Assembly (NCBI GenBank): GCA_947462925.1
Contig: CANHQP010000013.1
Span: forward strand, 1 to 64,000
Direction: 5' to 3'
Origin: Flavobacteriia bacterium
Lineage (GTDB): Bacteria > Bacteroidota > Bacteroidia > Flavobacteriales_D > Crocinitomicaceae
Length of the DNA stretch: 64,000 bases
The position numbers and the translations under genes are program-made. Positions 1 to 64,000 of this stretch are shown here, piece by piece. Position 1 is the stretch's first letter. Every line of letters starts with the position of its first letter. Below the pieces are notes generated by a model, which searched no databases, was not told the DNA's origin, and saw only the letters and a program-made list of their open reading frames with translations.

Positions 1-68
1 TGATTAAAAAAGAACTCTGAAGAGCAATATAATAACTTCTTAACCTAATATCAGTTCCAATAAAAAAA

Positions 69-102
69 GCGATTACGAAAAATCGAAACTTTTCATAATC
101 GC
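69..102 (-). terminator. intrinsic terminator-like hairpin
   Basis: A 13-bp inverted repeat (69-81 with 90-102) has one C/A mismatch on the plus strand that becomes a G-U pair on the minus strand. It is followed on the minus strand by seven T (plus A at 62-68). It probably ends minus-strand transcription coming from the AMP nucleosidase side. Confidence 0.6.
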
Positions 103-143
103 CTTTAAGAAATACTTTTGAAAAAGTCATCCTTTTTCAGTGC

Positions 144-188
144 CCTCAATTTGATTTGAGGTCCTTTTTTTGTGTATAAAAAAAGGAC
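144..188. terminator. double hairpin downstream of AMP nucleosidase
   Basis: Two adjacent inverted repeats lie here. cctcaa/ttgagg (144-149, 156-161) is followed by a T run on the plus strand. A perfect 11-bp palindrome (161-171 with 178-188) has a 6-nt loop and arms rich in A or T. Either could terminate transcription. The rest of 1-231 shows no gene. Confidence 0.5.
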
Positions 189-231
189 AGTGAAAATTTC
201 ACCATCCTTCACATATTGTTTGACTTCAAGA

Positions 232-1002
232 TTAGAATCTCAAGTGTTTTACAGTATCTCCGTTATTGATTAATTGTTTCAGCGATAAGATTCCCATGGC
301 TAAATGTCTGTCAACAAATTCTGATGTCACTTTTGAGTCGCTTTCAGATGTTTTTACGCCTTCAGGAATCATTGGTTGGTCAGAAACTAAAAGCAATGCT
401 CCTGTTGGGATTTTATTGGCAAAACCTACGGTGAAAATTGTCGCCGTTTCCATATCAATCGCCATCGCGCGAATGGAATTTAAATATTCTTTAAACGAAT
501 CGTCGTGTTCCCAAACTCTTCTGTTTGTTGTATAGCAAGTGCCTGTCCAATAATCGTAACCAGCATCGCGAATGGTAGTTGAAATCGCTTTTTGCAAAGC
601 AAATGCTGGTAATGCAGGAACTTCAGGCGGAAAATAATCATTGCTTGTTCCTTCGCCTCGAATGGCTGCAATTGGCAAAATTAAATCACCCACTTCGTTT
701 TTCTTCTTCAAACCGCCACATTTACCCAAGAACAAAACTGCTTTTGGTTTGATGGCTGAAAGTAAATCCATTACTGTTGCTGCAGATGCACTTCCCATTC
801 CAAAATTGATTAGCGTAATTCCATTTGCAGTAGCACATTGCATGGGTTTGCCAATTCCTTTGATTTCAACTTGATTTTCGTCAGCAAACTTGGTGACGTA
901 GTTCAAAAAGTTACACAGAATAATGTAAGATCCGAAATTTTCAAGAGACTCACCTGTATATCTAGGTAGCCAATTGTCTACGATTTCTTTTTTCGTTTTC
1001 AT
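232..1002 (-). CDS. amn: AMP nucleosidase
   Basis: 256 aa, cytoplasmic. It is predicted to hydrolyse the N-glycosidic bond of AMP to adenine and ribose 5-phosphate. The nucleoside phosphorylase fold is visible: a Gly-rich segment around residues 67-97 (NFGMGSASAA, then FLGKCGG), the ribose-binding MET at 184-186, and a late SDQPM segment whose D208 is the usual purine-binding/catalytic acid. At about 256 aa it is the short Bacteroidota form, lacking the N-terminal regulatory domain of the 484-aa E. coli Amn. It stands alone on the minus strand with hairpin terminators downstream. The family call is strong; the choice of AMP over other nucleotides rests on family resemblance. Confidence 0.9.
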   Translation of the reverse strand: MKTKKEIVDNWLPRYTGESLENFGSYIILCNFLNYVTKFADENQVEIKGIGKPMQCATANGITLINFGMGSASAATVMDLLSAIKPKAVLFLGKCGGLKKKNEVGDLILPIAAIRGEGTSNDYFPPEVPALPAFALQKAISTTIRDAGYDYWTGTCYTTNRRVWEHDDSFKEYLNSIRAMAIDMETATIFTVGFANKIPTGALLLVSDQPMIPEGVKTSESDSKVTSEFVDRHLAMGILSLKQLINNGDTVKHLRF

Positions 1003-1039
1003 GAAATGATTTTAAAGGTTTGCGCGATAGTAAAAAGCA

Positions 1040-3259
1040 CTAATTTTTAATGATTTTTACTGTTTGATGTTTGTTTTTAGATTCAATCATCAACTGGTAA
1101 ACGCCAGACGCTAATTCTGCTAATTCAATTTTTTTGCTTGAATTTCCAAGTTCCAAATCAATTTTTTGCACTTCTCTACCCGTAACATCTGTTAAGTGAA
1201 CAGTCGTTTTTGTTATGGTGGTGATATTGATTAGCATAAAGTCATTTGAAGGATTTGGATAAATAGACTGCAATTCAAAATCAGTGTCTTGCACAATAGG
1301 TAAAGCCTCAGTGATTTGGATATTTCCTTGATATGCTTTGAAATTTTGTTTGGTAGCAGTAACAAGAAGCGGTAAATTAGAGCTTAGAGCTGGAAGTGTA
1401 AAATTTGCAATCCCAGCATTTACAATACTTGTAGCTAATAAAGTATCGTTTTGAGAGATGGCAATGGTAGCTTGGTCTTGGTTGCAATTTACTGAAAGCT
1501 GTGTTTCACTTTGAGCAATTTGGGTAACATGATTCACAACCAATTCTTGAGTAGTTTTATTCCTGAAGACAACAGAAGGATCACCAAAAAACACCCAGGT
1601 TTGCATCACTTCGTCTCCATCAGGACCAGAATAATTTTCCATCATACTCAATTGCGCATTGTAAAATAACCCACCAAGAGTAATTTTTTTATTGTTTTGA
1701 TATGATTCAGTTAAAATAGCAGTCATTTCATCTTGCGTCTGCATTGGTGGTGCCCAAGACATGAGAATTGACGAACCACAAGCTCCAATTGCACCAGTTG
1801 GTGTTCCGTTTTTACTCGCTCTTAACCAAGTTTCAGACAAACAAGTTCCATAAATAAAAGTGCCATTATTGCAAGCTACCGAGACAACAAAAGGATATTT
1901 TCCATTATTTGTTGCATTGTTTACATTGAGTGAAGTGAAACTTCCTGTTACCATTTCATTGATGTCACCATGTCCAGTGTAATTAAGCAGTCCAATCCCA
2001 CTGTTTAAAGCTGGAAGAATAATGGTCGCATTTGGACTTCCAGCAGCGTCTTGTTCGCCATGGGTTCCATCGTAAAATTCATATACCTGATTGTAACCAT
2101 AATTAGTCAATTGGTTTCCAATATTTCGCAAATGTAACCAGTCTACTTCATTGTCATCACCTATTCCTGCTCCTTCACTTGATCCGATTCCCATGGCATT
2201 GGTCATCCAATCTCCCGTCGCAGGACTTTTTTCATATTCCAAGACACGGTCAACCATGTTTTTGATTTGTGCTGTATCGCCTGAAAAGCGACCAACGAAC
2301 AATTCAGGAAATAAATCTGTACCAGCTAGTTGACCAAAGTATGTGTCACTGATTATTTCTTCACCTCCAGTAGTTCCATAGATGTATGCGGGAATTTCTG
2401 TGTGGTCACCAACCAATAATAGATAAAGTAAATTTGGGTTGTTGTTGTATTCACTTAAGATGTAATTTTTAATCGAATTGGCCGAATTTCCTGTAATTGA
2501 AGTACCAACTATTTTTGTAAAAATTCCTTTTTGATTTTTCCAATTGACAAAGGGTTGCATTGTTTCGATAAGCGAATCAGGACAAATTACCAATAAATCC
2601 CCGTTTTCTTCTATTGCGTTGTATTTTAACGTTTTGGAGTTAAGAAAGAAAGAGTTTTGAAAAGAATTAGTATGCATGTTTGATTCAATCTCATTACTTC
2701 CATCTTGATTTGGAAGGTAATGCAATACAATTTGAATATTTTCATAAACCCTGAGCACTTTCGTTACTGGATTGTATTGATACGGAAATACAGTAACATT
2801 GACGCCTCGTTCAGATCTTAAAATAAAAGGATTTGAAATTTCAGCTAAATTGCCAGGATAGAATTCGTCTTTCGAATACACATCGCCAAATTGATAAGCT
2901 ATTGTTGATGGATCAACATTTCTCTTCAAATTGCCCTTTGATGGTAAAACATTGACATCTTTAATTTCCTTATAACTTTCGTAAATAACTTGTAGTTCAA
3001 CATTTCCTCGATTAGGAATTAAAATTGAGGTGCTAAATTTTGGTAATGATGGTTCAGCAATTTTCTGAGTTGTAATTTTAAAGTTAGATTTGAAATTGAT
3101 GTAATCAAGATTATTTAAAGTAGTTAAGAGTAGTTTTTTGTCATTTAATTTGTGACTAAAAATTGTTTCAAATTCTTTATCTTCAATTATTTGGAAGTCT
3201 TGTGCAAGAACGTAGTTCGAAAGCATTAAAAAGAGAAAGATATTTAAAACAGATTTCAT
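1040..3259 (-). CDS. C25-family (gingipain-like) cysteine protease with T9SS sorting domain
   Basis: 739 aa. It has an N-terminal signal peptide (about residues 1-19, cleavage after VLA), a propeptide-like region to about 210, and a gingipain-type catalytic domain. Catalytic His430 lies in YTGHGD and Cys463 in SVACNNG, the same spacing and context as in gingipains. The final ~75 residues (from SIYPNPSND) form a type A T9SS C-terminal sorting domain ending in KIIKN. The protein is therefore expected to be exported by Sec, secreted by T9SS and attached to or released from the surface. Substrate is unknown. In some members of this family, such as PorU, the protease processes other T9SS cargo; however, the protein here carries its own sorting domain and is shorter than PorU, so it is more likely cargo than PorU itself. 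Confidence 0.9.
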   Translation of the reverse strand: MKSVLNIFLFLMLSNYVLAQDFQIIEDKEFETIFSHKLNDKKLLLTTLNNLDYINFKSNFKITTQKIAEPSLPKFSTSILIPNRGNVELQVIYESYKEIKDVNVLPSKGNLKRNVDPSTIAYQFGDVYSKDEFYPGNLAEISNPFILRSERGVNVTVFPYQYNPVTKVLRVYENIQIVLHYLPNQDGSNEIESNMHTNSFQNSFFLNSKTLKYNAIEENGDLLVICPDSLIETMQPFVNWKNQKGIFTKIVGTSITGNSANSIKNYILSEYNNNPNLLYLLLVGDHTEIPAYIYGTTGGEEIISDTYFGQLAGTDLFPELFVGRFSGDTAQIKNMVDRVLEYEKSPATGDWMTNAMGIGSSEGAGIGDDNEVDWLHLRNIGNQLTNYGYNQVYEFYDGTHGEQDAAGSPNATIILPALNSGIGLLNYTGHGDINEMVTGSFTSLNVNNATNNGKYPFVVSVACNNGTFIYGTCLSETWLRASKNGTPTGAIGACGSSILMSWAPPMQTQDEMTAILTESYQNNKKITLGGLFYNAQLSMMENYSGPDGDEVMQTWVFFGDPSVVFRNKTTQELVVNHVTQIAQSETQLSVNCNQDQATIAISQNDTLLATSIVNAGIANFTLPALSSNLPLLVTATKQNFKAYQGNIQITEALPIVQDTDFELQSIYPNPSNDFMLINITTITKTTVHLTDVTGREVQKIDLELGNSSKKIELAELASGVYQLMIESKNKHQTVKIIKN

Positions 3260-3493
3260 AATGGTCTTATTTTGACACTAAAATACAACAATTAGTTTGA
3301 AAGGAATAATTTTTAATGCTTTTTTGCCTAAGCACGAAAGTAATGAGGTATTTGCCAACGTATAAGTTGTTTTATTTTAACAGTTTTAAAAATATCGTGT
3401 TGTAATTTTAACTTTTTAGTAATGAATTAATATTAAAAACCTGATGTGAATAAAAAAAAACTATTTCGATGGGGTGGATATAAATTTTCGTTG

Positions 3494-3501
3494 TACATTT
3501 G
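3494..3501 (+). promoter_or_regulatory. -7 element of the T9SS protein gene at 3523
   Basis: TACATTTG matches the Bacteroidota -7 consensus TAnnTTTG exactly and lies 21 nt before the ATG. No good TTG lies at the usual -33 distance. Confidence 0.55.
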
Positions 3502-3522
3502 GACAAATTAATTTAAAAAACT

Positions 3523-4434
3523 ATGAGAAAAATTTTACTTTCTGTTTTCGCGTTTGCTGGTGTAAGCGCAACGTCTTTTGGACAAATTGATACTCTTTCT
3601 GAGTTCTTTACAGGTACACCTGCAGTTTATCAAGTTGATGCTGTTGCTCCACTTGATAGTGGTTTTGTTTTTGGAAATAATGCCTTCGGTGATGTTGCTA
3701 AAATCATGAAATTTGATGCTACAACTGGTCTTTCTGGTAGTGGAACTATCAAAAGTGTTTTAGTTGGTATTAGAGCTAAAGTTGATATGGGTGGTTCAAT
3801 CAAAGTTAAAGTTTGGGAATTCTCAAGTACTACTGCTTTGGGTGCTGAACTTGGTTCTATTACAGTTCCTTTGGCACAAATTGATACTAATATCGCTGCA
3901 TACGCATTAGCTGGTGGTGCTCCACGTATTTATAATGTTGCTGTTAACTTTCCAACTGCAATCACTATGCCTGCTTCAGGTGCATTCTTAGTTGGGGTTG
4001 AATTGCCTTCTAACAGTACTGGTGCAATCGCTATGATTAGTAATTCTTTCGGAGATTTTGCTGCTGCAACAACAAACTCTTTTGAATTATGGTCAGACAA
4101 TACTTTACATACAGTTCCTGCTTCATGGGGTGCTGGTGCAACAGCTGCATTGGCTATTTTCCCAGTTGTTAACTACACTGTAGGAATTGATGAGTTGAAC
4201 ATGACTTCTTCAATCTACCCAAATCCAGCTACTAACGAAGTTAACTTTAACTTGAATGGCGTTCAAATGTCAAACATCAAAGTTTACGGTTTAGATGGTA
4301 AAATGATTTTGGATAATGAATTGAATTCAACTTCTGGTCAAATCAATGTTGCTTCATTGAACAACGGAATGTACATTTGTGAGATCACTTCTCAAAATGG
4401 TAATGTTGTTAAAAGTACTTTCGTTAAAAAATAA
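3523..4434 (+). CDS. secreted protein with T9SS type A sorting domain
   Basis: 303 aa. Signal peptide at residues 1-20 (ends SFGQ). The mature part is rich in Gly, Ala, Thr and Val and looks like a beta-sandwich; no enzymatic motif was recognised. From about residue 229 (SSIYPNPATNE) to the C-terminus (STFVKK) there is a typical T9SS type A sorting domain, so it is predicted to be secreted and surface-exposed. Codon choice is strongly biased (GGT, GCT, ACT, AAA) as in highly expressed genes. An exact -7 box lies 21 nt upstream and a very strong terminator 18 bp downstream, giving a monocistronic and probably abundant transcript. Function unknown. Confidence 0.85.
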   Translation: MRKILLSVFAFAGVSATSFGQIDTLSEFFTGTPAVYQVDAVAPLDSGFVFGNNAFGDVAKIMKFDATTGLSGSGTIKSVLVGIRAKVDMGGSIKVKVWEFSSTTALGAELGSITVPLAQIDTNIAAYALAGGAPRIYNVAVNFPTAITMPASGAFLVGVELPSNSTGAIAMISNSFGDFAAATTNSFELWSDNTLHTVPASWGAGATAALAIFPVVNYTVGIDELNMTSSIYPNPATNEVNFNLNGVQMSNIKVYGLDGKMILDNELNSTSGQINVASLNNGMYICEITSQNGNVVKSTFVKK

Positions 4435-4452
4435 TTTTAACTCACTTTTTGA

Positions 4453-4488
4453 AAGTCCTTTCGCTTCGGCGGAGGGACTTTTTTTTTG
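4453..4488 (+). terminator. strong intrinsic terminator
   Basis: A 12-bp stem (4453-4464 with 4469-4480, two G-U pairs) closed by a TTCG tetraloop and followed by a T run to 4488. It ends the T9SS gene that stops at 4434. Confidence 0.9.
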
Positions 4489-4837
4489 CTTTATGTTTAG
4501 ACTTTTCATCTTTTAAAAGACCTTCTCAAAACTCATGTTCCTCAGTCCTTCACCTATTTTTTTACTGTATTAATAACAATTAATCTCCAAAAATACCTCA
4601 CGTTATTTTAAAGGGCACTAATAATTTTAACTTTTAAGACATTAAATTAGCCCTTGTCATTTATTTGATAATCGTGAATGCTTTCAAGTGTTGTTTGGTT
4701 AATTGATTCCTGGTAATTTGTCCTATTTAACAGGGTAGGTGAGCTTGCTGATTAAACTAGGAAAGGTGAATTATTTATTTGTACTTGTCATAGGTTTGGT
4801 TTAAAAAAATGATTTAACAGGCAAAAAATAGTTGAAT
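4489..4837. other. gene-free stretch
   Basis: AT-rich spacer between two convergent terminators. No ORF with coding character, no RNA gene and no clear promoter was seen. There is only a weak imperfect hairpin with aagggc/gccctt ends at about 4610-4655. Confidence 0.6.
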
Positions 4838-4868
4838 AAAAAAAAGCCATTGGAGAACCAATGACTTT
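4838..4868 (-). terminator. terminator of the sigma/membrane protein operon
   Basis: Stem 4843-4853 with 4858-4868 and loop agaa. The A run at 4838-4845 reads as a U tract on the minus strand. It lies 20 bp after the stop of the gene at 4888. Confidence 0.8.
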
Positions 4869-4887
4869 CCTTAAAAGTATAGTGAGC

Positions 4888-6114
4888 TTAATCCTCAAAT
4901 CTTGTTATTGTACCTTGATAGTTTTTAGACTCACCAATTTCAGGTTTTTCTAAATTTACCCTCCAAATATAGGGTGTAGCTGGAGCAATCAATTGTTGCG
5001 TACGTTTGTCTATTCCATCCCAAGGTTCTGATTCACTTTTTGTTTCATAAACCGTTTGTCCAGTCTTCGGATCGATTATTTGCATTGTAAAAGGAATGTT
5101 TCTTTCTAGCAGGGCATAAGGCAAGAAAGTATTTATCTTGGAATTAGAACTTGTTGGAATAAAGCTATTCATTGCCAGTAGATTGTAACTTGATTCACAT
5201 CTAACATTTTTAGTGATTTTACTTTCGCATCCATTTTCAGATTGCAGTGTAAGTGTCACCGCGTGATTTCCTTTGGTAAAGAAATGTGCATCAAAACTTT
5301 TTTCTCTTGAAAGTACAATTCCTTTTTCATTCGTCCAAGTATATTTTGCAGCTGAATTACTAGAGTTTAACGAATTGATGGGTAGTCCTTTGTAAAAGAC
5401 CATTTCTTCGTCGGCATAAAAATCAGCTTTTACTTTTGGAGTAACAGAAAATGCAAATGCTTTTTGAACTTTACCATTTTTCAAGAAGCTAAAGAAATAA
5501 TCACCAGGAAGTAAATCAATGCTTACTTTGGTTTTTTCTTTTATTAGCTTATTAGTACCATTTGAAGAAATAAGATTAAAAGCACCTTCGTTTGCATTGC
5601 TGATTTCAATAATCTCGTTTTCACAATATTTATCTGAAAATTTAGGAAGAATTATTTCGAAATCTGCTGGAGCAAAATCACCTGGATTTGGGATATTAAT
5701 GTTTTCCGCCTTTTTGGGTGGAATGCCATTCAACAGTTCCTTTTCTGCACCATCGTCGTTCGTCGTAGATACATTGTTAGAACCAGAATTTGATTTTACA
5801 TTGGTAGTCGACGCAATTTGTTTAACGTTAGCATTTTTATATTCATTGTTATTTTCATTTGAAATAGGGTTTTCTCCTACATTCAAATTTTTTGTAGTTT
5901 TTGGGCTAGTTTCATTTTTCTGCAACGCAAAAAATGCTGCTACACCCACAATTAAAATGGATGATGCTACCCAAGCCCATTTGAAAGAAGTTTTTACACT
6001 TTTGACAGGAAGCTGTTGATCTAATCTTTTAGACATTGCTTCCCATGCTTTTGGATCATAAGGTGCTTCAATATCTTTCAGACTGTTTTTAAATATTTCT
6101 TCTATTTTGCTCAT
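4888..6114 (-). CDS. membrane protein with PKD- and CHU_C-like domains, putative anti-sigma partner
   Basis: 408 aa from the ATG at 6114, one base after the sigma factor stop; an upstream start inside the sigma gene is less likely. The N-terminal ~40 residues are cytoplasmic-type and resemble the short leader (IEAPYDPKAWEAM) common in Bacteroidota proteins encoded next to ECF sigma factors. One transmembrane helix lies at about 44-65. A Ser/Asn-rich linker follows, then two beta domains: a PKD-like segment (about 215-300) and a C-terminal gliding-motility-associated (CHU_C)-like domain ending in YQGTITRF. It is predicted to sit in the inner membrane with a large periplasmic part. The location suggests an anti-sigma or sensor role, but no classical zinc anti-sigma motif is visible, so this is inference. 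Confidence 0.65.
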   Translation of the reverse strand: MSKIEEIFKNSLKDIEAPYDPKAWEAMSKRLDQQLPVKSVKTSFKWAWVASSILIVGVAAFFALQKNETSPKTTKNLNVGENPISNENNNEYKNANVKQIASTTNVKSNSGSNNVSTTNDDGAEKELLNGIPPKKAENINIPNPGDFAPADFEIILPKFSDKYCENEIIEISNANEGAFNLISSNGTNKLIKEKTKVSIDLLPGDYFFSFLKNGKVQKAFAFSVTPKVKADFYADEEMVFYKGLPINSLNSSNSAAKYTWTNEKGIVLSREKSFDAHFFTKGNHAVTLTLQSENGCESKITKNVRCESSYNLLAMNSFIPTSSNSKINTFLPYALLERNIPFTMQIIDPKTGQTVYETKSESEPWDGIDKRTQQLIAPATPYIWRVNLEKPEIGESKNYQGTITRFED

Positions 6115-6115
6115 T

Positions 6116-6694
6116 CTAATCGAATTTAACAAGTTTTGTTTCTATTATGCGTTGAAGATTTTGTTTTGCTTTGGCTAAATTTGATTTGGAAGTTCCCTCA
6201 CTAATTCCAAGGATTTCAGCGATTTCCTTGTGAGTATATTCTTCCAAAACATATAAATTAAAAACAGTTTTGTAAGCCGGAGAAAGTTTATTAATCGCTT
6301 CCATGGCTATTTCTGCTTTTAAAGTTCTAAAACTTTCAATTTCTGCTTCTTCCATTGGGTTGACAATCTCAGCAACAAAATCAGTATCATTTTCAAACAA
6401 TACAGGCTTTTTCTTGTTTTTTCTGATCGAATCAATGGCAGTGTTTGCAATGATTCTTCTTAACCAACCCTCAAAAGAACCTTTAAAATCAAAAGATTCA
6501 ATTTTTTCAAAGACCTTTATAAATCCATCCTGTAGAATCTCTTGTGCAGAATCATGATCGATGGTGTAACGCAAGCAAACACTTAGCATTTTTCCATAAA
6601 ACATAGCAAATAATTTCTCTTGGGCTTTGCGTTCGTTCTGAATACAGCCTTTGATAATTAATTCTAATTCTACTTTTTTTGTTTCCACATTCAA
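6116..6694 (-). CDS. ECF-family RNA polymerase sigma factor
   Basis: 192 aa. Region 2 runs from about residue 20 to 90 (the LSVCLRYTIDHDSAQEILQD stretch, then the FEGWLRRIIANTAID motif). Region 4, with a helix-turn-helix, lies at about 125-180 (LSPAYKTVFNLYVLEEYTHKEIAEILGISEGTSKSNL). It lacks a region 1 or 3, as expected for ECF factors. It is predicted to direct RNA polymerase to a small regulon. It is the first gene of a two-gene unit with the membrane protein at 4888-6114, separated by one base. That pairing is the usual layout for a sigma factor and its membrane regulator. The regulon cannot be read from this window. Confidence 0.93.
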   Translation of the reverse strand: MNVETKKVELELIIKGCIQNERKAQEKLFAMFYGKMLSVCLRYTIDHDSAQEILQDGFIKVFEKIESFDFKGSFEGWLRRIIANTAIDSIRKNKKKPVLFENDTDFVAEIVNPMEEAEIESFRTLKAEIAMEAINKLSPAYKTVFNLYVLEEYTHKEIAEILGISEGTSKSNLAKAKQNLQRIIETKLVKFD

Positions 6695-6858
6695 CGTTTT
6701 TATGACGCAAGATATTAAGAACGGTTGCCATTGGACAAAGATTGTTAATTCTTATTGACAATTCTATATTTTTCCTAACAAATTAAAGCCTCATAAGCAC
6801 ATTTGTAGTAACTTTAGCGCGTCAATTTTAAAGATTAAATTTTAATACATATATCAAC

Positions 6859-7797
6859 ATGAAAGTAACTGTAGTAGGTGCGGGAAATGTAGGTGCAACT
6901 TGTGCTGATGTTCTTGCCCAAAGAGAAATTGCCAATGAAATTGTTTTATTAGATATCAAAGAAGGTTTTGCTGAAGGTAAAGCGTTGGATATTTGGCAAA
7001 AATCACCAATCAATTTGTATGATTCCAGAACAACTGGTTCTACAAATGATTATTCAAAAACTGCAAATTCTGATGTAGTAGTAATCACTTCAGGTTTGCC
7101 GAGAAAACCAGGTATGTCTCGTGATGATTTGATCGCTACAAATGCTGGAATTGTTAAAACAGTTACTGAAAATATCATTCAACATTCTCCAGATGCGATT
7201 ATCATTATCGTTTCTAATCCTTTGGATGTAATGACATACTGTGCTTATTTGAATGCAAAAGTAGATTCAAGTAAAGTTTTTGGTATGGCTGGAGTTTTGG
7301 ATACTGCGCGTTACAGAGCTTTCTTGGCTGCAGAATTAGGAGTTTCTCCAAAAGATATTCAAGCTGTATTGATGGGGGGTCACGGTGATACTATGGTTCC
7401 ACTTCCTAGATATACAACAGTTTCAGGTATTCCTGTAACAGAATTGATTTCTGAAGAGAAATTGAACGAAATCATCGAAAGAACTAAGTTTGGTGGTGGT
7501 GAAATCGTTAAATTATTAGGTACTTCTGCTTGGTATGCTCCAGGTGCTGCTGCTGCTCAAATGGTTGAAGCGATTGTACGTGACCAAAAAAGAATTTTCC
7601 CAGTTTGCGCGTGGTTGAATGGTGAATATGGTATGAAAGATATCTATTTAGGTGTTCCTGTAGTTTTAGGTAAAAACGGAATCGAGAAAATTATCGAATT
7701 ACAATTGAATGATGCAGAAAAAGCATTGTTAGAAGAATCAGCTGTTGCAGTGAAAAGTGTAATGGATGTTTTGGATAACATGAATGCTAACGCATAA
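6859..7797 (+). CDS. mdh: malate dehydrogenase
   Basis: 312 aa. It interconverts malate and oxaloacetate with NAD in the TCA cycle. The N-terminal Rossmann motif is GAGNVG (residues 7-12). The substrate-binding arginines appear in SGLPRKPGMSRDDL (R81, R87), and the catalytic His175 lies in MGGHGDTMVP. The length and the GGHGDTMVPL motif fit the LDH-like group of malate dehydrogenases common in Bacteroidota rather than the E. coli type. It is monocistronic: a perfect terminator follows 21 bp after the stop. Codon use suggests high expression. Citrate synthase, another TCA enzyme, lies at 58.8-60.1 kb and is not linked. Confidence 0.95.
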   Translation: MKVTVVGAGNVGATCADVLAQREIANEIVLLDIKEGFAEGKALDIWQKSPINLYDSRTTGSTNDYSKTANSDVVVITSGLPRKPGMSRDDLIATNAGIVKTVTENIIQHSPDAIIIIVSNPLDVMTYCAYLNAKVDSSKVFGMAGVLDTARYRAFLAAELGVSPKDIQAVLMGGHGDTMVPLPRYTTVSGIPVTELISEEKLNEIIERTKFGGGEIVKLLGTSAWYAPGAAAAQMVEAIVRDQKRIFPVCAWLNGEYGMKDIYLGVPVVLGKNGIEKIIELQLNDAEKALLEESAVAVKSVMDVLDNMNANA

Positions 7798-7817
7798 TCC
7801 AAAATAAATAATTAAAG

Positions 7818-7851
7818 AAAAGCCGTTAATCTATGGGTTAACGGCTTTTTT
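7818..7851. terminator. bidirectional-looking terminator after mdh
   Basis: Perfect 12-bp stem (7818-7829 with 7838-7849) and 8-nt loop, A-rich before and T-rich after. It mainly serves mdh on the plus strand. Confidence 0.9.
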
Positions 7852-7857
7852 GTGCAA

Positions 7858-7889
7858 TAAAAAAGTCCATGTATTGAAACATGGACTTT
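7858..7889 (-). terminator. terminator of the superoxide dismutase gene
   Basis: 11-bp stem (7862-7872 with 7879-7889). The A run at 7858-7864 gives the U tract on the minus strand. It lies 21 bp beyond the SOD stop. Confidence 0.85.
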
Positions 7890-7910
7890 ACATTTAGTGA
7901 GAAACAAATA

Positions 7911-8510
7911 CTATTTTGCGTCTGCATATTTTTTAGAAACGACCTCCCAATTAATTACATTAAAAAATGCGTTGATGTAATCTGGACGACGGTTTTGATA
8001 ATTCAAGTAGTAAGCGTGCTCCCAAACATCTAAACCTAAAATCGCTGTTCCTTTGCAACCTTCACCCATCAATGGATTGTCTTGGTTTGGCGTAGAACAA
8101 ACTTCTAATTTTCCATCTGTAACGCATAACCACGCCCAACCGGAACCAAATCTTGTTGTTGCAGCTTTTGCAAACTCATCTTTGAAAGCCTCAAAAGATC
8201 CAAAAGTACTATCAATATCAGCTGCTAAAGCTCCCGTAGGATTTCCTCCTGCGTTTGGAGCCATAATTTCCCAAAAAAAGCAGTGATTCCAAAATCCACC
8301 TCCGTTATTTCTAACAGCTGGTTTGTCAGCACAATTTTTTAAAATCTCTTCAATCGATTTTCCTTCTAAATCTGTTCCTGCAATGGCAGCATTCAAGTTG
8401 GTTGTATAAGCATTGTGGTGTTTACTGTGGTGTATTTCCATCGTGCGCGCGTCAATGTGCGGCTCTAATGCATTATATGCATAAGGTAAACTTGGTAATT
8501 CAAAAGCCAT
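7911..8510 (-). CDS. superoxide dismutase, Fe/Mn family
   Basis: 199 aa, cytoplasmic (no signal peptide). It converts superoxide to oxygen and hydrogen peroxide. The four metal ligands can be placed by family pattern: His27 ([12 protein letters not shown]), His76 (FWNHCFFW), Asp161 and His165 ([11 protein letters not shown]). Length equals that of typical bacterial SodA/SodB. Whether iron or manganese is used cannot be decided safely from sequence reading, so no symbol is given. It is transcribed alone: a complete TTG-N19-TACCTTTG promoter lies 36 nt upstream and a hairpin terminator downstream. It converges with mdh. Confidence 0.95.
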
Positions 8511-8545
8511 AATTATTGTATTTTAAATTTGTATTTTATTTATCT

Positions 8546-8575
8546 CAAAGGTATATTTTAAATTTTATTCTTCAA
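8546..8575 (-). promoter_or_regulatory. promoter of the superoxide dismutase gene
   Basis: On the minus strand, TTG (plus 8573-8575), 19 nt, then TACCTTTG (plus 8546-8553). This is a full match to the Bacteroidota -33/-7 consensus. It predicts a 5' leader of about 30 nt. Confidence 0.8.
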
Positions 8576-8841
8576 ATTGAAAAGTCAAAAAAATCTATCG
8601 GCTTTAAGCTAATAATTGTGAATTTTGATTTTAACTCAATTTGTAAATCCTTTAAATTTATTCAAGTATCTGAAAGTAAATGGTTTGTATTTTGTTTTTC
8701 AAATATTCAATGTTACATTTTTTAATTACCATTGTTTTAGTCGTAACAAAATAGTTTTCTGTTTATTTAACTTTTACATTCTTGAAATTACATCAGTTTT
8801 TTATTTATATTTATCACGAAAATCAAAATAAAATTAACCAA
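8576..8841. other. divergent intergenic region
   Basis: Very AT-rich spacer between the SOD promoter and the lipoprotein gene. A candidate plus-strand promoter is TTG at 8782-8784, then 21 nt, then TATATTTA at 8806-8813, for the gene at 8842. Short reading frames here are F/I/K/L-rich and look non-coding. Confidence 0.5.
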
Positions 8842-9198
8842 ATGAAAAAGCAAGTATTATTCGTGTCCGCAGTGGTTTTGTCTTTAGCTTTCGCAAGTTG
8901 CGGTGGTGAAGAAAAAGCACCAGTAGTTGAAGAAACATCAACAACTGAAACAACAACTACAGAAACTGAAGTTACCCCTGCTACAGAGGAAGCACCAGCA
9001 GTTGTAGAAGAGAAAAAAGTAGTTAAAAAAGAAACTAAAAAAGAACCAAAGCAAACTGCTGCTGAAGTAGCAGAAGGCATTGTAGTGACAAAGGGTAATG
9101 CGAAAAAACCTACTAATGCTACGCTTGAAGTTAAAAAAATTGAAGAGCAAGCAATAGATAAAGGAGCTACTGAAACAAAAACATTAATGAGAAAATAA
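8842..9198 (+). CDS. Thr/Glu/Lys-rich lipoprotein
   Basis: 118 aa from the ATG at 8842. An upstream in-frame start would add 20 residues before an otherwise perfect lipoprotein signal, so it is rejected. Signal: MKKQVLFVSAVVLSLAFASC with lipobox FASC, predicted lipidated Cys at position 20. The mature part is low-complexity: a Thr/Glu/Val/Pro-rich acidic stretch, then a Lys-rich stretch with KKE repeats. No folded domain is recognisable. It probably acts as a flexible, envelope-anchored protein of unknown role. It is monocistronic, with a strong terminator immediately after. Confidence 0.75.
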   Translation: MKKQVLFVSAVVLSLAFASCGGEEKAPVVEETSTTETTTTETEVTPATEEAPAVVEEKKVVKKETKKEPKQTAAEVAEGIVVTKGNAKKPTNATLEVKKIEEQAIDKGATETKTLMRK

Positions 9199-9210
9199 TC
9201 TTAATTTTTT

Positions 9211-9246
9211 AAGAGGTTGTTTTAAAAGAACAACCTCTTTTTTTTG
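9211..9246 (+). terminator. terminator of the lipoprotein gene
   Basis: Perfect 11-bp stem (9211-9221 with 9229-9239) followed by a T run to about 9246. Confidence 0.9.
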
Positions 9247-9261
9247 CTTCAATTTTTTAAG

Positions 9262-9293
9262 CCAAAAAAAAAGTGACTTAAAAGCCACTTTTT
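9262..9293 (-). terminator. terminator of the DUF2147 gene
   Basis: 11-bp stem (9268-9278 with 9283-9293). One A/C plus-strand mismatch becomes U-G on the minus strand, followed there by a long U tract (plus A 9264-9272). Confidence 0.8.
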
Positions 9294-9302
9294 AAATTTT
9301 TC

Positions 9303-9737
9303 TTATTCTACAACTCTCAACCAAGTTTGTGTTCTGAAAAATGGTCCTATGTAACCTCTTACATATAATTTGTTAGGATTTGATTCATCTAACCACATTT
9401 TAGTAGAATAGATTTTACCATTTTCAGGATCAACTATCGTACCGCCTTCCCATTCGCTTCCATCCCAAGTTAAGTAACGTACAATTTGAAGTCCAACTAA
9501 AGGTTTATTCTTTCTGTCATCTGTACATTTTTTACATACGGGGTTTTCTTCTCGACCCTCTCTCGGATACAAATAAACAATTTTACCATAGAGATGATCT
9601 TTGTATTTATACAATTCAACAGTTGATTTTTTCTTACCCGTTTCATCGTCTATTGTAGTCCATTTCCCAACACAAGTTTGGCTTATAGCTAAATTTCCAA
9701 TAAAACTAAATGCAAGCAATAAAACTAAATTTTTCAT
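9303..9737 (-). CDS. DUF2147 domain-containing secreted protein
   Basis: 144 aa. N-terminal signal peptide (about residues 1-19, ending AIS) followed by one DUF2147 domain. Typical features are CVGKWTTIDDETGKKKS near the start, a CKKCTDDRKNKPLVGLQIV segment, and a C-terminal GxIGPFFRTQTWLRV. Cysteines of the CKKC pair may bind metal or form a disulfide. The family is a small periplasmic or secreted beta-barrel-like domain of unknown biochemical function. It is monocistronic, with its own promoter and terminator. Confidence 0.85.
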   Translation of the reverse strand: MKNLVLLLAFSFIGNLAISQTCVGKWTTIDDETGKKKSTVELYKYKDHLYGKIVYLYPREGREENPVCKKCTDDRKNKPLVGLQIVRYLTWDGSEWEGGTIVDPENGKIYSTKMWLDESNPNKLYVRGYIGPFFRTQTWLRVVE

Positions 9738-9779
9738 ATTCGATCTAAATTATTTAAGTAATTATTACAATTTCGTTTC

Positions 9780-9809
9780 TAAAAATACCGATTAAAAGCT
9801 ATAAAGCAA
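9780..9809 (-). promoter_or_regulatory. promoter of the DUF2147 gene
   Basis: Minus strand: TTG (plus 9807-9809), 19 nt, TATTTTTA (plus 9780-9787), 7 of 8 to the -7 consensus. It lies 42 nt before the start codon. Confidence 0.6.
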
Positions 9810-9857
9810 ACATTTTATTTTCAAAAAATGTTTGTGGCGTTGAATTGAAAGTAAATG

Positions 9858-10421
9858 TCAGTGAGCAGACAAGAAGTTTTTAATGATGTCTCTGCCTTGA
9901 GTTGTCATCAATGATTCTGGATGAAATTGAACCCCATAAACAGGAAACTGTGCGTGTTCAAAAGCCATTAAAATTTCATTTTCTGAAAATGCAGTTTCAT
10001 TTAAGTCATTGATTTTTGATATGTCTGTTGCCCAACTGTGGTATAAGCCTACATCAAAAATCTCAGGGACATTTATAAATAATTTACTTTTTTTATTGTG
10101 CTTACATTTTTCAATGACACCATGCTTTACAATGGGTTGATTGTAAAGTGTTCCTCCAAAGTATTCACACAATGCTTGCATCCCTAGACAGACACCTAAA
10201 ATGGGCTTTTGGAAAACATAATTTTCAATGATTTCCATCATTATGCCAGCATCAGAAGGTAAACCAGGACCGGGAGAAAGTACAATTTTATCGAAGGATG
10301 CAATTTCCTCAATAGAAATAGCGTTGTTTCTGGCAACAGTTACGTCACAATCCAGTGCTTCCAAATAATGAAAAAGATTGTATGTGAACGAATCAAAATT
10401 ATCCAGAAGGAGTACTTTCAC
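9858..10421 (-). CDS. anthranilate/aminodeoxychorismate synthase glutaminase subunit (TrpG/PabA family)
   Basis: 187 aa class I glutamine amidotransferase. The Cys-His-Glu triad is readable: Cys78 in GVCLGMQAL, His167 and Glu169 in FHPES. The oxyanion region SPGPG lies at 49-53. It supplies ammonia from glutamine to the chorismate-using partner, making anthranilate (tryptophan) or 4-amino-4-deoxychorismate (folate). No component I gene (trpE/pabB) lies next to it, so the pathway cannot be decided, and it may serve both. Divergent from ridA. Its likely promoter sits inside the start of ridA. Confidence 0.88.
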   Translation of the reverse strand: MKVLLLDNFDSFTYNLFHYLEALDCDVTVARNNAISIEEIASFDKIVLSPGPGLPSDAGIMMEIIENYVFQKPILGVCLGMQALCEYFGGTLYNQPIVKHGVIEKCKHNKKSKLFINVPEIFDVGLYHSWATDISKINDLNETAFSENEILMAFEHAQFPVYGVQFHPESLMTTQGRDIIKNFLSAH

Positions 10422-10452
10422 TGTTTTTTGGGTTAAAATTAGTAAACTTGCA

Positions 10453-10485
10453 CAAAGGTAAAGAAAGATGAAGAAAATAATACAA
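10453..10485 (-). promoter_or_regulatory. promoter of the TrpG/PabA-family gene
   Basis: Minus strand: TTG (plus 10483-10485), 22 nt, TACCTTTG (plus 10453-10460). The -33 element falls within the first codons of the divergent ridA gene. Confidence 0.6.
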
Positions 10486-10845
10486 ATTCCAGGAGCACCA
10501 GCACCAATCGGTCCATACAGTCAAGCGATTTTAAAAAATGACACTTTATATGTGAGCGGGCAAATTCCTTTGGATCCAAAAACTGGAAATTTGGTTGTTG
10601 ATACCATTGAAAATGCAACTTCTCAAGTTTTAAACAACATTGGTTCTTTATTGACTGAAGCAGGAATGGACTTTTCAAATGTGGTGAAATGTTCAATTTT
10701 CTTGAAAGATTTGAATGATTTTGTTGCTGTTAATGTTGTTTACGCTTCTTTTTTTACCAATGAACCACCAGCCAGGGAAACAGTCCAAGTAAGTAAATTG
10801 CCGATGGATGTACCGATAGAAATATCTTGTATAGCTATTCTATAA
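10468..10845 (+). CDS. ridA: RidA family reactive intermediate deaminase
   Basis: 125 aa, cytoplasmic. RidA hydrolyses reactive enamine/imine intermediates released by PLP enzymes such as threonine dehydratase. Signature regions: PIGPYSQAI near the N-terminus, YVSGQIPLDP at about 28-37, and the C-terminal PPARETVQVSKLPMDVPIEISCIA with the substrate-binding Arg. The length is normal for the family. It is divergent from the glutaminase gene, and the next gene (glycosyltransferase) starts 20 bp downstream. Confidence 0.93.
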   Translation: MKKIIQIPGAPAPIGPYSQAILKNDTLYVSGQIPLDPKTGNLVVDTIENATSQVLNNIGSLLTEAGMDFSNVVKCSIFLKDLNDFVAVNVVYASFFTNEPPARETVQVSKLPMDVPIEISCIAIL

Positions 10846-10865
10846 ATATAAGATTTAACCAAAAC

Positions 10866-12818
10866 GTGAGTAATTTTCCCGTCAAAATATCAGTAATTAT
10901 AGTCAACTACAACGTTGAGTATTTTCTAGAGCAATGCTTGAATTCTGTTTTTAAAGCACTAGAGAATATTTCAGGGGAAGTTTTTGTGGTAGACAACAAT
11001 TCTATTGATGGCTCGGTTGAAATGGTGCGTCAAAAGTTTCCGCAAGCGATTTTAATTGCAAACAAAGACAATCGCGGTTTTTCAAAAGCCAACAATCAAG
11101 CCATGGCGATTGCCAAAGGCGAATATCAATTGCTTTTAAATCCAGATACGGTTGTTGAAGAAGACACTTTCTTGAAAGTGGTTGAATTCATGGATAAAAA
11201 TCCGAAAGCGGGTGGACTAGGAGTGAGGATGTTAGACGGAAAAGGAAATTTTCTGCCTGAATCCAAGCGCGGTTTGCCAACGCCAGCAGTTGCTTTTTAC
11301 AAAATTTTCGGATTGTCAGCGATTTTCCCTAAGTCAAAGAAATTTGGACAATATCATTTGGGTTATTTATCTGAATTTGAAACGAATGAAGTTGAAATTT
11401 TGAGTGGTGCTTTCATGTTGATGCGCACTGAAGTTTTAAATAAAGTCGGATATTTGGACGAAGCGTTTTTCATGTACGGTGAAGACATCGATTTGTCTTA
11501 CAGAATCATTCAAGGAGGTTATAAAAACTACTATTTTTCGGACACAAGAATTATCCACTACAAAGGTGAAAGCACGAAGAAAAGTTCGGTGAATTATGTG
11601 TTTGTATTTTATCGAGCGATGGTCATTTTTGCTGAAAAGCACTTTTCTCAGAAGAATGCCAAATTGTTTTCGTTTTTAATCAATTTCGCGATCTATTTGA
11701 GGGCTGGATTGGCGATTTTCACCCGATTTATCAAGCGAGCTGCATTGCCTGTTTTTGATTTCTTCTATCTTTTTGGCGGATTGATTTTATTGACTCATTA
11801 TTGGCAAAAAGCGAACATCGAATTTCCACCAAATATTTTAAATGTCGCCATTCCCGCTTATACTTTCACCTGGTTACTCAGTGTTTTTTATACGGGAGGT
11901 TACGATTTCCCCATTAAACTTTCGAAATATTTCAAAGGAGCTGTTTTAGGTACTTTGATGATTTTGGTGATCTATGCATTATTACCTAAATCTTGGCAGT
12001 TTTCAAGGTTGTATATTTTAATCGGAACGGCTTGGGTTTTTATTTATTATTTGATTTCGCGCGTTTTTCTGCATTTGAGTTTGAAGAAAAAGTTCAATCT
12101 TTCTGGTGCACAAAATCAAAAGTTTATCATTGTTGGTTCTGAAGAAGAATCAGCGCGAGTGAGTACCATTTTGAAACAAACGAATTCAAAAATCGATTCC
12201 ATTTTGTTGGTTTCTGATTCAGATGATAAAACTGAAGAGCAAATTGGGATTCTTTCTCAATTGGATCAAATTGTCTTTTTTCACAAGGTAGACGAAATTA
12301 TTTTTTGCGCCAAAGACACTTCCGCTCAAGTAATCATGCATTGGATGTCGCTTTTAGGGAGTAATAACATTGATTTTAAGATTGCTCAGCCAGACAGTTT
12401 GTATTTAATCGGAAGTAATTCAATTGATACAGCAGGAGATTTGTATGTTTTCAATATCAATGAAATTTCTAAGCCAAGTAATATTAGAAATAAGAGAACT
12501 TTTGATTTTATCTTAAGTTTTTGTTTTTTGATTAGCGCGCCTTATTTTATTTGGTATTTCAAGCAGAAATCTACTTGGGTCAAAAACATGATTCATTGTA
12601 TGATAGGAAAAAAATCCTTGGTTGGTTATTATGCAGAAAAACAAGAATCAGCCCAACAATTGCCGACAATCAAAAGAGGGATATTAAACCCTCTGGATGC
12701 AATGAAATTCGCAAATAGCTCAGTTTTGAGTAAGCTAAATCTAATTTATGCAAGAGATTACAGCATTTGGAAGGACTTTGAAATCGTCCGAAAAGCTTGG
12801 CGAAAATTGGATTCTTAA
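10866..12818 (+). CDS. GT2 glycosyltransferase fused to a sugar-transferase-like membrane module
   Basis: 650 aa using the GTG at 10866 (MSNFPVKISVIIVNYN); a TTG 39 nt earlier overlaps ridA and is less likely. Residues 7-235 form a rhamnosyltransferase-like GT2 domain: VVDNN at 41-45 with D43, NPDT at 92-95, and MYGEDIDLSYR at 203-213 with the E206/D207 pair. Membrane helices follow at about 290-400. Next comes a Rossmann-like domain (KFIIVGSEEESA, from 419) and a short tail resembling the end of polyprenyl glycosylphosphotransferases (KRTFDFILS at 543-551, SLVGYYAE at 584-591, LPTIKRGI at 599-606). The catalytic RQxRIG...KFRTM stretch of that enzyme family is missing. Probable role: surface polysaccharide synthesis at the inner membrane. 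Confidence 0.75.
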   Translation: MSNFPVKISVIIVNYNVEYFLEQCLNSVFKALENISGEVFVVDNNSIDGSVEMVRQKFPQAILIANKDNRGFSKANNQAMAIAKGEYQLLLNPDTVVEEDTFLKVVEFMDKNPKAGGLGVRMLDGKGNFLPESKRGLPTPAVAFYKIFGLSAIFPKSKKFGQYHLGYLSEFETNEVEILSGAFMLMRTEVLNKVGYLDEAFFMYGEDIDLSYRIIQGGYKNYYFSDTRIIHYKGESTKKSSVNYVFVFYRAMVIFAEKHFSQKNAKLFSFLINFAIYLRAGLAIFTRFIKRAALPVFDFFYLFGGLILLTHYWQKANIEFPPNILNVAIPAYTFTWLLSVFYTGGYDFPIKLSKYFKGAVLGTLMILVIYALLPKSWQFSRLYILIGTAWVFIYYLISRVFLHLSLKKKFNLSGAQNQKFIIVGSEEESARVSTILKQTNSKIDSILLVSDSDDKTEEQIGILSQLDQIVFFHKVDEIIFCAKDTSAQVIMHWMSLLGSNNIDFKIAQPDSLYLIGSNSIDTAGDLYVFNINEISKPSNIRNKRTFDFILSFCFLISAPYFIWYFKQKSTWVKNMIHCMIGKKSLVGYYAEKQESAQQLPTIKRGILNPLDAMKFANSSVLSKLNLIYARDYSIWKDFEIVRKAWRKLDS

Positions 12819-12903
12819 TTGTTTGATTTTATATAAATTGAACAAAATTCAATTCATTGGTTTTAATTTTTCATCTAGAACCAATTTTTCACCTTTTTTC
12901 TCT

Positions 12904-12911
12904 TACTTTTG
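12904..12911 (+). promoter_or_regulatory. -7 element of the E2 gene
   Basis: TACTTTTG matches TAnnTTTG exactly and lies 32 nt before the ATG at 12944. No TTG at -33. Confidence 0.5.
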
Positions 12912-12943
12912 TACTCGAAAAAACAAGAAATCCTCTTAGGAAC

Positions 12944-14272
12944 ATGGCACAAGTAGAAATCAGACTCCCCAAAATGGGTGAAAGCGTTACAGAAGCTACC
13001 ATCACAAACTGGTTAAAAAATGTTGGCGACAATGTTGACATGGACGAACCATTGGTTGAAGTAGCTACTGATAAAGTGGATAATGAACTTCCATCTGAAG
13101 CAAAAGGAACGTTGGTTCAAATCTTTTTTGAAAAAGATCAAGTAGCTCAAGTTGGTGATGTAATCGCAATTATTTCAACAGATGGTGGAGCAGTTGTTGC
13201 GCCGGTTACTGAAGTTGCTGCACCTGATGTAGAAGTGGTAGCCGCGGCGCCAGTTTCTAACGGAACACCAGTGGTTTCAACTCCAGCGATTGCAAACTCA
13301 AATAAATTCTATTCGCCATTGGTTCGCAGCATTGCTGACAAAGAAGGAATTTCTTCGAATGAATTGGAAACAATTGTAGGAACTGGTCAAGAAGGACGAG
13401 TTACTAAAAAAGATATTTTATCTTATATTGAGACAAGAGGTTCTCAACCTGCAGTTGCAGCGCCAGTTGCTCCAGTTGCAAAACCAGCTGCTGCAATTGC
13501 TTCAAACGACGGCGGTTCATCTTTCTTGTCAAACATCAAAGAGCCAGTTGTATTGCCAATGCCAGGAGATGAAATCATCGAAATGGACAGAATGAGAAAA
13601 TTGATTTCTGACCACATGGTAATGTCTAAACACGTTTCGCCTCACGTAACTTCTTTCGTAGAAGCTGATGTAACGAATATCGTGAATTGGAGAAATAAAG
13701 TCAAAAAAGATTTCGAGAAAAGAGAAGGCGAAAGCATCACCTTTACACCGATTTTCATGGAAGCGATTGCAAAAGCAATCAAAGATTTCCCAATGATTAA
13801 CGTAGCTGTAAGTGGCAATCAAATTATCAAAAGAAAAGATATCAATTTAGGAATGGCTACAGCACTTCCTTCTGGAAATTTAATTGTTCCAGTTGTTAAA
13901 AATGCTGATAGATTGAATTTGACAGGTTTAGCGAAAGCAGTAAATGAATTGGCTAGAAATGCAAGAAACAATAAATTGAAACCAGAAGATATCCAAGGTG
14001 GAACTTACACTGTAACAAATGTGGGAACTTTTGGAAATGTAATGGGAACGCCAATTATCAATCAACCCCAAGTCGCTATTTTAGCTTTGGGTGCGATTCG
14101 CAAGGTTCCTGCTGTGATTGAAACGCCAGAAGGAGATTTCATCGGAATCCGTCACAAAATGTTCTTGTCTCATTCTTATGACCACAGAGTTGTTGATGGT
14201 TCATTGGGTGGAATGTTTGTAAGAAAAGTGGCTGATTATTTAGAGCAATTTGATGTAAATAGAGAATTGTAG
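12944..14272 (+). CDS. dihydrolipoamide acyltransferase (E2) of a 2-oxoacid dehydrogenase complex
   Basis: 442 aa from the ATG at 12944 (MAQVEIRLPKMGES); a 29-residue upstream extension begins with TTG before the promoter and is rejected. Domains: one lipoyl domain (1-78, lipoylated Lys44 in ATDKVDN), an Ala/Pro/Val-rich linker, a peripheral E3/E1-binding domain (about 123-163, FYSPLVRSIADKEGIS), a second linker, and a catalytic acyltransferase domain (about 215-442) with the DHRVVDGS motif and active-site His near 414. It transfers acyl groups to CoA. The sequence resembles the branched-chain or general 2-oxoacid E2 of Bacteroidota. E1 and E3 genes are not adjacent, so the substrate is uncertain. 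Confidence 0.9.
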   Translation: MAQVEIRLPKMGESVTEATITNWLKNVGDNVDMDEPLVEVATDKVDNELPSEAKGTLVQIFFEKDQVAQVGDVIAIISTDGGAVVAPVTEVAAPDVEVVAAAPVSNGTPVVSTPAIANSNKFYSPLVRSIADKEGISSNELETIVGTGQEGRVTKKDILSYIETRGSQPAVAAPVAPVAKPAAAIASNDGGSSFLSNIKEPVVLPMPGDEIIEMDRMRKLISDHMVMSKHVSPHVTSFVEADVTNIVNWRNKVKKDFEKREGESITFTPIFMEAIAKAIKDFPMINVAVSGNQIIKRKDINLGMATALPSGNLIVPVVKNADRLNLTGLAKAVNELARNARNNKLKPEDIQGGTYTVTNVGTFGNVMGTPIINQPQVAILALGAIRKVPAVIETPEGDFIGIRHKMFLSHSYDHRVVDGSLGGMFVRKVADYLEQFDVNREL

Positions 14273-14294
14273 TCAATTTTCAACTTAATATTTG

Positions 14295-14327
14295 AAACCT
14301 GTACTTTTTTAAGTGCAGGTTTTTTTT
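14295..14327 (+). terminator. terminator of the E2 gene
   Basis: 12-bp stem (14295-14306 with 14311-14322, one G-U) with TTTT loop, followed by a T run. Confidence 0.9.
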
Positions 14328-14388
14328 GTATTAAAAAATTCAAAGTAGAATAGTTCACAAAAAGCAGTTTTCATTCCAACGATTGCGT

Positions 14389-14396
14389 TATCTTTG
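14389..14396 (+). promoter_or_regulatory. -7 element of the exonuclease gene
   Basis: TATCTTTG, an exact consensus match, lies 17 nt before the ATG at 14414. Confidence 0.55.
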
Positions 14397-14413
14397 AACT
14401 CAAAGAATTTCAA

Positions 14414-15301
14414 ATGAAACTTAAATTAGCGCGTCCTTTGGCCATTTTTGACCTTGAGGCAACAGGATTAAATATTTCAAAAGATAAAATTGTTGAAATA
14501 GCAATTATCAAGATTAATCCTGATGGAACAGAGGAAACTTTTACTGCTAGAATTAATCCAGAAATAAATATTCCTGATGAGGTAGTTGAAATTCATGGAA
14601 TCACCAATGAAGACATCAAAGATTGTCCAACGTTCAAAGATTTAGCTTCTAAAATCACTTCTTTTATTGGTGATGCTGATCTGGGTGGATACAATTCAAA
14701 TAAATTCGACATTCCACTTTTAGCAGAAGAATTACTCAACGCTGGAAGTGAATTTGACATGTCAAAACGCAAGTTTGTGGACGTTCAAAATATCTTTCAT
14801 AAAAAGGAACAACGTACCCTTGCTGCTGCTTTTCAGTTTTACTGTCAAAGCGATATTGTAAATGCACACAACGCCTTGGCAGATACAGAAGCGACGTGGA
14901 AAGTTTTAAACGCTCAACTTGAAAAGTATCCTGACTTGGAAGGAAACATTGATTTCTTGGCGGATTTTTCAAAAGGTGGGAATTTGAACATTTTAGATTT
15001 CGCAGGCCGTTTGGCTATTAATGAAGATGGCGACGCTGTCTATAATTTTGGAAAGCACAAAGGCAAAACGGTCAAACAAATTGATGTTGAAGAACCTGGA
15101 TATTACGGGTGGTTTGTTTCCGAATCAACAGATTTTCCGAAATACACCAAGCAAAAGTTAAAACAAGAAATGGACAAGATTAAAGCTGAGAAATTACTTC
15201 AAAATCAACCAAAGGAAGTTAAACCGAAGGTAAATAAGGTAGAAGACAATTTATCTATGGAAGATAAATTAGCGGCATTGAAAAGTAAATTTGGTAAATA
15301 A
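14414..15301 (+). CDS. DnaQ-like 3'-5' exonuclease with C-terminal FGKHKGK domain
   Basis: 295 aa. Residues 8-165 are a DEDD exonuclease domain: ExoI motif FDLEATG (D12/E14 region), ExoII in NKFDIPLLAEE, and ExoIII HNALADTEAT with the histidine of the DEDDh subtype. The C-terminal part (about 205-260) carries YNFGKHKGKTVKQI and GYYGWFV, a small domain also found behind bacterial exonuclease X-like proteins. It probably trims 3' DNA ends in repair or proofreading. It is followed 7 bp later by the FAH-family gene, forming a likely two-gene unit behind an exact -7 box. Confidence 0.85.
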   Translation: MKLKLARPLAIFDLEATGLNISKDKIVEIAIIKINPDGTEETFTARINPEINIPDEVVEIHGITNEDIKDCPTFKDLASKITSFIGDADLGGYNSNKFDIPLLAEELLNAGSEFDMSKRKFVDVQNIFHKKEQRTLAAAFQFYCQSDIVNAHNALADTEATWKVLNAQLEKYPDLEGNIDFLADFSKGGNLNILDFAGRLAINEDGDAVYNFGKHKGKTVKQIDVEEPGYYGWFVSESTDFPKYTKQKLKQEMDKIKAEKLLQNQPKEVKPKVNKVEDNLSMEDKLAALKSKFGK

Positions 15302-15308
15302 AATTGAG

Positions 15309-15920
15309 ATGAAAATTATTTGTATTGGAAGAAATTATGCGGATCACGCAAAAGAAATGAATTCAGCGATTCCTGAAAATCCTGTTTTTTTTATGAAACC
15401 TGATACGGCGTTATTGCCCAATAAAAGTCCATTTTTTTATCCAAATTTTACGAAAGATTTGCATTACGAATGTGAAATTGTCGTTCGAATCAATAAACTT
15501 GGGAAAAACATTGCACCAAAGTTTGCAAACACTTATTACAATGAAATCGGTTTAGGAATTGACTTTACAGCCAGAGATTTACAACAAAAATGCAAAGAAA
15601 AAGGTTTGCCTTGGGAAATTGCAAAATCATTTGAACACAGTGCTCCAGTTTCGCACAATTTCTTGGATAAGTCAACTTTAGATTTGACTAATTTGAACTT
15701 TTCATTGCAACAAAATGGTCAAATTGTACAAGTTGGAAATACGAAAGACATGCTTTTTGATATCGACCAAATTATCGTTTACATTTCGCAATTTATGACT
15801 TTGAAAATCGGAGATTTAATTTTTACTGGAACTCCAGCAGGAGTAGGTCCAGTTGCCATTGGAGATACCTTGACTGGGTTTATCGAAGATCAAAAAATGT
15901 TTGACCTGAAAATCAAATAA
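15309..15920 (+). CDS. fumarylacetoacetate hydrolase (FAH) family protein
   Basis: 203 aa from the ATG at 15309, seven bases after the exonuclease stop. Family signatures: IGRNYADHAKEM at the start, metal-binding ECEIVVRI (about residues 54-61), GLGIDFTARDLQ, and TGTPAGVGPV near the C-terminus. The length fits the short FAHD1-like group, which includes acylpyruvate hydrolases and oxaloacetate decarboxylases, rather than true fumarylacetoacetase (about 420 aa). The substrate cannot be assigned. The 186 bp after the gene hold no clear terminator. Confidence 0.88.
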   Translation: MKIICIGRNYADHAKEMNSAIPENPVFFMKPDTALLPNKSPFFYPNFTKDLHYECEIVVRINKLGKNIAPKFANTYYNEIGLGIDFTARDLQQKCKEKGLPWEIAKSFEHSAPVSHNFLDKSTLDLTNLNFSLQQNGQIVQVGNTKDMLFDIDQIIVYISQFMTLKIGDLIFTGTPAGVGPVAIGDTLTGFIEDQKMFDLKIK

Positions 15921-16106
15921 CATTCAGAAACTGATAAAATTCAGTCTCAGTAATGACGAAAACACTTTTTTGATTGGATTAAAAAAATTAGTAAAATAAT
16001 ATTTATTTATCTGTTTTTCAGTTTTTTAGTTAATTTATTGTAAGTTTTAATTTTTAGTTGAAAAATCAGTTATCTGTTCAATAGTAATTTGTAACTTTAC
16101 TTTACT

Positions 16107-17186
16107 ATGAATAAATTAATACTCTTTTTTAGCGTCATTTTGCTTTTCGCTTGTAAAAGTAAAGTAGAAACTACTCGACCAAAATCAGAATCAATTTCTG
16201 AATCAATCTACGCTTCTGGAATTGTCAAAAGCAAAAATCAATACGATGTTTTTTCTAGAGCAAATGGAATCATTGATCAGATTTTTGTGCAAGAAGGAGA
16301 TTTTGTAAAAGTAGGAACGCCAATTCTTTCCATTTCAAATCAATCTCAAAAGTTGACCAAGGAAAATGCTGCATTATTGGCTGATTTCAACAGTAAATCA
16401 TCTAATCAAGCGAAATTAAATGAAGCATTGCAGGCATTAAGAGTTTCAAAATCAAAAATGAAAATCGATTCCTTGGCTTACCAGCGCCAAATGGCACTTT
16501 GGAAACAAGAAGCAATTTCGAAAGCGGATTTGGAACAAGTGCAATTGCGTTTTGAAAATTCAAATTATGCTTATTTATCTGCAGTTACTAAATACGATGA
16601 ATTGAAGCGTCAATTGGATTTCAACGCTTCGCAATCTGCTAGAAATCTCCAAATTTCAGATGTAATGGAAAATGACTATTTACTGAAAAGCGAAATCAAT
16701 GGAATCGTTTACAATATTTCCAAATCCCGCGGAGAAATGGTCAACGTTCAAACGCCATTGGCAGTTATCGGTGATGCCAAAAACTATTTTTTGGAAATGC
16801 AAGTGGATGAAAAAGACATCATCAGAATCAAACTTGGACTTCGAGTTTTAGTCACATTAGATAGCTACAAAGGTCAATCTTTTGAAGCTAGAGTTTCTAA
16901 AATCGTTCCATACATGAATGAAAGAAGCCGTACTTTTTTAGTCGAAGCGGAATTTGTCAATCAGCCGCCAGTTTTGTATCCAAATACGACTTTCGAAGCA
17001 AATATTTTGATTCAAATGAAACAGAATGCCTTGTTGATTCCAAGGGATTTTTTATTCAATGAACAATTTGTTTACAATGAGGAAGGTGAAAAGATCAAAG
17101 TAAAAACTGGATTGAAAGACTACCGAAAAGTGGAAATTTTATCGGGAATTGATGCAAACACAGTCATTACAAAACCTGAAGAATGA
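16107..17186 (+). CDS. efflux periplasmic adaptor lipoprotein (HlyD/MacA-like)
   Basis: 359 aa. Lipoprotein signal with lipobox LFAC (Cys16). A biotinyl-lipoyl-like hairpin with a coiled coil (about 90-180) interrupts the lipoyl halves (GIIDQIFVQEGDFVKVG and LLKSEINGIVYNISKSRGEMV), and beta-barrel and membrane-proximal domains follow to the end. It should link an inner-membrane transporter to an outer-membrane channel. First gene of a tight three-gene operon: its TGA overlaps the ATG of the permease gene, and the ATPase follows. No outer-membrane factor gene is present nearby. Confidence 0.88.
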   Translation: MNKLILFFSVILLFACKSKVETTRPKSESISESIYASGIVKSKNQYDVFSRANGIIDQIFVQEGDFVKVGTPILSISNQSQKLTKENAALLADFNSKSSNQAKLNEALQALRVSKSKMKIDSLAYQRQMALWKQEAISKADLEQVQLRFENSNYAYLSAVTKYDELKRQLDFNASQSARNLQISDVMENDYLLKSEINGIVYNISKSRGEMVNVQTPLAVIGDAKNYFLEMQVDEKDIIRIKLGLRVLVTLDSYKGQSFEARVSKIVPYMNERSRTFLVEAEFVNQPPVLYPNTTFEANILIQMKQNALLIPRDFLFNEQFVYNEEGEKIKVKTGLKDYRKVEILSGIDANTVITKPEE

Positions 17187-18442
17187 GTCTATCTCTGACA
17201 GTTAGTATCGCCAAATCCTTGTTGATGGCTCGTTTCAAGCAAACGATGGTTGCGGCTGTAGGGGTAACTTTTAGTATTACCATGTTTATTGGACTACTGA
17301 GTTTTATGTCTGGTTTGAACGATTTGTTGGACGGTTTGATTTTAAATCGGACACCACATATTCGGTTATACAATGAGGTACAACCTTCTAAAATTCAACC
17401 GATTGATCGTTTTAAGGAATTTAGTCACTCACATAATTTTGTGAATTCTGTTAAGCCGAAATCATCAAAAGTGGAGATTTATAATTACGGTGCAATTTAT
17501 CAAGCACTAAAAAAAGACACGCGCGTTTTGGGAATTTCACCAAAAATTGCTTGTCAAGTTTTTTACAATGTTGGTGCTAGCGATTTATCTGGAAATATCA
17601 ATGGCATTGATGTAGAAGCTGAAAATAAACTTTTTTCATTCAGTGAATATGTTGTTGCAGGCAATTTGATTGATTTGAAAAACACTTCCAACAGTATCAT
17701 TTTAGGGAAAGGAGTTGCTGAAAAAATGTTGGCAAATATTGGTGATGTTATTCAAGTTACCACTTCTAAGGGTGAGTTGGTGCAATTGAAGGTTGTAGGT
17801 TTCTTTCAATCAGGCTTGAAGGATTTGGACAATGTTCAAAGTTATGCTTCCATCGAAACCACTCAAAAGTTATTAGGCGTTTCAAAAAGTTACATAACTG
17901 ATATTCAGATTAAATTAAACGATATGACTTTGGCTCCTGCGATTGCCAAGGAGTATAGAGAGATTTTTGAAGTGCAAGCGCTAGATATACAAACAGCAAA
18001 TTCACAATTTGAAACCGGAAGTTTTGTCCGTACCTTGATTTCTTATACTGTTGGAATTACGCTTTTAATCGTTGCAGGATTTGGGATTTATAACATTTTG
18101 AACATGATGATTTATGACAAAATGGATTCCATAGCTATATTGAAAGCGACAGGTTTTTCTGGGAAAGACGTGAATCGAATATTCATCACAATCGCGCTTT
18201 CAATTGGTTTTATTGGTGGTTTTTTTGGTCTAGTATTCGGTTTTACGATGTCAGCATTGATCGATCAAATTCCATTCAACACAGAAGCTTTGCCCACAAT
18301 CAAAACGTATCCAATCAATTATAATCCCAACTTTTACATCATCGGCGGAATATTTTCATTGATTACGACTTATTTCGCCGGATATTTTCCTTCCAGAAAA
18401 GCAAGTAAGATCGATCCAGTAATTATTATCAGAGGAAAGTAG
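17183..18442 (+). CDS. ABC transporter permease, MacB/FtsX type
   Basis: 419 aa. One N-terminal transmembrane helix (about 22-46), a large periplasmic domain (about 47-280), then three helices near the C-terminus (about 285-310, 330-355, 390-410) with the FtsX-type region (GIYNILNMMIYDKMDSIAILKATGFSG). This topology is that of MacB/LolCE family permeases, which extract substrates from the periplasmic face by mechanotransmission rather than moving them through the membrane. It overlaps the adaptor gene by 4 nt and is followed 1 nt later by the ATPase gene. Substrate unknown; an antibiotic, peptide or lipid is possible. Confidence 0.88.
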   Translation: MSLSLTVSIAKSLLMARFKQTMVAAVGVTFSITMFIGLLSFMSGLNDLLDGLILNRTPHIRLYNEVQPSKIQPIDRFKEFSHSHNFVNSVKPKSSKVEIYNYGAIYQALKKDTRVLGISPKIACQVFYNVGASDLSGNINGIDVEAENKLFSFSEYVVAGNLIDLKNTSNSIILGKGVAEKMLANIGDVIQVTTSKGELVQLKVVGFFQSGLKDLDNVQSYASIETTQKLLGVSKSYITDIQIKLNDMTLAPAIAKEYREIFEVQALDIQTANSQFETGSFVRTLISYTVGITLLIVAGFGIYNILNMMIYDKMDSIAILKATGFSGKDVNRIFITIALSIGFIGGFFGLVFGFTMSALIDQIPFNTEALPTIKTYPINYNPNFYIIGGIFSLITTYFAGYFPSRKASKIDPVIIIRGK

Positions 18443-18443
18443 C

Positions 18444-19124
18444 ATGAAAAATAAGATTCTCGAAGCCAAAAAGATTGTCAAATATTTTCATGATCCAATG
18501 ACAATCAAAGTATTGAATGATATTGAGTTTTCCATAAATCAAGGAGAATTTATTTCCATTATTGGTCGTTCTGGTTGCGGAAAATCGACTTTGCTCTATA
18601 TTCTTTCAACGATGGATACTGATTATGAAGGAGAATTGATCATTGATGGTGTTTCGATGAGTGGAAAAAAAGAAGGTGATTTAGCTAAAGTGCGTAATGA
18701 AAAGATTGGCTTTGTTTTTCAATTTCACTATTTATTGAATGAATTTAACGTTTTAAAAAATGTGATGCTTCCTGGATTGAAACTGGGAAAATTTTCTGCC
18801 AAGGAAGTTGAACATCGCGCTTATGAAAAACTCAGAATGCTTGGAATTGAAAACGAAGCGTTGAAACTTCCCAATCAACTTTCAGGTGGACAAAAACAAC
18901 GCGTGGCCATTGCTCGTTCGTTGATAAATGATCCACTCATAATTATGGGAGATGAACCTACAGGAAATTTAGATAAGAAGAACAGTGAAATTGTTTTCGA
19001 TATTTTTCAGCAATTGGCTATTGAGTTTAACCAATCATTACTCATTGTTACGCATGACAATGAATTTGCCGCAAAAACCAATCGAATTATCGAGATGGAG
19101 GATGGGAAGATTATCAGAATGTGA
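18444..19124 (+). CDS. ABC transporter ATP-binding protein
   Basis: 226 aa, cytoplasmic. Walker [10 protein letters not shown] (about 40-48), Q-loop in VFQFHYL, ABC signature [15 protein letters not shown] (about 146-160), Walker B with DEPTGNLD, and switch His in THDNEFA. The VFQ...LSGGQ spacing and DEPTGNLD are typical of the MacB/LolD subgroup that powers FtsX-type permeases. Last gene of the adaptor-permease-ATPase operon. It converges with the sugar transferase gene, with 3 bp between stops. Confidence 0.93.
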
Positions 19125-19127
19125 TTC

Positions 19128-20522
19128 TTATTTCCCTTTGGCTTTCAATATGATTAATATCGTGTAAAGCATTATTTTTAAATCAAGCGCCAACGACATG
19201 TTTTTCAAGTATAGCAAATCAAATTTCATGCGTTGTAGCATTTGATCCACATTTTCAGCATATCCATATTTCACTTGTCCCCAAGAAGTAATTCCAGGTC
19301 TAACAGTCGTTAATTGTAAAAATTGCGGCTCTCTTGCAACAATTTGGTCTATATAGAATTGTCTTTCGGGTCTTGGACCTACCAAACTCATATCGCCAAT
19401 CAATACATTGAAGAATTGAGGAAATTCATCCAATCTCGCTTTGCGCATGAATCGTCCCGACTTGGTAATTCTCGGATCGAAAGTACTAGAGAGCTGAGGA
19501 CCTTTAGCTTCCGCATCCATGTACATTGTTCTGAACTTGATTATTTTAAATTTTCGTCCATTCAGACCAATGCGTTCTTGTCGAAAGAATATTGGGCCTT
19601 TCGATGAAGTTTTTACCGCTATGGCAAGGAAAATATACACTGGAATCAGCAGTATCAAGGCAATTAATGAAAGTGAAATATCGATAAATCTTTTGATACT
19701 TTGTTGCCAAATCGGCATTCCATCAGGATTTACTTCCAGCAGTAAAACACCGAAAATGTTCGTCATTTTGATTGATCCAGCCAAAATATCAAATACGTCT
19801 GGCAATACTTTAATTTTAATACCAGTTCCAGAAAGTCGTGTGATAATTGAACTTAGCCTTTGATGTTCCGTGCTTTCTAATGCGATGATTACTTCTTCAA
19901 CTTTGTACTGTTCGATGATTTTTTCTAAATCATCAACATGCCCTAAATAGCTTAATTCATCTTTCAATAGCGTATCAATTCCATTTAAGTTGACAAATCC
20001 AATGAATTGAGTTCCGATGCTTTTGTGTAGGTTTTGAATTTCCTTATAAATACCAACAGCCTTTTCACTTCCGCCCAAAAGTAAAGCATTGAAGCCCTCT
20101 TTTCCGGTATGAATTTTTTTAACTTGTACGCTTGTGAAAACAATTCTTGGTATAAAAGAGACTAAAAATTGAATTGCAAAAAGCGCCAAAAATGATTGAT
20201 AATAATGCGCATAGGTCTGAACAGTATCGTCTAATAAGAAAATAAAAAATATGGATGTTGAGCCTATGAGTGTTCCGAAAAACGTCAGACTTAAGATTTT
20301 CATCCGAAACATTCTTTTTACATCAGCGTAGGTTCCTTGCAAAAAGTATAATCCAATCCAACAAACAGGAATGATTAAAATACCATAGTAGAAAGTATCG
20401 TTAATTTCCAGTGGTACTTTTTCAATGTAAATTTTTCTAAAAACAAAAAATAGAGCCCAAGAGACAAAGGCTGAAAAAAAATCAATAATTATTAAGAAAG
20501 TGGCTTTACGACTTGCTAACAT
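19128..20522 (-). CDS. polyprenyl glycosylphosphotransferase (exopolysaccharide sugar transferase)
   Basis: 464 aa. Four N-terminal membrane helices (about 8-130), a Rossmann-like CoA-binding_3 domain (about 145-250, LLLGGSEKAVGI), and a fifth membrane segment at about 280-305 (KRFIDISLSLIALILL). The complete catalytic domain follows: GPIFFRQERIGLNGRKFKIIKFRTM, LDEFPQFFNVLIGDMSLVGPRPE, then PGITSWGQV. It transfers a sugar phosphate from a UDP-sugar to undecaprenyl phosphate, starting surface polysaccharide synthesis. It overlaps the upstream lipoprotein stop by one base and so is co-transcribed with it. Confidence 0.92.
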   Translation of the reverse strand: MLASRKATFLIIIDFFSAFVSWALFFVFRKIYIEKVPLEINDTFYYGILIIPVCWIGLYFLQGTYADVKRMFRMKILSLTFFGTLIGSTSIFFIFLLDDTVQTYAHYYQSFLALFAIQFLVSFIPRIVFTSVQVKKIHTGKEGFNALLLGGSEKAVGIYKEIQNLHKSIGTQFIGFVNLNGIDTLLKDELSYLGHVDDLEKIIEQYKVEEVIIALESTEHQRLSSIITRLSGTGIKIKVLPDVFDILAGSIKMTNIFGVLLLEVNPDGMPIWQQSIKRFIDISLSLIALILLIPVYIFLAIAVKTSSKGPIFFRQERIGLNGRKFKIIKFRTMYMDAEAKGPQLSSTFDPRITKSGRFMRKARLDEFPQFFNVLIGDMSLVGPRPERQFYIDQIVAREPQFLQLTTVRPGITSWGQVKYGYAENVDQMLQRMKFDLLYLKNMSLALDLKIMLYTILIILKAKGK

Positions 20523-21385
20523 TAGAAATGAATGATTTTATAATTATCAATGTAAATGTCGCTTTCTAATTTACCGTCATCAATTTTAGCTTGTAAATAT
20601 TGCTCAAAATAGTCAGCTGTGGTAGAGCTAGAGACTATTTCTTTCAAGTCGATGTAGATTTTTTTCCAAGTAGCATCTGCTGCAGATTGAGCATTTAATT
20701 GGATGTAAGGATTGATTTTATTCGTACCAGGAAGGGTTATTCCTAAAACGCCAGTTAACAAATTATTGGTTGTTTTATACTCTATTTCCAAGTAAACTTC
20801 AGCACTACCTTTTGGTAGGTCCATTTGTGCATCTGTATAGCCTGTCCAAATTGAATCACTGATACTCATGGCGATATGTCCACAATTCCCAGATTTTCCT
20901 GGATCAGTATGCTGAATCTGTTCAATTGTTGCAGTTGAAGTTGGGTCGGTTGTAAATTTGATTCCAGCAGATTCAAAATCCTCAATAAAGGCGAAATTAC
21001 AATTGGTGTAATATTGCGTTTTTGGATTTATTGTAATTGTTTCACCTTTCACCAAAGTGGCATACAAAACGTGCGGTTGACAAAATGGATAAATTCTTTT
21101 TGTTGCTGCAATTCCATTGTTTCTAATGGCAGGATAAATCATTATTTTTTTGTAACCATCCACCAAGAGCGGCAATTTTATTGGTAATTCAAAAATCCCA
21201 ATAATTTTTTCATCAATATAAACGTAAGCGTCTGTGAAATTGTGATTTAATTCTCCTTCCAATCCGCTAATGAATGGATTGGCTTCTAATTGCCATTTTT
21301 CAATTTGGATCCAAGTTGGTTCAGGATTGTTTTTGATACATGAAGAGAGAATGAATAGTAAACCAATTAAAGATAATAATTTCAT
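20522..21385 (-). CDS. lipoprotein of unknown function
   Basis: 287 aa. Signal with lipobox LSSC (Cys16). The first half (about 35-130) looks like a small beta domain with IGIFELPIKLPLLVDG and a CQPHVLYATLVKGET stretch. The second half (about 135-287) has the feel of a carbohydrate-binding-like beta sandwich (FEDFESAG, then a long segment ending DIYIDNYKIIHF), but no named family was recognised. It is co-transcribed with the sugar transferase (stop and start share a base), and together they may serve envelope polysaccharide assembly; this is inference. Confidence 0.7.
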   Translation of the reverse strand: MKLLSLIGLLFILSSCIKNNPEPTWIQIEKWQLEANPFISGLEGELNHNFTDAYVYIDEKIIGIFELPIKLPLLVDGYKKIMIYPAIRNNGIAATKRIYPFCQPHVLYATLVKGETITINPKTQYYTNCNFAFIEDFESAGIKFTTDPTSTATIEQIQHTDPGKSGNCGHIAMSISDSIWTGYTDAQMDLPKGSAEVYLEIEYKTTNNLLTGVLGITLPGTNKINPYIQLNAQSAADATWKKIYIDLKEIVSSSTTADYFEQYLQAKIDDGKLESDIYIDNYKIIHF

Positions 21386-21424
21386 AAATAGCTATTGATT
21401 TTATTTTTTAGTTAACGACGCAAA

Positions 21425-22426
21425 TTAGATTTTATTGTCAGAAAACACCATGTTAGGTGTCTTTAATTTATCTAGAATTTGGTTAGCGACCTCCAACGCT
21501 CTTAAACCATCTTCTATCGATACTATCGGGGTTAAGTTTTCGGTAATTGCCCGATGAAAAGCAATAAGTTCTTCTTTGATGGCATTTGAGTTATCAATTT
21601 CTGGTTGATCAAAAATAATTTTCTTACTTTTTTTACCTTTTCCTAGTTCAAAAACTACATCAAAAGGGTCTGCCTCACCATCTAAATCCTCTAATTTTAG
21701 CAGGTCTAATTTTTTATTTAAAAAATCTACGCTGATGTAATTGTCTTTTTGAAAAAATCTAGTTTTTCGCATGTTTTTTAGAGATATCCTTGAGGCAGTC
21801 AAGTTAGCAACACATCCATTGTTGAATTCTATTCGTGCATTGGCTATGTCATGAGTATCTGAAACAACAGCAACACCGGAAGCTGAAATTCGTTTGACGT
21901 CGGATTTTACGACGCTTAGAATGATATCTAAGTCATGAATCATCAAGTCTAAAACTACTGGGACATCTGTGCCACGAGGATTAAATTGAGCCAATCGGTG
22001 TATCTCAATAAACATGGGGTTTTGCAAATGAGTTAATGCCTTTTGGAAAGCAGGATTGAACCTTTCTACATGTCCTACTTGCACTTTTATTGCTGCTTCA
22101 TGGGCCAATTTAAGCAATGAATTTCCCTCCTCAATGGTTTGTGTGATTGGTTTTTCAACAAAAACATGAATACTTTTTCTTATTGCTGCAACAGCTGCAT
22201 CAAAGTGGGCAGGGGTAGGAGTTACAATATCAACACAATCAATTTCGTTTAATATGGAATCTAGCGAATCAAATCTTCTGATTCCAAAAAGATCAATCGC
22301 TTCTTGTGCATGAGTATCATTGGGGTCAAAAAAACCAACAAGTTCAAATACTGAGGGCAATTCTAAGATTAATTTAATGTGAATCTTTCCAAGATGACCG
22401 GCTCCAAGCACACCTATTTTAAGCAT
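21425..22426 (-). CDS. Gfo/Idh/MocA family NAD(P)-dependent oxidoreductase
   Basis: 333 aa. N-terminal Rossmann domain with GAGHLGKIH (residues 8-16), the family EKPI motif (about residues 94-97, catalytic Lys) and a C-terminal alpha/beta domain with a MIHDLDIIL stretch holding the conserved Asp and His. Members oxidise or reduce sugars and nucleotide sugars. Lying near a sugar transferase, it may act on a UDP-sugar, but the substrate is not readable. An exact TATCTTTG -7 box lies 16 nt upstream. Confidence 0.88.
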   Translation of the reverse strand: MLKIGVLGAGHLGKIHIKLILELPSVFELVGFFDPNDTHAQEAIDLFGIRRFDSLDSILNEIDCVDIVTPTPAHFDAAVAAIRKSIHVFVEKPITQTIEEGNSLLKLAHEAAIKVQVGHVERFNPAFQKALTHLQNPMFIEIHRLAQFNPRGTDVPVVLDLMIHDLDIILSVVKSDVKRISASGVAVVSDTHDIANARIEFNNGCVANLTASRISLKNMRKTRFFQKDNYISVDFLNKKLDLLKLEDLDGEADPFDVVFELGKGKKSKKIIFDQPEIDNSNAIKEELIAFHRAITENLTPIVSIEDGLRALEVANQILDKLKTPNMVFSDNKI

Positions 22427-22442
22427 ATGTTTTTCTTTAGCG

Positions 22443-22450
22443 CAAAGATA
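22443..22450 (-). promoter_or_regulatory. -7 element of the Gfo/Idh/MocA gene
   Basis: Minus-strand TATCTTTG, an exact consensus match, 16 nt before the start codon; no TTG at -33. Confidence 0.55.
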
Positions 22451-22528
22451 GCGGATAAATGATTTTATGGAGAGTTTGCAGTTTGCTACTTTTCAACAAT
22501 ATGAAATGTGAAAAACTTTAATTTTAAT

Positions 22529-23032
22529 TTAATTCAGTTGGTTGAGATTAAATCCATGATAATAACCAGTTTGTTTATTGGTTATCATTTTGGTAAGTGT
22601 CGTAATTTGCCCAGTATGATATGAAAAATGTTCAATTACATGCACTAAAATTGAAAAACCTGTTTCGTTAAATCCTTGGATTATTTTTCTTTCGTTTAAA
22701 ATAGCATCAGGCATCTCAAAAAGTGTGTTTTTGAGATTGACCTTTAAATTTTCAAGTAAAAATATCAGGTCTGATTTTCGAATGTTTTTTTGAACAATAA
22801 ATTCTTGGTCTCTAAATCGGTTGTCGTGTGCACCACCAATTCCAGAAAGTACCCATTGTCTGGCGTTTCCGCATAGGTGAAGAATTAAATTTCCAACGGT
22901 TGGAATTTGATCATTGGGCGAAAACCAAATTGATTCTTCATTCAAAAGTGATAAACACTTGAAAATTCTACTGTAAGATTCTTCAAAAATCCTTCTTTCA
23001 AACTCTTTTACAATCATTGTTTTTGCACTCAT
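22529..23032 (-). CDS. DinB-family protein
   Basis: 167 aa from the ATG at 23032. The reading frame stays open further upstream into the tRNA-His gene, but that extension is the antisense of a tRNA and is not coding. The fold is a four-helix bundle. Candidate metal-binding histidines are in NLILHLCGNARQW (about residue 60) and EHFSYHTGQI (about 135-145), the DinB three-His pattern. Members include thiol S-transferases and many of unknown activity. It is transcribed alone, divergently from tRNA-His. Confidence 0.8.
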   Translation of the reverse strand: MSAKTMIVKEFERRIFEESYSRIFKCLSLLNEESIWFSPNDQIPTVGNLILHLCGNARQWVLSGIGGAHDNRFRDQEFIVQKNIRKSDLIFLLENLKVNLKNTLFEMPDAILNERKIIQGFNETGFSILVHVIEHFSYHTGQITTLTKMITNKQTGYYHGFNLNQLN

Positions 23033-23090
23033 ATTCAACAATATTAGCAATTTTCTTAATCTAAAATTAAAAAAAAATCTATGAAATGCT

Positions 23091-23119
23091 TTGAAAAAGA
23101 CAGAAATGTAGTATATTTG
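23091..23119 (+). promoter_or_regulatory. promoter of tRNA-His
   Basis: TTG (23091-23093), 18 nt, TATATTTG (23112-23119). Both elements match the Bacteroidota consensus. Predicted start is about 10 nt before the mature tRNA. Confidence 0.8.
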
Positions 23120-23133
23120 CACACGCAAAAAAT

Positions 23134-23208
23134 GGAGATTGTAGCTCAGTTGGTTAGAGCGCTGGTTTGTGGTGCCGGAGGTCGTGGGTTCGAGACCCAT
23201 CAGTCTCC
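23134..23208 (+). tRNA. tRNA-His (anticodon GTG)
   Basis: Cloverleaf folds by eye. Acceptor 23135-23141 pairs with 23201-23207. The extra G-1 at 23134 pairs with C73 at 23208, the hallmark of tRNA-His. The D arm is gctc/gagc, the anticodon stem ctggt/gccgg has loop ttgtggt (anticodon gtg), and the T arm is gtggg/cccat with loop ttcgaga. CCA is not encoded. It has its own promoter and terminator. Confidence 0.97.
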
Positions 23209-23219
23209 CTAAATTTTGG

Positions 23220-23252
23220 AAATCGTTGGCTTTTAAGTCAGCGATTTTTTTT
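23220..23252 (+). terminator. terminator of tRNA-His
   Basis: 11-bp stem (23220-23230 with 23237-23247, two G-U) followed by a T run to 23252. It lies only 16 bp before the first CRISPR repeat, so the array is insulated from tRNA transcription. Confidence 0.85.
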
Positions 23253-23268
23253 AAAAAAGATTTTTTGA

Positions 23269-24542
23269 AAATTATTGCTTTTTCAAAAGTTCTATTTTTA
23301 CGGATAAGTCATAACTTTCAATTATACGGAATAAGAGATGTGAGGTTGTGATTTGCTTTCAAAAGTTCTATTTTTACGGATAAGTCATAACAGGACAGTT
23401 TAATACCAACAGTTGAAAGTTGTTGTGATTTGCTTTCAAAAGTTCTATTTTTACGGATAAGTCATAACTTATCATATCCGAAAACATGAGAAAGCCTGTT
23501 GTGATTTGCTTTCAAAAGTTCTATTTTTACGGATAAGTCATAACACAGTCAATCAAAGACTTTCCTGAGATGCTGTTGTGATTTGCTTTCAAAAGTTCTA
23601 TTTTTACGGATAAGTCATAACATAGATAGAGAGTTTGAAGTTATAAAACCAGTTGTGATTTGCTTTCAAAAGTTCTATTTTTACGGATAAGTCATAACCA
23701 CCATTGCATTACGGGAACGTACAAAGAGGTTGTGATTTGCTTTCAAAAGTTCTATTTTTACGGATAAGTCATAACCACTTTTAAATAAATAAATTATGAT
23801 AAACGGTTGTGATTTGCTTTCAAAAGTTCTATTTTTACGGATAAGTCATAACTGGACGTTTGTAAAATCGCTTTGAATACTGGTTGTGATTTGCTTTCAA
23901 AAGTTCTATTTTTACGGATAAGTCATAACATAGCGACAAAAAGAACGAGAAAGCGTTTGTTGTGATTTGCTTTCAAAAGTTCTATTTTTACGGATAAGTC
24001 ATAACAAATACAACTTTATACACAATTCAAAATAAGTTGTGATTTGCTTTCAAAAGTTCTATTTTTACGGATAAGTCATAACTGCTTGATCGTCCTCAGG
24101 TGATACGTAACGTTGTGATTTGCTTTCAAAAGTTCTATTTTTACGGATAAGTCATAACCAAAAACTATTTCATCAATGATAAACGCTGGTTGTGATTTGC
24201 TTTCAAAAGTTCTATTTTTACGGATAAGTCATAACAACATTGTCTGCAAACACAATAGGCTTGAAGTTGTGATTTGCTTTCAAAAGTTCTATTTTTACGG
24301 ATAAGTCATAACCTGTTTTATTTACAAACTATATTAAAAACAGTTGTGATTTGCTTTCAAAAGTTCTATTTTTACGGATAAGTCATAACTATTTGAAGTT
24401 TGATATTCGTTTTGGCGAAGTTGTGATTTGCTTTCAAAAGTTCTATTTTTACGGATAAGTCATAACTCACAGATTTTAACCGTTCATCACAATTGGTTGT
24501 GATTTGCTTTCAAAAGTTCTATTTTTACGGATAAGTCATAAC
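23269..24542 (+). CRISPR. type II-C CRISPR array, 17 repeats and 16 spacers
   Basis: The repeat is 47 bp, from gttgtgatttgctttc to ggataagtcataac. Sixteen copies are identical, starting at 23345, 23422, 23498, 23575, 23652, 23729, 23806, 23883, 23959, 24036, 24112, 24189, 24266, 24343, 24420 and 24496. The first copy (23269-23315) is degenerate in its first ~12 nt but intact afterwards. Spacers are 29 nt (five) or 30 nt (eleven). Complementarity of the repeat 5' half to the tracrRNA at 31375 sets crRNA polarity to plus, running toward cas2. The degenerate repeat lies at the upstream end, as reported for other II-C arrays, so new spacers are expected at the cas2 side. Each repeat contains TTG (positions 2-4), 20 nt, TATTTTTA (25-32), a possible internal promoter. 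Confidence 0.99.
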
Positions 24543-24675
24543 CTTGTGGCTTATTACGTAGAAATAGCAAGGGTTTTAAGCGTTTTTTAGGAATTAAAAT
24601 ATTTTATCAAAATAGCCTCTTAAAACATTCCAATCAGCTGTTTTTAATTCCTAGTTATTATTAAATAACGTTAAA
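24543..24675. promoter_or_regulatory. putative CRISPR leader with nested inverted repeats
   Basis: 133-bp AT-rich region between the last intact repeat and the cas2 stop. It contains a perfect 12-nt inverted repeat (24588-24599 with 24642-24653) and inside-overlapping gttttaag/cttaaaac arms (24573-24580, 24619-24626). It borders the end where all repeats are intact, so it is the likely site of spacer integration. It may also act as a terminator for cas2 and for crRNA readthrough. Confidence 0.5.
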
Positions 24676-25913
<1,238 letters not shown>

Positions 25914-26005
25914 GAAAGTAGTTCTTAAAGTTGATAAACTACTTCAACGGTTTAATTTTGAAAAGGTTATATGTTTTTTTGATACTTGGTTAATACTTTT
26001 AATTT

Positions 26006-26045
26006 AAAAAATATGTGACGCAAATATTAATTGCGCCACATATTT
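26006..26045 (-). terminator. terminator of cas9
   Basis: 15-bp stem (26009-26023 with 26031-26045) and 7-nt loop. The only plus-strand mismatch (A/C) becomes U-G in the minus-strand RNA, and the A run at 26006-26010 gives a U tract. It separates cas9 from cas1-cas2. Confidence 0.85.
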
Positions 26046-26053
26046 GAAATAAA

Positions 26054-29000
26054 TTAATATTCTTCAACTTGTACTATTTTTCCGAGGTGGTTAATGCGGA
26101 CTTTCAGAATGTTTTCAAGATTAGAGGGAGTTTGTATAAAATTATATATGATTTTTGATAATTCCTTTTTGTTTTTTAAGGTTTCACCAGAAATAGCTTG
26201 TGTTTCATAATGATGAGTAAACATGTAATTTTTTGAAGAGATTTTCTGAACTCTAAACAAATTAGGACTTATCAAATGATAATTATTCATATCCAATAAA
26301 TCAATTTCATTTGGTTTAAAACCTGTTTTTTCATTTGGAAAGACAAAATATTCATTTTGCTTTAGTGTAAATAAAAACGTCCATCCTTCACTACTTTTGA
26401 ATGTTTTATCCACCGCATTAAGTCCTTGATTTATTCTGATGACTGCTTCATAAAATGAAACAACTTTTTCTTGAAGATTTCCTTTTTCGTCCCTGTAAAT
26501 GGCAACGTGGTGATTGTTTCCAGTATTTACAAAATCAACCGCTTGTTTGTTGCCTTTTTTATCTAAAAGTAAATTTCCATTTTTATCTTTTTTGTCATGT
26601 AAAGCAACCGCATTGCTGATTCCAGAAATGGTAACTGTTTTTATAGAAATTCCTTTTTCTTCATTTAACCAAATGGGGAATTCATCTAAATTTGAAAATG
26701 CTTTCTTTGCGTCACCAAATTTTTGCAATCTATCTTCTAATACTTTGCGAATTTTTACATCAATAACTTTGTCAATTTTCAAATCTGGAGTGATAGGTTT
26801 TCGAATAGTATAAATAGTAATCTCATTAACAATCTTTACTTTTTCAGGAACGAATTGGGTTTTAGACTCGTTGATGTAAATTGGATTTTTTTCTAAGCTG
26901 TTTTTTCCAGAAAATGCTTTTTTAGGATCATTGTCGAATTCGTTAAGTCTTGCCAATAAGGCTTCTCTGTGAATCTTTTTTGCAACTTTAAGAATCATCT
27001 CCTCATTGAAATTACTTCCAACCTTTAAAATAGAAGTTTCATATTGCTTTATACTTCCATAAACCGTTTCTAAATGCAGTTGACCTCTTGGTGTGAGTGT
27101 AGTTTGAGCATTTTCATTCCCTTTAGTTTTGTTTTTATTTGGAGTAACCACTTTATTCTTTGCTTTGAAAGAAATCAATGTATTTTCAAGATGTTTCTTA
27201 GCTTCTGCACGAAATTTATTAAGTTCCATAGGAGGATTAAACCTTAATTTATTTCTTTCATCTTTGTAAAGTTCTTTCTTTTCTATGCCAATGACCTTAG
27301 AAAACTCTTTGCTGTTTTCATCTTTTCGAGCGTTTAAATGATTTAAGTACTGTACATGACTTGGTCGCGTAAATGCAACTGTTAATGCATCCATAGCATG
27401 ATGTCTATGGTCGTTTCTCTTTGTCCAATCTTCAATTCGAGGTAATTTTTTTCCTTCTCTGTTTGTCTCGAAATAAGTCAAACCTAGTTTTTCATACTTT
27501 TCCCAATTTAATTCTTGTAAAACATTGACCAATTGCCAATCTTCACGTAATCTGTTTGTTATACTTCCGGTAGTTGTATTGACAGTGCGGCAAACTTCAT
27601 AAAGCATTTCTCGTGCTTTTTTGGCTATGTATTGCGAATTTCTTAAATCTCTTTCAATAAAACCATCTTCAATTTCCTTAGATTTTTTGAGAAGTTTGTT
27701 CAATTTTCCTTTTTTGCCTTCGACATTTTTAAACAAATCTTCTACTCTTTGTTCATAGTCTGGCAAACTTTCTTCACCATATTTTTCAAGGATAAAATCA
27801 TAGGCAGTTTTATCTCCTTTTTCGATGTTAATACTTCTTAATTCAAGCGTTTTGTTGGAGAAAGAATCGTCAAACATTCTTGATTGTGGAATAATGTGTT
27901 CAATGTCAAAATCTTTTGAAAATAACTTGTCAGAAGAAATATATGTATTCGAGTACAAAGTTTTGTAGCCATTTGGTTCCAGTTCTTTGTAAAGTTTATA
28001 CCGTATCAAATCATTTTTGCTCACATATGATAAACCAAATTCATTTTTAAGAATTTGCTTAAATTTTTCATGTTCGGCAGTCGATCTATTTATTCCTTTA
28101 GTTGTTTCTTCTCGTTCTTTTGCACTTTTTTTCAATTCACGAGCCAACTCCAATCGAATTTCATCAGGTTTTCCGTACTCGTCAATAATTGCGTTTACAA
28201 CATGAATAGTTTGATTTAATATTTTTTCAACTACAGGATTTCTTAAACTGTTTTTGTCTAGAAGTGTTAATTTGTCCTTTAATTCCCTTGTAGCTAATTC
28301 TTCTTTATTCAACGATTTAGAATGGTTGTATCCAGCTTTAAAAGCTGCCTCACTATATTCAAAACCGTCTTTTAAATGAGGTAGAATTTTTGAAATTGCT
28401 TTAGAACTCAAACTGCCATAATCGGGTTCAAACGTAATATTTGCTAAAAGTGATGCAAATTCTTTTTCGAAACCAAATTTCTCGTTCAATTTGATTATCA
28501 AACTATCGTTTCCAGTATTGGAATTATCTCCTTCATAAGAATATAATAAATGCCAAAGCTGAAATGCTGCCTGTTTTTCAAAAGCTTTTCCCTCTAAATC
28601 GGCATTGAATCGTAAAATATCTGTATTTATCCCCAGTGTTTTGAAGACTTTTTCAACTAAATCAAGGATTTCGTTAGCCGACATTTTGGAAAATTCAAAC
28701 TCTCCATGTCCTGATAAATCAATGATTTTACTATAAATTTCAAATAGATTTGCATTTGTTCTGTTACCATCAATATCTTTAAAGTTTAAGTCTAGTTCTT
28801 TGTGATTTTGATAGAGTAACTTTAAAATTTCATCCTTTTTGAGTGATTTTTTAACGTTAAGTTCTGCAAACAAAATATTTTTACATTCCTCATCTAATCT
28901 CCATTTTAATCTGTCTTTTTTATGTAAAACTTCTAAGTCATTCAAGCGTTGCCAAATTCGAAATTCTTGAAATAATGGAGAAGATTTAGGAGTTACTTTA

Positions 29001-30208
29001 GGGCCAATTAATCTCATTTTAGGCTTTCCATCAATAGAAACTTCAATTTCTTTACTTTCAAGTTCGCAAGTACTAATCAAACTTTTTTGTGATTTCAATT
29101 TTCTTTGATAGAAAATGCAAATATCCTTTAATTCAGTTTTCAATTCATTTGAAAGTGAACTGTGATGTTTTGACTGTTCTTTCCAAATTGCATCAAACTC
29201 ATTTTCGTAATCTTTACGATAAAACACTTGCCCTTTCAATCGTGTATGGCGATTTTCTTGAATTTGACAGTACATGAATTGTCCAACAGTTTGTTTGTTG
29301 AAAAACAGTTCTTTACTACGGTCACTAATATCTCCTAAATATCCACTGGATTTATTGATATCGTTATTTATCTCTGTTAAAACATACGCAACTTCTTCTT
29401 TGGTCAATTGTTTTTGCAAGCCTTCATTGCGCCATTTATAAGCTTGTAATTTCTTTTCTTCTCTATTTCCTTTATTTTCTGCTGTGTTAAAATTATAAGT
29501 TGACCAAAAAATTGCGGAAGTTGCTCTTTGACCTTTGCCTTTTATTTTTTCTTTGAAATCTTCAGTTAAAATTTCAACGTGAAACTCTTTTTGGAAATCC
29601 CATATTTTATCAAACTCATTTTGTAAATCAGATCGATAAAAGTCAGGTAGATTTTTTTTGCCTTCATTTAAAAGTAATAAGCAATATTGACCTGGAGTTA
29701 GATTTTCTTCGTAAAGTTTTAAAGCAACTTCCATTCCGTCAATCAATTGTCCCTCATCTTCATTTTTTACTTTTCTACTACTTTTATATCCTCGTTTCTT
29801 ATTAATCGATAGTAAAACCCTTGCAAATTCTTCCTTTGATATTTTTTCAGTAACAGCTTTAGCTCTCAGCTCAAGTGTCTGATAAGTAGTGTTTTTACCT
29901 TCTTCTGAAAAATTTGATTCATTTGTAATAAATCCATTTTTCATCAGAACTTTAAGCAATACACTTCTTCGTAGTTTATAGCGTTGCAAATTTCTTCTTG
30001 CACTTCTGCTGTTTGTTCGGTCTTGGTTAGTTGTTATTGCCTTTCCTTTTTCAAAATTTCCAATTTCATCAGTGCTTAAAGGAATTACTCTAACACCTGT
30101 TCTGAGGATTTCAGATTCTTGATTATTTTTTTCAAGAACCAACGCCCAACCTATACTGGTGCTTCCTAAATCCAACCCCAAAATCACTTTCCCATTTTCA
30201 TTGCTCAT
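26054..30208 (-). CDS. cas9: type II-C CRISPR effector nuclease Cas9
   Basis: 1384 aa. RuvC-I LGLDLGSTSIGWA with Asp13; Arg-rich bridge helix about 64-92 (RTNSRSARRNLQRYKLRR); recognition lobe about 95-650; RuvC-II IRLELARELKK with Glu687; HNH DIEHIIPQS with His771 and a downstream Asn794; RuvC-III HHAMDALTVAF with His937 and Asp940; then a long C-terminal PAM-interacting region. All catalytic residues are intact. It cleaves DNA matched by the crRNA-tracrRNA pair. The size is that of the large Bacteroidota II-C Cas9 group; csn2 and cas4 are absent, supporting II-C. Upstream lies the HIRAN gene (93 bp away, same strand) and then the tracrRNA gene. PAM not readable. Confidence 0.98.
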   Translation of the reverse strand: MSNENGKVILGLDLGSTSIGWALVLEKNNQESEILRTGVRVIPLSTDEIGNFEKGKAITTNQDRTNSRSARRNLQRYKLRRSVLLKVLMKNGFITNESNFSEEGKNTTYQTLELRAKAVTEKISKEEFARVLLSINKKRGYKSSRKVKNEDEGQLIDGMEVALKLYEENLTPGQYCLLLLNEGKKNLPDFYRSDLQNEFDKIWDFQKEFHVEILTEDFKEKIKGKGQRATSAIFWSTYNFNTAENKGNREEKKLQAYKWRNEGLQKQLTKEEVAYVLTEINNDINKSSGYLGDISDRSKELFFNKQTVGQFMYCQIQENRHTRLKGQVFYRKDYENEFDAIWKEQSKHHSSLSNELKTELKDICIFYQRKLKSQKSLISTCELESKEIEVSIDGKPKMRLIGPKVTPKSSPLFQEFRIWQRLNDLEVLHKKDRLKWRLDEECKNILFAELNVKKSLKKDEILKLLYQNHKELDLNFKDIDGNRTNANLFEIYSKIIDLSGHGEFEFSKMSANEILDLVEKVFKTLGINTDILRFNADLEGKAFEKQAAFQLWHLLYSYEGDNSNTGNDSLIIKLNEKFGFEKEFASLLANITFEPDYGSLSSKAISKILPHLKDGFEYSEAAFKAGYNHSKSLNKEELATRELKDKLTLLDKNSLRNPVVEKILNQTIHVVNAIIDEYGKPDEIRLELARELKKSAKEREETTKGINRSTAEHEKFKQILKNEFGLSYVSKNDLIRYKLYKELEPNGYKTLYSNTYISSDKLFSKDFDIEHIIPQSRMFDDSFSNKTLELRSINIEKGDKTAYDFILEKYGEESLPDYEQRVEDLFKNVEGKKGKLNKLLKKSKEIEDGFIERDLRNSQYIAKKAREMLYEVCRTVNTTTGSITNRLREDWQLVNVLQELNWEKYEKLGLTYFETNREGKKLPRIEDWTKRNDHRHHAMDALTVAFTRPSHVQYLNHLNARKDENSKEFSKVIGIEKKELYKDERNKLRFNPPMELNKFRAEAKKHLENTLISFKAKNKVVTPNKNKTKGNENAQTTLTPRGQLHLETVYGSIKQYETSILKVGSNFNEEMILKVAKKIHREALLARLNEFDNDPKKAFSGKNSLEKNPIYINESKTQFVPEKVKIVNEITIYTIRKPITPDLKIDKVIDVKIRKVLEDRLQKFGDAKKAFSNLDEFPIWLNEEKGISIKTVTISGISNAVALHDKKDKNGNLLLDKKGNKQAVDFVNTGNNHHVAIYRDEKGNLQEKVVSFYEAVIRINQGLNAVDKTFKSSEGWTFLFTLKQNEYFVFPNEKTGFKPNEIDLLDMNNYHLISPNLFRVQKISSKNYMFTHHYETQAISGETLKNKKELSKIIYNFIQTPSNLENILKVRINHLGKIVQVEEY

Positions 30209-30301
30209 CGTAATATAAATTAAGTTGCTTAAAACTAATTAAAATATTCAATTTGATTTCTTTCCGTTAAAATTTGTTTGAAATTCTATCAAATAGTGAA
30301 T

Positions 30302-31246
30302 TCATTTCCTGTTTTTCAATTTGTTCGTCGGGGCAAAGCCCAACTTTTTTAATCGAGAAATTGTATTGCTTTTATCCTCAAAAACAACTTCAAAATAAGG
30401 CAAACCATATTCTCCCACCACTGGCTTAATGCCTGTAGCTATAAAATTGTTGTCCATTAGTTTATTGATATCAAATACAAAAAACCTTTCTTGCTTGCGA
30501 TATTCCTTCTTTTGGTTGTAATAGAAATTGATTTTTTCCATCAAAAGATCTTCTTCCTGCTGGGAGATAAAAGGTATTATGGTTTGCATCGTGTCTACCG
30601 AATTCAGTTCTTTTTCAAATTCATCAATTGAATCAAGTGAATAGTAAACAAGTGAAGCTTCCTCATATTCATTTGATTTAGACCATTTTTTTTCAAAATA
30701 AATATCGGCTTTAATTCTCGGAAGCGATTCACTTTCATAGTTACCAATTGTGGAAATTCTCGTCAAAGTATCATCCTCTGATTTCAAAGAATAATATTTT
30801 GGCGTTTTCAACGCGGCATACGGTTCGGTTTTTTTCCAATCCTCGTTGTTTTTTATTTCTTTCAAAGCATAAATAGCCACTCTAATTTGTTCCCAATGGT
30901 CTGCTTCAGGTTCGATATTTGTAATTTCAGCGTGAAATTCTAATAAATCAGTATCCATTAAAATACTGATAGTTTTGTTGCTTTCTCTGGGTACAAATCC
31001 AATTTTCTTTTTGTTGAAATACAAAGCTATGGCACGCTTATCAACAGGGTTTTTTGGCTCGCGAACTAATTCAATCAATCCACTTTTATTGATTTCATCA
31101 ATGCACTTTGGACCTTCATAGTATTGAAATCCTCGCACAAAGAATTGCTTTAAATATACTTTTTCGTATTGTTTTATTTCGAGATTAGAAATATTGGTCA
31201 AACCATAAATTCCAACTAAACTTTTTACAAACTCTATTCGGTTCAT
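30302..31246 (-). CDS. HIRAN domain-containing protein of the CRISPR-Cas locus
   Basis: 314 aa. Residues ~34-130 match the HIRAN domain: FFVRGFQYYEG (35-45), LVREPKNPVDKRAIAL (60-75) and KIGFVPRESN (81-90), followed by a helix and a strand. HIRAN is known from HLTF/Rad5-type proteins, where it binds the 3' end of single-stranded DNA; stand-alone bacterial HIRAN proteins are poorly studied. The C-terminal ~180 residues are charged and unassigned, with no nuclease or helicase motif. The gene sits between tracrRNA and cas9, on the cas9 strand, 93 bp from cas9, with an exact -7 box 12 nt upstream. A role in adaptation or in handling Cas9 products is inference from location. Confidence 0.8.
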   Translation of the reverse strand: MNRIEFVKSLVGIYGLTNISNLEIKQYEKVYLKQFFVRGFQYYEGPKCIDEINKSGLIELVREPKNPVDKRAIALYFNKKKIGFVPRESNKTISILMDTDLLEFHAEITNIEPEADHWEQIRVAIYALKEIKNNEDWKKTEPYAALKTPKYYSLKSEDDTLTRISTIGNYESESLPRIKADIYFEKKWSKSNEYEEASLVYYSLDSIDEFEKELNSVDTMQTIIPFISQQEEDLLMEKINFYYNQKKEYRKQERFFVFDINKLMDNNFIATGIKPVVGEYGLPYFEVVFEDKSNTISRLKKLGFAPTNKLKNRK

Positions 31247-31263
31247 TTATCAAAATTTTACAC

Positions 31264-31271
31264 AAACGTAG
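31264..31271 (-). promoter_or_regulatory. -7 element of the HIRAN (and possibly cas9) transcript
   Basis: Minus-strand TACGTTTG, exact TAnnTTTG, ending 17 nt before the ATG at 31246. No TTG at the -33 distance. It is divergent from the tracrRNA promoter about 90 bp away. Confidence 0.5.
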
Positions 31272-31340
31272 TTTGAGACATCGTAATCTATGTACGTTCT
31301 TCATAATCCGTAGAAAATATTTTTTTTTCGTCTGATTTAT

Positions 31341-31370
31341 TTGTTTACATGAAATTAATTAATAAGTTTG
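31341..31370 (+). promoter_or_regulatory. promoter of tracrRNA
   Basis: TTG (31341-31343), 19 nt, TAAGTTTG (31363-31370). Complete consensus match. The predicted start, about 5 nt downstream, coincides with the first base of the anti-repeat. Confidence 0.88.
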
Positions 31371-31374
31371 TGTC

Positions 31375-31462
31375 AGAACTTTTGAAGCAAATCACAATAA
31401 GGATTATTCCGTTGTGAAAACATTTGGGTCGCCTCTTGTCCATAATCAGGAGGCTTTTTTTT
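31375..31462 (+). ncRNA. tracrRNA of the type II-C system
   Basis: The anti-repeat at 31375-31397 (agaacttttgaagcaaatca then caa) is complementary to repeat positions 2-25, with one unpaired repeat U. It is followed by a taaggattattccgttgtg segment, a tail known from Bacteroidota tracrRNAs that can fold as a small hairpin, and a terminator hairpin (31431-31438 with 31447-31454, 8 bp) plus eight T. Length about 88 nt. It pairs with pre-crRNA for processing and loads onto Cas9. It lies divergent from the HIRAN gene and about 6.8 kb from the array. Confidence 0.93.
31431..31462 (+). terminator. terminator of tracrRNA
   Basis: 8-bp stem gcctcttg/caggaggc (31431-31438, 31447-31454; one wobble), 8-nt loop, then eight T. 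Confidence 0.9.
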
Positions 31463-31685
31463 GCCCTACTTTTTTGTAAATGCTTTACTAACATAAAATT
31501 TAGCATCCAATTCATTTATTTCGGCGCATTTACAAGTTTACCTCGTCTTTTTTTGCATTTGCTTCAAAGTCAATTAATGACATTAAGTAAAAGTGAACCA
31601 GTAAGTTTGGAGCAATTTTAATCGGTTATCAGGTGGCTTTTTATTTTTGTGACTATGCGCTCGGAATTTATTTTTTCAAAACAAA

Positions 31686-31715
31686 AAAGCCCAAATCAAT
31701 TAAGAAATGGGCTTT
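31686..31715 (-). terminator. terminator of the LolA-like gene
   Basis: 8-bp stem (31686-31693 with 31708-31715); the A run at 31683-31688 gives U on the minus strand. The rest of 31463-31680 shows no convincing gene. Confidence 0.7.
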
Positions 31716-31734
31716 AAGAAAATGTGCTAATGTT

Positions 31735-32367
31735 TTAATCTTTGATCAAACTATAACCAGGATATTTTTTTGAATCATAAACAAATTTAGTATCTTCTAC
31801 CGTTGGATTAGAAGTGAATTTTGTCAAGGAATAAGTCATTGTTGTCCCATTTTTGGCCTTCATAACTGCCTTCTTCAATTCGTTATCCGCTTTTGAAATG
31901 TATAGAATGATTGTATGGTAGTCAACTTTGCCTGGGTTTTTCGGCACCAATTTGATGACTGAAACTGTTTCTCCACCCAAGGTTTCCTCTTTTTCGAAGG
32001 CGTTTTTAAAATCTTTTTCCCAAATTGTCATCAATTTTTTAGGGTTGATTGATTGTTCATCGCCACCGCTAGCGTCGGATTCATAAACCGATTTTTCTTC
32101 TTTTACAATAGTCCAAGTCTTTAGACCATTAGAAATAATTGTGTTGTCGCCATAAGAAGCGCAGAATTTGTCTCCTTTTACCCAACCTTTTCCAATTTCA
32201 CTTTCGTTAGCACCTGCCGAGTTTTTGATACTTGCACTAAATTCGATGTAGAAAGCTTTTAAACCTTTCATTTTTGCTGACAGTTTATCCAAAATCGCTT
32301 GAGATTTAGAATCTTGCGCTGATACTGTCAAAGTAATAATGCTGAATGCAATTAATAGAAATTTCAT
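31735..32367 (-). CDS. LolA-like outer-membrane lipoprotein carrier
   Basis: 210 aa from the ATG at 32367, giving a clean signal peptide (MKFLLIAFSIITLTVSAQ). A 40-residue upstream extension is hydrophobic, non-conserved-looking and rejected. The mature protein fits the LolA fold: an unclosed beta-barrel that ferries lipoproteins across the periplasm (AILDKLSAKMKGLKAFYIEF at the start, GKGWVKGDKFCASYGDNTIISNG in the middle). The usual partner transporter is not nearby. Divergent from holA. Confidence 0.85.
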   Translation of the reverse strand: MKFLLIAFSIITLTVSAQDSKSQAILDKLSAKMKGLKAFYIEFSASIKNSAGANESEIGKGWVKGDKFCASYGDNTIISNGLKTWTIVKEEKSVYESDASGGDEQSINPKKLMTIWEKDFKNAFEKEETLGGETVSVIKLVPKNPGKVDYHTIILYISKADNELKKAVMKAKNGTTMTYSLTKFTSNPTVEDTKFVYDSKKYPGYSLIKD

Positions 32368-32518
32368 TTTGTTTTTATTTTCTGTGCAAATATCAGAAAT
32401 TGTGCCAAATAAATTTAAGATATTTTTCAATAAATTAGCTAGCAGACAAAAAAGCGCATCAAAAATTAGAAAATTAAAAGTTTTCAATAAAAAACATGTC
32501 TATCTTTTACTAGTTTAT

Positions 32519-32526
32519 TACCTTTG
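32519..32526 (+). promoter_or_regulatory. -7 element immediately before holA
   Basis: TACCTTTG, exact consensus, ends 4 nt before the ATG. The predicted start of transcription would fall on the ATG, implying a leaderless mRNA. Confidence 0.5.
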
Positions 32527-32530
32527 AAAT

Positions 32531-33529
32531 ATGGATCATAAATCAATAATTCAAGACATCAAAAATAAAAATTTTAAGTCTGTTTACCTCTTGCATGGTG
32601 AAGAGCCTTATTACATAGATTTGATCTCAAAATCAATTATTGACAATGCGTTGGAAGAACATGAAAGAGATTTCAACCAAATGATTTGTTATGGTGCAGA
32701 TTCAGATGTGCAGTCAATTATTTCTGAAGCCAAAGGTTATCCGCTCATGGCCCAAAGAAGATTGGTTGTTATTAGAGAAGCACAAGGTTTGAAAGACATA
32801 GAATTGTTGGAGAAGTATTGTGCAAATCCTGAACCAACAACGGTTTTAGTGATTTTGTACAAGTATAAAAAATTCGATTCTCGAAAAAAAATCTTTAAAG
32901 AAATCTCCAAAAATGGCTTGACATTTAGTTCAGATAAAATCAGAGATTACCAATTAGTAGATTGGATAAATAATTATTTGAAAACAACGGAGTATGCGAT
33001 TACTCCAAAAGCCTCAACCTTATTGGCAGATTTTTTGGGTAACGATTTGAGCAAAATCACGAATGAATTAGATAAATTGGCATTACTTCTTCAAAAGGGA
33101 ACTACAATAAATGAAGTGCATATTGAGGAGAACATTGGGATTTCTAAGGATTATAATGTTTATGAATTGACCAATGCGATTGCCGTTAGAGATGTGCACA
33201 AAGCACTAACTATTGTAAATTACTTTGAACATAATCCAAAATCAGGTGAACTAGTACTTGTGATTGGTAATATTTTTACTTTTTTCTTCAAATTGATGCG
33301 TATTCATTTTGCAAATAACAAATCGAATGAGGCAATTAGTCAATTACTAAAAATTCATCCATTTGCAGTGAAAGAATTATTGAATGCGAGTAAAATCTAT
33401 CCACCAAAAATGATTTCGAGAAATATTTCTTATTTACATGAATATGATTTAAAATCGAAAGGTTTAAACAATGATTCTTTTTCCAAGGCAGATTTAATGA
33501 AAGAGTTGATTTATAAAATTATGCATTGA
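32531..33529 (+). CDS. holA: DNA polymerase III subunit delta
   Basis: 332 aa, cytoplasmic. The delta subunit opens the beta clamp during clamp loading. N-terminal signature FKSVYLLHGEEPYYIDLISKSI (about 16-37), a degenerate AAA+ domain without a functional Walker A, as expected for delta, the middle LADFLGNDLSKITNELDKL stretch (about 163-181), and a C-terminal helical collar domain. It is followed one base later by rsmE and then DUF4159, a three-gene run. The start codon lies 4 nt after an exact -7 element. Confidence 0.92.
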   Translation: MDHKSIIQDIKNKNFKSVYLLHGEEPYYIDLISKSIIDNALEEHERDFNQMICYGADSDVQSIISEAKGYPLMAQRRLVVIREAQGLKDIELLEKYCANPEPTTVLVILYKYKKFDSRKKIFKEISKNGLTFSSDKIRDYQLVDWINNYLKTTEYAITPKASTLLADFLGNDLSKITNELDKLALLLQKGTTINEVHIEENIGISKDYNVYELTNAIAVRDVHKALTIVNYFEHNPKSGELVLVIGNIFTFFFKLMRIHFANNKSNEAISQLLKIHPFAVKELLNASKIYPPKMISRNISYLHEYDLKSKGLNNDSFSKADLMKELIYKIMH

Positions 33530-33530
33530 A

Positions 33531-34223
33531 ATGAATCTATTTTATATCCCCACAATCAGTTCTGAGTCAGTTCGAGTGACACTTTCTGAAGAAGAATCCA
33601 AACATGCATGCCGTGTTTTGAGATTAAAAAGTAAAGATTTGATTACACTTCTAGATGGAGTAGGAGGTACTTATTTGGCTGAGATCGATGATGCTAATCC
33701 CAAACATTGTACTGTGGTGATTTTAAAATATGATTTTGAACCGAAAAGTTTAAAGAACATTCATATTGCGATTGCACCAACCAAAAATATTGATAGAATT
33801 GAATGGTTTTTGGAGAAAACTACGGAATTAGGAATTGATGAAATTACGCTTTTACTTTGCAAAAACAGTGAACGAAAGCAAATCAAAGAAGATCGATTGG
33901 AGAAAATTTTGGTTTCAGCTATGAAACAATCCAAAAGGACTCATTTACCAAAGTTAAATACATTAATTTCCTTTAAGGAATTCATAATAAAGCATCCTCA
34001 TGCGGCCTTAGCGCATTGTTTTGAAAATGATAAAACGACATTGAAGGATGTTTTTAGACCAAATGATTATCCCATTTTAATCGGACCTGAAGGTGATTTT
34101 TCTTTGGATGAAATCGAAACAGCTCAAAAAGCTGGATATGATTTTGTAACTTTAGGGAAAAATAGATTGAGAACAGAAACTGCTGGACTATATGCTTGCA
34201 TGCAATGTTTATTAATTGATTAA
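33531..34223 (+). CDS. rsmE: 16S rRNA (uracil(1498)-N(3))-methyltransferase
   Basis: 230 aa. N-terminal PUA-like RNA-binding domain (1-70, HACRVLRLKSKD) and a C-terminal SPOUT knot domain with the SAM-binding motifs LIGPEGDFSLDEIE (about 184-197) and TLGKNRLRTETAG (about 205-217). It methylates U1498 of 16S rRNA. It starts one base after the holA stop and is followed closely by the DUF4159 gene. Confidence 0.94.
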   Translation: MNLFYIPTISSESVRVTLSEEESKHACRVLRLKSKDLITLLDGVGGTYLAEIDDANPKHCTVVILKYDFEPKSLKNIHIAIAPTKNIDRIEWFLEKTTELGIDEITLLLCKNSERKQIKEDRLEKILVSAMKQSKRTHLPKLNTLISFKEFIIKHPHAALAHCFENDKTTLKDVFRPNDYPILIGPEGDFSLDEIETAQKAGYDFVTLGKNRLRTETAGLYACMQCLLID

Positions 34224-34233
34224 TTCATTATTT

Positions 34234-34884
34234 ATGTTGAAAAATTGGTTGTTCTTTTTTAGCTTTTTAATCGGTGCTTTCTCGTTTGCCCAAGGAACTT
34301 ATCAATTGGCAGTTTTGAAATATAATGGCGGTGGCGATTATTATGCGAATCCAACATCATTGCCAAATCTAATCTCCTTTTGTAATCAAAATCTTTCTAC
34401 TAATATCAGCAAAGACGTTCCTTATGTTGAAGCAGGAAGCAATGATATTTTCAATTTTCCTTTTGTGCACATGACAGGACATGGAAATGTTGTTTTCTCC
34501 AATGCAGAAGTGGAAAATCTCAGAACTTATTTATTAGGAGGTGGATTTTTACACATCGATGATAATTATGGGATGGATGAATTTATTCGGGTAGAATTGA
34601 AAAAGATTTTTCCTAATCAAGAATTGGTTGAATTGCCTAGTAACCATCCTATTTTTCACCAGAAATATAACTTCAATGGTTTGCCAAAGATTCATGAACA
34701 TGATGACAAACGATCGCAAGCTTTTGGGATAATTGTTGAAGGCAGATTAGTGTGTTTATATACTTTTGAAACTGATTTAGGTGATGGTTGGGAAGACCAA
34801 GCTGTTCACAATGATCCAACCGAGAAAAGATTACAAGCATTACAAATGGGTGCGAATATTTTGATGTATACTTTTTTGAAGTAA
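34234..34884 (+). CDS. DUF4159 domain-containing exported protein
   Basis: 216 aa from the ATG at 34234 (MLKNWLFFFSFLIGAFSFAQ signal peptide); a TTG 18 nt earlier overlaps rsmE and is not needed. The mature part is a single DUF4159 domain, a class I glutamine-amidotransferase-like fold without clear catalytic Cys: FVHMTGHGNV, LLGGGFLHIDDNYGMDEFIR, LPSNHPIFH. In Bacteroidota this domain is often linked to envelope or BatA-type loci. Function unknown. Third gene of the holA-rsmE run. Confidence 0.85.
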   Translation: MLKNWLFFFSFLIGAFSFAQGTYQLAVLKYNGGGDYYANPTSLPNLISFCNQNLSTNISKDVPYVEAGSNDIFNFPFVHMTGHGNVVFSNAEVENLRTYLLGGGFLHIDDNYGMDEFIRVELKKIFPNQELVELPSNHPIFHQKYNFNGLPKIHEHDDKRSQAFGIIVEGRLVCLYTFETDLGDGWEDQAVHNDPTEKRLQALQMGANILMYTFLK

Positions 34885-34935
34885 AATCCTTTTTTTGTCG
34901 AAACAGATTTCATTTTCCATGTATTTACAGGTGGC

Positions 34936-34965
34936 TAAGTGATTCTAACGGATAAAAAACACTTA
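34936..34965 (+). repeat. direct repeat copy 1 with inverted ends
   Basis: 30 nt, taagtgattctaacggataa through cactta. Its ends taagtg/cactta are inverted repeats. A near-identical copy, one A shorter, lies at 35116-35144. The flanks ggctaa/ttagcc extend the symmetry of this copy only. Confidence 0.7.
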
Positions 34966-35115
34966 ATCGTTTTAGCCAATTTTTGTGCATTTTATTCATT
35001 GTATTTGGGTTGTAATCCAAATTATCATTTCAAATTATGTCGGTAACAACTTCGTCGCTTTTGAGTTATAATGAATGCTGAACAAACATCCGAAACGTTA
35101 GATTTTATTGGCACG

Positions 35116-35144
35116 TAAGTGATTCTAACGGATAAAAACACTTA
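35116..35144 (+). repeat. direct repeat copy 2 with inverted ends
   Basis: 29 nt, identical to copy 1 except for one fewer A. It lies 54 nt upstream of the RluA gene's -7 box. The 34885-35226 interval holds no gene; between the copies there is only a small atttgg/ccaaat hairpin. Confidence 0.7.
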
Positions 35145-35197
35145 CTCCAAACAATTCCATCCATCAAACAATAACAACAACTCTAAAACTAAAACCG

Positions 35198-35205
35198 TAT
35201 CTTTG
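35198..35205 (+). promoter_or_regulatory. -7 element of the RluA-family gene
   Basis: TATCTTTG, exact consensus, 21 nt before the ATG at 35227. Confidence 0.55.
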
Positions 35206-35226
35206 CGCTCCAACTCAAGGATTCTA

Positions 35227-36126
35227 ATGAAATTTAAAGAAAAACGTACCGCTGGAAAACCGGCAAAAAAGAAAGATTTGAAGTTTACCGTCAAATCTGC
35301 AACCACTTTGATGCCGTTCATCATGGAATCCTTGCCAGGAAAAAGTAGAAATAATGTCAAATTTTTACTCAAAGAAAAACTGATTGCCGTTGATGGAAAA
35401 GTCGAAACACAATTCAACGCTCCACTGAAAACTGGCCAAATAATGACTATTTTGGCTGAAAAAATAGTTGCTGAAAAACCATTGGTTGGAATTGACATTC
35501 TTTTTGAAGATGCAGCAATCATCGTGGTAAATAAACAAGCTGGTTTACTGACCATGGGTTCTGAAAAAGAGCGAACCAAAACCGCTTATGCCATGTTGAC
35601 AAGACACGTTCAAAAAGCAAATCCAAAGAATAGAATTTTCATCGTTCACCGATTAGACCGCGATACTTCTGGTTTGTTGGTATTTGCAAAAACAGAAAAA
35701 GTCAAGAAAACATTGCAGGAATCTTGGAATGACAATATCATCGAACGCACTTATGTAGCATTGGTTGAAGGCGAAGTTCGAAAAGACAAAGACACCATTA
35801 TATCGTATTTGAAAGAAAGCAAAGCATTGATTGTCCATTCAAGTCAAAACGAAACATACGGTCAAAAAGCAATCACGCACTACGAAGTAATTTCAAGAAA
35901 AAAAGGTACAACACTTTTGAAAGTCAATTTAGAAACTGGAAGAAAAAATCAGATTCGTGTGCACATGCAAGACATCAAGCATCCAATTGTGGGAGATAAA
36001 AAATATGGCGCAAAATTAAATCACATTGGTCGATTGGGTTTACATGCGAAAGTCTTGTCTTTCAAGCATCCAGTATCTGGCGAAATCATGCGATTTGATT
36101 CCAATTTGCCTAAGAAATTTGCTTAA
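35227..36126 (+). CDS. RluA family pseudouridine synthase
   Basis: 299 aa from the ATG at 35227; a 36-residue upstream extension would overlap the promoter and the direct repeat and is low-complexity. A Lys-rich N-terminus precedes an S4-like RNA-binding domain (about 20-80). The catalytic domain has HRLDRDTSGLLVFAKT with the nucleophilic Asp, and later GRKNQIRVHMQDIKHPIVGDKKYG. It isomerises uridine to pseudouridine in rRNA or tRNA; which site is modified cannot be read. It converges with argS. Confidence 0.9.
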   Translation: MKFKEKRTAGKPAKKKDLKFTVKSATTLMPFIMESLPGKSRNNVKFLLKEKLIAVDGKVETQFNAPLKTGQIMTILAEKIVAEKPLVGIDILFEDAAIIVVNKQAGLLTMGSEKERTKTAYAMLTRHVQKANPKNRIFIVHRLDRDTSGLLVFAKTEKVKKTLQESWNDNIIERTYVALVEGEVRKDKDTIISYLKESKALIVHSSQNETYGQKAITHYEVISRKKGTTLLKVNLETGRKNQIRVHMQDIKHPIVGDKKYGAKLNHIGRLGLHAKVLSFKHPVSGEIMRFDSNLPKKFA

Positions 36127-36150
36127 AATCTCTTTTTTATAAAATCTATT

Positions 36151-36184
36151 TCACAAAAAAAGCGAGTAATTAATACCCGCTTTT
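36151..36184 (-). terminator. terminator between rluA-like gene and argS
   Basis: 11-bp stem (36158-36168 with 36174-36184); the plus A/C mismatch becomes U-G on the minus strand, with a U tract there. It mainly serves the arginase-argS unit. Confidence 0.8.
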
Positions 36185-36201
36185 AAAATATTCATGTTGA
36201 A

Positions 36202-38097
36202 TTACATTCTATTTGGAACGTTGATTCCAAGTAAGTTCATTGCATTTTTGATCACCGAACCAACGTTTTGACAAACAATCAATCGTAAATTTTTAACTGC
36301 CAAGTCAGGCTCAATGTTAATCGGAACAGTTTGATAGAAATGATTGAATGCTTTTACCAATTCATAAGTGTAATTTGCAATCAGCGCTGGCGAATACATT
36401 TTTCCTGCTTCGTCAACAACAGCTGGAAATTGCGCCAATACTTTGATGATTTCTTTTTCTTCCGCGCCCAAAGTTGCTTTTGAAAAATCACCAATCTCTC
36501 CTGCTTTGGCTAACAACGATTGAATTCTTGCATGCGCATATTGAATGAAAGGACCGGTATTTCCATTTAATTCGATAGATTCTTCCGGATTGAATAACAT
36601 GCGCTTTTTAGGGTCAACTTTCAAAAGATAGTATTTCAATCCTCCCAAACCGATTAATTTGAAAAGCTCCTCTCTTTCAATTTCTGACATTCCTTCTAAA
36701 TGCCCGCGTTCTTGCGTCATTTCTTTGGCTTTACCTACTACTTCATCGATTAAATCATCAGCATCAACAACCGTTCCTTCTCGAGATTTCATCTTTCCTG
36801 ATGGCAAATCAACCATTCCGTAAGACAAATGGAAACAACTTTCAGCCCAAGAATAGCCCATTTTTTTCAAAATCAAAAATAACACTTTGAAATGGTAATC
36901 TTGTTCATTTCCAACGGTATATACAATTCCTTCTAAGTCAGAATAATCACGAAAACGATCAGTAGCTGTCCCTAAATCTTGGGTCATATAAACAGACGTG
37001 CCATCTGAACGCAACAATAATTTTTCGTCCAAACCGTCAGCTGTCAAATCTATCCAAACTGAACCATCTTCCTTTTTGAATAAAATGCCTTTTTGCAATC
37101 CTTCGATGACCAAATCTTTTCCTAAAATGTAAGTTTCAGATTCGTAATAAAGCTTGTCGAAATTGACGCCCATTTTCTCATACGTCACGTCAAATCCAGT
37201 ATAAACCCAGCTGTTCATTGTTGACCATAGAAGATATGTTTGAGGATCACGCGCTTCCCATTTAACCAACATTTCTTTCACTTCGCGTAAAATTCCTGTT
37301 TGATTTTTGGCTAAATCTTTGATTTTATCATCCAATGCAGCAACAGCTTTTTCGTCCTTTCCTACTTTAGCTTCTTCAAACTTGATGTATTCATTTTTAA
37401 TGGCATCACTGTAATTTGAAAAATCTCCAGCGTCCCATTTTTCGATGATTTCTTTGGCTTCTTTGTTGAAATTCTTGTCAAATTCGACATAGTATTTCCC
37501 TACCAATTTATCGCCTTTTAATCCCGTATTTTCAGGAGTTTCTCTTTCACCTTTTTCATTCAGTGGAGAAAATCGTTCCCAAGCCAACATGCTTTTACAA
37601 ATGTGAATTCCGCGGTCGTTAATTACCTGTGTCTTCACAACTTTGTGACCATTTGCTTTTAAAATTTCGGCAACAGAATAACCTAAAAAGTTATTGCGCA
37701 AGTGTCCTAAATGCAAGGGTTTGTTTGTGTTTGGCGAAGAATACTCAACCATTTTTGTCGCTTTGCTATTCGGCTCTTGGAAACCAAAAGTTGGATTTTG
37801 ATTGATTGTTTCCAATTGATTCAACCAATATTCAGGAGAAAGTGACAAATTTAAAAATCCTTGAACCACATTGAAAGCAGCAATTTCTTTTAAATTGTCT
37901 TTCAAAAAAGCGCCTATTTGATTGGCAGCTTGATCTGGAGAAGTTTTCAATAATTTGGCAAATGGAAAAACTACCAATGTTAAATCACCTTCAAACTCTT
38001 TCCTTGTTTGTTGAAATTGAATTGTTTTTTCTTCGATTTGCTGACCAAAAAGTGTTTCAGAATTGGTAATAATGATTTGTTTTATAAGCTGTTCCAT
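36202..38097 (-). CDS. argS: arginine--tRNA ligase
   Basis: 631 aa, class I synthetase. N-terminal tRNA-binding (Add-1-like) domain (1-105); SPNTNKPLHLGHLRNN carrying the HIGH-type motif at about 118-133; a degenerate KMSKS-equivalent GKMKSREGT at about 438-446; and a C-terminal anticodon-binding helical domain from about 510 with the usual MNLLGI ending. It charges tRNA-Arg. It follows the arginase-family gene by 22 bp on the same strand, so arginine breakdown and arginine charging are probably co-transcribed. Confidence 0.96.
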   Translation of the reverse strand: MEQLIKQIIITNSETLFGQQIEEKTIQFQQTRKEFEGDLTLVVFPFAKLLKTSPDQAANQIGAFLKDNLKEIAAFNVVQGFLNLSLSPEYWLNQLETINQNPTFGFQEPNSKATKMVEYSSPNTNKPLHLGHLRNNFLGYSVAEILKANGHKVVKTQVINDRGIHICKSMLAWERFSPLNEKGERETPENTGLKGDKLVGKYYVEFDKNFNKEAKEIIEKWDAGDFSNYSDAIKNEYIKFEEAKVGKDEKAVAALDDKIKDLAKNQTGILREVKEMLVKWEARDPQTYLLWSTMNSWVYTGFDVTYEKMGVNFDKLYYESETYILGKDLVIEGLQKGILFKKEDGSVWIDLTADGLDEKLLLRSDGTSVYMTQDLGTATDRFRDYSDLEGIVYTVGNEQDYHFKVLFLILKKMGYSWAESCFHLSYGMVDLPSGKMKSREGTVVDADDLIDEVVGKAKEMTQERGHLEGMSEIEREELFKLIGLGGLKYYLLKVDPKKRMLFNPEESIELNGNTGPFIQYAHARIQSLLAKAGEIGDFSKATLGAEEKEIIKVLAQFPAVVDEAGKMYSPALIANYTYELVKAFNHFYQTVPINIEPDLAVKNLRLIVCQNVGSVIKNAMNLLGINVPNRM

Positions 38098-38119
38098 TTG
38101 ATATTATTGGCAATTATTT

Positions 38120-39073
38120 TTAAGATTTTATTTGTTGTACAATGGGTTGTAACAACTCAAAAGCTGTTTCTGCCATCGCATTGATTTTTTCGTCCAGACA
38201 TGGATTTACTTCAACAAATTCAATGCAAACCACTTTTTGGCTTTCAATTAATTCATTGAAAATTTCGGCTACTTGGGAAGGTAATAATCCATTTTTGACC
38301 GGCGTTCCTGTTCCATAGGAAGTAATATCTGGATCCATTGAATCCACGTCAAAAGAAATGTAAATGATGTCGCAATCATTCAATTTTTCCAGGGTTTTTA
38401 CAGCAACTTGTTTGGCTCCTAAATCATTTACTTCTTCTACTTTGAAGTTTTTGATGTTCAATCTCTCCATCAAAGCATCTTCTTGATGTTCAGTATCTCG
38501 AACAGCAATAAAAACCAAATTTTCAGGTGTAATTTTAGGCGCAATTCCATGTAACTCTTTCAACTGATTCCACATGGAGATGGTTTCAGCATCAACATCA
38601 TTTGATTGACAAGGAATATTGTCTTCACTTAGTGCTGTTGAGAGCGGCATTCCGTGGATATTTCCAGAAGGTGTTGTGTAAGGAGAATGTAAATCTCCAT
38701 GCGCATCAATCCAAATTACACCCAATTTTCTATCAGGAAATGATTTTCTAATTCCTGCGATTGTTCCTCCTGCAGAACCATGATCGGCAGCCAAAACAAT
38801 TGGGAATTCGTTGCAATTTACAGAATCAAAAACGGCATTGCTCACATTATTGTAAACATCTAATAGTCCGTCGATTCTTTTGGCAAAACGATAGTTGGTT
38901 GGGTGGTCCAACAAATGATTTTTGTCTTCTAAAAAAGTTACTTTATTGTCTCCAAAAATGGAACTTCCGATTTTTCTCGCCGCAGTGATAATCGCCAATG
39001 GACCTAATGAAGCGCCCCTTGTACCTGCTGTTATCTCTGAGGTATTGATAATGAAATTAATTTCCTTCTGCAT
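38120..39073 (-). CDS. arginase/ureohydrolase family protein
   Basis: 317 aa from the ATG at 39073; an upstream TTG is rejected because it overlaps an exact -7 box. Binuclear manganese ligands are recognisable in AADHGSAGG, IDAHGDLH and SFDVDSMDP, the three arginase signatures, with the first altered from the common GGDHS. It hydrolyses arginine, or a related guanidino compound such as agmatine, giving urea. Co-transcription with argS and the STPSGNIHGMPL-like substrate loop favour arginase, but agmatinase or formimidoylglutamase are not excluded. Confidence 0.87.
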   Translation of the reverse strand: MQKEINFIINTSEITAGTRGASLGPLAIITAARKIGSSIFGDNKVTFLEDKNHLLDHPTNYRFAKRIDGLLDVYNNVSNAVFDSVNCNEFPIVLAADHGSAGGTIAGIRKSFPDRKLGVIWIDAHGDLHSPYTTPSGNIHGMPLSTALSEDNIPCQSNDVDAETISMWNQLKELHGIAPKITPENLVFIAVRDTEHQEDALMERLNIKNFKVEEVNDLGAKQVAVKTLEKLNDCDIIYISFDVDSMDPDITSYGTGTPVKNGLLPSQVAEIFNELIESQKVVCIEFVEVNPCLDEKINAMAETAFELLQPIVQQIKS

Positions 39074-39091
39074 ATAATCGATTGTAGAATA

Positions 39092-39099
39092 CAAATGTA
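39092..39099 (-). promoter_or_regulatory. -7 element of the arginase-argS unit
   Basis: Minus-strand TACATTTG, exact consensus, 18 nt before the ATG at 39073. Confidence 0.55.
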
Positions 39100-39234
39100 C
39101 AATTTATGACGCAGATTAAGAAACCGGAATCCGAACTAAAATCGAATAAAATCAACTTTTATTGATGAAATGAAGCCTAAAAATGGTAACAAAAATAAAA
39201 ATGTGGGTTTTATAAAAACTTGTAATTTAGCGCT

Positions 39235-39882
39235 ATGAAAAAAACATTAATTCTATTTATTTTATTGATTCAATTTGCAGTTTTAGCGCAAAAACAAGCG
39301 CCTTTTCAAGGAAGATTAATTTATCAAATTGAGTTTATCAATCCAATGGATAGCACACAGAATACAATTTCTAAATCAATCGTTTATACAAACGACACTT
39401 TGGTAAGAGTTGAATCTGAAACAGGGCAATTAGGACCCCAAGTTTTGATTAAACATTTGATTTTCCAAAAGTATTATTTGTTGATAAATTACAACGACAC
39501 CAAGTTTGCTATTCAACAACATGTTCCCAAAGATACAATTCCTTCAAAATACACTTTCAAAAATAAATTTGGATCCAAAAAAATCGCTGGAATGAAAGCA
39601 AAAAGGGTTTTGGTTAGTGCAGCTAGTTTTGATAAACCTATTGAAATGTGGTATTTCCCTAAAATTAGCCCTAAATATTTAGATGTTTTGAAAGGAATTC
39701 AAGGTTTACCTGTCGATTATTACCTCCAGCTTGAAGATGGTATTTTGCATTACACCTTGGAGAAGATTGAAATTTCTGAAGTAAACAAAGACCTTTTTGG
39801 AATTCCGTCTGATTTTAAAAAAGTTAGTTTTGATGAATTTTTAGATCTGATGATGCAATCTCAACCTGAGATAAAGGAATAA
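39235..39882 (+). CDS. secreted GLPGLI/DUF4412-like protein
   Basis: 215 aa. Signal peptide (MKKTLILFILLIQFAVLAQ). The mature protein is one beta-rich domain that resembles the DUF4412/GLPGLI group: FQGRLIYQIEFINP at the start, a middle segment KKIAGMKAKRVLVS (the GYKCKKA-type motif of the group), then a MWYFPKISPKY strand and a DYYLQLEDGILHYTLEKIE strand pair. Periplasmic or secreted; function unknown. It lies alone before ftsK. Confidence 0.65.
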   Translation: MKKTLILFILLIQFAVLAQKQAPFQGRLIYQIEFINPMDSTQNTISKSIVYTNDTLVRVESETGQLGPQVLIKHLIFQKYYLLINYNDTKFAIQQHVPKDTIPSKYTFKNKFGSKKIAGMKAKRVLVSAASFDKPIEMWYFPKISPKYLDVLKGIQGLPVDYYLQLEDGILHYTLEKIEISEVNKDLFGIPSDFKKVSFDEFLDLMMQSQPEIKE

Positions 39883-39981
39883 CTTGGGCTAAGCAGCTTT
39901 GAATTTCCATTTTCCGCCTACATTAACACTGCATTGTTTAAACTTGGTTTGAAAGTAAATGAACTTGATTATTTTGATGTT

Positions 39982-39989
39982 TATCTTTG
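39982..39989 (+). promoter_or_regulatory. -7 element of ftsK
   Basis: TATCTTTG, exact consensus, 17 nt before the ATG at 40007. A TTG 14 nt upstream is too close for a standard -33. Confidence 0.55.
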
Positions 39990-40006
39990 TTAAATAGTCT
40001 TTCGAA

Positions 40007-42586
40007 ATGGCACAAGAAAATGTATTTATCCCAAAGGATGAAAAAGCAGAGGAAATAGAAGAAAAAAAGGTTGAAAAAAAAGCTGAAAAAAAGCCTGTAA
40101 GGGAAAAAAAGGCTCCTTTAGATCCGAAGAAAAATCCTTTGGCCTCTCTTTCAAATCGTTTTGATAAAAAACGAACAAAAACCATTGTCGGTGCTTTGTT
40201 ATCGATGGCTGCATGCTATTTTTTTCTAGCTTGTTTGTCTTACCTTTTTACTTGGCAGGCTGATCAAGATCGAGTAATGGATAAATCTTTGTTAGATTTT
40301 CTGTTTGAGGAGAATACCGAGCCTGTAACGAATTGGTTAGGAAAAGTGGGAGCTTGGATTTCTCATTTATTCATTTATCGTTGGTTCGGCATTTCTTCTT
40401 TTGCTTTTTCTTTCGTCATTTTTATCATAGGTTTTAAATGGTTGTTGGCAATACAACTTTTTCCAATCACAAAAACTGCTGTCAATTCGTTGGTTTTGAT
40501 GATTTGGTCTTCACTTTTCTTTGGCTATTTTGCAAGCACTGTCAATTATTTGGGTGGATCCTTTGGCTATCACATTAATAATTGGCTCATGTTTACTTTG
40601 GGTAGTTTTGGGTCTTTGGTATTTATTATAGTGTTGCTGTATGTCGTTTTAGTTGCTTTGTTTAATCCTGATTTTAAAGCTCTTTGGAATAAATATATTT
40701 CTAAGAACTTTTTAGAAAATGAGGGTGAGGAATTAGAAACTGTGCGGGTTAAACCTGAAAATTCAATGGCTGATATCCACATTATCAACCCAATCAAGGA
40801 AGAACAAATCATCGTTGACAAACCATTCGAACCTGTTGTATTTGACGATGAAGACGAGGACGAAGATGATGCAGATAGTGATTTTGAAATCACGATGAAA
40901 ATGCCTGAAACGCCTAAAACTGTTGCTCCAATTGAAGATGATTTTGAAATCAATATTCCTGAGCCAACAAGTGTTTTCTCCGAACCATTAGATGCTGATG
41001 ATTTCACTGTTGTTGCTCCAGAAAATGATGAAATTCTTTCGGACGATGAACAAGATAAACTGCGTAAAGAATACGGAGATTATGATCCAACCTTGGATTT
41101 ATCTGGATACTTATTGCCTTCAATTGATTTATTGAGAGATTGGGGAGGAGGTTCTGTAAATATCAACAAGCAAGAACTTGAGGATAACAAAAATAAAATC
41201 GTTGAAACGCTTTCTCATTATAAAATTGATATTTCAAAAATCAAGGCTACAGTCGGTCCAACGGTAACTTTGTATGAAATTATTCCAGCTCCAGGAGTTA
41301 GGATTTCGAAAATTAAAAATTTGGAAGATGATATCGCTCTAAGCTTGTCAGCATTGGGAATCCGAATCATCGCGCCAATCCCAGGAAAAGGAACTATTGG
41401 TATTGAGGTGCCAAATAGTAATCCTGAAATGGTTTCTATGCGATCATTGATTGCTTCGGAGAAATTTCAGAATTCAGATTACGAATTGCCTGTTGTTATT
41501 GGAAAAACCATCACCAACGAAACGTATACTTTTGACTTAACCAAAATGCCTCACTTGTTGGTAGCTGGTTCTACTGGACAAGGAAAATCTGTTGGTTTGA
41601 ATGCGATTTTAATTTCGATTCTTTACAAAAAACATCCTTCACAAGTCAAATTTGTATTGATTGATCCAAAGAAAGTGGAATTAACACTTTACAGTAGAAT
41701 TGAACGTCATTTCTTGGCAAAATTGCCAGGAGAAGATGATGCGATTATCACTGATACTTCGAAAGTGGTAAACACATTGAATTCGCTTTGTATCGAAATG
41801 GACACACGCTATGAGTTGCTGAAAGACGCCCAAGTTCGTACCATCAAAGAGTACAACGCCAAATTTATTTCTCGCAGATTAAATCCTGAAAATGGGCATC
41901 GATATTTGCCTTACATCGTCGTACTAATTGACGAGTTTGCAGATTTGATTATGACGGCTGGAAAAGAAATTGAACATCCAATTGCCAGAATTGCGCAACT
42001 TGCTCGTGCAATTGGAATTCACTTAATTGTTGCTACCCAAAGACCTTCTGTAAGTGTAATTACGGGGATGATCAAAGCTAATTTCCCTGCGAGAATTGCA
42101 TTTAGAGTGCAATCTGCCATCGATTCAAGAACAATTTTGGATGCTTCTGGAGCCAATCAATTAATTGGTCGTGGAGATATGCTGATATCAACAGGATCAG
42201 AAATGATTCGTTTGCAATGTGGATTTGTCGATACGCCTGAAGTAGATGAAATTTGTGCATTTATCGGAAATCAGCGGGCTTATCCTGAAGCATTGATTCT
42301 TCCTGAATATACTGGCGAAGGCGGTGGAGAAGACAAAGAAATCGATTTGAATGACATCGATCCAATGTTTGCAGATGCAGCAAGAATTGTGGTGACACAT
42401 CAGCAAGGTTCAGCAAGTTTATTGCAACGAAAATTGAAATTGGGTTATAACCGTGCGGGTCGAATTGTTGACCAATTAGAAGGTTATGGAATCATCGGGC
42501 CTTTCCAAGGAAGTAAAGCGAGAGAAGTCATCTATTCTGATATTGAAGCGTTGGAAGAATTTTTGAAGGTGAAGGGAATTTATTAA
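40007..42586 (+). CDS. ftsK: DNA translocase FtsK
   Basis: 859 aa. Basic N-terminus, four or five membrane helices (about 62-225), and a very acidic linker (about 270-345). The motor follows: alpha domain (about 370-490), RecA-like beta domain with Walker A GSTGQGKS near residue 519 and a VLIDEFADL Walker B, and a C-terminal winged-helix gamma domain (about 795-859, SASLLQRKLKLGYNRAGRIVDQLE) that reads KOPS-type polar sequences. It pumps DNA at the septum during chromosome segregation. The HsdR-N gene follows 9 bp later. Confidence 0.96.
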   Translation: MAQENVFIPKDEKAEEIEEKKVEKKAEKKPVREKKAPLDPKKNPLASLSNRFDKKRTKTIVGALLSMAACYFFLACLSYLFTWQADQDRVMDKSLLDFLFEENTEPVTNWLGKVGAWISHLFIYRWFGISSFAFSFVIFIIGFKWLLAIQLFPITKTAVNSLVLMIWSSLFFGYFASTVNYLGGSFGYHINNWLMFTLGSFGSLVFIIVLLYVVLVALFNPDFKALWNKYISKNFLENEGEELETVRVKPENSMADIHIINPIKEEQIIVDKPFEPVVFDDEDEDEDDADSDFEITMKMPETPKTVAPIEDDFEINIPEPTSVFSEPLDADDFTVVAPENDEILSDDEQDKLRKEYGDYDPTLDLSGYLLPSIDLLRDWGGGSVNINKQELEDNKNKIVETLSHYKIDISKIKATVGPTVTLYEIIPAPGVRISKIKNLEDDIALSLSALGIRIIAPIPGKGTIGIEVPNSNPEMVSMRSLIASEKFQNSDYELPVVIGKTITNETYTFDLTKMPHLLVAGSTGQGKSVGLNAILISILYKKHPSQVKFVLIDPKKVELTLYSRIERHFLAKLPGEDDAIITDTSKVVNTLNSLCIEMDTRYELLKDAQVRTIKEYNAKFISRRLNPENGHRYLPYIVVLIDEFADLIMTAGKEIEHPIARIAQLARAIGIHLIVATQRPSVSVITGMIKANFPARIAFRVQSAIDSRTILDASGANQLIGRGDMLISTGSEMIRLQCGFVDTPEVDEICAFIGNQRAYPEALILPEYTGEGGGEDKEIDLNDIDPMFADAARIVVTHQQGSASLLQRKLKLGYNRAGRIVDQLEGYGIIGPFQGSKAREVIYSDIEALEEFLKVKGIY

Positions 42587-42595
42587 TTTCAATTC

Positions 42596-43048
42596 ATGAT
42601 TGTTCCGCTGAATTTACCTCAAGCTAACTTAAAGCTTACAAAGAAAAACGAGCAACTTTTTGTTTGGTGCATTGTTCGCAAGAAAACGTTGATCTTAACA
42701 CCTGAGGAATGGGTTCGTCAGCATGTAATTCATTTTCTAATCAATCAAAAGAATGTTCCTTTGGGACTCATTTCATCAGAATTGGGAATTCAAATACATC
42801 AACTTAATCGCCGCTGTGATGTGGTGATTTTTGGCAAAGACAAAATACCCAAATTATTGGTCGAATGCAAAGCACCAGAAGTGAAATTGAGTCAGAATAC
42901 ATTACAACAAATCGCGCATTATAACGCTACTCTAAATGTCGATTATCTGTGGGTTACCAACGGAATCGAACATGCCTTGTATTTCATTGATAGAAACAAC
43001 AATCAGATTCAAATATTGAATGAATTGCCAGATTTTGAAAATCTGTAA
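42596..43048 (+). CDS. HsdR_N-type (type I restriction enzyme R N-terminal) domain protein
   Basis: 150 aa. It resembles the PD-(D/E)XK-like domain found at the N-terminus of type I restriction R subunits. RRCDVVIFGKDKIPKLLVECKAP (about 77-99) contains the Asp, and Glu-x-Lys in LLVECKAP, of the nuclease motif. A QIAHYNATLNVDYLWVTNG segment follows, the QxxxY-like element. No helicase or methylase genes are nearby, so it is not part of a standard restriction system; it is a stand-alone protein behind ftsK (9 bp). Possible DNA-end or repair nuclease. Convergent with prfC. Confidence 0.85.
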   Translation: MIVPLNLPQANLKLTKKNEQLFVWCIVRKKTLILTPEEWVRQHVIHFLINQKNVPLGLISSELGIQIHQLNRRCDVVIFGKDKIPKLLVECKAPEVKLSQNTLQQIAHYNATLNVDYLWVTNGIEHALYFIDRNNNQIQILNELPDFENL

Positions 43049-43054
43049 AAAAGA

Positions 43055-44644
43055 TTAATCCAACTTAAACTCGGACGTTCTATGGAAGGTTAAATCAGGA
43101 TAATCTTGTTCTGCCATCGTCAACAAGAAAGGCGTTTCAGCTAAGAAAACCCAATTGTCGTCTTTGTCCTTGGCCATGTTTCCTGTTTTCGCGTTCAAGA
43201 ATTTTTTCAATTGTTCGTCATTGTTGGTTGTGATCCAGCAAGCCAAGTGATAATTTCTCGGAACAAATCGACAAGAAGCGCCATATTCGTGCTCTAAACG
43301 GTGCGCAATTACCTCAAATTGCAATTGTCCCACTGTTCCAACGATTTTTCTGTTTCCAGGCTGTTGAACGAACATTTGCGCAACTCCTTCGTCTGTCAAT
43401 TGGCGAATACCTTTTTCCAATTGCTTGGATTTCATTGGATCTAAATTCTCTAATTCTTGGAAAATTTCTGGAGAGAAACTTGGAATTCCTTTGAAAGTGA
43501 ATTTTTCTCCTTCGTTTAATGTGTCGCCAATTTTAAAATTTCCAGTGTCATATAATCCAATTACATCTCCAGGAAAAGCTTCATCGATGACACTTTTGTC
43601 TTGCGCCATGAAAGACGTTGGATTCGGAAATTTAAATTTCTTGCCCAAACGCACATGGTTGTAAAAAGTATTACGCTCAAAACGACCAGAAACGATGCGC
43701 AAGAAAGCAATTCTATCTCTGTGTTTTGGATCTAAATTCGCATGGATTTTAAATACAAATCCCGAAAATTTATCGTCACTCGGTTCAACCATTCTCAAAT
43801 CAGTATCTCTTCCTCGAGGTGAAGGCGAAATGCGAATGAATGTGTCTAGCAATTCTTGAATTCCAAAGTTGTTGACCGCGGAACCAAAAAAGACTGGAGC
43901 AACTTCTCCTGACAAATACTTTTCTTTGTCGAAAGCATCGTAAACGCCGTCAATCATTTCCAAATCTTCCCGCAATTCAGCTGCTGGTTTGTCGCCAATC
44001 AATTCATCAATTGTTGGATCGTTCAAATCTGAAATAGAAACAATTTCCTTTGAAATCTTGGTTTTATTGGCTTGAAAAAGATTTAGATTTTCGTCGTAAA
44101 TATTGTAAACTCCTTTGAAATAATCTCCCATTCCAATAGGCCAAGTCAAGGGACGCACTTTGATGTCTAATTTATCTTCCAGCTCATCCAAAAGTGTGAA
44201 AGCATCTTTCCCGTCGCGGTCCATTTTGTTGACAAAGATAATCACTGGTGTGTTTCTCATGCGACAAACTTCCATCAATTTTTCAGTTTGCGTTTCCACA
44301 CCATTTGCACAGTCAATGACCAAAATAACGCTATCGACCGCTGTCAAGGTTCTGTATGTATCTTCGGCAAAATCCTTGTGACCAGGAGTATCGAGAATGT
44401 TTACTTGTTTTCCGCCATATTCGAACGCCATTACCGAAGTGGCAACTGAGATTCCTCTTTGTTTTTCAATTTCCATGAAATCCGAGGTGGCAGCTTTTTT
44501 AATTTTATTATTTTTAACCGCACCAGCAGTTTGAATTGCACCACCAAAAAGCAGTAACTTTTCAGTCAATGTCGTTTTCCCTGCATCAGGGTGCGCGATA
44601 ATTCCAAACGTTCTTCGTTTTTCAATAGATTCTTGGTACTTCAT
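43055..44644 (-). CDS. prfC: peptide chain release factor 3
   Basis: 529 aa translational GTPase. G1 [15 protein letters not shown] (about 17-31), G2 region with [11 protein letters not shown]3 DTPGHKDF, G4 NKMD; then domain II and the RF3-specific C-terminal domain ([26 protein letters not shown]). It removes RF1/RF2 from the ribosome after termination. Length equals that of E. coli RF3 (529 aa). It is monocistronic with an exact -7 element 27 nt upstream of the start. Confidence 0.96.
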
Positions 44645-44671
44645 GAAGTGGTGCTATAATAAAATTGAGTG

Positions 44672-44679
44672 CAAAGATA
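44672..44679 (-). promoter_or_regulatory. -7 element of prfC
   Basis: Minus-strand TATCTTTG, exact consensus, 27 nt before the start codon. Confidence 0.5.
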
Positions 44680-44744
44680 CGAACTTAAGCTGAAACTCGT
44701 ATTTCGAGTACAAGCTAACCATTGAAAAAGAATCTAATTTAGGT

Positions 44745-45470
44745 TTATTCTTCTAAATAAGGTTTCAAAATTTTGGTCCAGACCAAATATCCCTCTGCGG
44801 TTAAGTGAATGCCATCAAAAGAATAGTCTGGATTCAAAAGACCATTAACAGCCAATGATTTGTATATTTCAATGTAAGTAAAACCACGTTTTTTCGCTTC
44901 TTGCTCCAAAAATTCATTGACAACTTGTATATCTTTGTTTACTTGCGGATTGCAGTAGGTTGAACCATCTTTCAATTCCGTCGGGAACATACTTTGCAAG
45001 TACACTTTTGATTTTGGGCTTTTCAGGGTAATTTCATCCATCAATTCTGTATAATAACTCATTAGGTCTTCTTTGGAATCTCCAGTTCCTAAATCATTGA
45101 TTCCTCCTTGAATGAATATTTTTTTCGGACTCATTGCCACGATTGGTTCAAGTCTCGGGATCATTTTTTTTACTCGATCACCACTAATTCCACGGTTTTT
45201 AAGATGTTCTTTTCCTAATAGTTCTTCCAATAAGAAATGTTCTGTGTGACTATCACCTAGGAAAACGATTGCTTGCGAATCAGCTGGTAAAATTTCAAAA
45301 ATTAAATCTCTTCCCATAAAATAAGTTGATTTAGGCCGATGAACGATCGCTTTTAATTTTTTGGATACGCTGTGTTTTTCGTCGTAACAGATTCCTCCGG
45401 TTGCCATGAATACTGCTGCAGCAACATTAAAAATAAGTGAAAGTGCAAGTATAATTTTCAATATTTTCAT
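44745..45470 (-). CDS. SGNH/GDSL-family hydrolase, membrane-anchored or exported
   Basis: 241 aa. An N-terminal hydrophobic segment (about 4-25) acts as signal or anchor. SGNH blocks: block I VFLGDSHTE (nucleophile Ser), block II NRGISGD, block III GGINDLGTG, block V DGIHLTAEGY (catalytic Asp and His). This layout matches the PAF-acetylhydrolase-like GDSL group that often deacetylates glycans or cleaves sialate esters. Substrate unknown. It is transcribed alone, with a minus-strand TATATTTG 34 nt upstream of the start. Confidence 0.88.
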   Translation of the reverse strand: MKILKIILALSLIFNVAAAVFMATGGICYDEKHSVSKKLKAIVHRPKSTYFMGRDLIFEILPADSQAIVFLGDSHTEHFLLEELLGKEHLKNRGISGDRVKKMIPRLEPIVAMSPKKIFIQGGINDLGTGDSKEDLMSYYTELMDEITLKSPKSKVYLQSMFPTELKDGSTYCNPQVNKDIQVVNEFLEQEAKKRGFTYIEIYKSLAVNGLLNPDYSFDGIHLTAEGYLVWTKILKPYLEE

Positions 45471-45528
45471 TGATTAAAATGCTTTTAAAAGAAAAATTTG
45501 ATTTCAAATATATGACAAAATATGATTC

Positions 45529-45560
45529 AAAAAAAAGGACCGTCTATTACTAGACAGTCC
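45529..45560 (-). terminator. terminator of the Cys/Lys-rich small gene
   Basis: 10-bp stem (45537-45546 with 45551-45560), ttac loop, and a minus-strand U tract (plus A 45529-45536). Confidence 0.9.
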
Positions 45561-45581
45561 CTTAAACTTCTTAAAAAAATC

Positions 45582-45797
45582 TTATTTTTTCTCTGCACCA
45601 GCAGCGCAAGATTTTTTCTCACCAGCAGCACAAGAAGTTTTTCCTGCACAGCAGCTACCTTTTTTAGATTTTTTCTTTTTCTTTTTATCGTCGATTTTTT
45701 TAACTTCCATTTTGTTACCACTAACAGCAGCAATCGCTGTAGAAGTTAATGAACCTGTAAACAACATCAATGATAATACTACAAACGCTTTTTTCAT
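45582..45797 (-). CDS. small secreted Lys/Cys-rich protein
   Basis: 71 aa. Signal peptide (MKKAFVVLSLMLFTGSLTSTAIA), then a 48-residue mature part. This begins with a short acidic stretch, continues with a Lys run (DDKKKKKKSKK) and ends in a Cys repeat: GSCCAGKTSCAAGEKKSCAAG. Three CAAG/CCAG units suggest metal binding or disulfides; no family was recognised. A terminator follows 21 bp later, supporting it as a real gene. Confidence 0.75.
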   Translation of the reverse strand: MKKAFVVLSLMLFTGSLTSTAIAAVSGNKMEVKKIDDKKKKKKSKKGSCCAGKTSCAAGEKKSCAAGAEKK

Positions 45798-45831
45798 AAC
45801 AATCTATTTTATAGGATAAATTTACAAATAT

Positions 45832-46497
45832 TTATTTTAATTCTGCAAGTTTAGTAATTCTTCCTTTGACAACATCGTCAATTTTAACATTTATTTCACT
45901 TCCAAGTGGTAAAAATACGTCAATTCGAGAACCAAATTTAATAAAACCAAATTCTTCACCCGTTTTTACTTCTTGTTCAGGTTGAACATAATAGCAAATT
46001 CTGCGTGCGACAGCGCCAGCAATCTGGCGAAACAAAACACTTTGTCCATTTTGATGCTCAATTACAAAAGTACTTCTTTCGTTATCAGTACTGCTTTTTG
46101 GATGCCAAGCCACTAAGAAAAGACCTTTGTGGTATTTCACATACTTAACAATCCCTGAAATTGGATTGAAATTCGCATGCACATTCATCGGCGACATGAA
46201 AATTGAAATTTGGATTCTTTTGTCGTGAAAGTATTCAGTTTCCTCGACTTCCTCAATCACAACAATTTTGCCATCAGCAGGACACATCACATCGTTGAGA
46301 TCATATTTACAAGTGATATTCGGTACTCTAAAGAATTGAATGATCAAATAGGCCATTACTAAACCTCCGGCGCTGAGTAATAAATACAGCCACAACCACT
46401 CTAAATAGGTATATAAAAAGTAGTTCCCTACTTGGATCAATCCCAATATTGTTAGACCAATCGCAATGATTAAATATCCTTCTCTGTGTATTTTCAT
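45832..46497 (-). CDS. psd: phosphatidylserine decarboxylase proenzyme
   Basis: 221 aa from the ATG at 46497 (MKIHREGYLI), 14 bp after the cdsA stop; an upstream start inside cdsA is rejected. Two membrane helices (about 10-55) and a catalytic domain with CPADGKIVVIEE and the FGSRIDVFLP motif, where the Gly-Ser bond is cleaved to form the pyruvoyl group. It makes phosphatidylethanolamine from phosphatidylserine. Short form, as usual in Bacteroidota. It follows cdsA directly, linking two successive steps of phospholipid synthesis. Confidence 0.93.
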   Translation of the reverse strand: MKIHREGYLIIAIGLTILGLIQVGNYFLYTYLEWLWLYLLLSAGGLVMAYLIIQFFRVPNITCKYDLNDVMCPADGKIVVIEEVEETEYFHDKRIQISIFMSPMNVHANFNPISGIVKYVKYHKGLFLVAWHPKSSTDNERSTFVIEHQNGQSVLFRQIAGAVARRICYYVQPEQEVKTGEEFGFIKFGSRIDVFLPLGSEINVKIDDVVKGRITKLAELK

Positions 46498-46511
46498 TTC
46501 AAAAATTTGGG

Positions 46512-47321
46512 TCAAAAATAGGTATAAAACAGCCACCAACAAAAGAAAAATGGAACTGTAAATAAGACTGCATCAAATCTATCTAAAATTCCACCGTGTC
46601 CAGGCATAATATTTCCTGTGTCTTTAATGTTCAAACTTCTTTTAAAAAGTGATTCTAATAAATCTCCATAAATCGCACCAGGAGCAATAATCACTGCTGA
46701 AATCCCCCAAAATAAGTAGTTTTGATCATTGAAATAAGCGATAACAAGCGCAACAACAAAAGTCATCACAATACCACCAATTGTACCTTCCCATGTTTTA
46801 TTTGGGGAAATCCTTTCAATCAACTTTGTTTTTCCTAGCCAGCGACCAGTCAGATAAGCAAAAGTATCATTGGTCCAAATCAACAAAAACATGAAGATCA
46901 ATGTATACGATTCAATTGTTTGTGCTTGCATGAAAATCATCAAGACAAATGGAACAACAACATACATAAACCCTAAAAATAAGACGCCTAAATTGAGCAA
47001 TGGATTTTCTTTCATGCGCCAAAGTTCTGTCACCATACTCAAAAACAAAAGCGGTATGGTAAGTAAGATATATATTTCTGGTATGAATCCAAGTTGATTT
47101 GCACCAAATAAGGAGAAAATTGCAAATCCCACAAAAGTTCCTAGAAATGTAGAAACTGATACAGTATTTGAACTTTTGAAAAGATTGTAAAATTCATTTA
47201 AACCTAGAAGTGTGAATAGGGATAGACAGCTCACTGTTGTCAATAAATTATAACTCAAACTGCCAATGACTAAAGCAACAAAAAAAGCTCCTGACAATGC
47301 TCTCACTAGAATATTATTCAT
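46512..47321 (-). CDS. cdsA: phosphatidate cytidylyltransferase
   Basis: 269 aa. About eight membrane helices and the CDP-diglyceride synthase signature KRSLNIKDTGNIMPGHGGILDR near residue 225-246. It makes CDP-diacylglycerol from phosphatidate and CTP, the precursor for phosphatidylserine and hence for the product of psd next door. In the run ftsH-cdsA-psd all genes are on the same strand. An inverted repeat in the ftsH-cdsA gap may act as a partial terminator. Confidence 0.95.
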   Translation of the reverse strand: MNNILVRALSGAFFVALVIGSLSYNLLTTVSCLSLFTLLGLNEFYNLFKSSNTVSVSTFLGTFVGFAIFSLFGANQLGFIPEIYILLTIPLLFLSMVTELWRMKENPLLNLGVLFLGFMYVVVPFVLMIFMQAQTIESYTLIFMFLLIWTNDTFAYLTGRWLGKTKLIERISPNKTWEGTIGGIVMTFVVALVIAYFNDQNYLFWGISAVIIAPGAIYGDLLESLFKRSLNIKDTGNIMPGHGGILDRFDAVLFTVPFFFCWWLFYTYF

Positions 47322-47342
47322 CGTTTTTTTTTAAAATAAGAA

Positions 47343-47369
47343 TCCCGTTTAGCCAAAAACCAAACGGGA
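47343..47369 (-). terminator. hairpin between ftsH and cdsA
   Basis: 8-bp stem tcccgttt/aaacggga (47343-47350 with 47362-47369) and an 11-nt loop. On the minus strand it is followed by tcttattttaaaa, a weak U tract, so it may attenuate rather than fully stop transcription. Confidence 0.5.
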
Positions 47370-47413
47370 ATACTTGAATTATTTTAATTTAAATTTCAAT
47401 CTTGAAATGAAAC

Positions 47414-49528
47414 TTACTCTTCTGTTTTATCTTTATTCTCAGTTGAATCTTGTTCTTCTGAATTTTCAGGCTTCGAAGGTTCAACTTTCATTTCGATTTT
47501 GTTTTCTGAAGCAGATTTCGCTTCTTCATTTTCACGTGTTTCTTTCGCTTCTGATGATTCTGCTAGGCCAGCAACAAACTCTTCACCTGTCATTTCAGAA
47601 GGTTCCCAAGCACGTTTTCCGAAAATCTCTTCCAAATCTTCTTTGAAAATAACTTCACTTTCCAACAATTTTTCAGCTAAAGTCGTTAATTTCTCTTTGT
47701 TTTCAGTCAAGATTTGCAAAGCACGTTGGTATTGTGTTTCAATCAATAAACTAACTTCTTCATCAATTACCCTCGCTGTTTCTTCAGAATAGGGTTTCGT
47801 AAAACTATCTCGTCCTTGAGAATCGTAGAAAGAAACATTGCCTATTTTCTTATTCAAACCATAGATTGAAACCATGGCGTACGCTTGTTTCGTTACTTTT
47901 TCCAAGTCACTTAAAGCGCCAGTCGAAATTTTACCAAAAATCAACTCTTCTGCTGCTCTTCCTCCTAAAGCTGAACACATTTCATCAGAAATTTGCTCAG
48001 TAGTCGTGATACTTCTTTCCTCTGGCAAGTACCATGCAGCACCCAAAGATTGTCCACGAGGAACGATTGTCACTTTCACCAACGGATGCGCGTGTTCAAG
48101 CAACCAAGAAGTTGTAGCGTGACCCGCTTCGTGGAAAGCAATGGCACGTTTTTCATCCTTGGTGATGATTTTATTTTTCTTTTCTAAACCACCAACAATT
48201 CTATCAACAGCATCCAAGAAATCTTGTTTTTCAACGTGCGTTTTAGCTTTTCTAGCTGCGATCAAGGCAGACTCATTACATAAGTTTGCGATGTCAGCCC
48301 CCGAGAAACCAGGCGTTTGTTTAGCCAAGAAATCAATGTCAATTGAATCATCTAACTTCAATGGTTTCAAATGCACTTTGAAAATCTCTTTGCGCTCATT
48401 GATGTCTGGCATGTCCACATAAATCTGTCTATCGAAACGACCAGCACGCATCAAAGCGCTATCTAGTACGTCTGCACGGTTTGTCGCTGCTAGAATAATC
48501 ACTCCAGAATTTGTTCCAAAACCATCCATTTCAGTCAATAACTGATTCAATGTGTTTTCTCTCTCATCGTTAGAACCCATTCCGTTGTTTCTTCCACGAG
48601 CTCTACCAATAGCATCAATTTCATCGATAAAAATAATTGCAGGTGCTTTTTCTTTGGCTTGCTTGAATAGATCTCTTACACGAGAAGCTCCAACACCAAC
48701 AAACATTTCAACGAAATCAGAACCAGAGAGCGAAAAGAAAGGTACTTTAGCTTCACCAGCAACAGCTTTTGCTAATAAAGTTTTACCTGTTCCTGGAGGT
48801 CCTACCAACAAGGCTCCTTTTGGAATTTTTGCACCTAATTCAGTATATTTTTTAGAGTTTTTCAAGAATTCAACGATTTCTTGAATCTCTTCTTTTGCAC
48901 CATGTAGACCAGCAACATCAGCAAATGTAACGTTGGTAGATTTACCTTTTTCATACACCTGCGCTCTAGATTTTCCAATGTTGAAGATTTGACCGCCTCC
49001 GCCACCAGCACCACCTGACATACGGCGCATAATAACCAACCAAACGACAATCAAAATCACTGGTAAAAGCAAGAAATTGATAACAGCACCCAAATAATTT
49101 TCTTCAACGACTGGTTCAGAATTAATTGTTGGCTTATTTAACGCTTGTAAAGCTTTGTTTTTCTCATCTAAACGTGTCAAAAAGTTTCCTGGATCAGCGA
49201 TTTTGAACTGAAAACTAGGATTCATACTTTGTCTCGTTTTCTTAACAGGATTTAAAACTTTTTTAAGCTTATCAAAACTTGGTTTTTTGCTTTCAGTGAT
49301 GAATTTTCTACCTTGTTCAGTGATTTTAAAATCAACGCGTTCACGGTTCACAATCTTTACCTCACTAACATAACTGGAATCAGCCAAAGTAAAAAATACA
49401 TCTTGCTTAATTTCAACTACATTGGAGCTACTTGTGAAAATACTGATTGCAATTGCAGCAATTCCAATCAGCGCATATATCCAATATATGTTGAAAGGAC
49501 TTTTCTTTTTTTCTTGATTTTCTGACAT
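47414..49528 (-). CDS. ftsH: ATP-dependent zinc metalloprotease FtsH
   Basis: 704 aa. Two N-terminal membrane helices (about 13-30 and 143-165) flank a periplasmic domain. The AAA+ domain has Walker A GPPGTGKT near residue 244, Walker [11 protein letters not shown] and the SRH region. The zinc site is [10 protein letters not shown] near residue 465, with a distal Asp in the SDLEKVT region. The C-terminal tail (about 640-704) is highly acidic, rich in Glu, Lys and Ser. It degrades membrane and regulatory proteins. It follows rsfS by 21 bp. Confidence 0.97.
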
Positions 49529-49549
49529 GAAATTGTAAAATAAATGTTG

Positions 49550-49927
49550 TTAATCCAAATTGGGAATGTCTGTTCTGATTGCGTCAGCCCAAAGGTCTTC
49601 TAGGTCATAAAAACTACGAGAATCTTTATGGAAAATATGAGCTACAACGTTCACATAGTCCAATAAAATCCATTCTGAGTTTTCTTTACCTTCTTGGTGC
49701 CAAGGTCTTTCTTGAAGTTCTTTTCTTGTATGTCTCATTACGGAACTGTTGATACCGTCCACCTGAGTTGTTGATTCACCTGAACAAATCACAAAAAAAT
49801 CAGTTACTGAATTTTTAACTTCTCTTAAGTCAAGAACAACGATGTCTTTGGCTTTATTTTCTTGCATTCCTTCGACTATGCAATCGCAAAGTACCTTTGA
49901 ATCTATGTTGTTTATTAATTTATACAT
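49550..49927 (-). CDS. rsfS: ribosome silencing factor
   Basis: 125 aa. RsfS/DUF143 fold: a DIVVLDLREVKNSVTDFFVICSGES stretch (about 28-52), HTRKELQERPWHQEGKENSEWILLDYVNVVAHIFHKDSRSFYDLEDLW near the C-terminus. It binds L14 of the 50S subunit and blocks subunit joining under starvation. First gene of the rsfS-ftsH-cdsA-psd run. An exact -7 box TAATTTTG lies on the minus strand at plus 49948-49955. Confidence 0.94.
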   Translation of the reverse strand: MYKLINNIDSKVLCDCIVEGMQENKAKDIVVLDLREVKNSVTDFFVICSGESTTQVDGINSSVMRHTRKELQERPWHQEGKENSEWILLDYVNVVAHIFHKDSRSFYDLEDLWADAIRTDIPNLD

Positions 49928-49947
49928 TCTATAATTTGTGTTCTTTA

Positions 49948-49955
49948 CAAAATTA
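49948..49955 (-). promoter_or_regulatory. -7 element of the rsfS-ftsH unit
   Basis: Minus-strand TAATTTTG, exact TAnnTTTG, about 20 nt before the rsfS start; no TTG at -33. Confidence 0.45.
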
Positions 49956-50012
49956 ATTTAATATTTTAACTTTACGCATTATAAACGCTTCATTCAGCGA
50001 TAAAGTTTAAAC

Positions 50013-50759
50013 ATGATTGGTCGAAAAATCATATTCAAAGAAACGCTTGATTCTACAAACAATTATGCTGCCAAGTTACTTCAAAGTGGTGAATTGTCTC
50101 ATGGAACGGTAATAATGTCAGGTGAACAAACCGCAGGTAGAGGTCAAAGAGGCGCTGTTTGGGCGGCTGAGCCTTATAAAAACCTCATTTTTACTTGTTT
50201 TTTGGAATATGATAAATTGTCAGTTGCAAATCATCAATCGGTCACACATTTCGTCAGCCTTGCTTTAATTGATTTTTTAAGTTTTTTTGGCATTTCAGCA
50301 TCCATCAAGTGGCCAAATGACATTGTAATTGGCACTAAAAAAATTGCTGGAGTTTTGATTGAAAATCAGTTGGAAAATTCTTTGCTTAAAAGCAGTATTA
50401 TTGGTATTGGACTTAATGTCAATCAAACCGAATTTGACGGATTCAATGCAACAAGTTTGAAATTGGAGAAAAAAGAAGACTTTTCAATTGAAAACCTTGC
50501 ATTGAAATTTATAGAGAAACTTCAATTTAGATTTAATCAATTGCAATTCAAAGATCTAGAGGGATTAAAAACAGATTATTTGAATCAACTTTGGTTAAGA
50601 AATCAATTGAGCAAATTTGAAGACGAAACAGGAATTTTTGAAGGCAAAATCTTGGGTACGGATGATTTCGGTAGACTGATTGTAGAACGCAATTCAGAGA
50701 ATAAAATTTACGATTTAAAAGAAATCAAATTTCTGGATCGTAATATTTCTGCAATTTGA
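50013..50759 (+). CDS. birA: biotin--[acetyl-CoA-carboxylase] ligase
   Basis: 248 aa. Catalytic domain only: GRGQRGAVWAAEP (biotinyl-AMP loop, about 45-57), IKWPNDIVIGTKKIAGVLIEN (about 96-116), and a C-terminal SH3-like domain. It lacks the N-terminal helix-turn-helix of E. coli BirA, so it is a group I enzyme and not a repressor. It attaches biotin to carboxylases. Divergent from rsfS. Its 3' end overlaps the convergent SRPBCC gene by 35 nt. Confidence 0.94.
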   Translation: MIGRKIIFKETLDSTNNYAAKLLQSGELSHGTVIMSGEQTAGRGQRGAVWAAEPYKNLIFTCFLEYDKLSVANHQSVTHFVSLALIDFLSFFGISASIKWPNDIVIGTKKIAGVLIENQLENSLLKSSIIGIGLNVNQTEFDGFNATSLKLEKKEDFSIENLALKFIEKLQFRFNQLQFKDLEGLKTDYLNQLWLRNQLSKFEDETGIFEGKILGTDDFGRLIVERNSENKIYDLKEIKFLDRNISAI

Positions 50760-51132
50760 AAGACATGTAATTGAACAAATTGGTCAAGGGCTTATCGACC
50801 AACATTTTCATGAATGCGTTTACTTCGCCATCAAAAGCAATGTAACCTTCTGTTTGAGCACCAACTTCTTTCAAATGAACTGTCAAAGTAAAGGGAAATG
50901 GTGATTTCTCGCCTGATTTCATCACGATTTGCGTTGGTGCTGTGGAATCAACTTGAATTAAAGAGATAAGGAATCCACCTTGCGCTTTGAAAGAGCAACT
51001 TTTTTCATCTGCTTTCCAATCACTCATCTTATCTTGTGGCATGATGTGAAATAGATTCTCAGTATTGATTAAAAAGTCAAAAACTGTTTGTGGTGAAGCG
51101 TTTACCAATGATTTTGTGCTCTCAATTTTCAT
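50725..51132 (-). CDS. SRPBCC (START/Bet v1-like) family protein
   Basis: 135 aa. The fold class is suggested by TKSLVNASPQTVFDFLINTENL at the N-terminus (helix-grip opening), internal strands, and the long C-terminal helix KMLVDKPLTNLFNYMSFKLQKYY. Such proteins bind hydrophobic ligands in a cavity; the ligand is unknown. The stop lies inside the birA coding region (35 bp of convergent overlap). pyrE follows upstream on the same strand, 34 bp away, so the two may be co-transcribed. Confidence 0.8.
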   Translation of the reverse strand: MKIESTKSLVNASPQTVFDFLINTENLFHIMPQDKMSDWKADEKSCSFKAQGGFLISLIQVDSTAPTQIVMKSGEKSPFPFTLTVHLKEVGAQTEGYIAFDGEVNAFMKMLVDKPLTNLFNYMSFKLQKYYDPEI

Positions 51133-51166
51133 GCGCGGAATATTTTAGTATGCTAAAATTCAATTA

Positions 51167-51808
51167 TTATTGATTCCAAGTGGACGGATTAGCTCTCCAT
51201 GCTTGAAGTGAATCCAAATCGCTTTCATTGATGTACTCTTTTCTAATTGCTTGTTCTATCAAGAAATCATAGTTAGTCAATGTTTCAAATGGACAATTTG
51301 CTTTTTTAAAGTTTTCTTTGGCAATGTCAAAGTCATAAGTGAAAATTGCAACTAACCCTTTGACATCACAACCAGCTTCACGCAAAGCATCAACTGCTTG
51401 TAAACTACTGCCACCGGTTGAAATTAAATCTTCAATTACCACTACTTTCTGTCCTTTCTCGAAATCTCCTTCTATTTGATTTCCCAAACCATGACCTTTT
51501 GGTGTGCTTCTCACGTATACAAAGGGAATACCCAATTCTTGAGCAACCAAAGCACCTTGTGCAATACCACCAGTGGCAACACCAGCAATAAAATCAGGTT
51601 TTCCATACTTTTCTAAAATCACTTCAGAATATGCCTGACGGATAAAAGTTCTAATTGTTGGATAGGAAAGTGTTTTTCTATTATCACAATAAATTGGGGA
51701 TTTCCAACCCGATGCCCAAGTGAATGGATTTGTTGGTTGCAATTTAATTGCTTTAATTTGTAATAAAAATTCGGCTACTTTTAGTGCTCTGTCGTTATTT
51801 AAAATCAT
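51167..51808 (-). CDS. pyrE: orotate phosphoribosyltransferase
   Basis: 213 aa from the ATG at 51808 (MILNNDRALK); an upstream start would overlap the divergent NUDIX start and the -7 box. Orotate-binding loop SGWKSPIYCDNRK (about 34-46), the catalytic KGHGLGNQIEGDF flexible loop, and the PRPP-binding VVVIEDLISTGGSS (about 127-140). It makes OMP in pyrimidine synthesis. Seven bases separate its ATG from that of the divergent NUDIX gene. A -7 element ends 4 nt before the ATG, so the mRNA may be leaderless. Confidence 0.94.
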   Translation of the reverse strand: MILNNDRALKVAEFLLQIKAIKLQPTNPFTWASGWKSPIYCDNRKTLSYPTIRTFIRQAYSEVILEKYGKPDFIAGVATGGIAQGALVAQELGIPFVYVRSTPKGHGLGNQIEGDFEKGQKVVVIEDLISTGGSSLQAVDALREAGCDVKGLVAIFTYDFDIAKENFKKANCPFETLTNYDFLIEQAIRKEYINESDLDSLQAWRANPSTWNQ

Positions 51809-51812
51809 GCTG

Positions 51813-51820
51813 CAAATGTA
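51813..51820 (-). promoter_or_regulatory. -7 element immediately before pyrE
   Basis: Minus-strand TACATTTG, exact consensus, ends 4 nt before the pyrE ATG at 51808 and overlaps the first codons of the divergent NUDIX gene. Confidence 0.5.
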
Positions 51821-52424
51821 CAAAGTTTTTATTCAAGATAGACCAATCATTTTCATTTCTGTTGATGAAATTTCAAATTATGATGGTTTTTTTATTAGTC
51901 ACTCGATTGGAGAAAATCAAAATCAATTCATTTTAAATTTAATGAGTGATTTGCCCAAAGAAATTCAACTTTATGTTATTGGTCAAAATCCAAAAGATGA
52001 AATGATTTCATTTTTCAAGAATTATGATATCATTGAAGCAGCAGGTGGAATTGTAAAAAGAAAAGATAAATATTTGTTTATCAAAAGAAATGGCGTTTGG
52101 GATTTGCCTAAAGGAAAAGTTGAGCCAAGTGAAAGTACAGTGATGGCTGCCAAAAGAGAGATTGAAGAAGAATGCGGAATTAAAAATCCAACTGTAAATG
52201 ACCTTATTCTTATTACATATCACACTTATACTTATGCAGGAGTTCCAACATTGAAAAAAACGTTTTGGTACGAATTGTCATACGATGGATCAAAGAAATT
52301 AAAACCTCAAATGGAAGAAGGAATTACCAAAGTGGAATGGATAGAAAAGGACCAGATTGAAAAAAAGTACAACAAAACATATGCTTCAATCAAAGATGTC
52401 TTAGATCAATATTTTAGCGAGTAA
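51816..52424 (+). CDS. NUDIX hydrolase
   Basis: 202 aa from the ATG at 51816; a 32-residue upstream extension would lie antisense in pyrE. An N-terminal ~65-residue extension of unknown fold precedes the Nudix domain. The Nudix box is complete: GKVEPSE, then REIEEECGI (about 107-129), with the GX5EX7REUXEEXGU spacing. It hydrolyses a nucleoside diphosphate linked to another group; substrate unknown. Divergent from pyrE with only 7 bp between start codons, so each gene's control region lies inside the other. Confidence 0.9.
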   Translation: MYKVFIQDRPIIFISVDEISNYDGFFISHSIGENQNQFILNLMSDLPKEIQLYVIGQNPKDEMISFFKNYDIIEAAGGIVKRKDKYLFIKRNGVWDLPKGKVEPSESTVMAAKREIEEECGIKNPTVNDLILITYHTYTYAGVPTLKKTFWYELSYDGSKKLKPQMEEGITKVEWIEKDQIEKKYNKTYASIKDVLDQYFSE

Positions 52425-52560
52425 TCCAAGGAATAAATTCTCTAAAACAAGCTGTTAACTCAATATTCAGATTCGATTGATTAAATTAATGCCTAATTTT
52501 TTGTTAATTAAAGCCTTTGACTAAATAGAAAATTGTAACCTTGTATAAAAATAAGAAACT

Positions 52561-52992
52561 ATGAAATCAATATTGACAATGATGGTGCTTGCAGCTTTGA
52601 GTTTTTCGGCTGCTGCTCAAGATGCAAAATCAACTGAGAAAAAAGCAAAAACAACAAAAACTGCTAAACAAAAATTACCAATTACGTTTAAAACATTGGA
52701 AATTGTAAGACCAAATATTGCTTTTGGAGCAGACGAAACTTTTACATTTGAATTTAAAAACACAGGTAAAACGCCAATCATTATTAGTAATGTGCAAACA
52801 AGTTGTGGATGTACAACTGCTGAGAAACCATCTGAGCCGGTTCAACCAGGAAAAAGTTCGAAAATCGCAGTAAAATACGACACCAAGAGAGTCGGTGAAT
52901 TTACAAAAACAATTACTGTAACAACCAATGTTGGAGATCCAATTGTATTGACAATTAAAGGTAAAGTTGCTGCTGAAGCGCCGAAAAACTAA
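52561..52992 (+). CDS. DUF1573 domain-containing secreted protein
   Basis: 143 aa. Signal peptide (about residues 1-19, ending SAAAQ), a Lys/Thr-rich spacer, then one DUF1573 domain (about 40-138): an immunoglobulin-like sandwich with FEFKNTGKTPIIISNVQTSCGCTTAE, where the SCGCT motif is the hallmark. Highly common in Bacteroidota; function unknown. It is monocistronic with a perfect terminator. Confidence 0.9.
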   Translation: MKSILTMMVLAALSFSAAAQDAKSTEKKAKTTKTAKQKLPITFKTLEIVRPNIAFGADETFTFEFKNTGKTPIIISNVQTSCGCTTAEKPSEPVQPGKSSKIAVKYDTKRVGEFTKTITVTTNVGDPIVLTIKGKVAAEAPKN

Positions 52993-53011
52993 GAGATTAT
53001 TTTATTTTAAG

Positions 53012-53046
53012 AAACCACTTTATTCATTTAAAGTGGTTTTTTTTTG
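53012..53046 (+). terminator. terminator of the DUF1573 gene
   Basis: Perfect 11-bp stem (53012-53022 with 53029-53039), 6-nt loop, T run to 53046. Confidence 0.92.
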
Positions 53047-53132
53047 TGATTTTAATTTCCAAATTATTTTTACACACTTTTTCAATTTCATGAACAAATT
53101 TCTTCATTTTAGGCTTTGAAAGTAATGTTTGT

Positions 53133-53140
53133 TATCTTTG
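53133..53140 (+). promoter_or_regulatory. -7 element of the thiolase gene
   Basis: TATCTTTG, exact consensus, 18 nt before the ATG at 53159. It excludes the in-frame upstream start at 53129. Confidence 0.6.
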
Positions 53141-53158
53141 AACTTTAAAAATAATTCA

Positions 53159-54367
53159 ATGTCAAAAGAAGTATATATTGTTGATGGAGTTCGCTCTGCG
53201 ATTGGAAATTTTGGTGGAACTTTAGCTGGTGTTCGCCCTGACGATTTAGCTGCAAACGTAATGAAATCCTTGGTTGAAAAGCATCCAAATTTAGATTTAA
53301 ATTTAATTGAAGATGTGATTTTTGGTTGTGCAAATCAAGCAGGTGAGGATAATCGAAATGTAGCAAGAATGTCTGCCTTAATGGCTGGAATTCCAATTAC
53401 TGCAGGAGGAGAAACTGTCAATAGACTTTGCGCTTCAGGAATGGCAGCAACAATTAACGCCGCTCGGGCAATCAAAGATGGGGCTGGAGAAATCTACATT
53501 TCTGGTGGTGTTGAAAATATGACACGTGGACCTTGGGTGATTTCTAAAACAAGTTCAGCATTTGGTAGAGATGCCCAAATGTTTGATTCTTCCTTTGGGT
53601 GGAGATTTATAAATCCTAAATTGGAAGCGCTTTACGGTGTTGATAGCATGGGAAATACAGCTGAAAATTTAGCTCAATTGTATAATATTTCGAGAGAAGA
53701 CCAAGATGTTTTCTCTGCATGGTCACAAGAAAAAGCATTTAGAGCACAACAAAATGGCATTTTGGCGCAAGAAATTACGCCAATTGCAATACCTCAAAAA
53801 AGAAAAGATCCTATTATTTTTGATAAAGATGAATTTATGCGTCCTGAAACTTCTTTGGCAACTTTAGGCGGATTAAGACCTGCATTTGCGAAAGATGGAA
53901 CAGTGACAGCTGGAAATGCATCTGGATTAAATGACGGAGCCGCTGCTTTATTAATTGCCTCTGAATCAGCTTTAAAATCTCAAAATTTAAAACCTTTGGT
54001 TAGAATTGTAAGCGCGGCAGTTGCTGGTGTTGAGCCAAGAATCATGGGAATCGGTCCGGTTTACGCTTCTGAAAAAGCGTTACAAAGAGCTGGTTTAACT
54101 TTAGATCAAATGGATGTTTTGGAGTTGAATGAAGCTTTTGCTGCACAAGTTTTGGCTTGTACTCGCAAAATGGGATTGGATGACAATGATCCGAGAATCA
54201 ATCCTAATGGTGGAGCAATCGCTTTGGGACATCCACTGGGAATGTCAGGTGCAAGAATTTTGCACGCTGCAGCCAATGAATTAGTTAGATCTAACAAAAG
54301 ATATGCGTTGGTTACCATGTGTATTGGAGTTGGACAAGGTTATGCAACAATAATTGAGCGCGTTTAA
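53159..54367 (+). CDS. acetyl-CoA C-acyltransferase (thiolase)
   Basis: 402 aa from the ATG at 53159. Catalytic Cys91 (RLCASGMAA), His358 (GGAIALGHPLGMSGAR) and Cys388 (MCIGVGQG) are all present. The length and motifs fit degradative thiolases of the acetyl-CoA acyltransferase/beta-ketoadipyl-CoA thiolase group. It cleaves 3-ketoacyl-CoA with CoA to give acetyl-CoA. No other beta-oxidation genes are nearby. The gene lies 49 bp before the lipoprotein gene at 54417; co-transcription is possible. Confidence 0.92.
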   Translation: MSKEVYIVDGVRSAIGNFGGTLAGVRPDDLAANVMKSLVEKHPNLDLNLIEDVIFGCANQAGEDNRNVARMSALMAGIPITAGGETVNRLCASGMAATINAARAIKDGAGEIYISGGVENMTRGPWVISKTSSAFGRDAQMFDSSFGWRFINPKLEALYGVDSMGNTAENLAQLYNISREDQDVFSAWSQEKAFRAQQNGILAQEITPIAIPQKRKDPIIFDKDEFMRPETSLATLGGLRPAFAKDGTVTAGNASGLNDGAAALLIASESALKSQNLKPLVRIVSAAVAGVEPRIMGIGPVYASEKALQRAGLTLDQMDVLELNEAFAAQVLACTRKMGLDDNDPRINPNGGAIALGHPLGMSGARILHAAANELVRSNKRYALVTMCIGVGQGYATIIERV

Positions 54368-54416
54368 TTTCAACCTTTAAAGTAAATCGTTCGTTCAAAT
54401 ACATAAATAAAAGCCT

Positions 54417-56006
54417 ATGCGTTTTTTTATTGTTTCCAGTATATTCATTTCGGTACTTTTTGTTTCATGTAGAAAAGAAAAGGCGATTTGGGAATCAGAT
54501 TGGAGTTTGCCATTGGTAAGCGATACACTTAATTTAAAAAATTTGGTCACAGATTCTTTTTTAGCTGTCAATGGCTCTGGAAATTATCAGTTGGAAATCA
54601 ATAGAAATATCTTAGACTTAAATTTATCGGATTACATTGAAATTCCTGATACTACAATCTCTCAAAAATATTCGATTGCTTCAGGAAGCCTCAATGTGCA
54701 ACCAGGAACAAGTTTTGTAAACAACAATAAAGACCATCTTTTTGATTTACAAGGTGCTGAGCTTAAAAGTGTGGTTATTTCTGAAGGAAAAATCAAAATT
54801 AGCGTTGAAAATCCGATTGAAACAAAAACGATTTTCACTGTCAAATTGCCAAAAGCGAAAAAAGACGGTTTAGCTATTTCGAAAACTTTTCAAGCACCTG
54901 CAGGAACCAATGCGAATCCATCTGTTACCAGTGCAGAAATTGATTTGACAGGATATGAGCTAAATTTGACTGGAACAAATGGAGAAGGATTTAATTTGTT
55001 GCAATCTCAAATGATTGTTCAAACAGATGAATCTGGAGTAGCTGTAACTGTCAATAACTATGATACTACCAAGTTCATCATTGAAATGGAAGGTATCAAA
55101 ATGAATTATGCACGTGGCTATTTTGGAAATATAATTGTTCAAGATACTTCAGATTTATATGTTGAATTTTTAGATAAAATCACGAGTGGAATTTTTGATT
55201 TACCTGCTACCAATATTCAATTTATCATTTCAAATGGTATCAAAGTTTCTGCAAGAGCAACGTTAAATTCTTTGACAAATACCAATTCATACTCTGGCAC
55301 AAGTGTGGCGTTGAATCACCCACAAATGGGCGTTCCATTTATCATTAATCAAGCCACTGGAACTTGGGATTCATTTTTTGCCTCAATCAAAACGATTTTA
55401 TTTACCAGTTCAAATAGCAATGTTGAACAATTCATCGAAAATTTGGGAGCACATCAAAAATTAGATTTCAAGCTTGAACTTAATCCATACGGAAATATTT
55501 CAGGTGGTTGGGACGAATTTTTTCCAAACAGTAAATTGCAAGTAATGTTGAAAGCACAAATGCCCCTGAGTGCCTCAATGACCAATTTAACATTTCAAGA
55601 TACTTTTGATTTGAACATCGATTCAGACCCAAATAATACACATATAGTTGCTGGAAAATTGAAATTGAAAGTTTCCAATGCCTTCCCGTTGCAAGGAGAA
55701 GTGAAAATGTTTTTATTGGATGCATCTGGTCAATTAATTGAAACAGTCAATGGTTCTGAACTAATTCCTTCTTCTGTTTACGGAACGATGATTTCAGGTC
55801 AAATGCAAAAATCAGATGCAACGATTTATTTTGATTTGAATTCGAATACGTTGAATAAAATTAATTCTATCAAAAAAGTGGTTATCAAATCAGTACTTAA
55901 TACACCTGATCCATTGACGAATAACTCCAATTTTGTGCTGATTCCTGAAGGTGCTTTCATGGCATTTAAACTAGGGACTGCTTTTCAACTTGAAAATCGA
56001 TTGTAA
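54417..56006 (+). CDS. large lipoprotein of unknown function
   Basis: 529 aa. Lipoprotein signal with lipobox FVSC (Cys18). The rest is rich in beta strands, Ser, Asn and Thr, with repeated short strand-turn-strand segments; no named domain recognised. It is probably anchored in the outer membrane. First gene of an abutting trio: its stop touches the ATG of the DUF5723 gene, which itself overlaps the T9SS gene by 13 nt. The three presumably build one surface assembly. Confidence 0.75.
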   Translation: MRFFIVSSIFISVLFVSCRKEKAIWESDWSLPLVSDTLNLKNLVTDSFLAVNGSGNYQLEINRNILDLNLSDYIEIPDTTISQKYSIASGSLNVQPGTSFVNNNKDHLFDLQGAELKSVVISEGKIKISVENPIETKTIFTVKLPKAKKDGLAISKTFQAPAGTNANPSVTSAEIDLTGYELNLTGTNGEGFNLLQSQMIVQTDESGVAVTVNNYDTTKFIIEMEGIKMNYARGYFGNIIVQDTSDLYVEFLDKITSGIFDLPATNIQFIISNGIKVSARATLNSLTNTNSYSGTSVALNHPQMGVPFIINQATGTWDSFFASIKTILFTSSNSNVEQFIENLGAHQKLDFKLELNPYGNISGGWDEFFPNSKLQVMLKAQMPLSASMTNLTFQDTFDLNIDSDPNNTHIVAGKLKLKVSNAFPLQGEVKMFLLDASGQLIETVNGSELIPSSVYGTMISGQMQKSDATIYFDLNSNTLNKINSIKKVVIKSVLNTPDPLTNNSNFVLIPEGAFMAFKLGTAFQLENRL

Positions 56007-57233
56007 ATGAGAAATTCCATTTTATTCTTTTTCCTACTTGGTTTTCATCAAGTTTTTGGTCAATTGTGGATGCCCATTCAATATGATACTACGTTGATTC
56101 AACATGAATTCATTTTATCGGGTGACAATGCGTACAATTCAACTGGTTTACGCAATAGCATGGCAGATAGATTATTTAACGGCGGATTAATATCAAACGA
56201 GGTGATCGATAAAAGCTACGATGCGCACAGAGGATTAAATCGTTTAGGTAAAAATCTACAAGCTGAATTCGAATACCGCAATTACAAGGTAAATATTTTT
56301 GGAAATCAAAATTGGGGATTTCTTTTAAAAGGTGGATATTATTTTCTTGGATCTGCCGCATATTCTGATGATTTATATGGTTTGGTTTTCAAAGGAAATG
56401 ACCATTTTTTAGGTTCAACGGCTGAATTTTCTGGAACAACTTTGAATATTACCGGTTTTCAGAAGGTAGGATTTGGCGTAATTTCAAAAAAAGGAAAATC
56501 CTCTATTACCCTGAATTTTGTGAATGTTTCGAATGTTTACAAGGGAAATTTACAAACTGGTTTATTGACTCAAGATCAAGAAGCGACATCGATTGATTTA
56601 GAAATCGACGGTTCGTTCTCTTATACAGACAAAAATCAATTTTCTAATGGAGTAGGTGCTGCTCTTGATTTGGATTTCAAAATTCCTTTTCAATGGTTAA
56701 ATGGTAGAAAAGCATATATCCAATTACAAGCAAAAAATTTAGGTTTAGCCTTCATGCATCAGGGAATGAAAAGTTATACTGTTGACTCATCATATAATTA
56801 TTCCGGTTTCAATTTTGAGCAAATTTTCAATAATCAATCTCTTTTTGGAAATGACTTTTCTGTGTTGGACACTTTGCAAATTCAAACTGAAAGGAAAAAA
56901 AATTGGGTCGCTTTGCCAAGTATGTTTCAAGCAGCCAAACTGATAGATGAAAATTATCAAGGGAAAGTTCAATCGTTGTTTGGATTGCGACTTTATCCAA
57001 CATTGAGTTATACACCCATGCTTTATTTGGGGTTTAATTATCGGCCAATCAAAGTTTTAGATTTAGGATTCATTGGGAGTTACGGTGGATTCGGTGGATT
57101 TAGAGCTGGATTTTATGCAAATTTTAACTTCAAAAAAATACAAGCTGGTGCAGGAACTGAAGACGTTTTAGGGGTTGTTTCCAAAAATGCGTTTGGTCAA
57201 TCATTTAATATAAGATTAAGATGCAAATTATAA
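56007..57233 (+). CDS. DUF5723-like outer-membrane protein
   Basis: 408 aa. Signal peptide (MRNSILFFFLLGFHQVFG). Multiple amphipathic beta strands with aromatic residues and a C-terminal FNIRLRCKL strand, as in outer-membrane beta-barrels; the overall pattern (GLRNSMADRLFNGGLISNEVIDKS near the start, LGFNYRPIKVLDLGFIGSYG near the end) resembles DUF5723. Likely an outer-membrane barrel working with the adjacent lipoprotein and T9SS protein. It starts directly after the lipoprotein stop. Confidence 0.75.
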   Translation: MRNSILFFFLLGFHQVFGQLWMPIQYDTTLIQHEFILSGDNAYNSTGLRNSMADRLFNGGLISNEVIDKSYDAHRGLNRLGKNLQAEFEYRNYKVNIFGNQNWGFLLKGGYYFLGSAAYSDDLYGLVFKGNDHFLGSTAEFSGTTLNITGFQKVGFGVISKKGKSSITLNFVNVSNVYKGNLQTGLLTQDQEATSIDLEIDGSFSYTDKNQFSNGVGAALDLDFKIPFQWLNGRKAYIQLQAKNLGLAFMHQGMKSYTVDSSYNYSGFNFEQIFNNQSLFGNDFSVLDTLQIQTERKKNWVALPSMFQAAKLIDENYQGKVQSLFGLRLYPTLSYTPMLYLGFNYRPIKVLDLGFIGSYGGFGGFRAGFYANFNFKKIQAGAGTEDVLGVVSKNAFGQSFNIRLRCKL

Positions 57234-58699
57234 AAATCCTTTTCATTTTTGGAGTTTTGACGATTACTCAAAATATCCAAGCGCAAATCAAGTTTTTCAA
57301 TATTTACACGAACAACGGTTATGACTTTGGAGAAGGCATTTGTCAGCTTTCAGACAGCAGTTATCTGATTACTGGGTCATCAAGTAGTTTTGGCGAAGCT
57401 CCTGCGCAGGCATTTATACTGCAAGTAGACAGTTTGGGGAATAGACTTTGGTCAAATGCTTATGGGGGCGCTGAAAGTGATTGGGGAAGACGTATTTTCG
57501 CTGTTGAAGGCGATGGAATTTATGTCGCTGGATATACCAATTCATTTGGAAATGGTTTGTTTGACTTTTATTTTTTCAAAACTGATTTTCAAGGAAACTT
57601 ATTGTTTGAAAAAACTTATGGTGGTTCAAAATTTGAAAAATTACATGGCGCAGTGATGATGCCGGATACTACTTTCATTTTAGTTGGAGAAACGAGTTCC
57701 AATGATACAGAGGTAGAAGACATGTATTTGATGCGATTAAAATCAAACGGTGATACAATTTGGACTAAAACGATTGGCTCTGCAGGTAAAGACATCGCTA
57801 AAAATGTAAATATCGTTAATGATAGCACTTTCATCGTGGTAGGAGATTATTTTGTTACCGATTCATTGATGCAGAAGGCCATTGTGTTGAAAATGAATGT
57901 AAATGGAAACATCGATTGGACAAATTACACAGGTCAAAACGGAAATTATTCTTTAAATGATGTAACAGTCAATAATGGGATTATTCGTGCAGTTGGAAGC
58001 AATTTTGTAATCAATAATGATCAAACCCAGTTTACATACATTTACAAGTATTTGGCTAATGTTGATGGAAGTTTGATTTTTGAATTAGTCGATCAAAGTG
58101 GAACAGATGCAAGAATTGATTATTTGACTTCTTATGGCAATACCACCAAGTTTTATATTGCTGAACAAGCCACAAATAGTACAATTCCAGTTTTTGGTGT
58201 GGGAGAGGATTGCTTTGTTCGCAGGTACAGTGAGTATTTATTTTGGGAAAGTTTTCCTGCTTTAAATACTTCTAATTTGGGACAAGATCAGGCAAATCAA
58301 TTTATTTCAACTTCTGATGGAGGAGCGATTTTAGTTGGATATAACACCAGCTTTGGAACAGGAGGAAAGAATATTACCTTGGTTAAGATTGGACCAAATG
58401 ATGATTTTCCAGAATCTTATACTGCTCCAATTGAAAATAGTTTGTTGTCAGTAGAAGTACTTGATAACGCTGAGCATTTGTCAGTTTTTCCAAACCCTGT
58501 AGATCAAATTTTACATATTGAGAATGAAAAATCTGATTTAGTGCAAATACAAATTGTCGATCTTTCTGGAAAAGAAGTTTTTAAGAGTAGTTTTAAATCA
58601 AATTTGGACTTAGATTGCACCACTTTTCAATCAGGGCTTTACTTTCTTCAATTTGAATTCAGTGGGAAAATAAAAGTAATGAAGGTTGTGAAGAAATAG
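57221..58699 (+). CDS. T9SS type A sorting domain protein with beta-propeller-like repeats
   Basis: 492 aa. Signal peptide (ends NIQAQ). Residues ~25-405 contain recurring segments of the type GSSSSFG...LQVDSLGN..WSNAYGG.ESDWG, the pattern of SBBP-like beta-propeller repeats. A T9SS type A sorting domain occupies about 420-492 (LSVFPNPVDQ to MKVVKK). Predicted surface or secreted protein; ligand unknown. The start overlaps the end of the DUF5723 gene by 13 nt, so translation is coupled. Confidence 0.85.
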   Translation: MQIIKILFIFGVLTITQNIQAQIKFFNIYTNNGYDFGEGICQLSDSSYLITGSSSSFGEAPAQAFILQVDSLGNRLWSNAYGGAESDWGRRIFAVEGDGIYVAGYTNSFGNGLFDFYFFKTDFQGNLLFEKTYGGSKFEKLHGAVMMPDTTFILVGETSSNDTEVEDMYLMRLKSNGDTIWTKTIGSAGKDIAKNVNIVNDSTFIVVGDYFVTDSLMQKAIVLKMNVNGNIDWTNYTGQNGNYSLNDVTVNNGIIRAVGSNFVINNDQTQFTYIYKYLANVDGSLIFELVDQSGTDARIDYLTSYGNTTKFYIAEQATNSTIPVFGVGEDCFVRRYSEYLFWESFPALNTSNLGQDQANQFISTSDGGAILVGYNTSFGTGGKNITLVKIGPNDDFPESYTAPIENSLLSVEVLDNAEHLSVFPNPVDQILHIENEKSDLVQIQIVDLSGKEVFKSSFKSNLDLDCTTFQSGLYFLQFEFSGKIKVMKVVKK

Positions 58700-58742
58700 A
58701 TTTCATTGATTTGTATTTCTACAAGGAAAAATATTGAAAAAG

Positions 58743-58772
58743 AAAAAGGCTGTCATAAATGACAGCCTTTTT
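58743..58772. terminator. bidirectional terminator
   Basis: Perfect 13-bp stem (58743-58755 with 58760-58772), taaa loop, with A on one side and T on the other. It serves both the T9SS operon (plus) and citrate synthase (minus). Confidence 0.92.
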
Positions 58773-58790
58773 ACATTCTTGTTGATTGAA

Positions 58791-60077
58791 TTATCTTTCT
58801 GAAATTGGAATGTATTTTCTCAATACTTCACCGTTATAGATTTGACGAGGACGACCAATCGGTTCGTTATTCTCAGTCATTTCTTTCCATTGTGCGATCC
58901 ATCCTGGAAGTCTTCCTAATGCAAACATAACAGTAAACATTTCAGTTGGAATTCCCAAAGCACGGTAGATGATTCCAGAGTAGAAATCTACGTTTGGATA
59001 TAAACTTCTTGATTTGAAATATTCATCTTCCAAAGCAACTTGTTCCAATTTTTTAGCGATTGCCAAAAGTGGATCATTTACATTCAATTTTTCCAACACA
59101 TCATCGCAAGATTTTTTGATGATTGTAGCTCTAGGATCAAAGTTTTTGTAAACTCTATGACCAAATCCCATTAAACGGAAAGGATCGTTTTTGTCTTTTG
59201 CTTTCAATACCCATTTGTCAACGTCACCACCATCATTGTGGATTTGTTCTAGCATTTCCAATACAGCTTGGTTTGCACCACCGTGAAGTGGACCCCAAAG
59301 TGCAGAAATTCCTGCTGAGATAGAAGCGTATAAATTTGCTTGAGAAGAACCAACGATTCTTACAGTAGAAGTTGAACAATTTTGTTCGTGGTCAGCATGT
59401 AAGATCAACAAAGTATTCAAGGCATCAGTAACTACTGGGTCAACTTTGTATTCTTCCGTTGGCATTGAGAACATCATGTACATGAAATTCTTGCAATAAT
59501 CGTATTCATTTTTAGGATACATGAAAGGATGACGCATGGCATTTTTATATGACCAAGCTGCCAAAGTTGGCAATTTCGCTAATAAACGCAATACAGTCAA
59601 GTTTTTGGCCTCAGGACTTCTATTTGGATCTAAAGATTCAGGATAGAAAGTTGAAAGAGAACAAACCATTGAAGACAATACACCCATTGGATGAGCTTTC
59701 GCAGGATATGCTTCAAAAAATTGCTTCATGTCTTCGTGAACCAAAGTGTGTTTAGTGATATCAGAAGAAAATTTATCTAATTCAGCTTGAGTAGGTAAAT
59801 TTCCGTATATCAATAAATAAGCGACTTCAATAAAAGTTGCTTTGGCTGCTAATTCTTCAATTGGATAACCTCTGTATTTCAAAATTCCTTCTTCTCCATC
59901 AAGGAAAGTAATTGAACTTTGAGTTGCACCTGTGTTTTTATATCCAATGTCTAATGTAATGTAACCAGTTGCTGAACGCAGATTGCTAATATCAATCGCT
60001 TTTTCATTTTCGGTTCCTTCGATAACTGGGAATTCATAAACTTTTCCCTCTAATTCTAATTTAGCAATTTCGCCCAT
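58791..60077 (-). CDS. gltA: citrate synthase
   Basis: 428 aa. It condenses oxaloacetate and acetyl-CoA to citrate. Catalytic residues are recognisable in HADHEQNCSTSTVR (His), GHRVYKNFDPRATIIK (His) and the DFYSGIIYRALGIP region with the catalytic Asp. Its length and N-terminal beta segment (KVYEFPVIEG) are those of the hexameric, NADH-sensitive type II enzyme of Gram-negatives. It is monocistronic. A possible weak promoter, TTG-N22-TACTTTAG, lies on the minus strand at plus 60126-60158. Confidence 0.96.
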   Translation of the reverse strand: MGEIAKLELEGKVYEFPVIEGTENEKAIDISNLRSATGYITLDIGYKNTGATQSSITFLDGEEGILKYRGYPIEELAAKATFIEVAYLLIYGNLPTQAELDKFSSDITKHTLVHEDMKQFFEAYPAKAHPMGVLSSMVCSLSTFYPESLDPNRSPEAKNLTVLRLLAKLPTLAAWSYKNAMRHPFMYPKNEYDYCKNFMYMMFSMPTEEYKVDPVVTDALNTLLILHADHEQNCSTSTVRIVGSSQANLYASISAGISALWGPLHGGANQAVLEMLEQIHNDGGDVDKWVLKAKDKNDPFRLMGFGHRVYKNFDPRATIIKKSCDDVLEKLNVNDPLLAIAKKLEQVALEDEYFKSRSLYPNVDFYSGIIYRALGIPTEMFTVMFALGRLPGWIAQWKEMTENNEPIGRPRQIYNGEVLRKYIPISER

Positions 60078-60255
60078 TTTGTTAACGGATTTTATGTGTG
60101 TGAGTCATTCTTTTAATAACGGCATCTAAAGTAGTAAACAAAAAGTAATGTAGAACAAATTTTTGTTACATAATTTTCAAAAAAAAGCATAATTTTTCCC
60201 AATTTTTGATTTTTGTATGCATTCTACTTTAAACGCTGCTAATAAACCATACTCT

Positions 60256-60282
60256 CAAACAAAAAATCGAATATTTTGTTTG
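60256..60282. repeat. 9-bp inverted repeat near the S9 peptidase terminator
   Basis: caaacaaaa (60256-60264) and ttttgtttg (60274-60282) with a 9-nt loop, next to the terminator of the S9 peptidase. The 60078-60338 gap has no gene. Confidence 0.5.
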
Positions 60283-60283
60283 C

Positions 60284-60318
60284 AAAAAAAAGAGGTACTT
60301 TAGTTAAAATACCTCTTT
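60284..60318 (-). terminator. terminator of the S9 peptidase gene
   Basis: 9-bp stem (60289-60297 with 60310-60318) and a minus-strand U tract (plus A 60284-60290). Confidence 0.8.
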
Positions 60319-60338
60319 AAATAATGCTTAAATCTGTT

Positions 60339-62552
60339 TTACAAATTCTCTAACGTATAATTGAATAGCATGTTGAATAAATGATTTCGAGTATTTCCAC
60401 CATAAATTCCATGATCTTTATTTGGGTAAATGAAGAGATCAAATTGCACATTTGCATTAGTCAAAGCCGTAATCATTTCCATTGAGTTTTGGTAGTGCAC
60501 ATTGTCATCGCCAGAACCGTGGATTAAGAAATATTTTCCTTTGATTTTATTTGCGAAATTGATAGGTGAATTATCATCATATCCTGTAGCATTTTCTTGT
60601 GGAGTGCGCATGAATCTTTCTGTATAAATATTGTCGTAAAATCTCCAATTTGTAACTGGAGCGACAGCAATTCCCATTTTGAAGTAATCTGCACCTTTGG
60701 TCATAGCCAGTGAGGTCATATAACCACCATAGCTCCATCCTTGGATTCCGATTCTAGTTTTATCCACAAATTCCATTTTCCCTAATTCTTTGGCTGCAGC
60801 GATAAAATCTTCCAATTCTAATTTACCCAATTGCATGTAAGTAGATTTCTTGAATGCGGCTCCTCTAAACATGGTTCCTCTTGGGTCAACACTGAAAACG
60901 ATATAACCTCTTTGTGCTAAAAGTTGGTGATACATGTAATCATTTCCATCAAATTCGTCAGTCACAGTGTTGCTTCCTGGACCACCATATATATTGATGT
61001 AAACAGGATATTTTTTAGTTGGATCGAAATTCATAGGCTTGATCATCCAAGCATTCAATTTACCTGCAGCACCTTCAATGGTCATGAATTCTTTTTTAGA
61101 AAGGGAATAATTATTCATTCTATCTAATAGACGTTGGTTGTTCTCCAAGATTTCAAGTTCTTCTCCATTGGCATCGCAAAGGGTGATAACATTTGGAGTA
61201 TTTGCATCAGAATGGTATTTCACAAAGTATTTCATTCCCTTACTAAATTCTGCGCGGTTGTATCCCGTTTCGATACTTAAGGCAGTTTTGCTTGAACCAT
61301 TTAAATTGATTTTATAGATTCCTTTATAAATAGCACCTTTTTCTGCAGAAGTATAGAATATGGTTTGATTGTCATCACTGATGCCTAAAAATTCAATGAC
61401 ATCCCAGTTTCCTTGCGTGATTTGTTTATTCGTTCCATCAAAACCTACCTGGTAGATGTGCATAAAACCGGAAGCTTCAGATGTTCTGAGCAATGATTTT
61501 CCATCTTTCAAAATAATTAGGTTATCGTCAATGTCTACATAAGTGTCAGATTTTTCCTCAAAAATCACTTTTTGAACCAAACTTTTGCCTGTAAAATCTG
61601 CCAATTGGTATTTTACATGATTTTGGTGGCGATTCAATGTTTGGATGACAAGTTGGTTTGAAGAATTAGACCATTGCAAGCGAGGAATATATTCATATTC
61701 TCCTAAGTTTAAGGTGATTGTTTTTTTAGAAGTCAAATTGAATACATGTGCGGTAACTATTGAATTGTCCTCACCAGCTTTTGGATACTTGTATTTGTAA
61801 ATTTCAGGATACAATTTACCATAGTATGCTAATTGAAATTCTTGTACTTTGCTTTCATTGAATTTTAAAAAGGAAATGTATTTACTGTCAGGCGACCAAT
61901 CAAACCCTTTGGTCAAAGCAAATTCTTCTTCATAAACCCAATCAGTTGTACCATTGATGATATTGTTTTTTACACCATCCAAAGTGATTTGATTTGTTTT
62001 ACCTGAAATTAGGTCTTTTACAAAAATGTTATTGTTGTGAATGTAGGCGATTTTTGTTCCGTCTGGAGAAAATTCGGCCAAGGTTGAACCAGCTCTATTT
62101 TCATCTAAAGGCAATAATTTTTTAGTTTTCAAATCTAAGACAAAGAAGTCAGCGATATAACTTCTTCTATATACCGATTGTGCATTGGTTGTAATCAATA
62201 ATTTGGTTTCATCCGCGTTGAAAGAATAGTCGTCTACCTGAATCGAAACACCTTTGTATAAAAGGTCTTTTTCAGAGACTAGAACTTCTCCTTCACCTGA
62301 ATAATTCAAAAAAGCATGTTTCGTGATAGAAAATTTACTTTTATCGAAATTCATTTTTGTGAAATGTTCACCGTCATTCATCCCGTTAAACCCAGGAAAT
62401 CCTTTGGAAGAGAATTCGTAATTTTTCCAGATACTTTCAACTGTTAAAGGCTGTTTGATGATTTTTTGAACTTGTTCAATTGATTGACTTTGAGCGATTT
62501 TTGAAATAAAAACAACTAATAAAAAGCTTAGAAAATTGATTTTTTTAAACAT
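60339..62552 (-). CDS. S9 family (dipeptidyl peptidase IV-like) serine peptidase
   Basis: 737 aa. Signal peptide (about residues 1-22). N-terminal beta-propeller (about 50-480, DPP-IV N-terminal region) and a C-terminal alpha/beta hydrolase domain with catalytic Ser in GWSYGGY (near residue 606), Asp in GSGDDNVH and His in NKDHGIYGG. The double Glu needed to hold the free N-terminus is suggested by YEEEFALTKGFDWSPD. It removes dipeptides from periplasmic or secreted peptides. It is monocistronic. Confidence 0.93.
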   Translation of the reverse strand: MFKKINFLSFLLVVFISKIAQSQSIEQVQKIIKQPLTVESIWKNYEFSSKGFPGFNGMNDGEHFTKMNFDKSKFSITKHAFLNYSGEGEVLVSEKDLLYKGVSIQVDDYSFNADETKLLITTNAQSVYRRSYIADFFVLDLKTKKLLPLDENRAGSTLAEFSPDGTKIAYIHNNNIFVKDLISGKTNQITLDGVKNNIINGTTDWVYEEEFALTKGFDWSPDSKYISFLKFNESKVQEFQLAYYGKLYPEIYKYKYPKAGEDNSIVTAHVFNLTSKKTITLNLGEYEYIPRLQWSNSSNQLVIQTLNRHQNHVKYQLADFTGKSLVQKVIFEEKSDTYVDIDDNLIILKDGKSLLRTSEASGFMHIYQVGFDGTNKQITQGNWDVIEFLGISDDNQTIFYTSAEKGAIYKGIYKINLNGSSKTALSIETGYNRAEFSKGMKYFVKYHSDANTPNVITLCDANGEELEILENNQRLLDRMNNYSLSKKEFMTIEGAAGKLNAWMIKPMNFDPTKKYPVYINIYGGPGSNTVTDEFDGNDYMYHQLLAQRGYIVFSVDPRGTMFRGAAFKKSTYMQLGKLELEDFIAAAKELGKMEFVDKTRIGIQGWSYGGYMTSLAMTKGADYFKMGIAVAPVTNWRFYDNIYTERFMRTPQENATGYDDNSPINFANKIKGKYFLIHGSGDDNVHYQNSMEMITALTNANVQFDLFIYPNKDHGIYGGNTRNHLFNMLFNYTLENL

Positions 62553-62899
62553 GATTTTTTCGTTTATAACTGGTTAAAAATAGTACTTCTAGAAGGACTA
62601 AGCATAAAATGTGCAAAAACCTTTAATCATTGTTAATATTATCATAATGCAAACACATTAAAAAATGTCTTACATTTGTATCAAGTTTTCGGGTGTTACC
62701 CTTGATATCATCAAAAAAGATTGATTGAAACCATTCGAAAATAAAACAATATAAACTATGAAGTAAATGTTCCTATGCTTGATAACCAGAAGGTTTAGAA
62801 GTTTAGATGCTTATTTTAACTCATTTAAATTAGGTTTTTTTAAAGCCGATACGTTCATAGTAATTTCAAAGTATTCCCTTAATTAAATAAATATCTGTT
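62553..62899. other. divergent intergenic region with promoter and long leader
   Basis: 347 bp between the S9 peptidase and the lamin-tail gene. It holds an exact plus-strand -7 box (62671-62678), a palindrome around the predicted transcription start, and about 215 nt of leader before the ATG at 62900. A minimal ATG-AAG-TAA lies at 62758. No other gene seen. Confidence 0.55.
62671..62707 (+). promoter_or_regulatory. -7 element plus overlapping palindrome
   Basis: TACATTTG (62671-62678) is followed directly by tatcaa...ttgata arms (62679-62684, 62702-62707) enclosing gggt/accc (62691-62694, 62698-62701). The symmetry spans the predicted start of transcription, so it may be a repressor site or a leader hairpin. 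Confidence 0.45.
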
Positions 62900-63931
62900 A
62901 TGAAAAAAGCTTTACTTTTCGTTAGTCTTTTTACTGTAGGTTCAACTTTCGCTCAGGATTGTTCGAAACTTTTTATTTCTGAGTATGTTGAAGGAAGGTC
63001 TAACAACAAAGCGATTGAAATCTACAATCCTACAAATGCTGCAATCAACCTAAGTGAGTATGTGATTGCTCGTTATTCAAATGGCTCGAATGCTGCTGAA
63101 GTTCAAGATGCAGTGCAATTGTCTGGTACCGTTGGAGCACATGATGTTTTTGTAGCTGTTTTAGACAAAAGAGATCCATTAGGAACGGGACAAGAAGCAC
63201 CAATCTGGGATTCATTGCAAGTTAGAGCAGATGGTTTTTTCTCTCCAGTGTACAATACAAGCAATGCTTTCTATTGGAATGGAAATGATGCAATTGTTTT
63301 ATTTAAAGGTACTTTAACAGGAAGTGCAACAACACAATTGTCTGCAATTACGCCAGCTTTAATTCCAATCGATATTTTTGGAAAAATTGGTGAAAATCCA
63401 GGTCCTGATACAGGTTGGTCAACAACGGCTCCATACAACACAGGTGCTGGTGTTATTGTAACTGTAGATCACTCTTTAATTCGTAAATCAACTGTATTGA
63501 AAGGTGTAACAAATGTTGCAATTACTGAATTTAATGCCTTGGCTGAATATGATTCAATTCCTTCAAATACCATCTTATTAGATGTAAATGGTGATACGAT
63601 TAAAAGTAATGCTGGAAACCCAATCGAATTTGGTAACTGGATGTCTTTAGGAACACATGCATGCAATTGCAACCCATTGTCTGTAAACAAAATTCCAGAA
63701 ATGAGTCAGTTCTCTGTTTTCCCAAATCCTTCTGTTGATGGTACTTTCAATGTCGTTTCTTCAACTGGAATCGAGAAAATTGTTGTGGTTAACAGTTTAG
63801 GTCAAACAGTTAAAACTGTAAAAGCAAACGCTAACAACGCAATAATCAACATTGGTGATGCACCAGGTGTTTATATCATCAAAGTGGAAACTGGAAATGG
63901 TATCGTTACTAAAAGAGTTATTGTAAAATAA
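62900..63931 (+). CDS. lamin-tail domain protein with T9SS sorting domain
   Basis: 343 aa. Signal peptide (ends TFAQ). A lamin-tail-domain-like immunoglobulin fold occupies about residues 22-135 (LFISEYVEGRSNNKAIEIYNPTNAAINLSEYVIARYSNGS). The middle part is of unknown function. A T9SS type A sorting domain runs from about 271 (FSVFPNPSVDG) to the end (TKRVIVK). Secreted or surface-exposed; the LTD fold suggests protein or nuclease attachment, but no catalytic domain is present. It has a long leader (about 215 nt) and a clear terminator. Confidence 0.88.
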   Translation: MKKALLFVSLFTVGSTFAQDCSKLFISEYVEGRSNNKAIEIYNPTNAAINLSEYVIARYSNGSNAAEVQDAVQLSGTVGAHDVFVAVLDKRDPLGTGQEAPIWDSLQVRADGFFSPVYNTSNAFYWNGNDAIVLFKGTLTGSATTQLSAITPALIPIDIFGKIGENPGPDTGWSTTAPYNTGAGVIVTVDHSLIRKSTVLKGVTNVAITEFNALAEYDSIPSNTILLDVNGDTIKSNAGNPIEFGNWMSLGTHACNCNPLSVNKIPEMSQFSVFPNPSVDGTFNVVSSTGIEKIVVVNSLGQTVKTVKANANNAIINIGDAPGVYIIKVETGNGIVTKRVIVK

Positions 63932-63948
63932 TAAATATTATCAGAGTG

Positions 63949-63973
63949 AAGGTCGGAAAAATCCGGCCTTTTT
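63949..63973 (+). terminator. terminator of the lamin-tail gene
   Basis: 8-bp stem (63949-63956 with 63963-63970) followed by T to 63973. Confidence 0.85.
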
Positions 63974-64000
63974 CTTTGTCTAAAAATTAAAAAAGATGCG

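Follow-up and report, generated by a model that had tools for sequence, protein, structure and literature searches.

In the 64,000-nucleotide stretch of Flavobacteriia bacterium DNA analysed here (the window), an ECF sigma factor gene is followed by the gene of a single-pass membrane protein. We read this pair, with a probability of roughly 0.6, as a sigma/anti-sigma switch for exported surface proteins, in which a C-terminal domain resembling the type B CTDs of T9SS substrates would engage the type B cargo machinery. That the pair would serve exported proteins is well supported by sequence comparison. What is new is the sensor, a PKD domain plus a type B-like domain, on an anti-sigma factor whose remaining anatomy is already known from Dma proteins; in the open-access literature, we found no account of an anti-sigma factor carrying a CHU_C/type B domain. 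The features are listed below in window coordinates.

4888..6114, minus strand: anti-sigma-like membrane protein, 408 aa, starting 1 nt after the sigma stop codon
6116..6694, minus strand: ECF sigma factor gene, 192 aa as listed (Pfam, NCBIfam)
6016..6114, minus strand: cytoplasmic two-helix anti-sigma-like motif, residues 1-33, with PYDxxAW and W24 (alignment, model, profile A2)
5917..5979, minus strand: single transmembrane (TM) helix, about residues 46-66 (hydropathy)
5665..5916, minus strand: low-complexity tether, presumably periplasmic, about residues 67-150 (pLDDT under 50 over most of it)
5440..5664, minus strand: first beta-sandwich domain, about residues 151-225 (AlphaFold model)
5188..5439, minus strand: PKD domain, about residues 226-309 (family-level Pfam match, structural superposition)
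4891..5187, minus strand: CHU_C / type B CTD-like domain, residues 310-408, with IIDPKTG in place of RWG
6704..6729, minus strand: predicted ECF-type promoter of the sigma/anti-sigma operon, GGCAACC-N15-CGTC (sole match in the window, 0.06 expected)
6859..7797, plus strand: divergent neighbour, which we take from its sequence to be malate dehydrogenase-like, orthology marker of the locus (same stretch in 55 of 66 loci)

The sigma gene encodes regions 2 and 4 within a short protein, as expected of an ECF sigma factor (Pfam Sigma70_r2, E 6.8e-17, and Sigma70_r4_2, E 4.5e-17; NCBIfam sigma70-ECF, E 3.3e-31); its listed start is the TTG at 6694, with a GTG at 6688 as the alternative. Its stop codon TAG, a single A and the ATG of the membrane protein at 6114 adjoin, which confirms the one-base spacing reported by the first-pass annotation of this DNA. 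The single membrane helix before the C-terminal domains, also reported there, is equally clear: one hydrophobic helix begins at residue 46 (mean hydropathy 2.11), the 408-aa protein holds no other, and a single TM helix with a hydropathy of at least 1.22 is found in all 69 orthologues. There is no N-terminal Sec signal peptide, the sole helix being preceded by 45 mostly polar residues.

The protein search gave matches in 98 of 99 relatives, a count that includes ordinary CHU_C cargo. All 72 loci that were scored (71 with a gene of the window's kind, plus the barrel-type L033; 18 duplicate or cut loci were set aside) have an ECF sigma gene directly upstream of the membrane-protein gene, and the locus looks orthologous across relatives, judging from the nearby malate dehydrogenase-like gene. 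All 69 aligned orthologues keep the tryptophan W24 in their N-terminal motif, LExxxKxxLExxExPYDxxAW. In 13 of them the motif is repeated before the TM helix, with two copies in 12 and three in L068 (the others being L012, L018, L049, L050, L052, L055, L056, L058, L065, L066, L069 and L073), as counted from the printed sequences and consistent with the profile hits. Such repeats could allow several sigma molecules per anchor, for which no other case is known to us. Two motif copies also occur in the barrel-type relative L094.

In the full-length AlphaFold model, the N-terminal motif forms two helices (residues 2-13 and 21-32), confidence is low over most of residues 41-148, including the TM region, which is not modelled as a helix (pLDDT under 50), and the beta domains begin at about residue 151, with a pLDDT of about 76 in the first ten residues of the first sandwich and of 90-95 thereafter. 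From the end of the TM helix to the first conserved cysteine of the beta domains, the tether spans 98 residues in the window protein and a median of 119 in the 69 orthologues (range 71-154). The PKD domain superposes on 4l9d_B with Z 10.3 and an rmsd of 1.9 over 76 residues. Taken alone, the window sequence stays below the Pfam cut-offs for both PKD (17.0 bits against 23.5) and CHU_C (18.6 against 27), has no match in NCBIfam, TIGR04131 included, and is not among the 41 TIGR04131 matches of its own genome. Among the 69 orthologues, on the other hand, PKD_4 is found in 48, CHU_C in 38 and the type B sorting model TIGR04131 in 27 (best 1.9e-11), all at E<=0.01. Because the PKD and CHU_C identities are clear at the family level, we accept them despite the sub-threshold scores of the window sequence; the PKD and CHU_C-like ends named in the first-pass annotation hold, although they become clear only in the family, and these profile matches support kinship between the C-terminal domain and the type B domains of the T9SS.

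The structural comparison that had been suggested for this domain is less decisive. Modelled alone (mean pLDDT 92), it has T9SS substrate CTDs among its nearest solved structures, namely 8glk_D (Z 7.7, rmsd 2.3, 73 residues), PorU 6za2 (Z 7.0, rmsd 3.9, 88 residues), RemZ 8gl8_D (Z 6.9, rmsd 2.6, 74 residues) and PorZ 5m11 (Z 6.9, rmsd 3.5, 88 residues), but a Z under 8 can reflect a common arrangement only, and streptococcal proteases (Z 9.1) rank above them. Foldseek alone returned nothing at E<=0.001 for the C-terminal domain, and a CTD profile run against the sequences of solved structures returned nothing useful (best E 0.042). A structural search with the whole model was set aside, being dominated by PKD and Ig folds.

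The promoter provides a handle on what the sigma factor may control. Of 73 loci, 68 (the barrel-type L033 included) have GCAAC-N15..17-CGT ahead of the sigma gene, 63 with a single spacing, and the strict consensus is GGCAACC-N15-CGTY. By kind of sigma, it is present in 11 of 13 of the window clade against 2 of 27 barrel-type, none of 6 second-family and none of 4 short loci, and thus appears largely special to the window-kind sigma clade. Upstream of the barrel-type sigma genes of L120 (contig 8 of the window's own genome), L121 and L122, we noticed a related but different motif, about CCAACC-N16-CGTT; the -35 may thus vary from one sigma of the group to the next. In the window (6692-6707), the end of the -10 element CGTC lies 9 bases ahead of the annotated TTG, a distance of about 17 in many orthologues (longest ORF), and, read from this distance, the 5' leader of the sigma operon would be very short or absent.

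Across the 99 genomes, the strict pattern gives 223 sites against 181 for a reversed control, a small excess, so many sites must be chance matches or the sigma's own. In the window's family, the 108 strict sites comprise 38 that are the sigma's own and 70 others, all of which were read: ORFs contain 18 of them, another 6 are intergenic with no gene start nearby, and 46 lie within 300 bp before a gene start. A signal-peptide-like N-terminus is predicted for 43 of these 46 target genes, compared to 111 of 7010 random positions (1.6%; Fisher p 6.7e-56). ORFs, signal peptides and gene starts are simple script calls, with the random baseline taken under identical rules, and the counts use all 70 family sites, since an initial 20 had been picked by eye. 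Two of the 43 positives resemble inner-membrane proteins (L238, L241). Of 19 targets of at least 300 aa, 13 are incomplete, running off the DNA read, while of the 6 complete ones 4 score above the cut-off for a type A CTD, the other 2 resembling inner-membrane proteins that are orthologues of each other. The other 27 targets are under 300 aa as read, and one of the 8 scanned has a Pfam family over cut-off; among 10 small regulon proteins compared to Pfam, nothing exceeded cut-off except CHU_C in L221. The small targets are thus no more than candidate T9SS cargo. The 113-aa L221 protein (L221:2690-3031), encoded 8 bp behind the promoter, has no parts other than a signal peptide and a type B CTD that includes RWG, and is perhaps a free competitor of the sensor. 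Similar small secreted proteins with conserved cysteines are seen by eye behind the promoter in several genera (L225, L248, L254, L269, L281).

In the window's own genome, the strict pattern matches the pair's own operon and nothing else, and the idea of a large regulon in this genome was dropped. A relaxed pattern, GGCAAC-N16/17-CGTY, was likewise abandoned: it matched 10 times, all but one of the matches falling within ORFs, whereas the control matched 16 times. With one mismatch allowed there are 40 sites, fewer than in the control (48); of the 29 non-sigma sites read (10 others were left unread), 26 lie inside ORFs and 1 lacks a gene start, and the remaining 2 both precede paralogous small secreted proteins. 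These two (L290:1067-1456 and L310:1074-1460) are of about 130 aa, have no Pfam family over cut-off, and look by eye like the strict-site targets L258, L260 and L261 of the sister species in the window's genus.

Outside the window's family, the pair itself often heads a run of very large genes. From 31 such loci, we extended 23, picked for an adjacent secreted-looking ORF on the same strand, and in 19 of these the pair is followed on that strand by type B cargo genes. The cargo proteins measure 860-4638 aa and have a type B CTD at the end, and up to three such proteins stand in tandem; in the 860-aa one (L191), the contig stops partway through the CTD. Two of the remaining four loci reach a contig end (L173, L188), L183 is broken into short frames, and in L184 the downstream protein (3463 aa) shows no CTD. 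Within the window's own family, most pairs have no giant cargo neighbours.

The distribution of the arrangement was traced with the N-terminal motif. A full-length profile (A1) was swamped by PKD-CHU_C cargo, with at most 5 candidates scored per genome, and was therefore replaced by A2, a 35-column profile of the motif alone, which at E<=0.01 is found in 90 of 99 relatives and in 48 of 345 genomes across the phylum. A related ECF sigma lies beside the motif in 50 of the 51 loci read there, the exception being L098, and a TM helix nearly always follows the motif (missed by the script in L096, weak at 0.83 in L098). What lies beyond the helix differs. By eye, 27 loci have an outer-membrane barrel, with OMP_b-brl_2 over cut-off in three of five proteins scanned (L099, L104, L111) and below it in L093 and L120; 4 loci, the short kind, have nothing folded; and 6 loci, in the window's order, form a second family ending in a type B CTD, which passes the TIGR04131 cut-off in L133, L134, L136, L137 and L138 and falls below it in L135. 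The PKD plus CHU_C-like end that defines the window's kind occurs, among the loci read, only in the window's order. As the same motif is fused elsewhere to barrels or to no folded domain, the sensors appear to have been swapped freely. The window's genome alone holds three such systems: the window's own; a barrel-like system on contig 8 (L120), whose Pfam barrel match stays under the cut-off; and, on contig 17, a system of the second CTD kind (L190:1400-2810), in which a sigma gene accompanies a 286-aa protein (TIGR04131 30.9 bits against a cut-off of 35) whose motif is visible by eye and below the profile threshold.

In a tree of 117 sigma factors, the 80 with a window-kind partner, from 12 families, form one clade (SH-aLRT 89), while those with the second CTD family stand apart, among the barrel and short types (97). 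Two independent recruitments of a CTD were favoured by a quick tree, but the AU test does not require them, a joint origin of the two CTD kinds being compatible with it (p 0.21).

These observations bear on an alternative that we consider unlikely, and that fares best of those weighed here. It accepts the regulon pair as real, but takes the PKD/CHU_C-like domains for an envelope or ligand sensor only, responding in the manner of RsgI-type or Dma-type proteins to a glycan, surface contact, peptidoglycan or envelope stress rather than measuring the T9SS. The variety of partners just described, barrels and unfolded ends alike, is what such a sensor would lead one to expect; PKD domains bind many things; and the window CTD, besides having no RWG, has drifted far from sorting signals, scoring 12.7 bits against a cargo profile, among the lowest eleven of 79, where cargo scores 52-121. 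(Of the 14 rows from the window's genome that went into the profile, L161 is a wrong extract, and the cargo scores are somewhat flattered because the cargo domains were found with that same profile.) Against this, a sorting-type domain is found in two sigma subfamilies, albeit with the possible joint origin noted above, and the promoter of the sigma marks exported proteins. As the predicted regulon of the window's genome is tiny and its CTD among the most drifted, the sensor may in this genus already serve another signal.

Our preferred reading, that the CTD-like domain engages type B cargo machinery, draws on a comparison of three sets of CTDs: 63 from cargo (27 encoded in the window's genome and 36 in the extended loci), 79 from anti-sigma proteins and 10 from the second family. 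The tryptophan of RWG is kept in 60 of 63 cargo domains and in none of the 79 anti-sigma or 10 second-family domains; the arginine is kept in 63, 16 and 3, respectively. Searching literally for R[WYF]G gives the same picture (62/63, 1/79 and 1/10), the two exceptions, L072 and L203, matching outside the motif position. The tryptophan of WDG, conversely, is kept throughout (62/63, 79/79, 10/10). In a CTD tree, all 79 anti-sigma domains fall into one clade (SH-aLRT 99); a derivation from neighbouring cargo was rejected, there being no close relative among the cargo checked in that tree.

It is conceivable, and we put it forward tentatively, as a proposal rather less likely to be right than wrong, that a type B sorting domain has here been turned into a non-exportable, membrane-anchored decoy that reads export load and adjusts surface-protein production. 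A decoy sensing T9SS load, as imagined in the first-pass annotation, is plausible, and the word fits the absence of the RWG tryptophan from all 79 anti-sigma copies in the alignment, a loss that might as well reflect another purpose of the domain. In our preferred reading of the switch, the cytoplasmic motif would hold the sigma at the membrane, while the CTD-like domain, having kept its fold and lost the tryptophan, would stay in the periplasm, bound by, or competing for, PorP/SprF-like shuttles, the SprA translocon or the PorK/N ring. Export sites free of cargo would change its bound state or, in the opposite version, cargo would do so by jamming the sites; either direction of the response fits this reading. 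The change would then lead, by conformational change or proteolysis, to inactivation or cleavage of the anti-sigma, and the freed sigma, presumably the only one to read the GGCAACC promoter, would raise the production of cargo and of small secreted helpers.

A further alternative is that the CTD still sorts: the C-terminus would be threaded through the T9SS or else kept at the outer membrane by a shuttle, and the protein would span both membranes as Dma does with its barrel. The core of the fold is indeed intact, with the last-strand glycine present in 78 of 79 anti-sigma CTDs beside the universal WDG tryptophan, outlying members retain PNGDG, and the median tether of 119 residues might be put to such use. 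We nevertheless regard continued sorting as improbable, given that RWG is lost as described and that a basic C-terminal residue is found in 27 of 79 anti-sigma CTDs, compared to 60 of 63 in cargo. Moreover, according to the available part of a 2025 study of Flavobacterium johnsoniae, five conserved motifs of the type B CTD are each necessary for secretion (PMC12618676), and RWG is probably among them. That the membrane protein has no part in controlling the sigma, their adjacency being an operonic coincidence, is scarcely credible in view of the sigma upstream in every scored locus, the motif beside such sigmas in all loci read but L098, and the anti-sigma function of Dma1 and Dma2, which have the same anatomy (PMC13088901, as far as its accessible text goes).

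The link to a sigma regulator suggested in the first-pass annotation, here read as an anti-sigma role, is likely on three counts, the constant pairing, the short cytoplasmic motif before the TM helix and the motif-sigma adjacency across the phylum, yet that reading had missed that this is the Dma anatomy with a different sensor. A comparable exchange of sensors is seen in the RsgI anti-sigma factors of Clostridium, single-pass proteins with a carbohydrate-binding module as their extracellular sensor, which differ in an unrelated N-terminal domain and in the class of their sigma. In the accessible part of its description, the Dma system of Bacteroides thetaiotaomicron comprises the anti-sigma factors Dma1 and Dma2, the loss of the anti-sigma acting through an ECF21 sigma and Dma2 acting on OMVs and PULs (PMC13088901). 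Shared with the window protein are one TM helix, a long disordered tether, a folded C-terminal sensor and an adjacent ECF sigma, and perhaps also the N-terminal anti-sigma part; from what that text gives, the window protein differs by having PKD and a type B CTD-like domain instead of a C-terminal beta-barrel, by a cytoplasmic motif that its kind sometimes carries in two to three tandem copies, and by a predicted regulon of secreted/T9SS proteins. The likeness is one of anatomy, the window motif being common to barrel-bearing, sigma-linked proteins rather than matched to Dma1-3 sequences, and the window sigma is linked to ECF21 only via its adjacency to Dma-like partners.

There are precedents for connecting the T9SS to ECF sigma factors. 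In Porphyromonas gingivalis, the CTD protein PorA signals into the ECF sigma SigP, which controls the T9SS, via PorXY (PMC7712824); in both systems, then, a CTD-bearing protein feeds an ECF sigma. As the accessible portion of that source has it, PorA is a surface protein acting via a two-component system and SigP controls the machinery (PMC7712824), whereas in the window the CTD-like domain sits in the anti-sigma itself and the promoter of the sigma marks exported proteins. The SM6 promoters of Flavobacterium psychrophilum have a CGT box at T9SS genes, and the targets named in the part of the report available are machinery (GldN, PorU), unlike the predicted regulon of the window sigma, with no description there of how the anti-sigma is built (PMC9723704). 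With PorXY-SigP and SM6 as precedents, a T9SS-ECF link is reasonable. Type B (CHU_C) substrates with their PorP/SprF shuttles, as portrayed in the accessible text of two sources, have the homologous CTD, often behind PKD (PMC12618676, PMC9143113). The window protein differs from them in having no Sec signal peptide, an internal TM helix and no RWG tryptophan, and remains under the CHU_C / TIGR04131 cut-offs by which such substrates are recognised.

How T9SS-bearing bacteria match the production of giant adhesins to their export capacity is not known to have been worked out. Were the decoy proposal true, the secretion system would have its own load sensor, made from a disabled copy of the address tag that its cargo carries, and the switch may let the cell match production to export capacity. 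The switch is small and conserved, its promoter is defined and its regulon can be predicted. A single residue, the RWG tryptophan, tells exported tags apart from the copy in the regulator, making the decoy idea directly testable. More broadly, the Dma-type anti-sigma tail suggests itself as a general plug for envelope sensors beyond beta-barrels.

Co-occurrence with the T9SS, proposed earlier as a check, holds in that SprA is found in 97 of 99 relatives, but says little, as the system is near-saturated inside the order and the test correspondingly weak. Both genomes in which SprA is missed, G019 (79% complete) and G096 (97%), have PorP/SprF-like genes, and the window's genome has 10 PorP/SprF-like genes and 38 type B domains over cut-off. 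Outside the order, 45 genomes bear the motif; SprA went unmatched in three of them (G100, G326 and G334) and did not exceed the cut-off in G365. In the window itself, the pair adjoins a C25 (gingipain-like) peptidase and another protein (1040-3259, minus strand, and 3523-4434, plus strand), both with type A T9SS sorting domains. Farther along, 25017-30208 on the minus strand holds a Cas1-like gene and a 1384-aa Cas9-like gene, recognised by eye as a type II CRISPR system.
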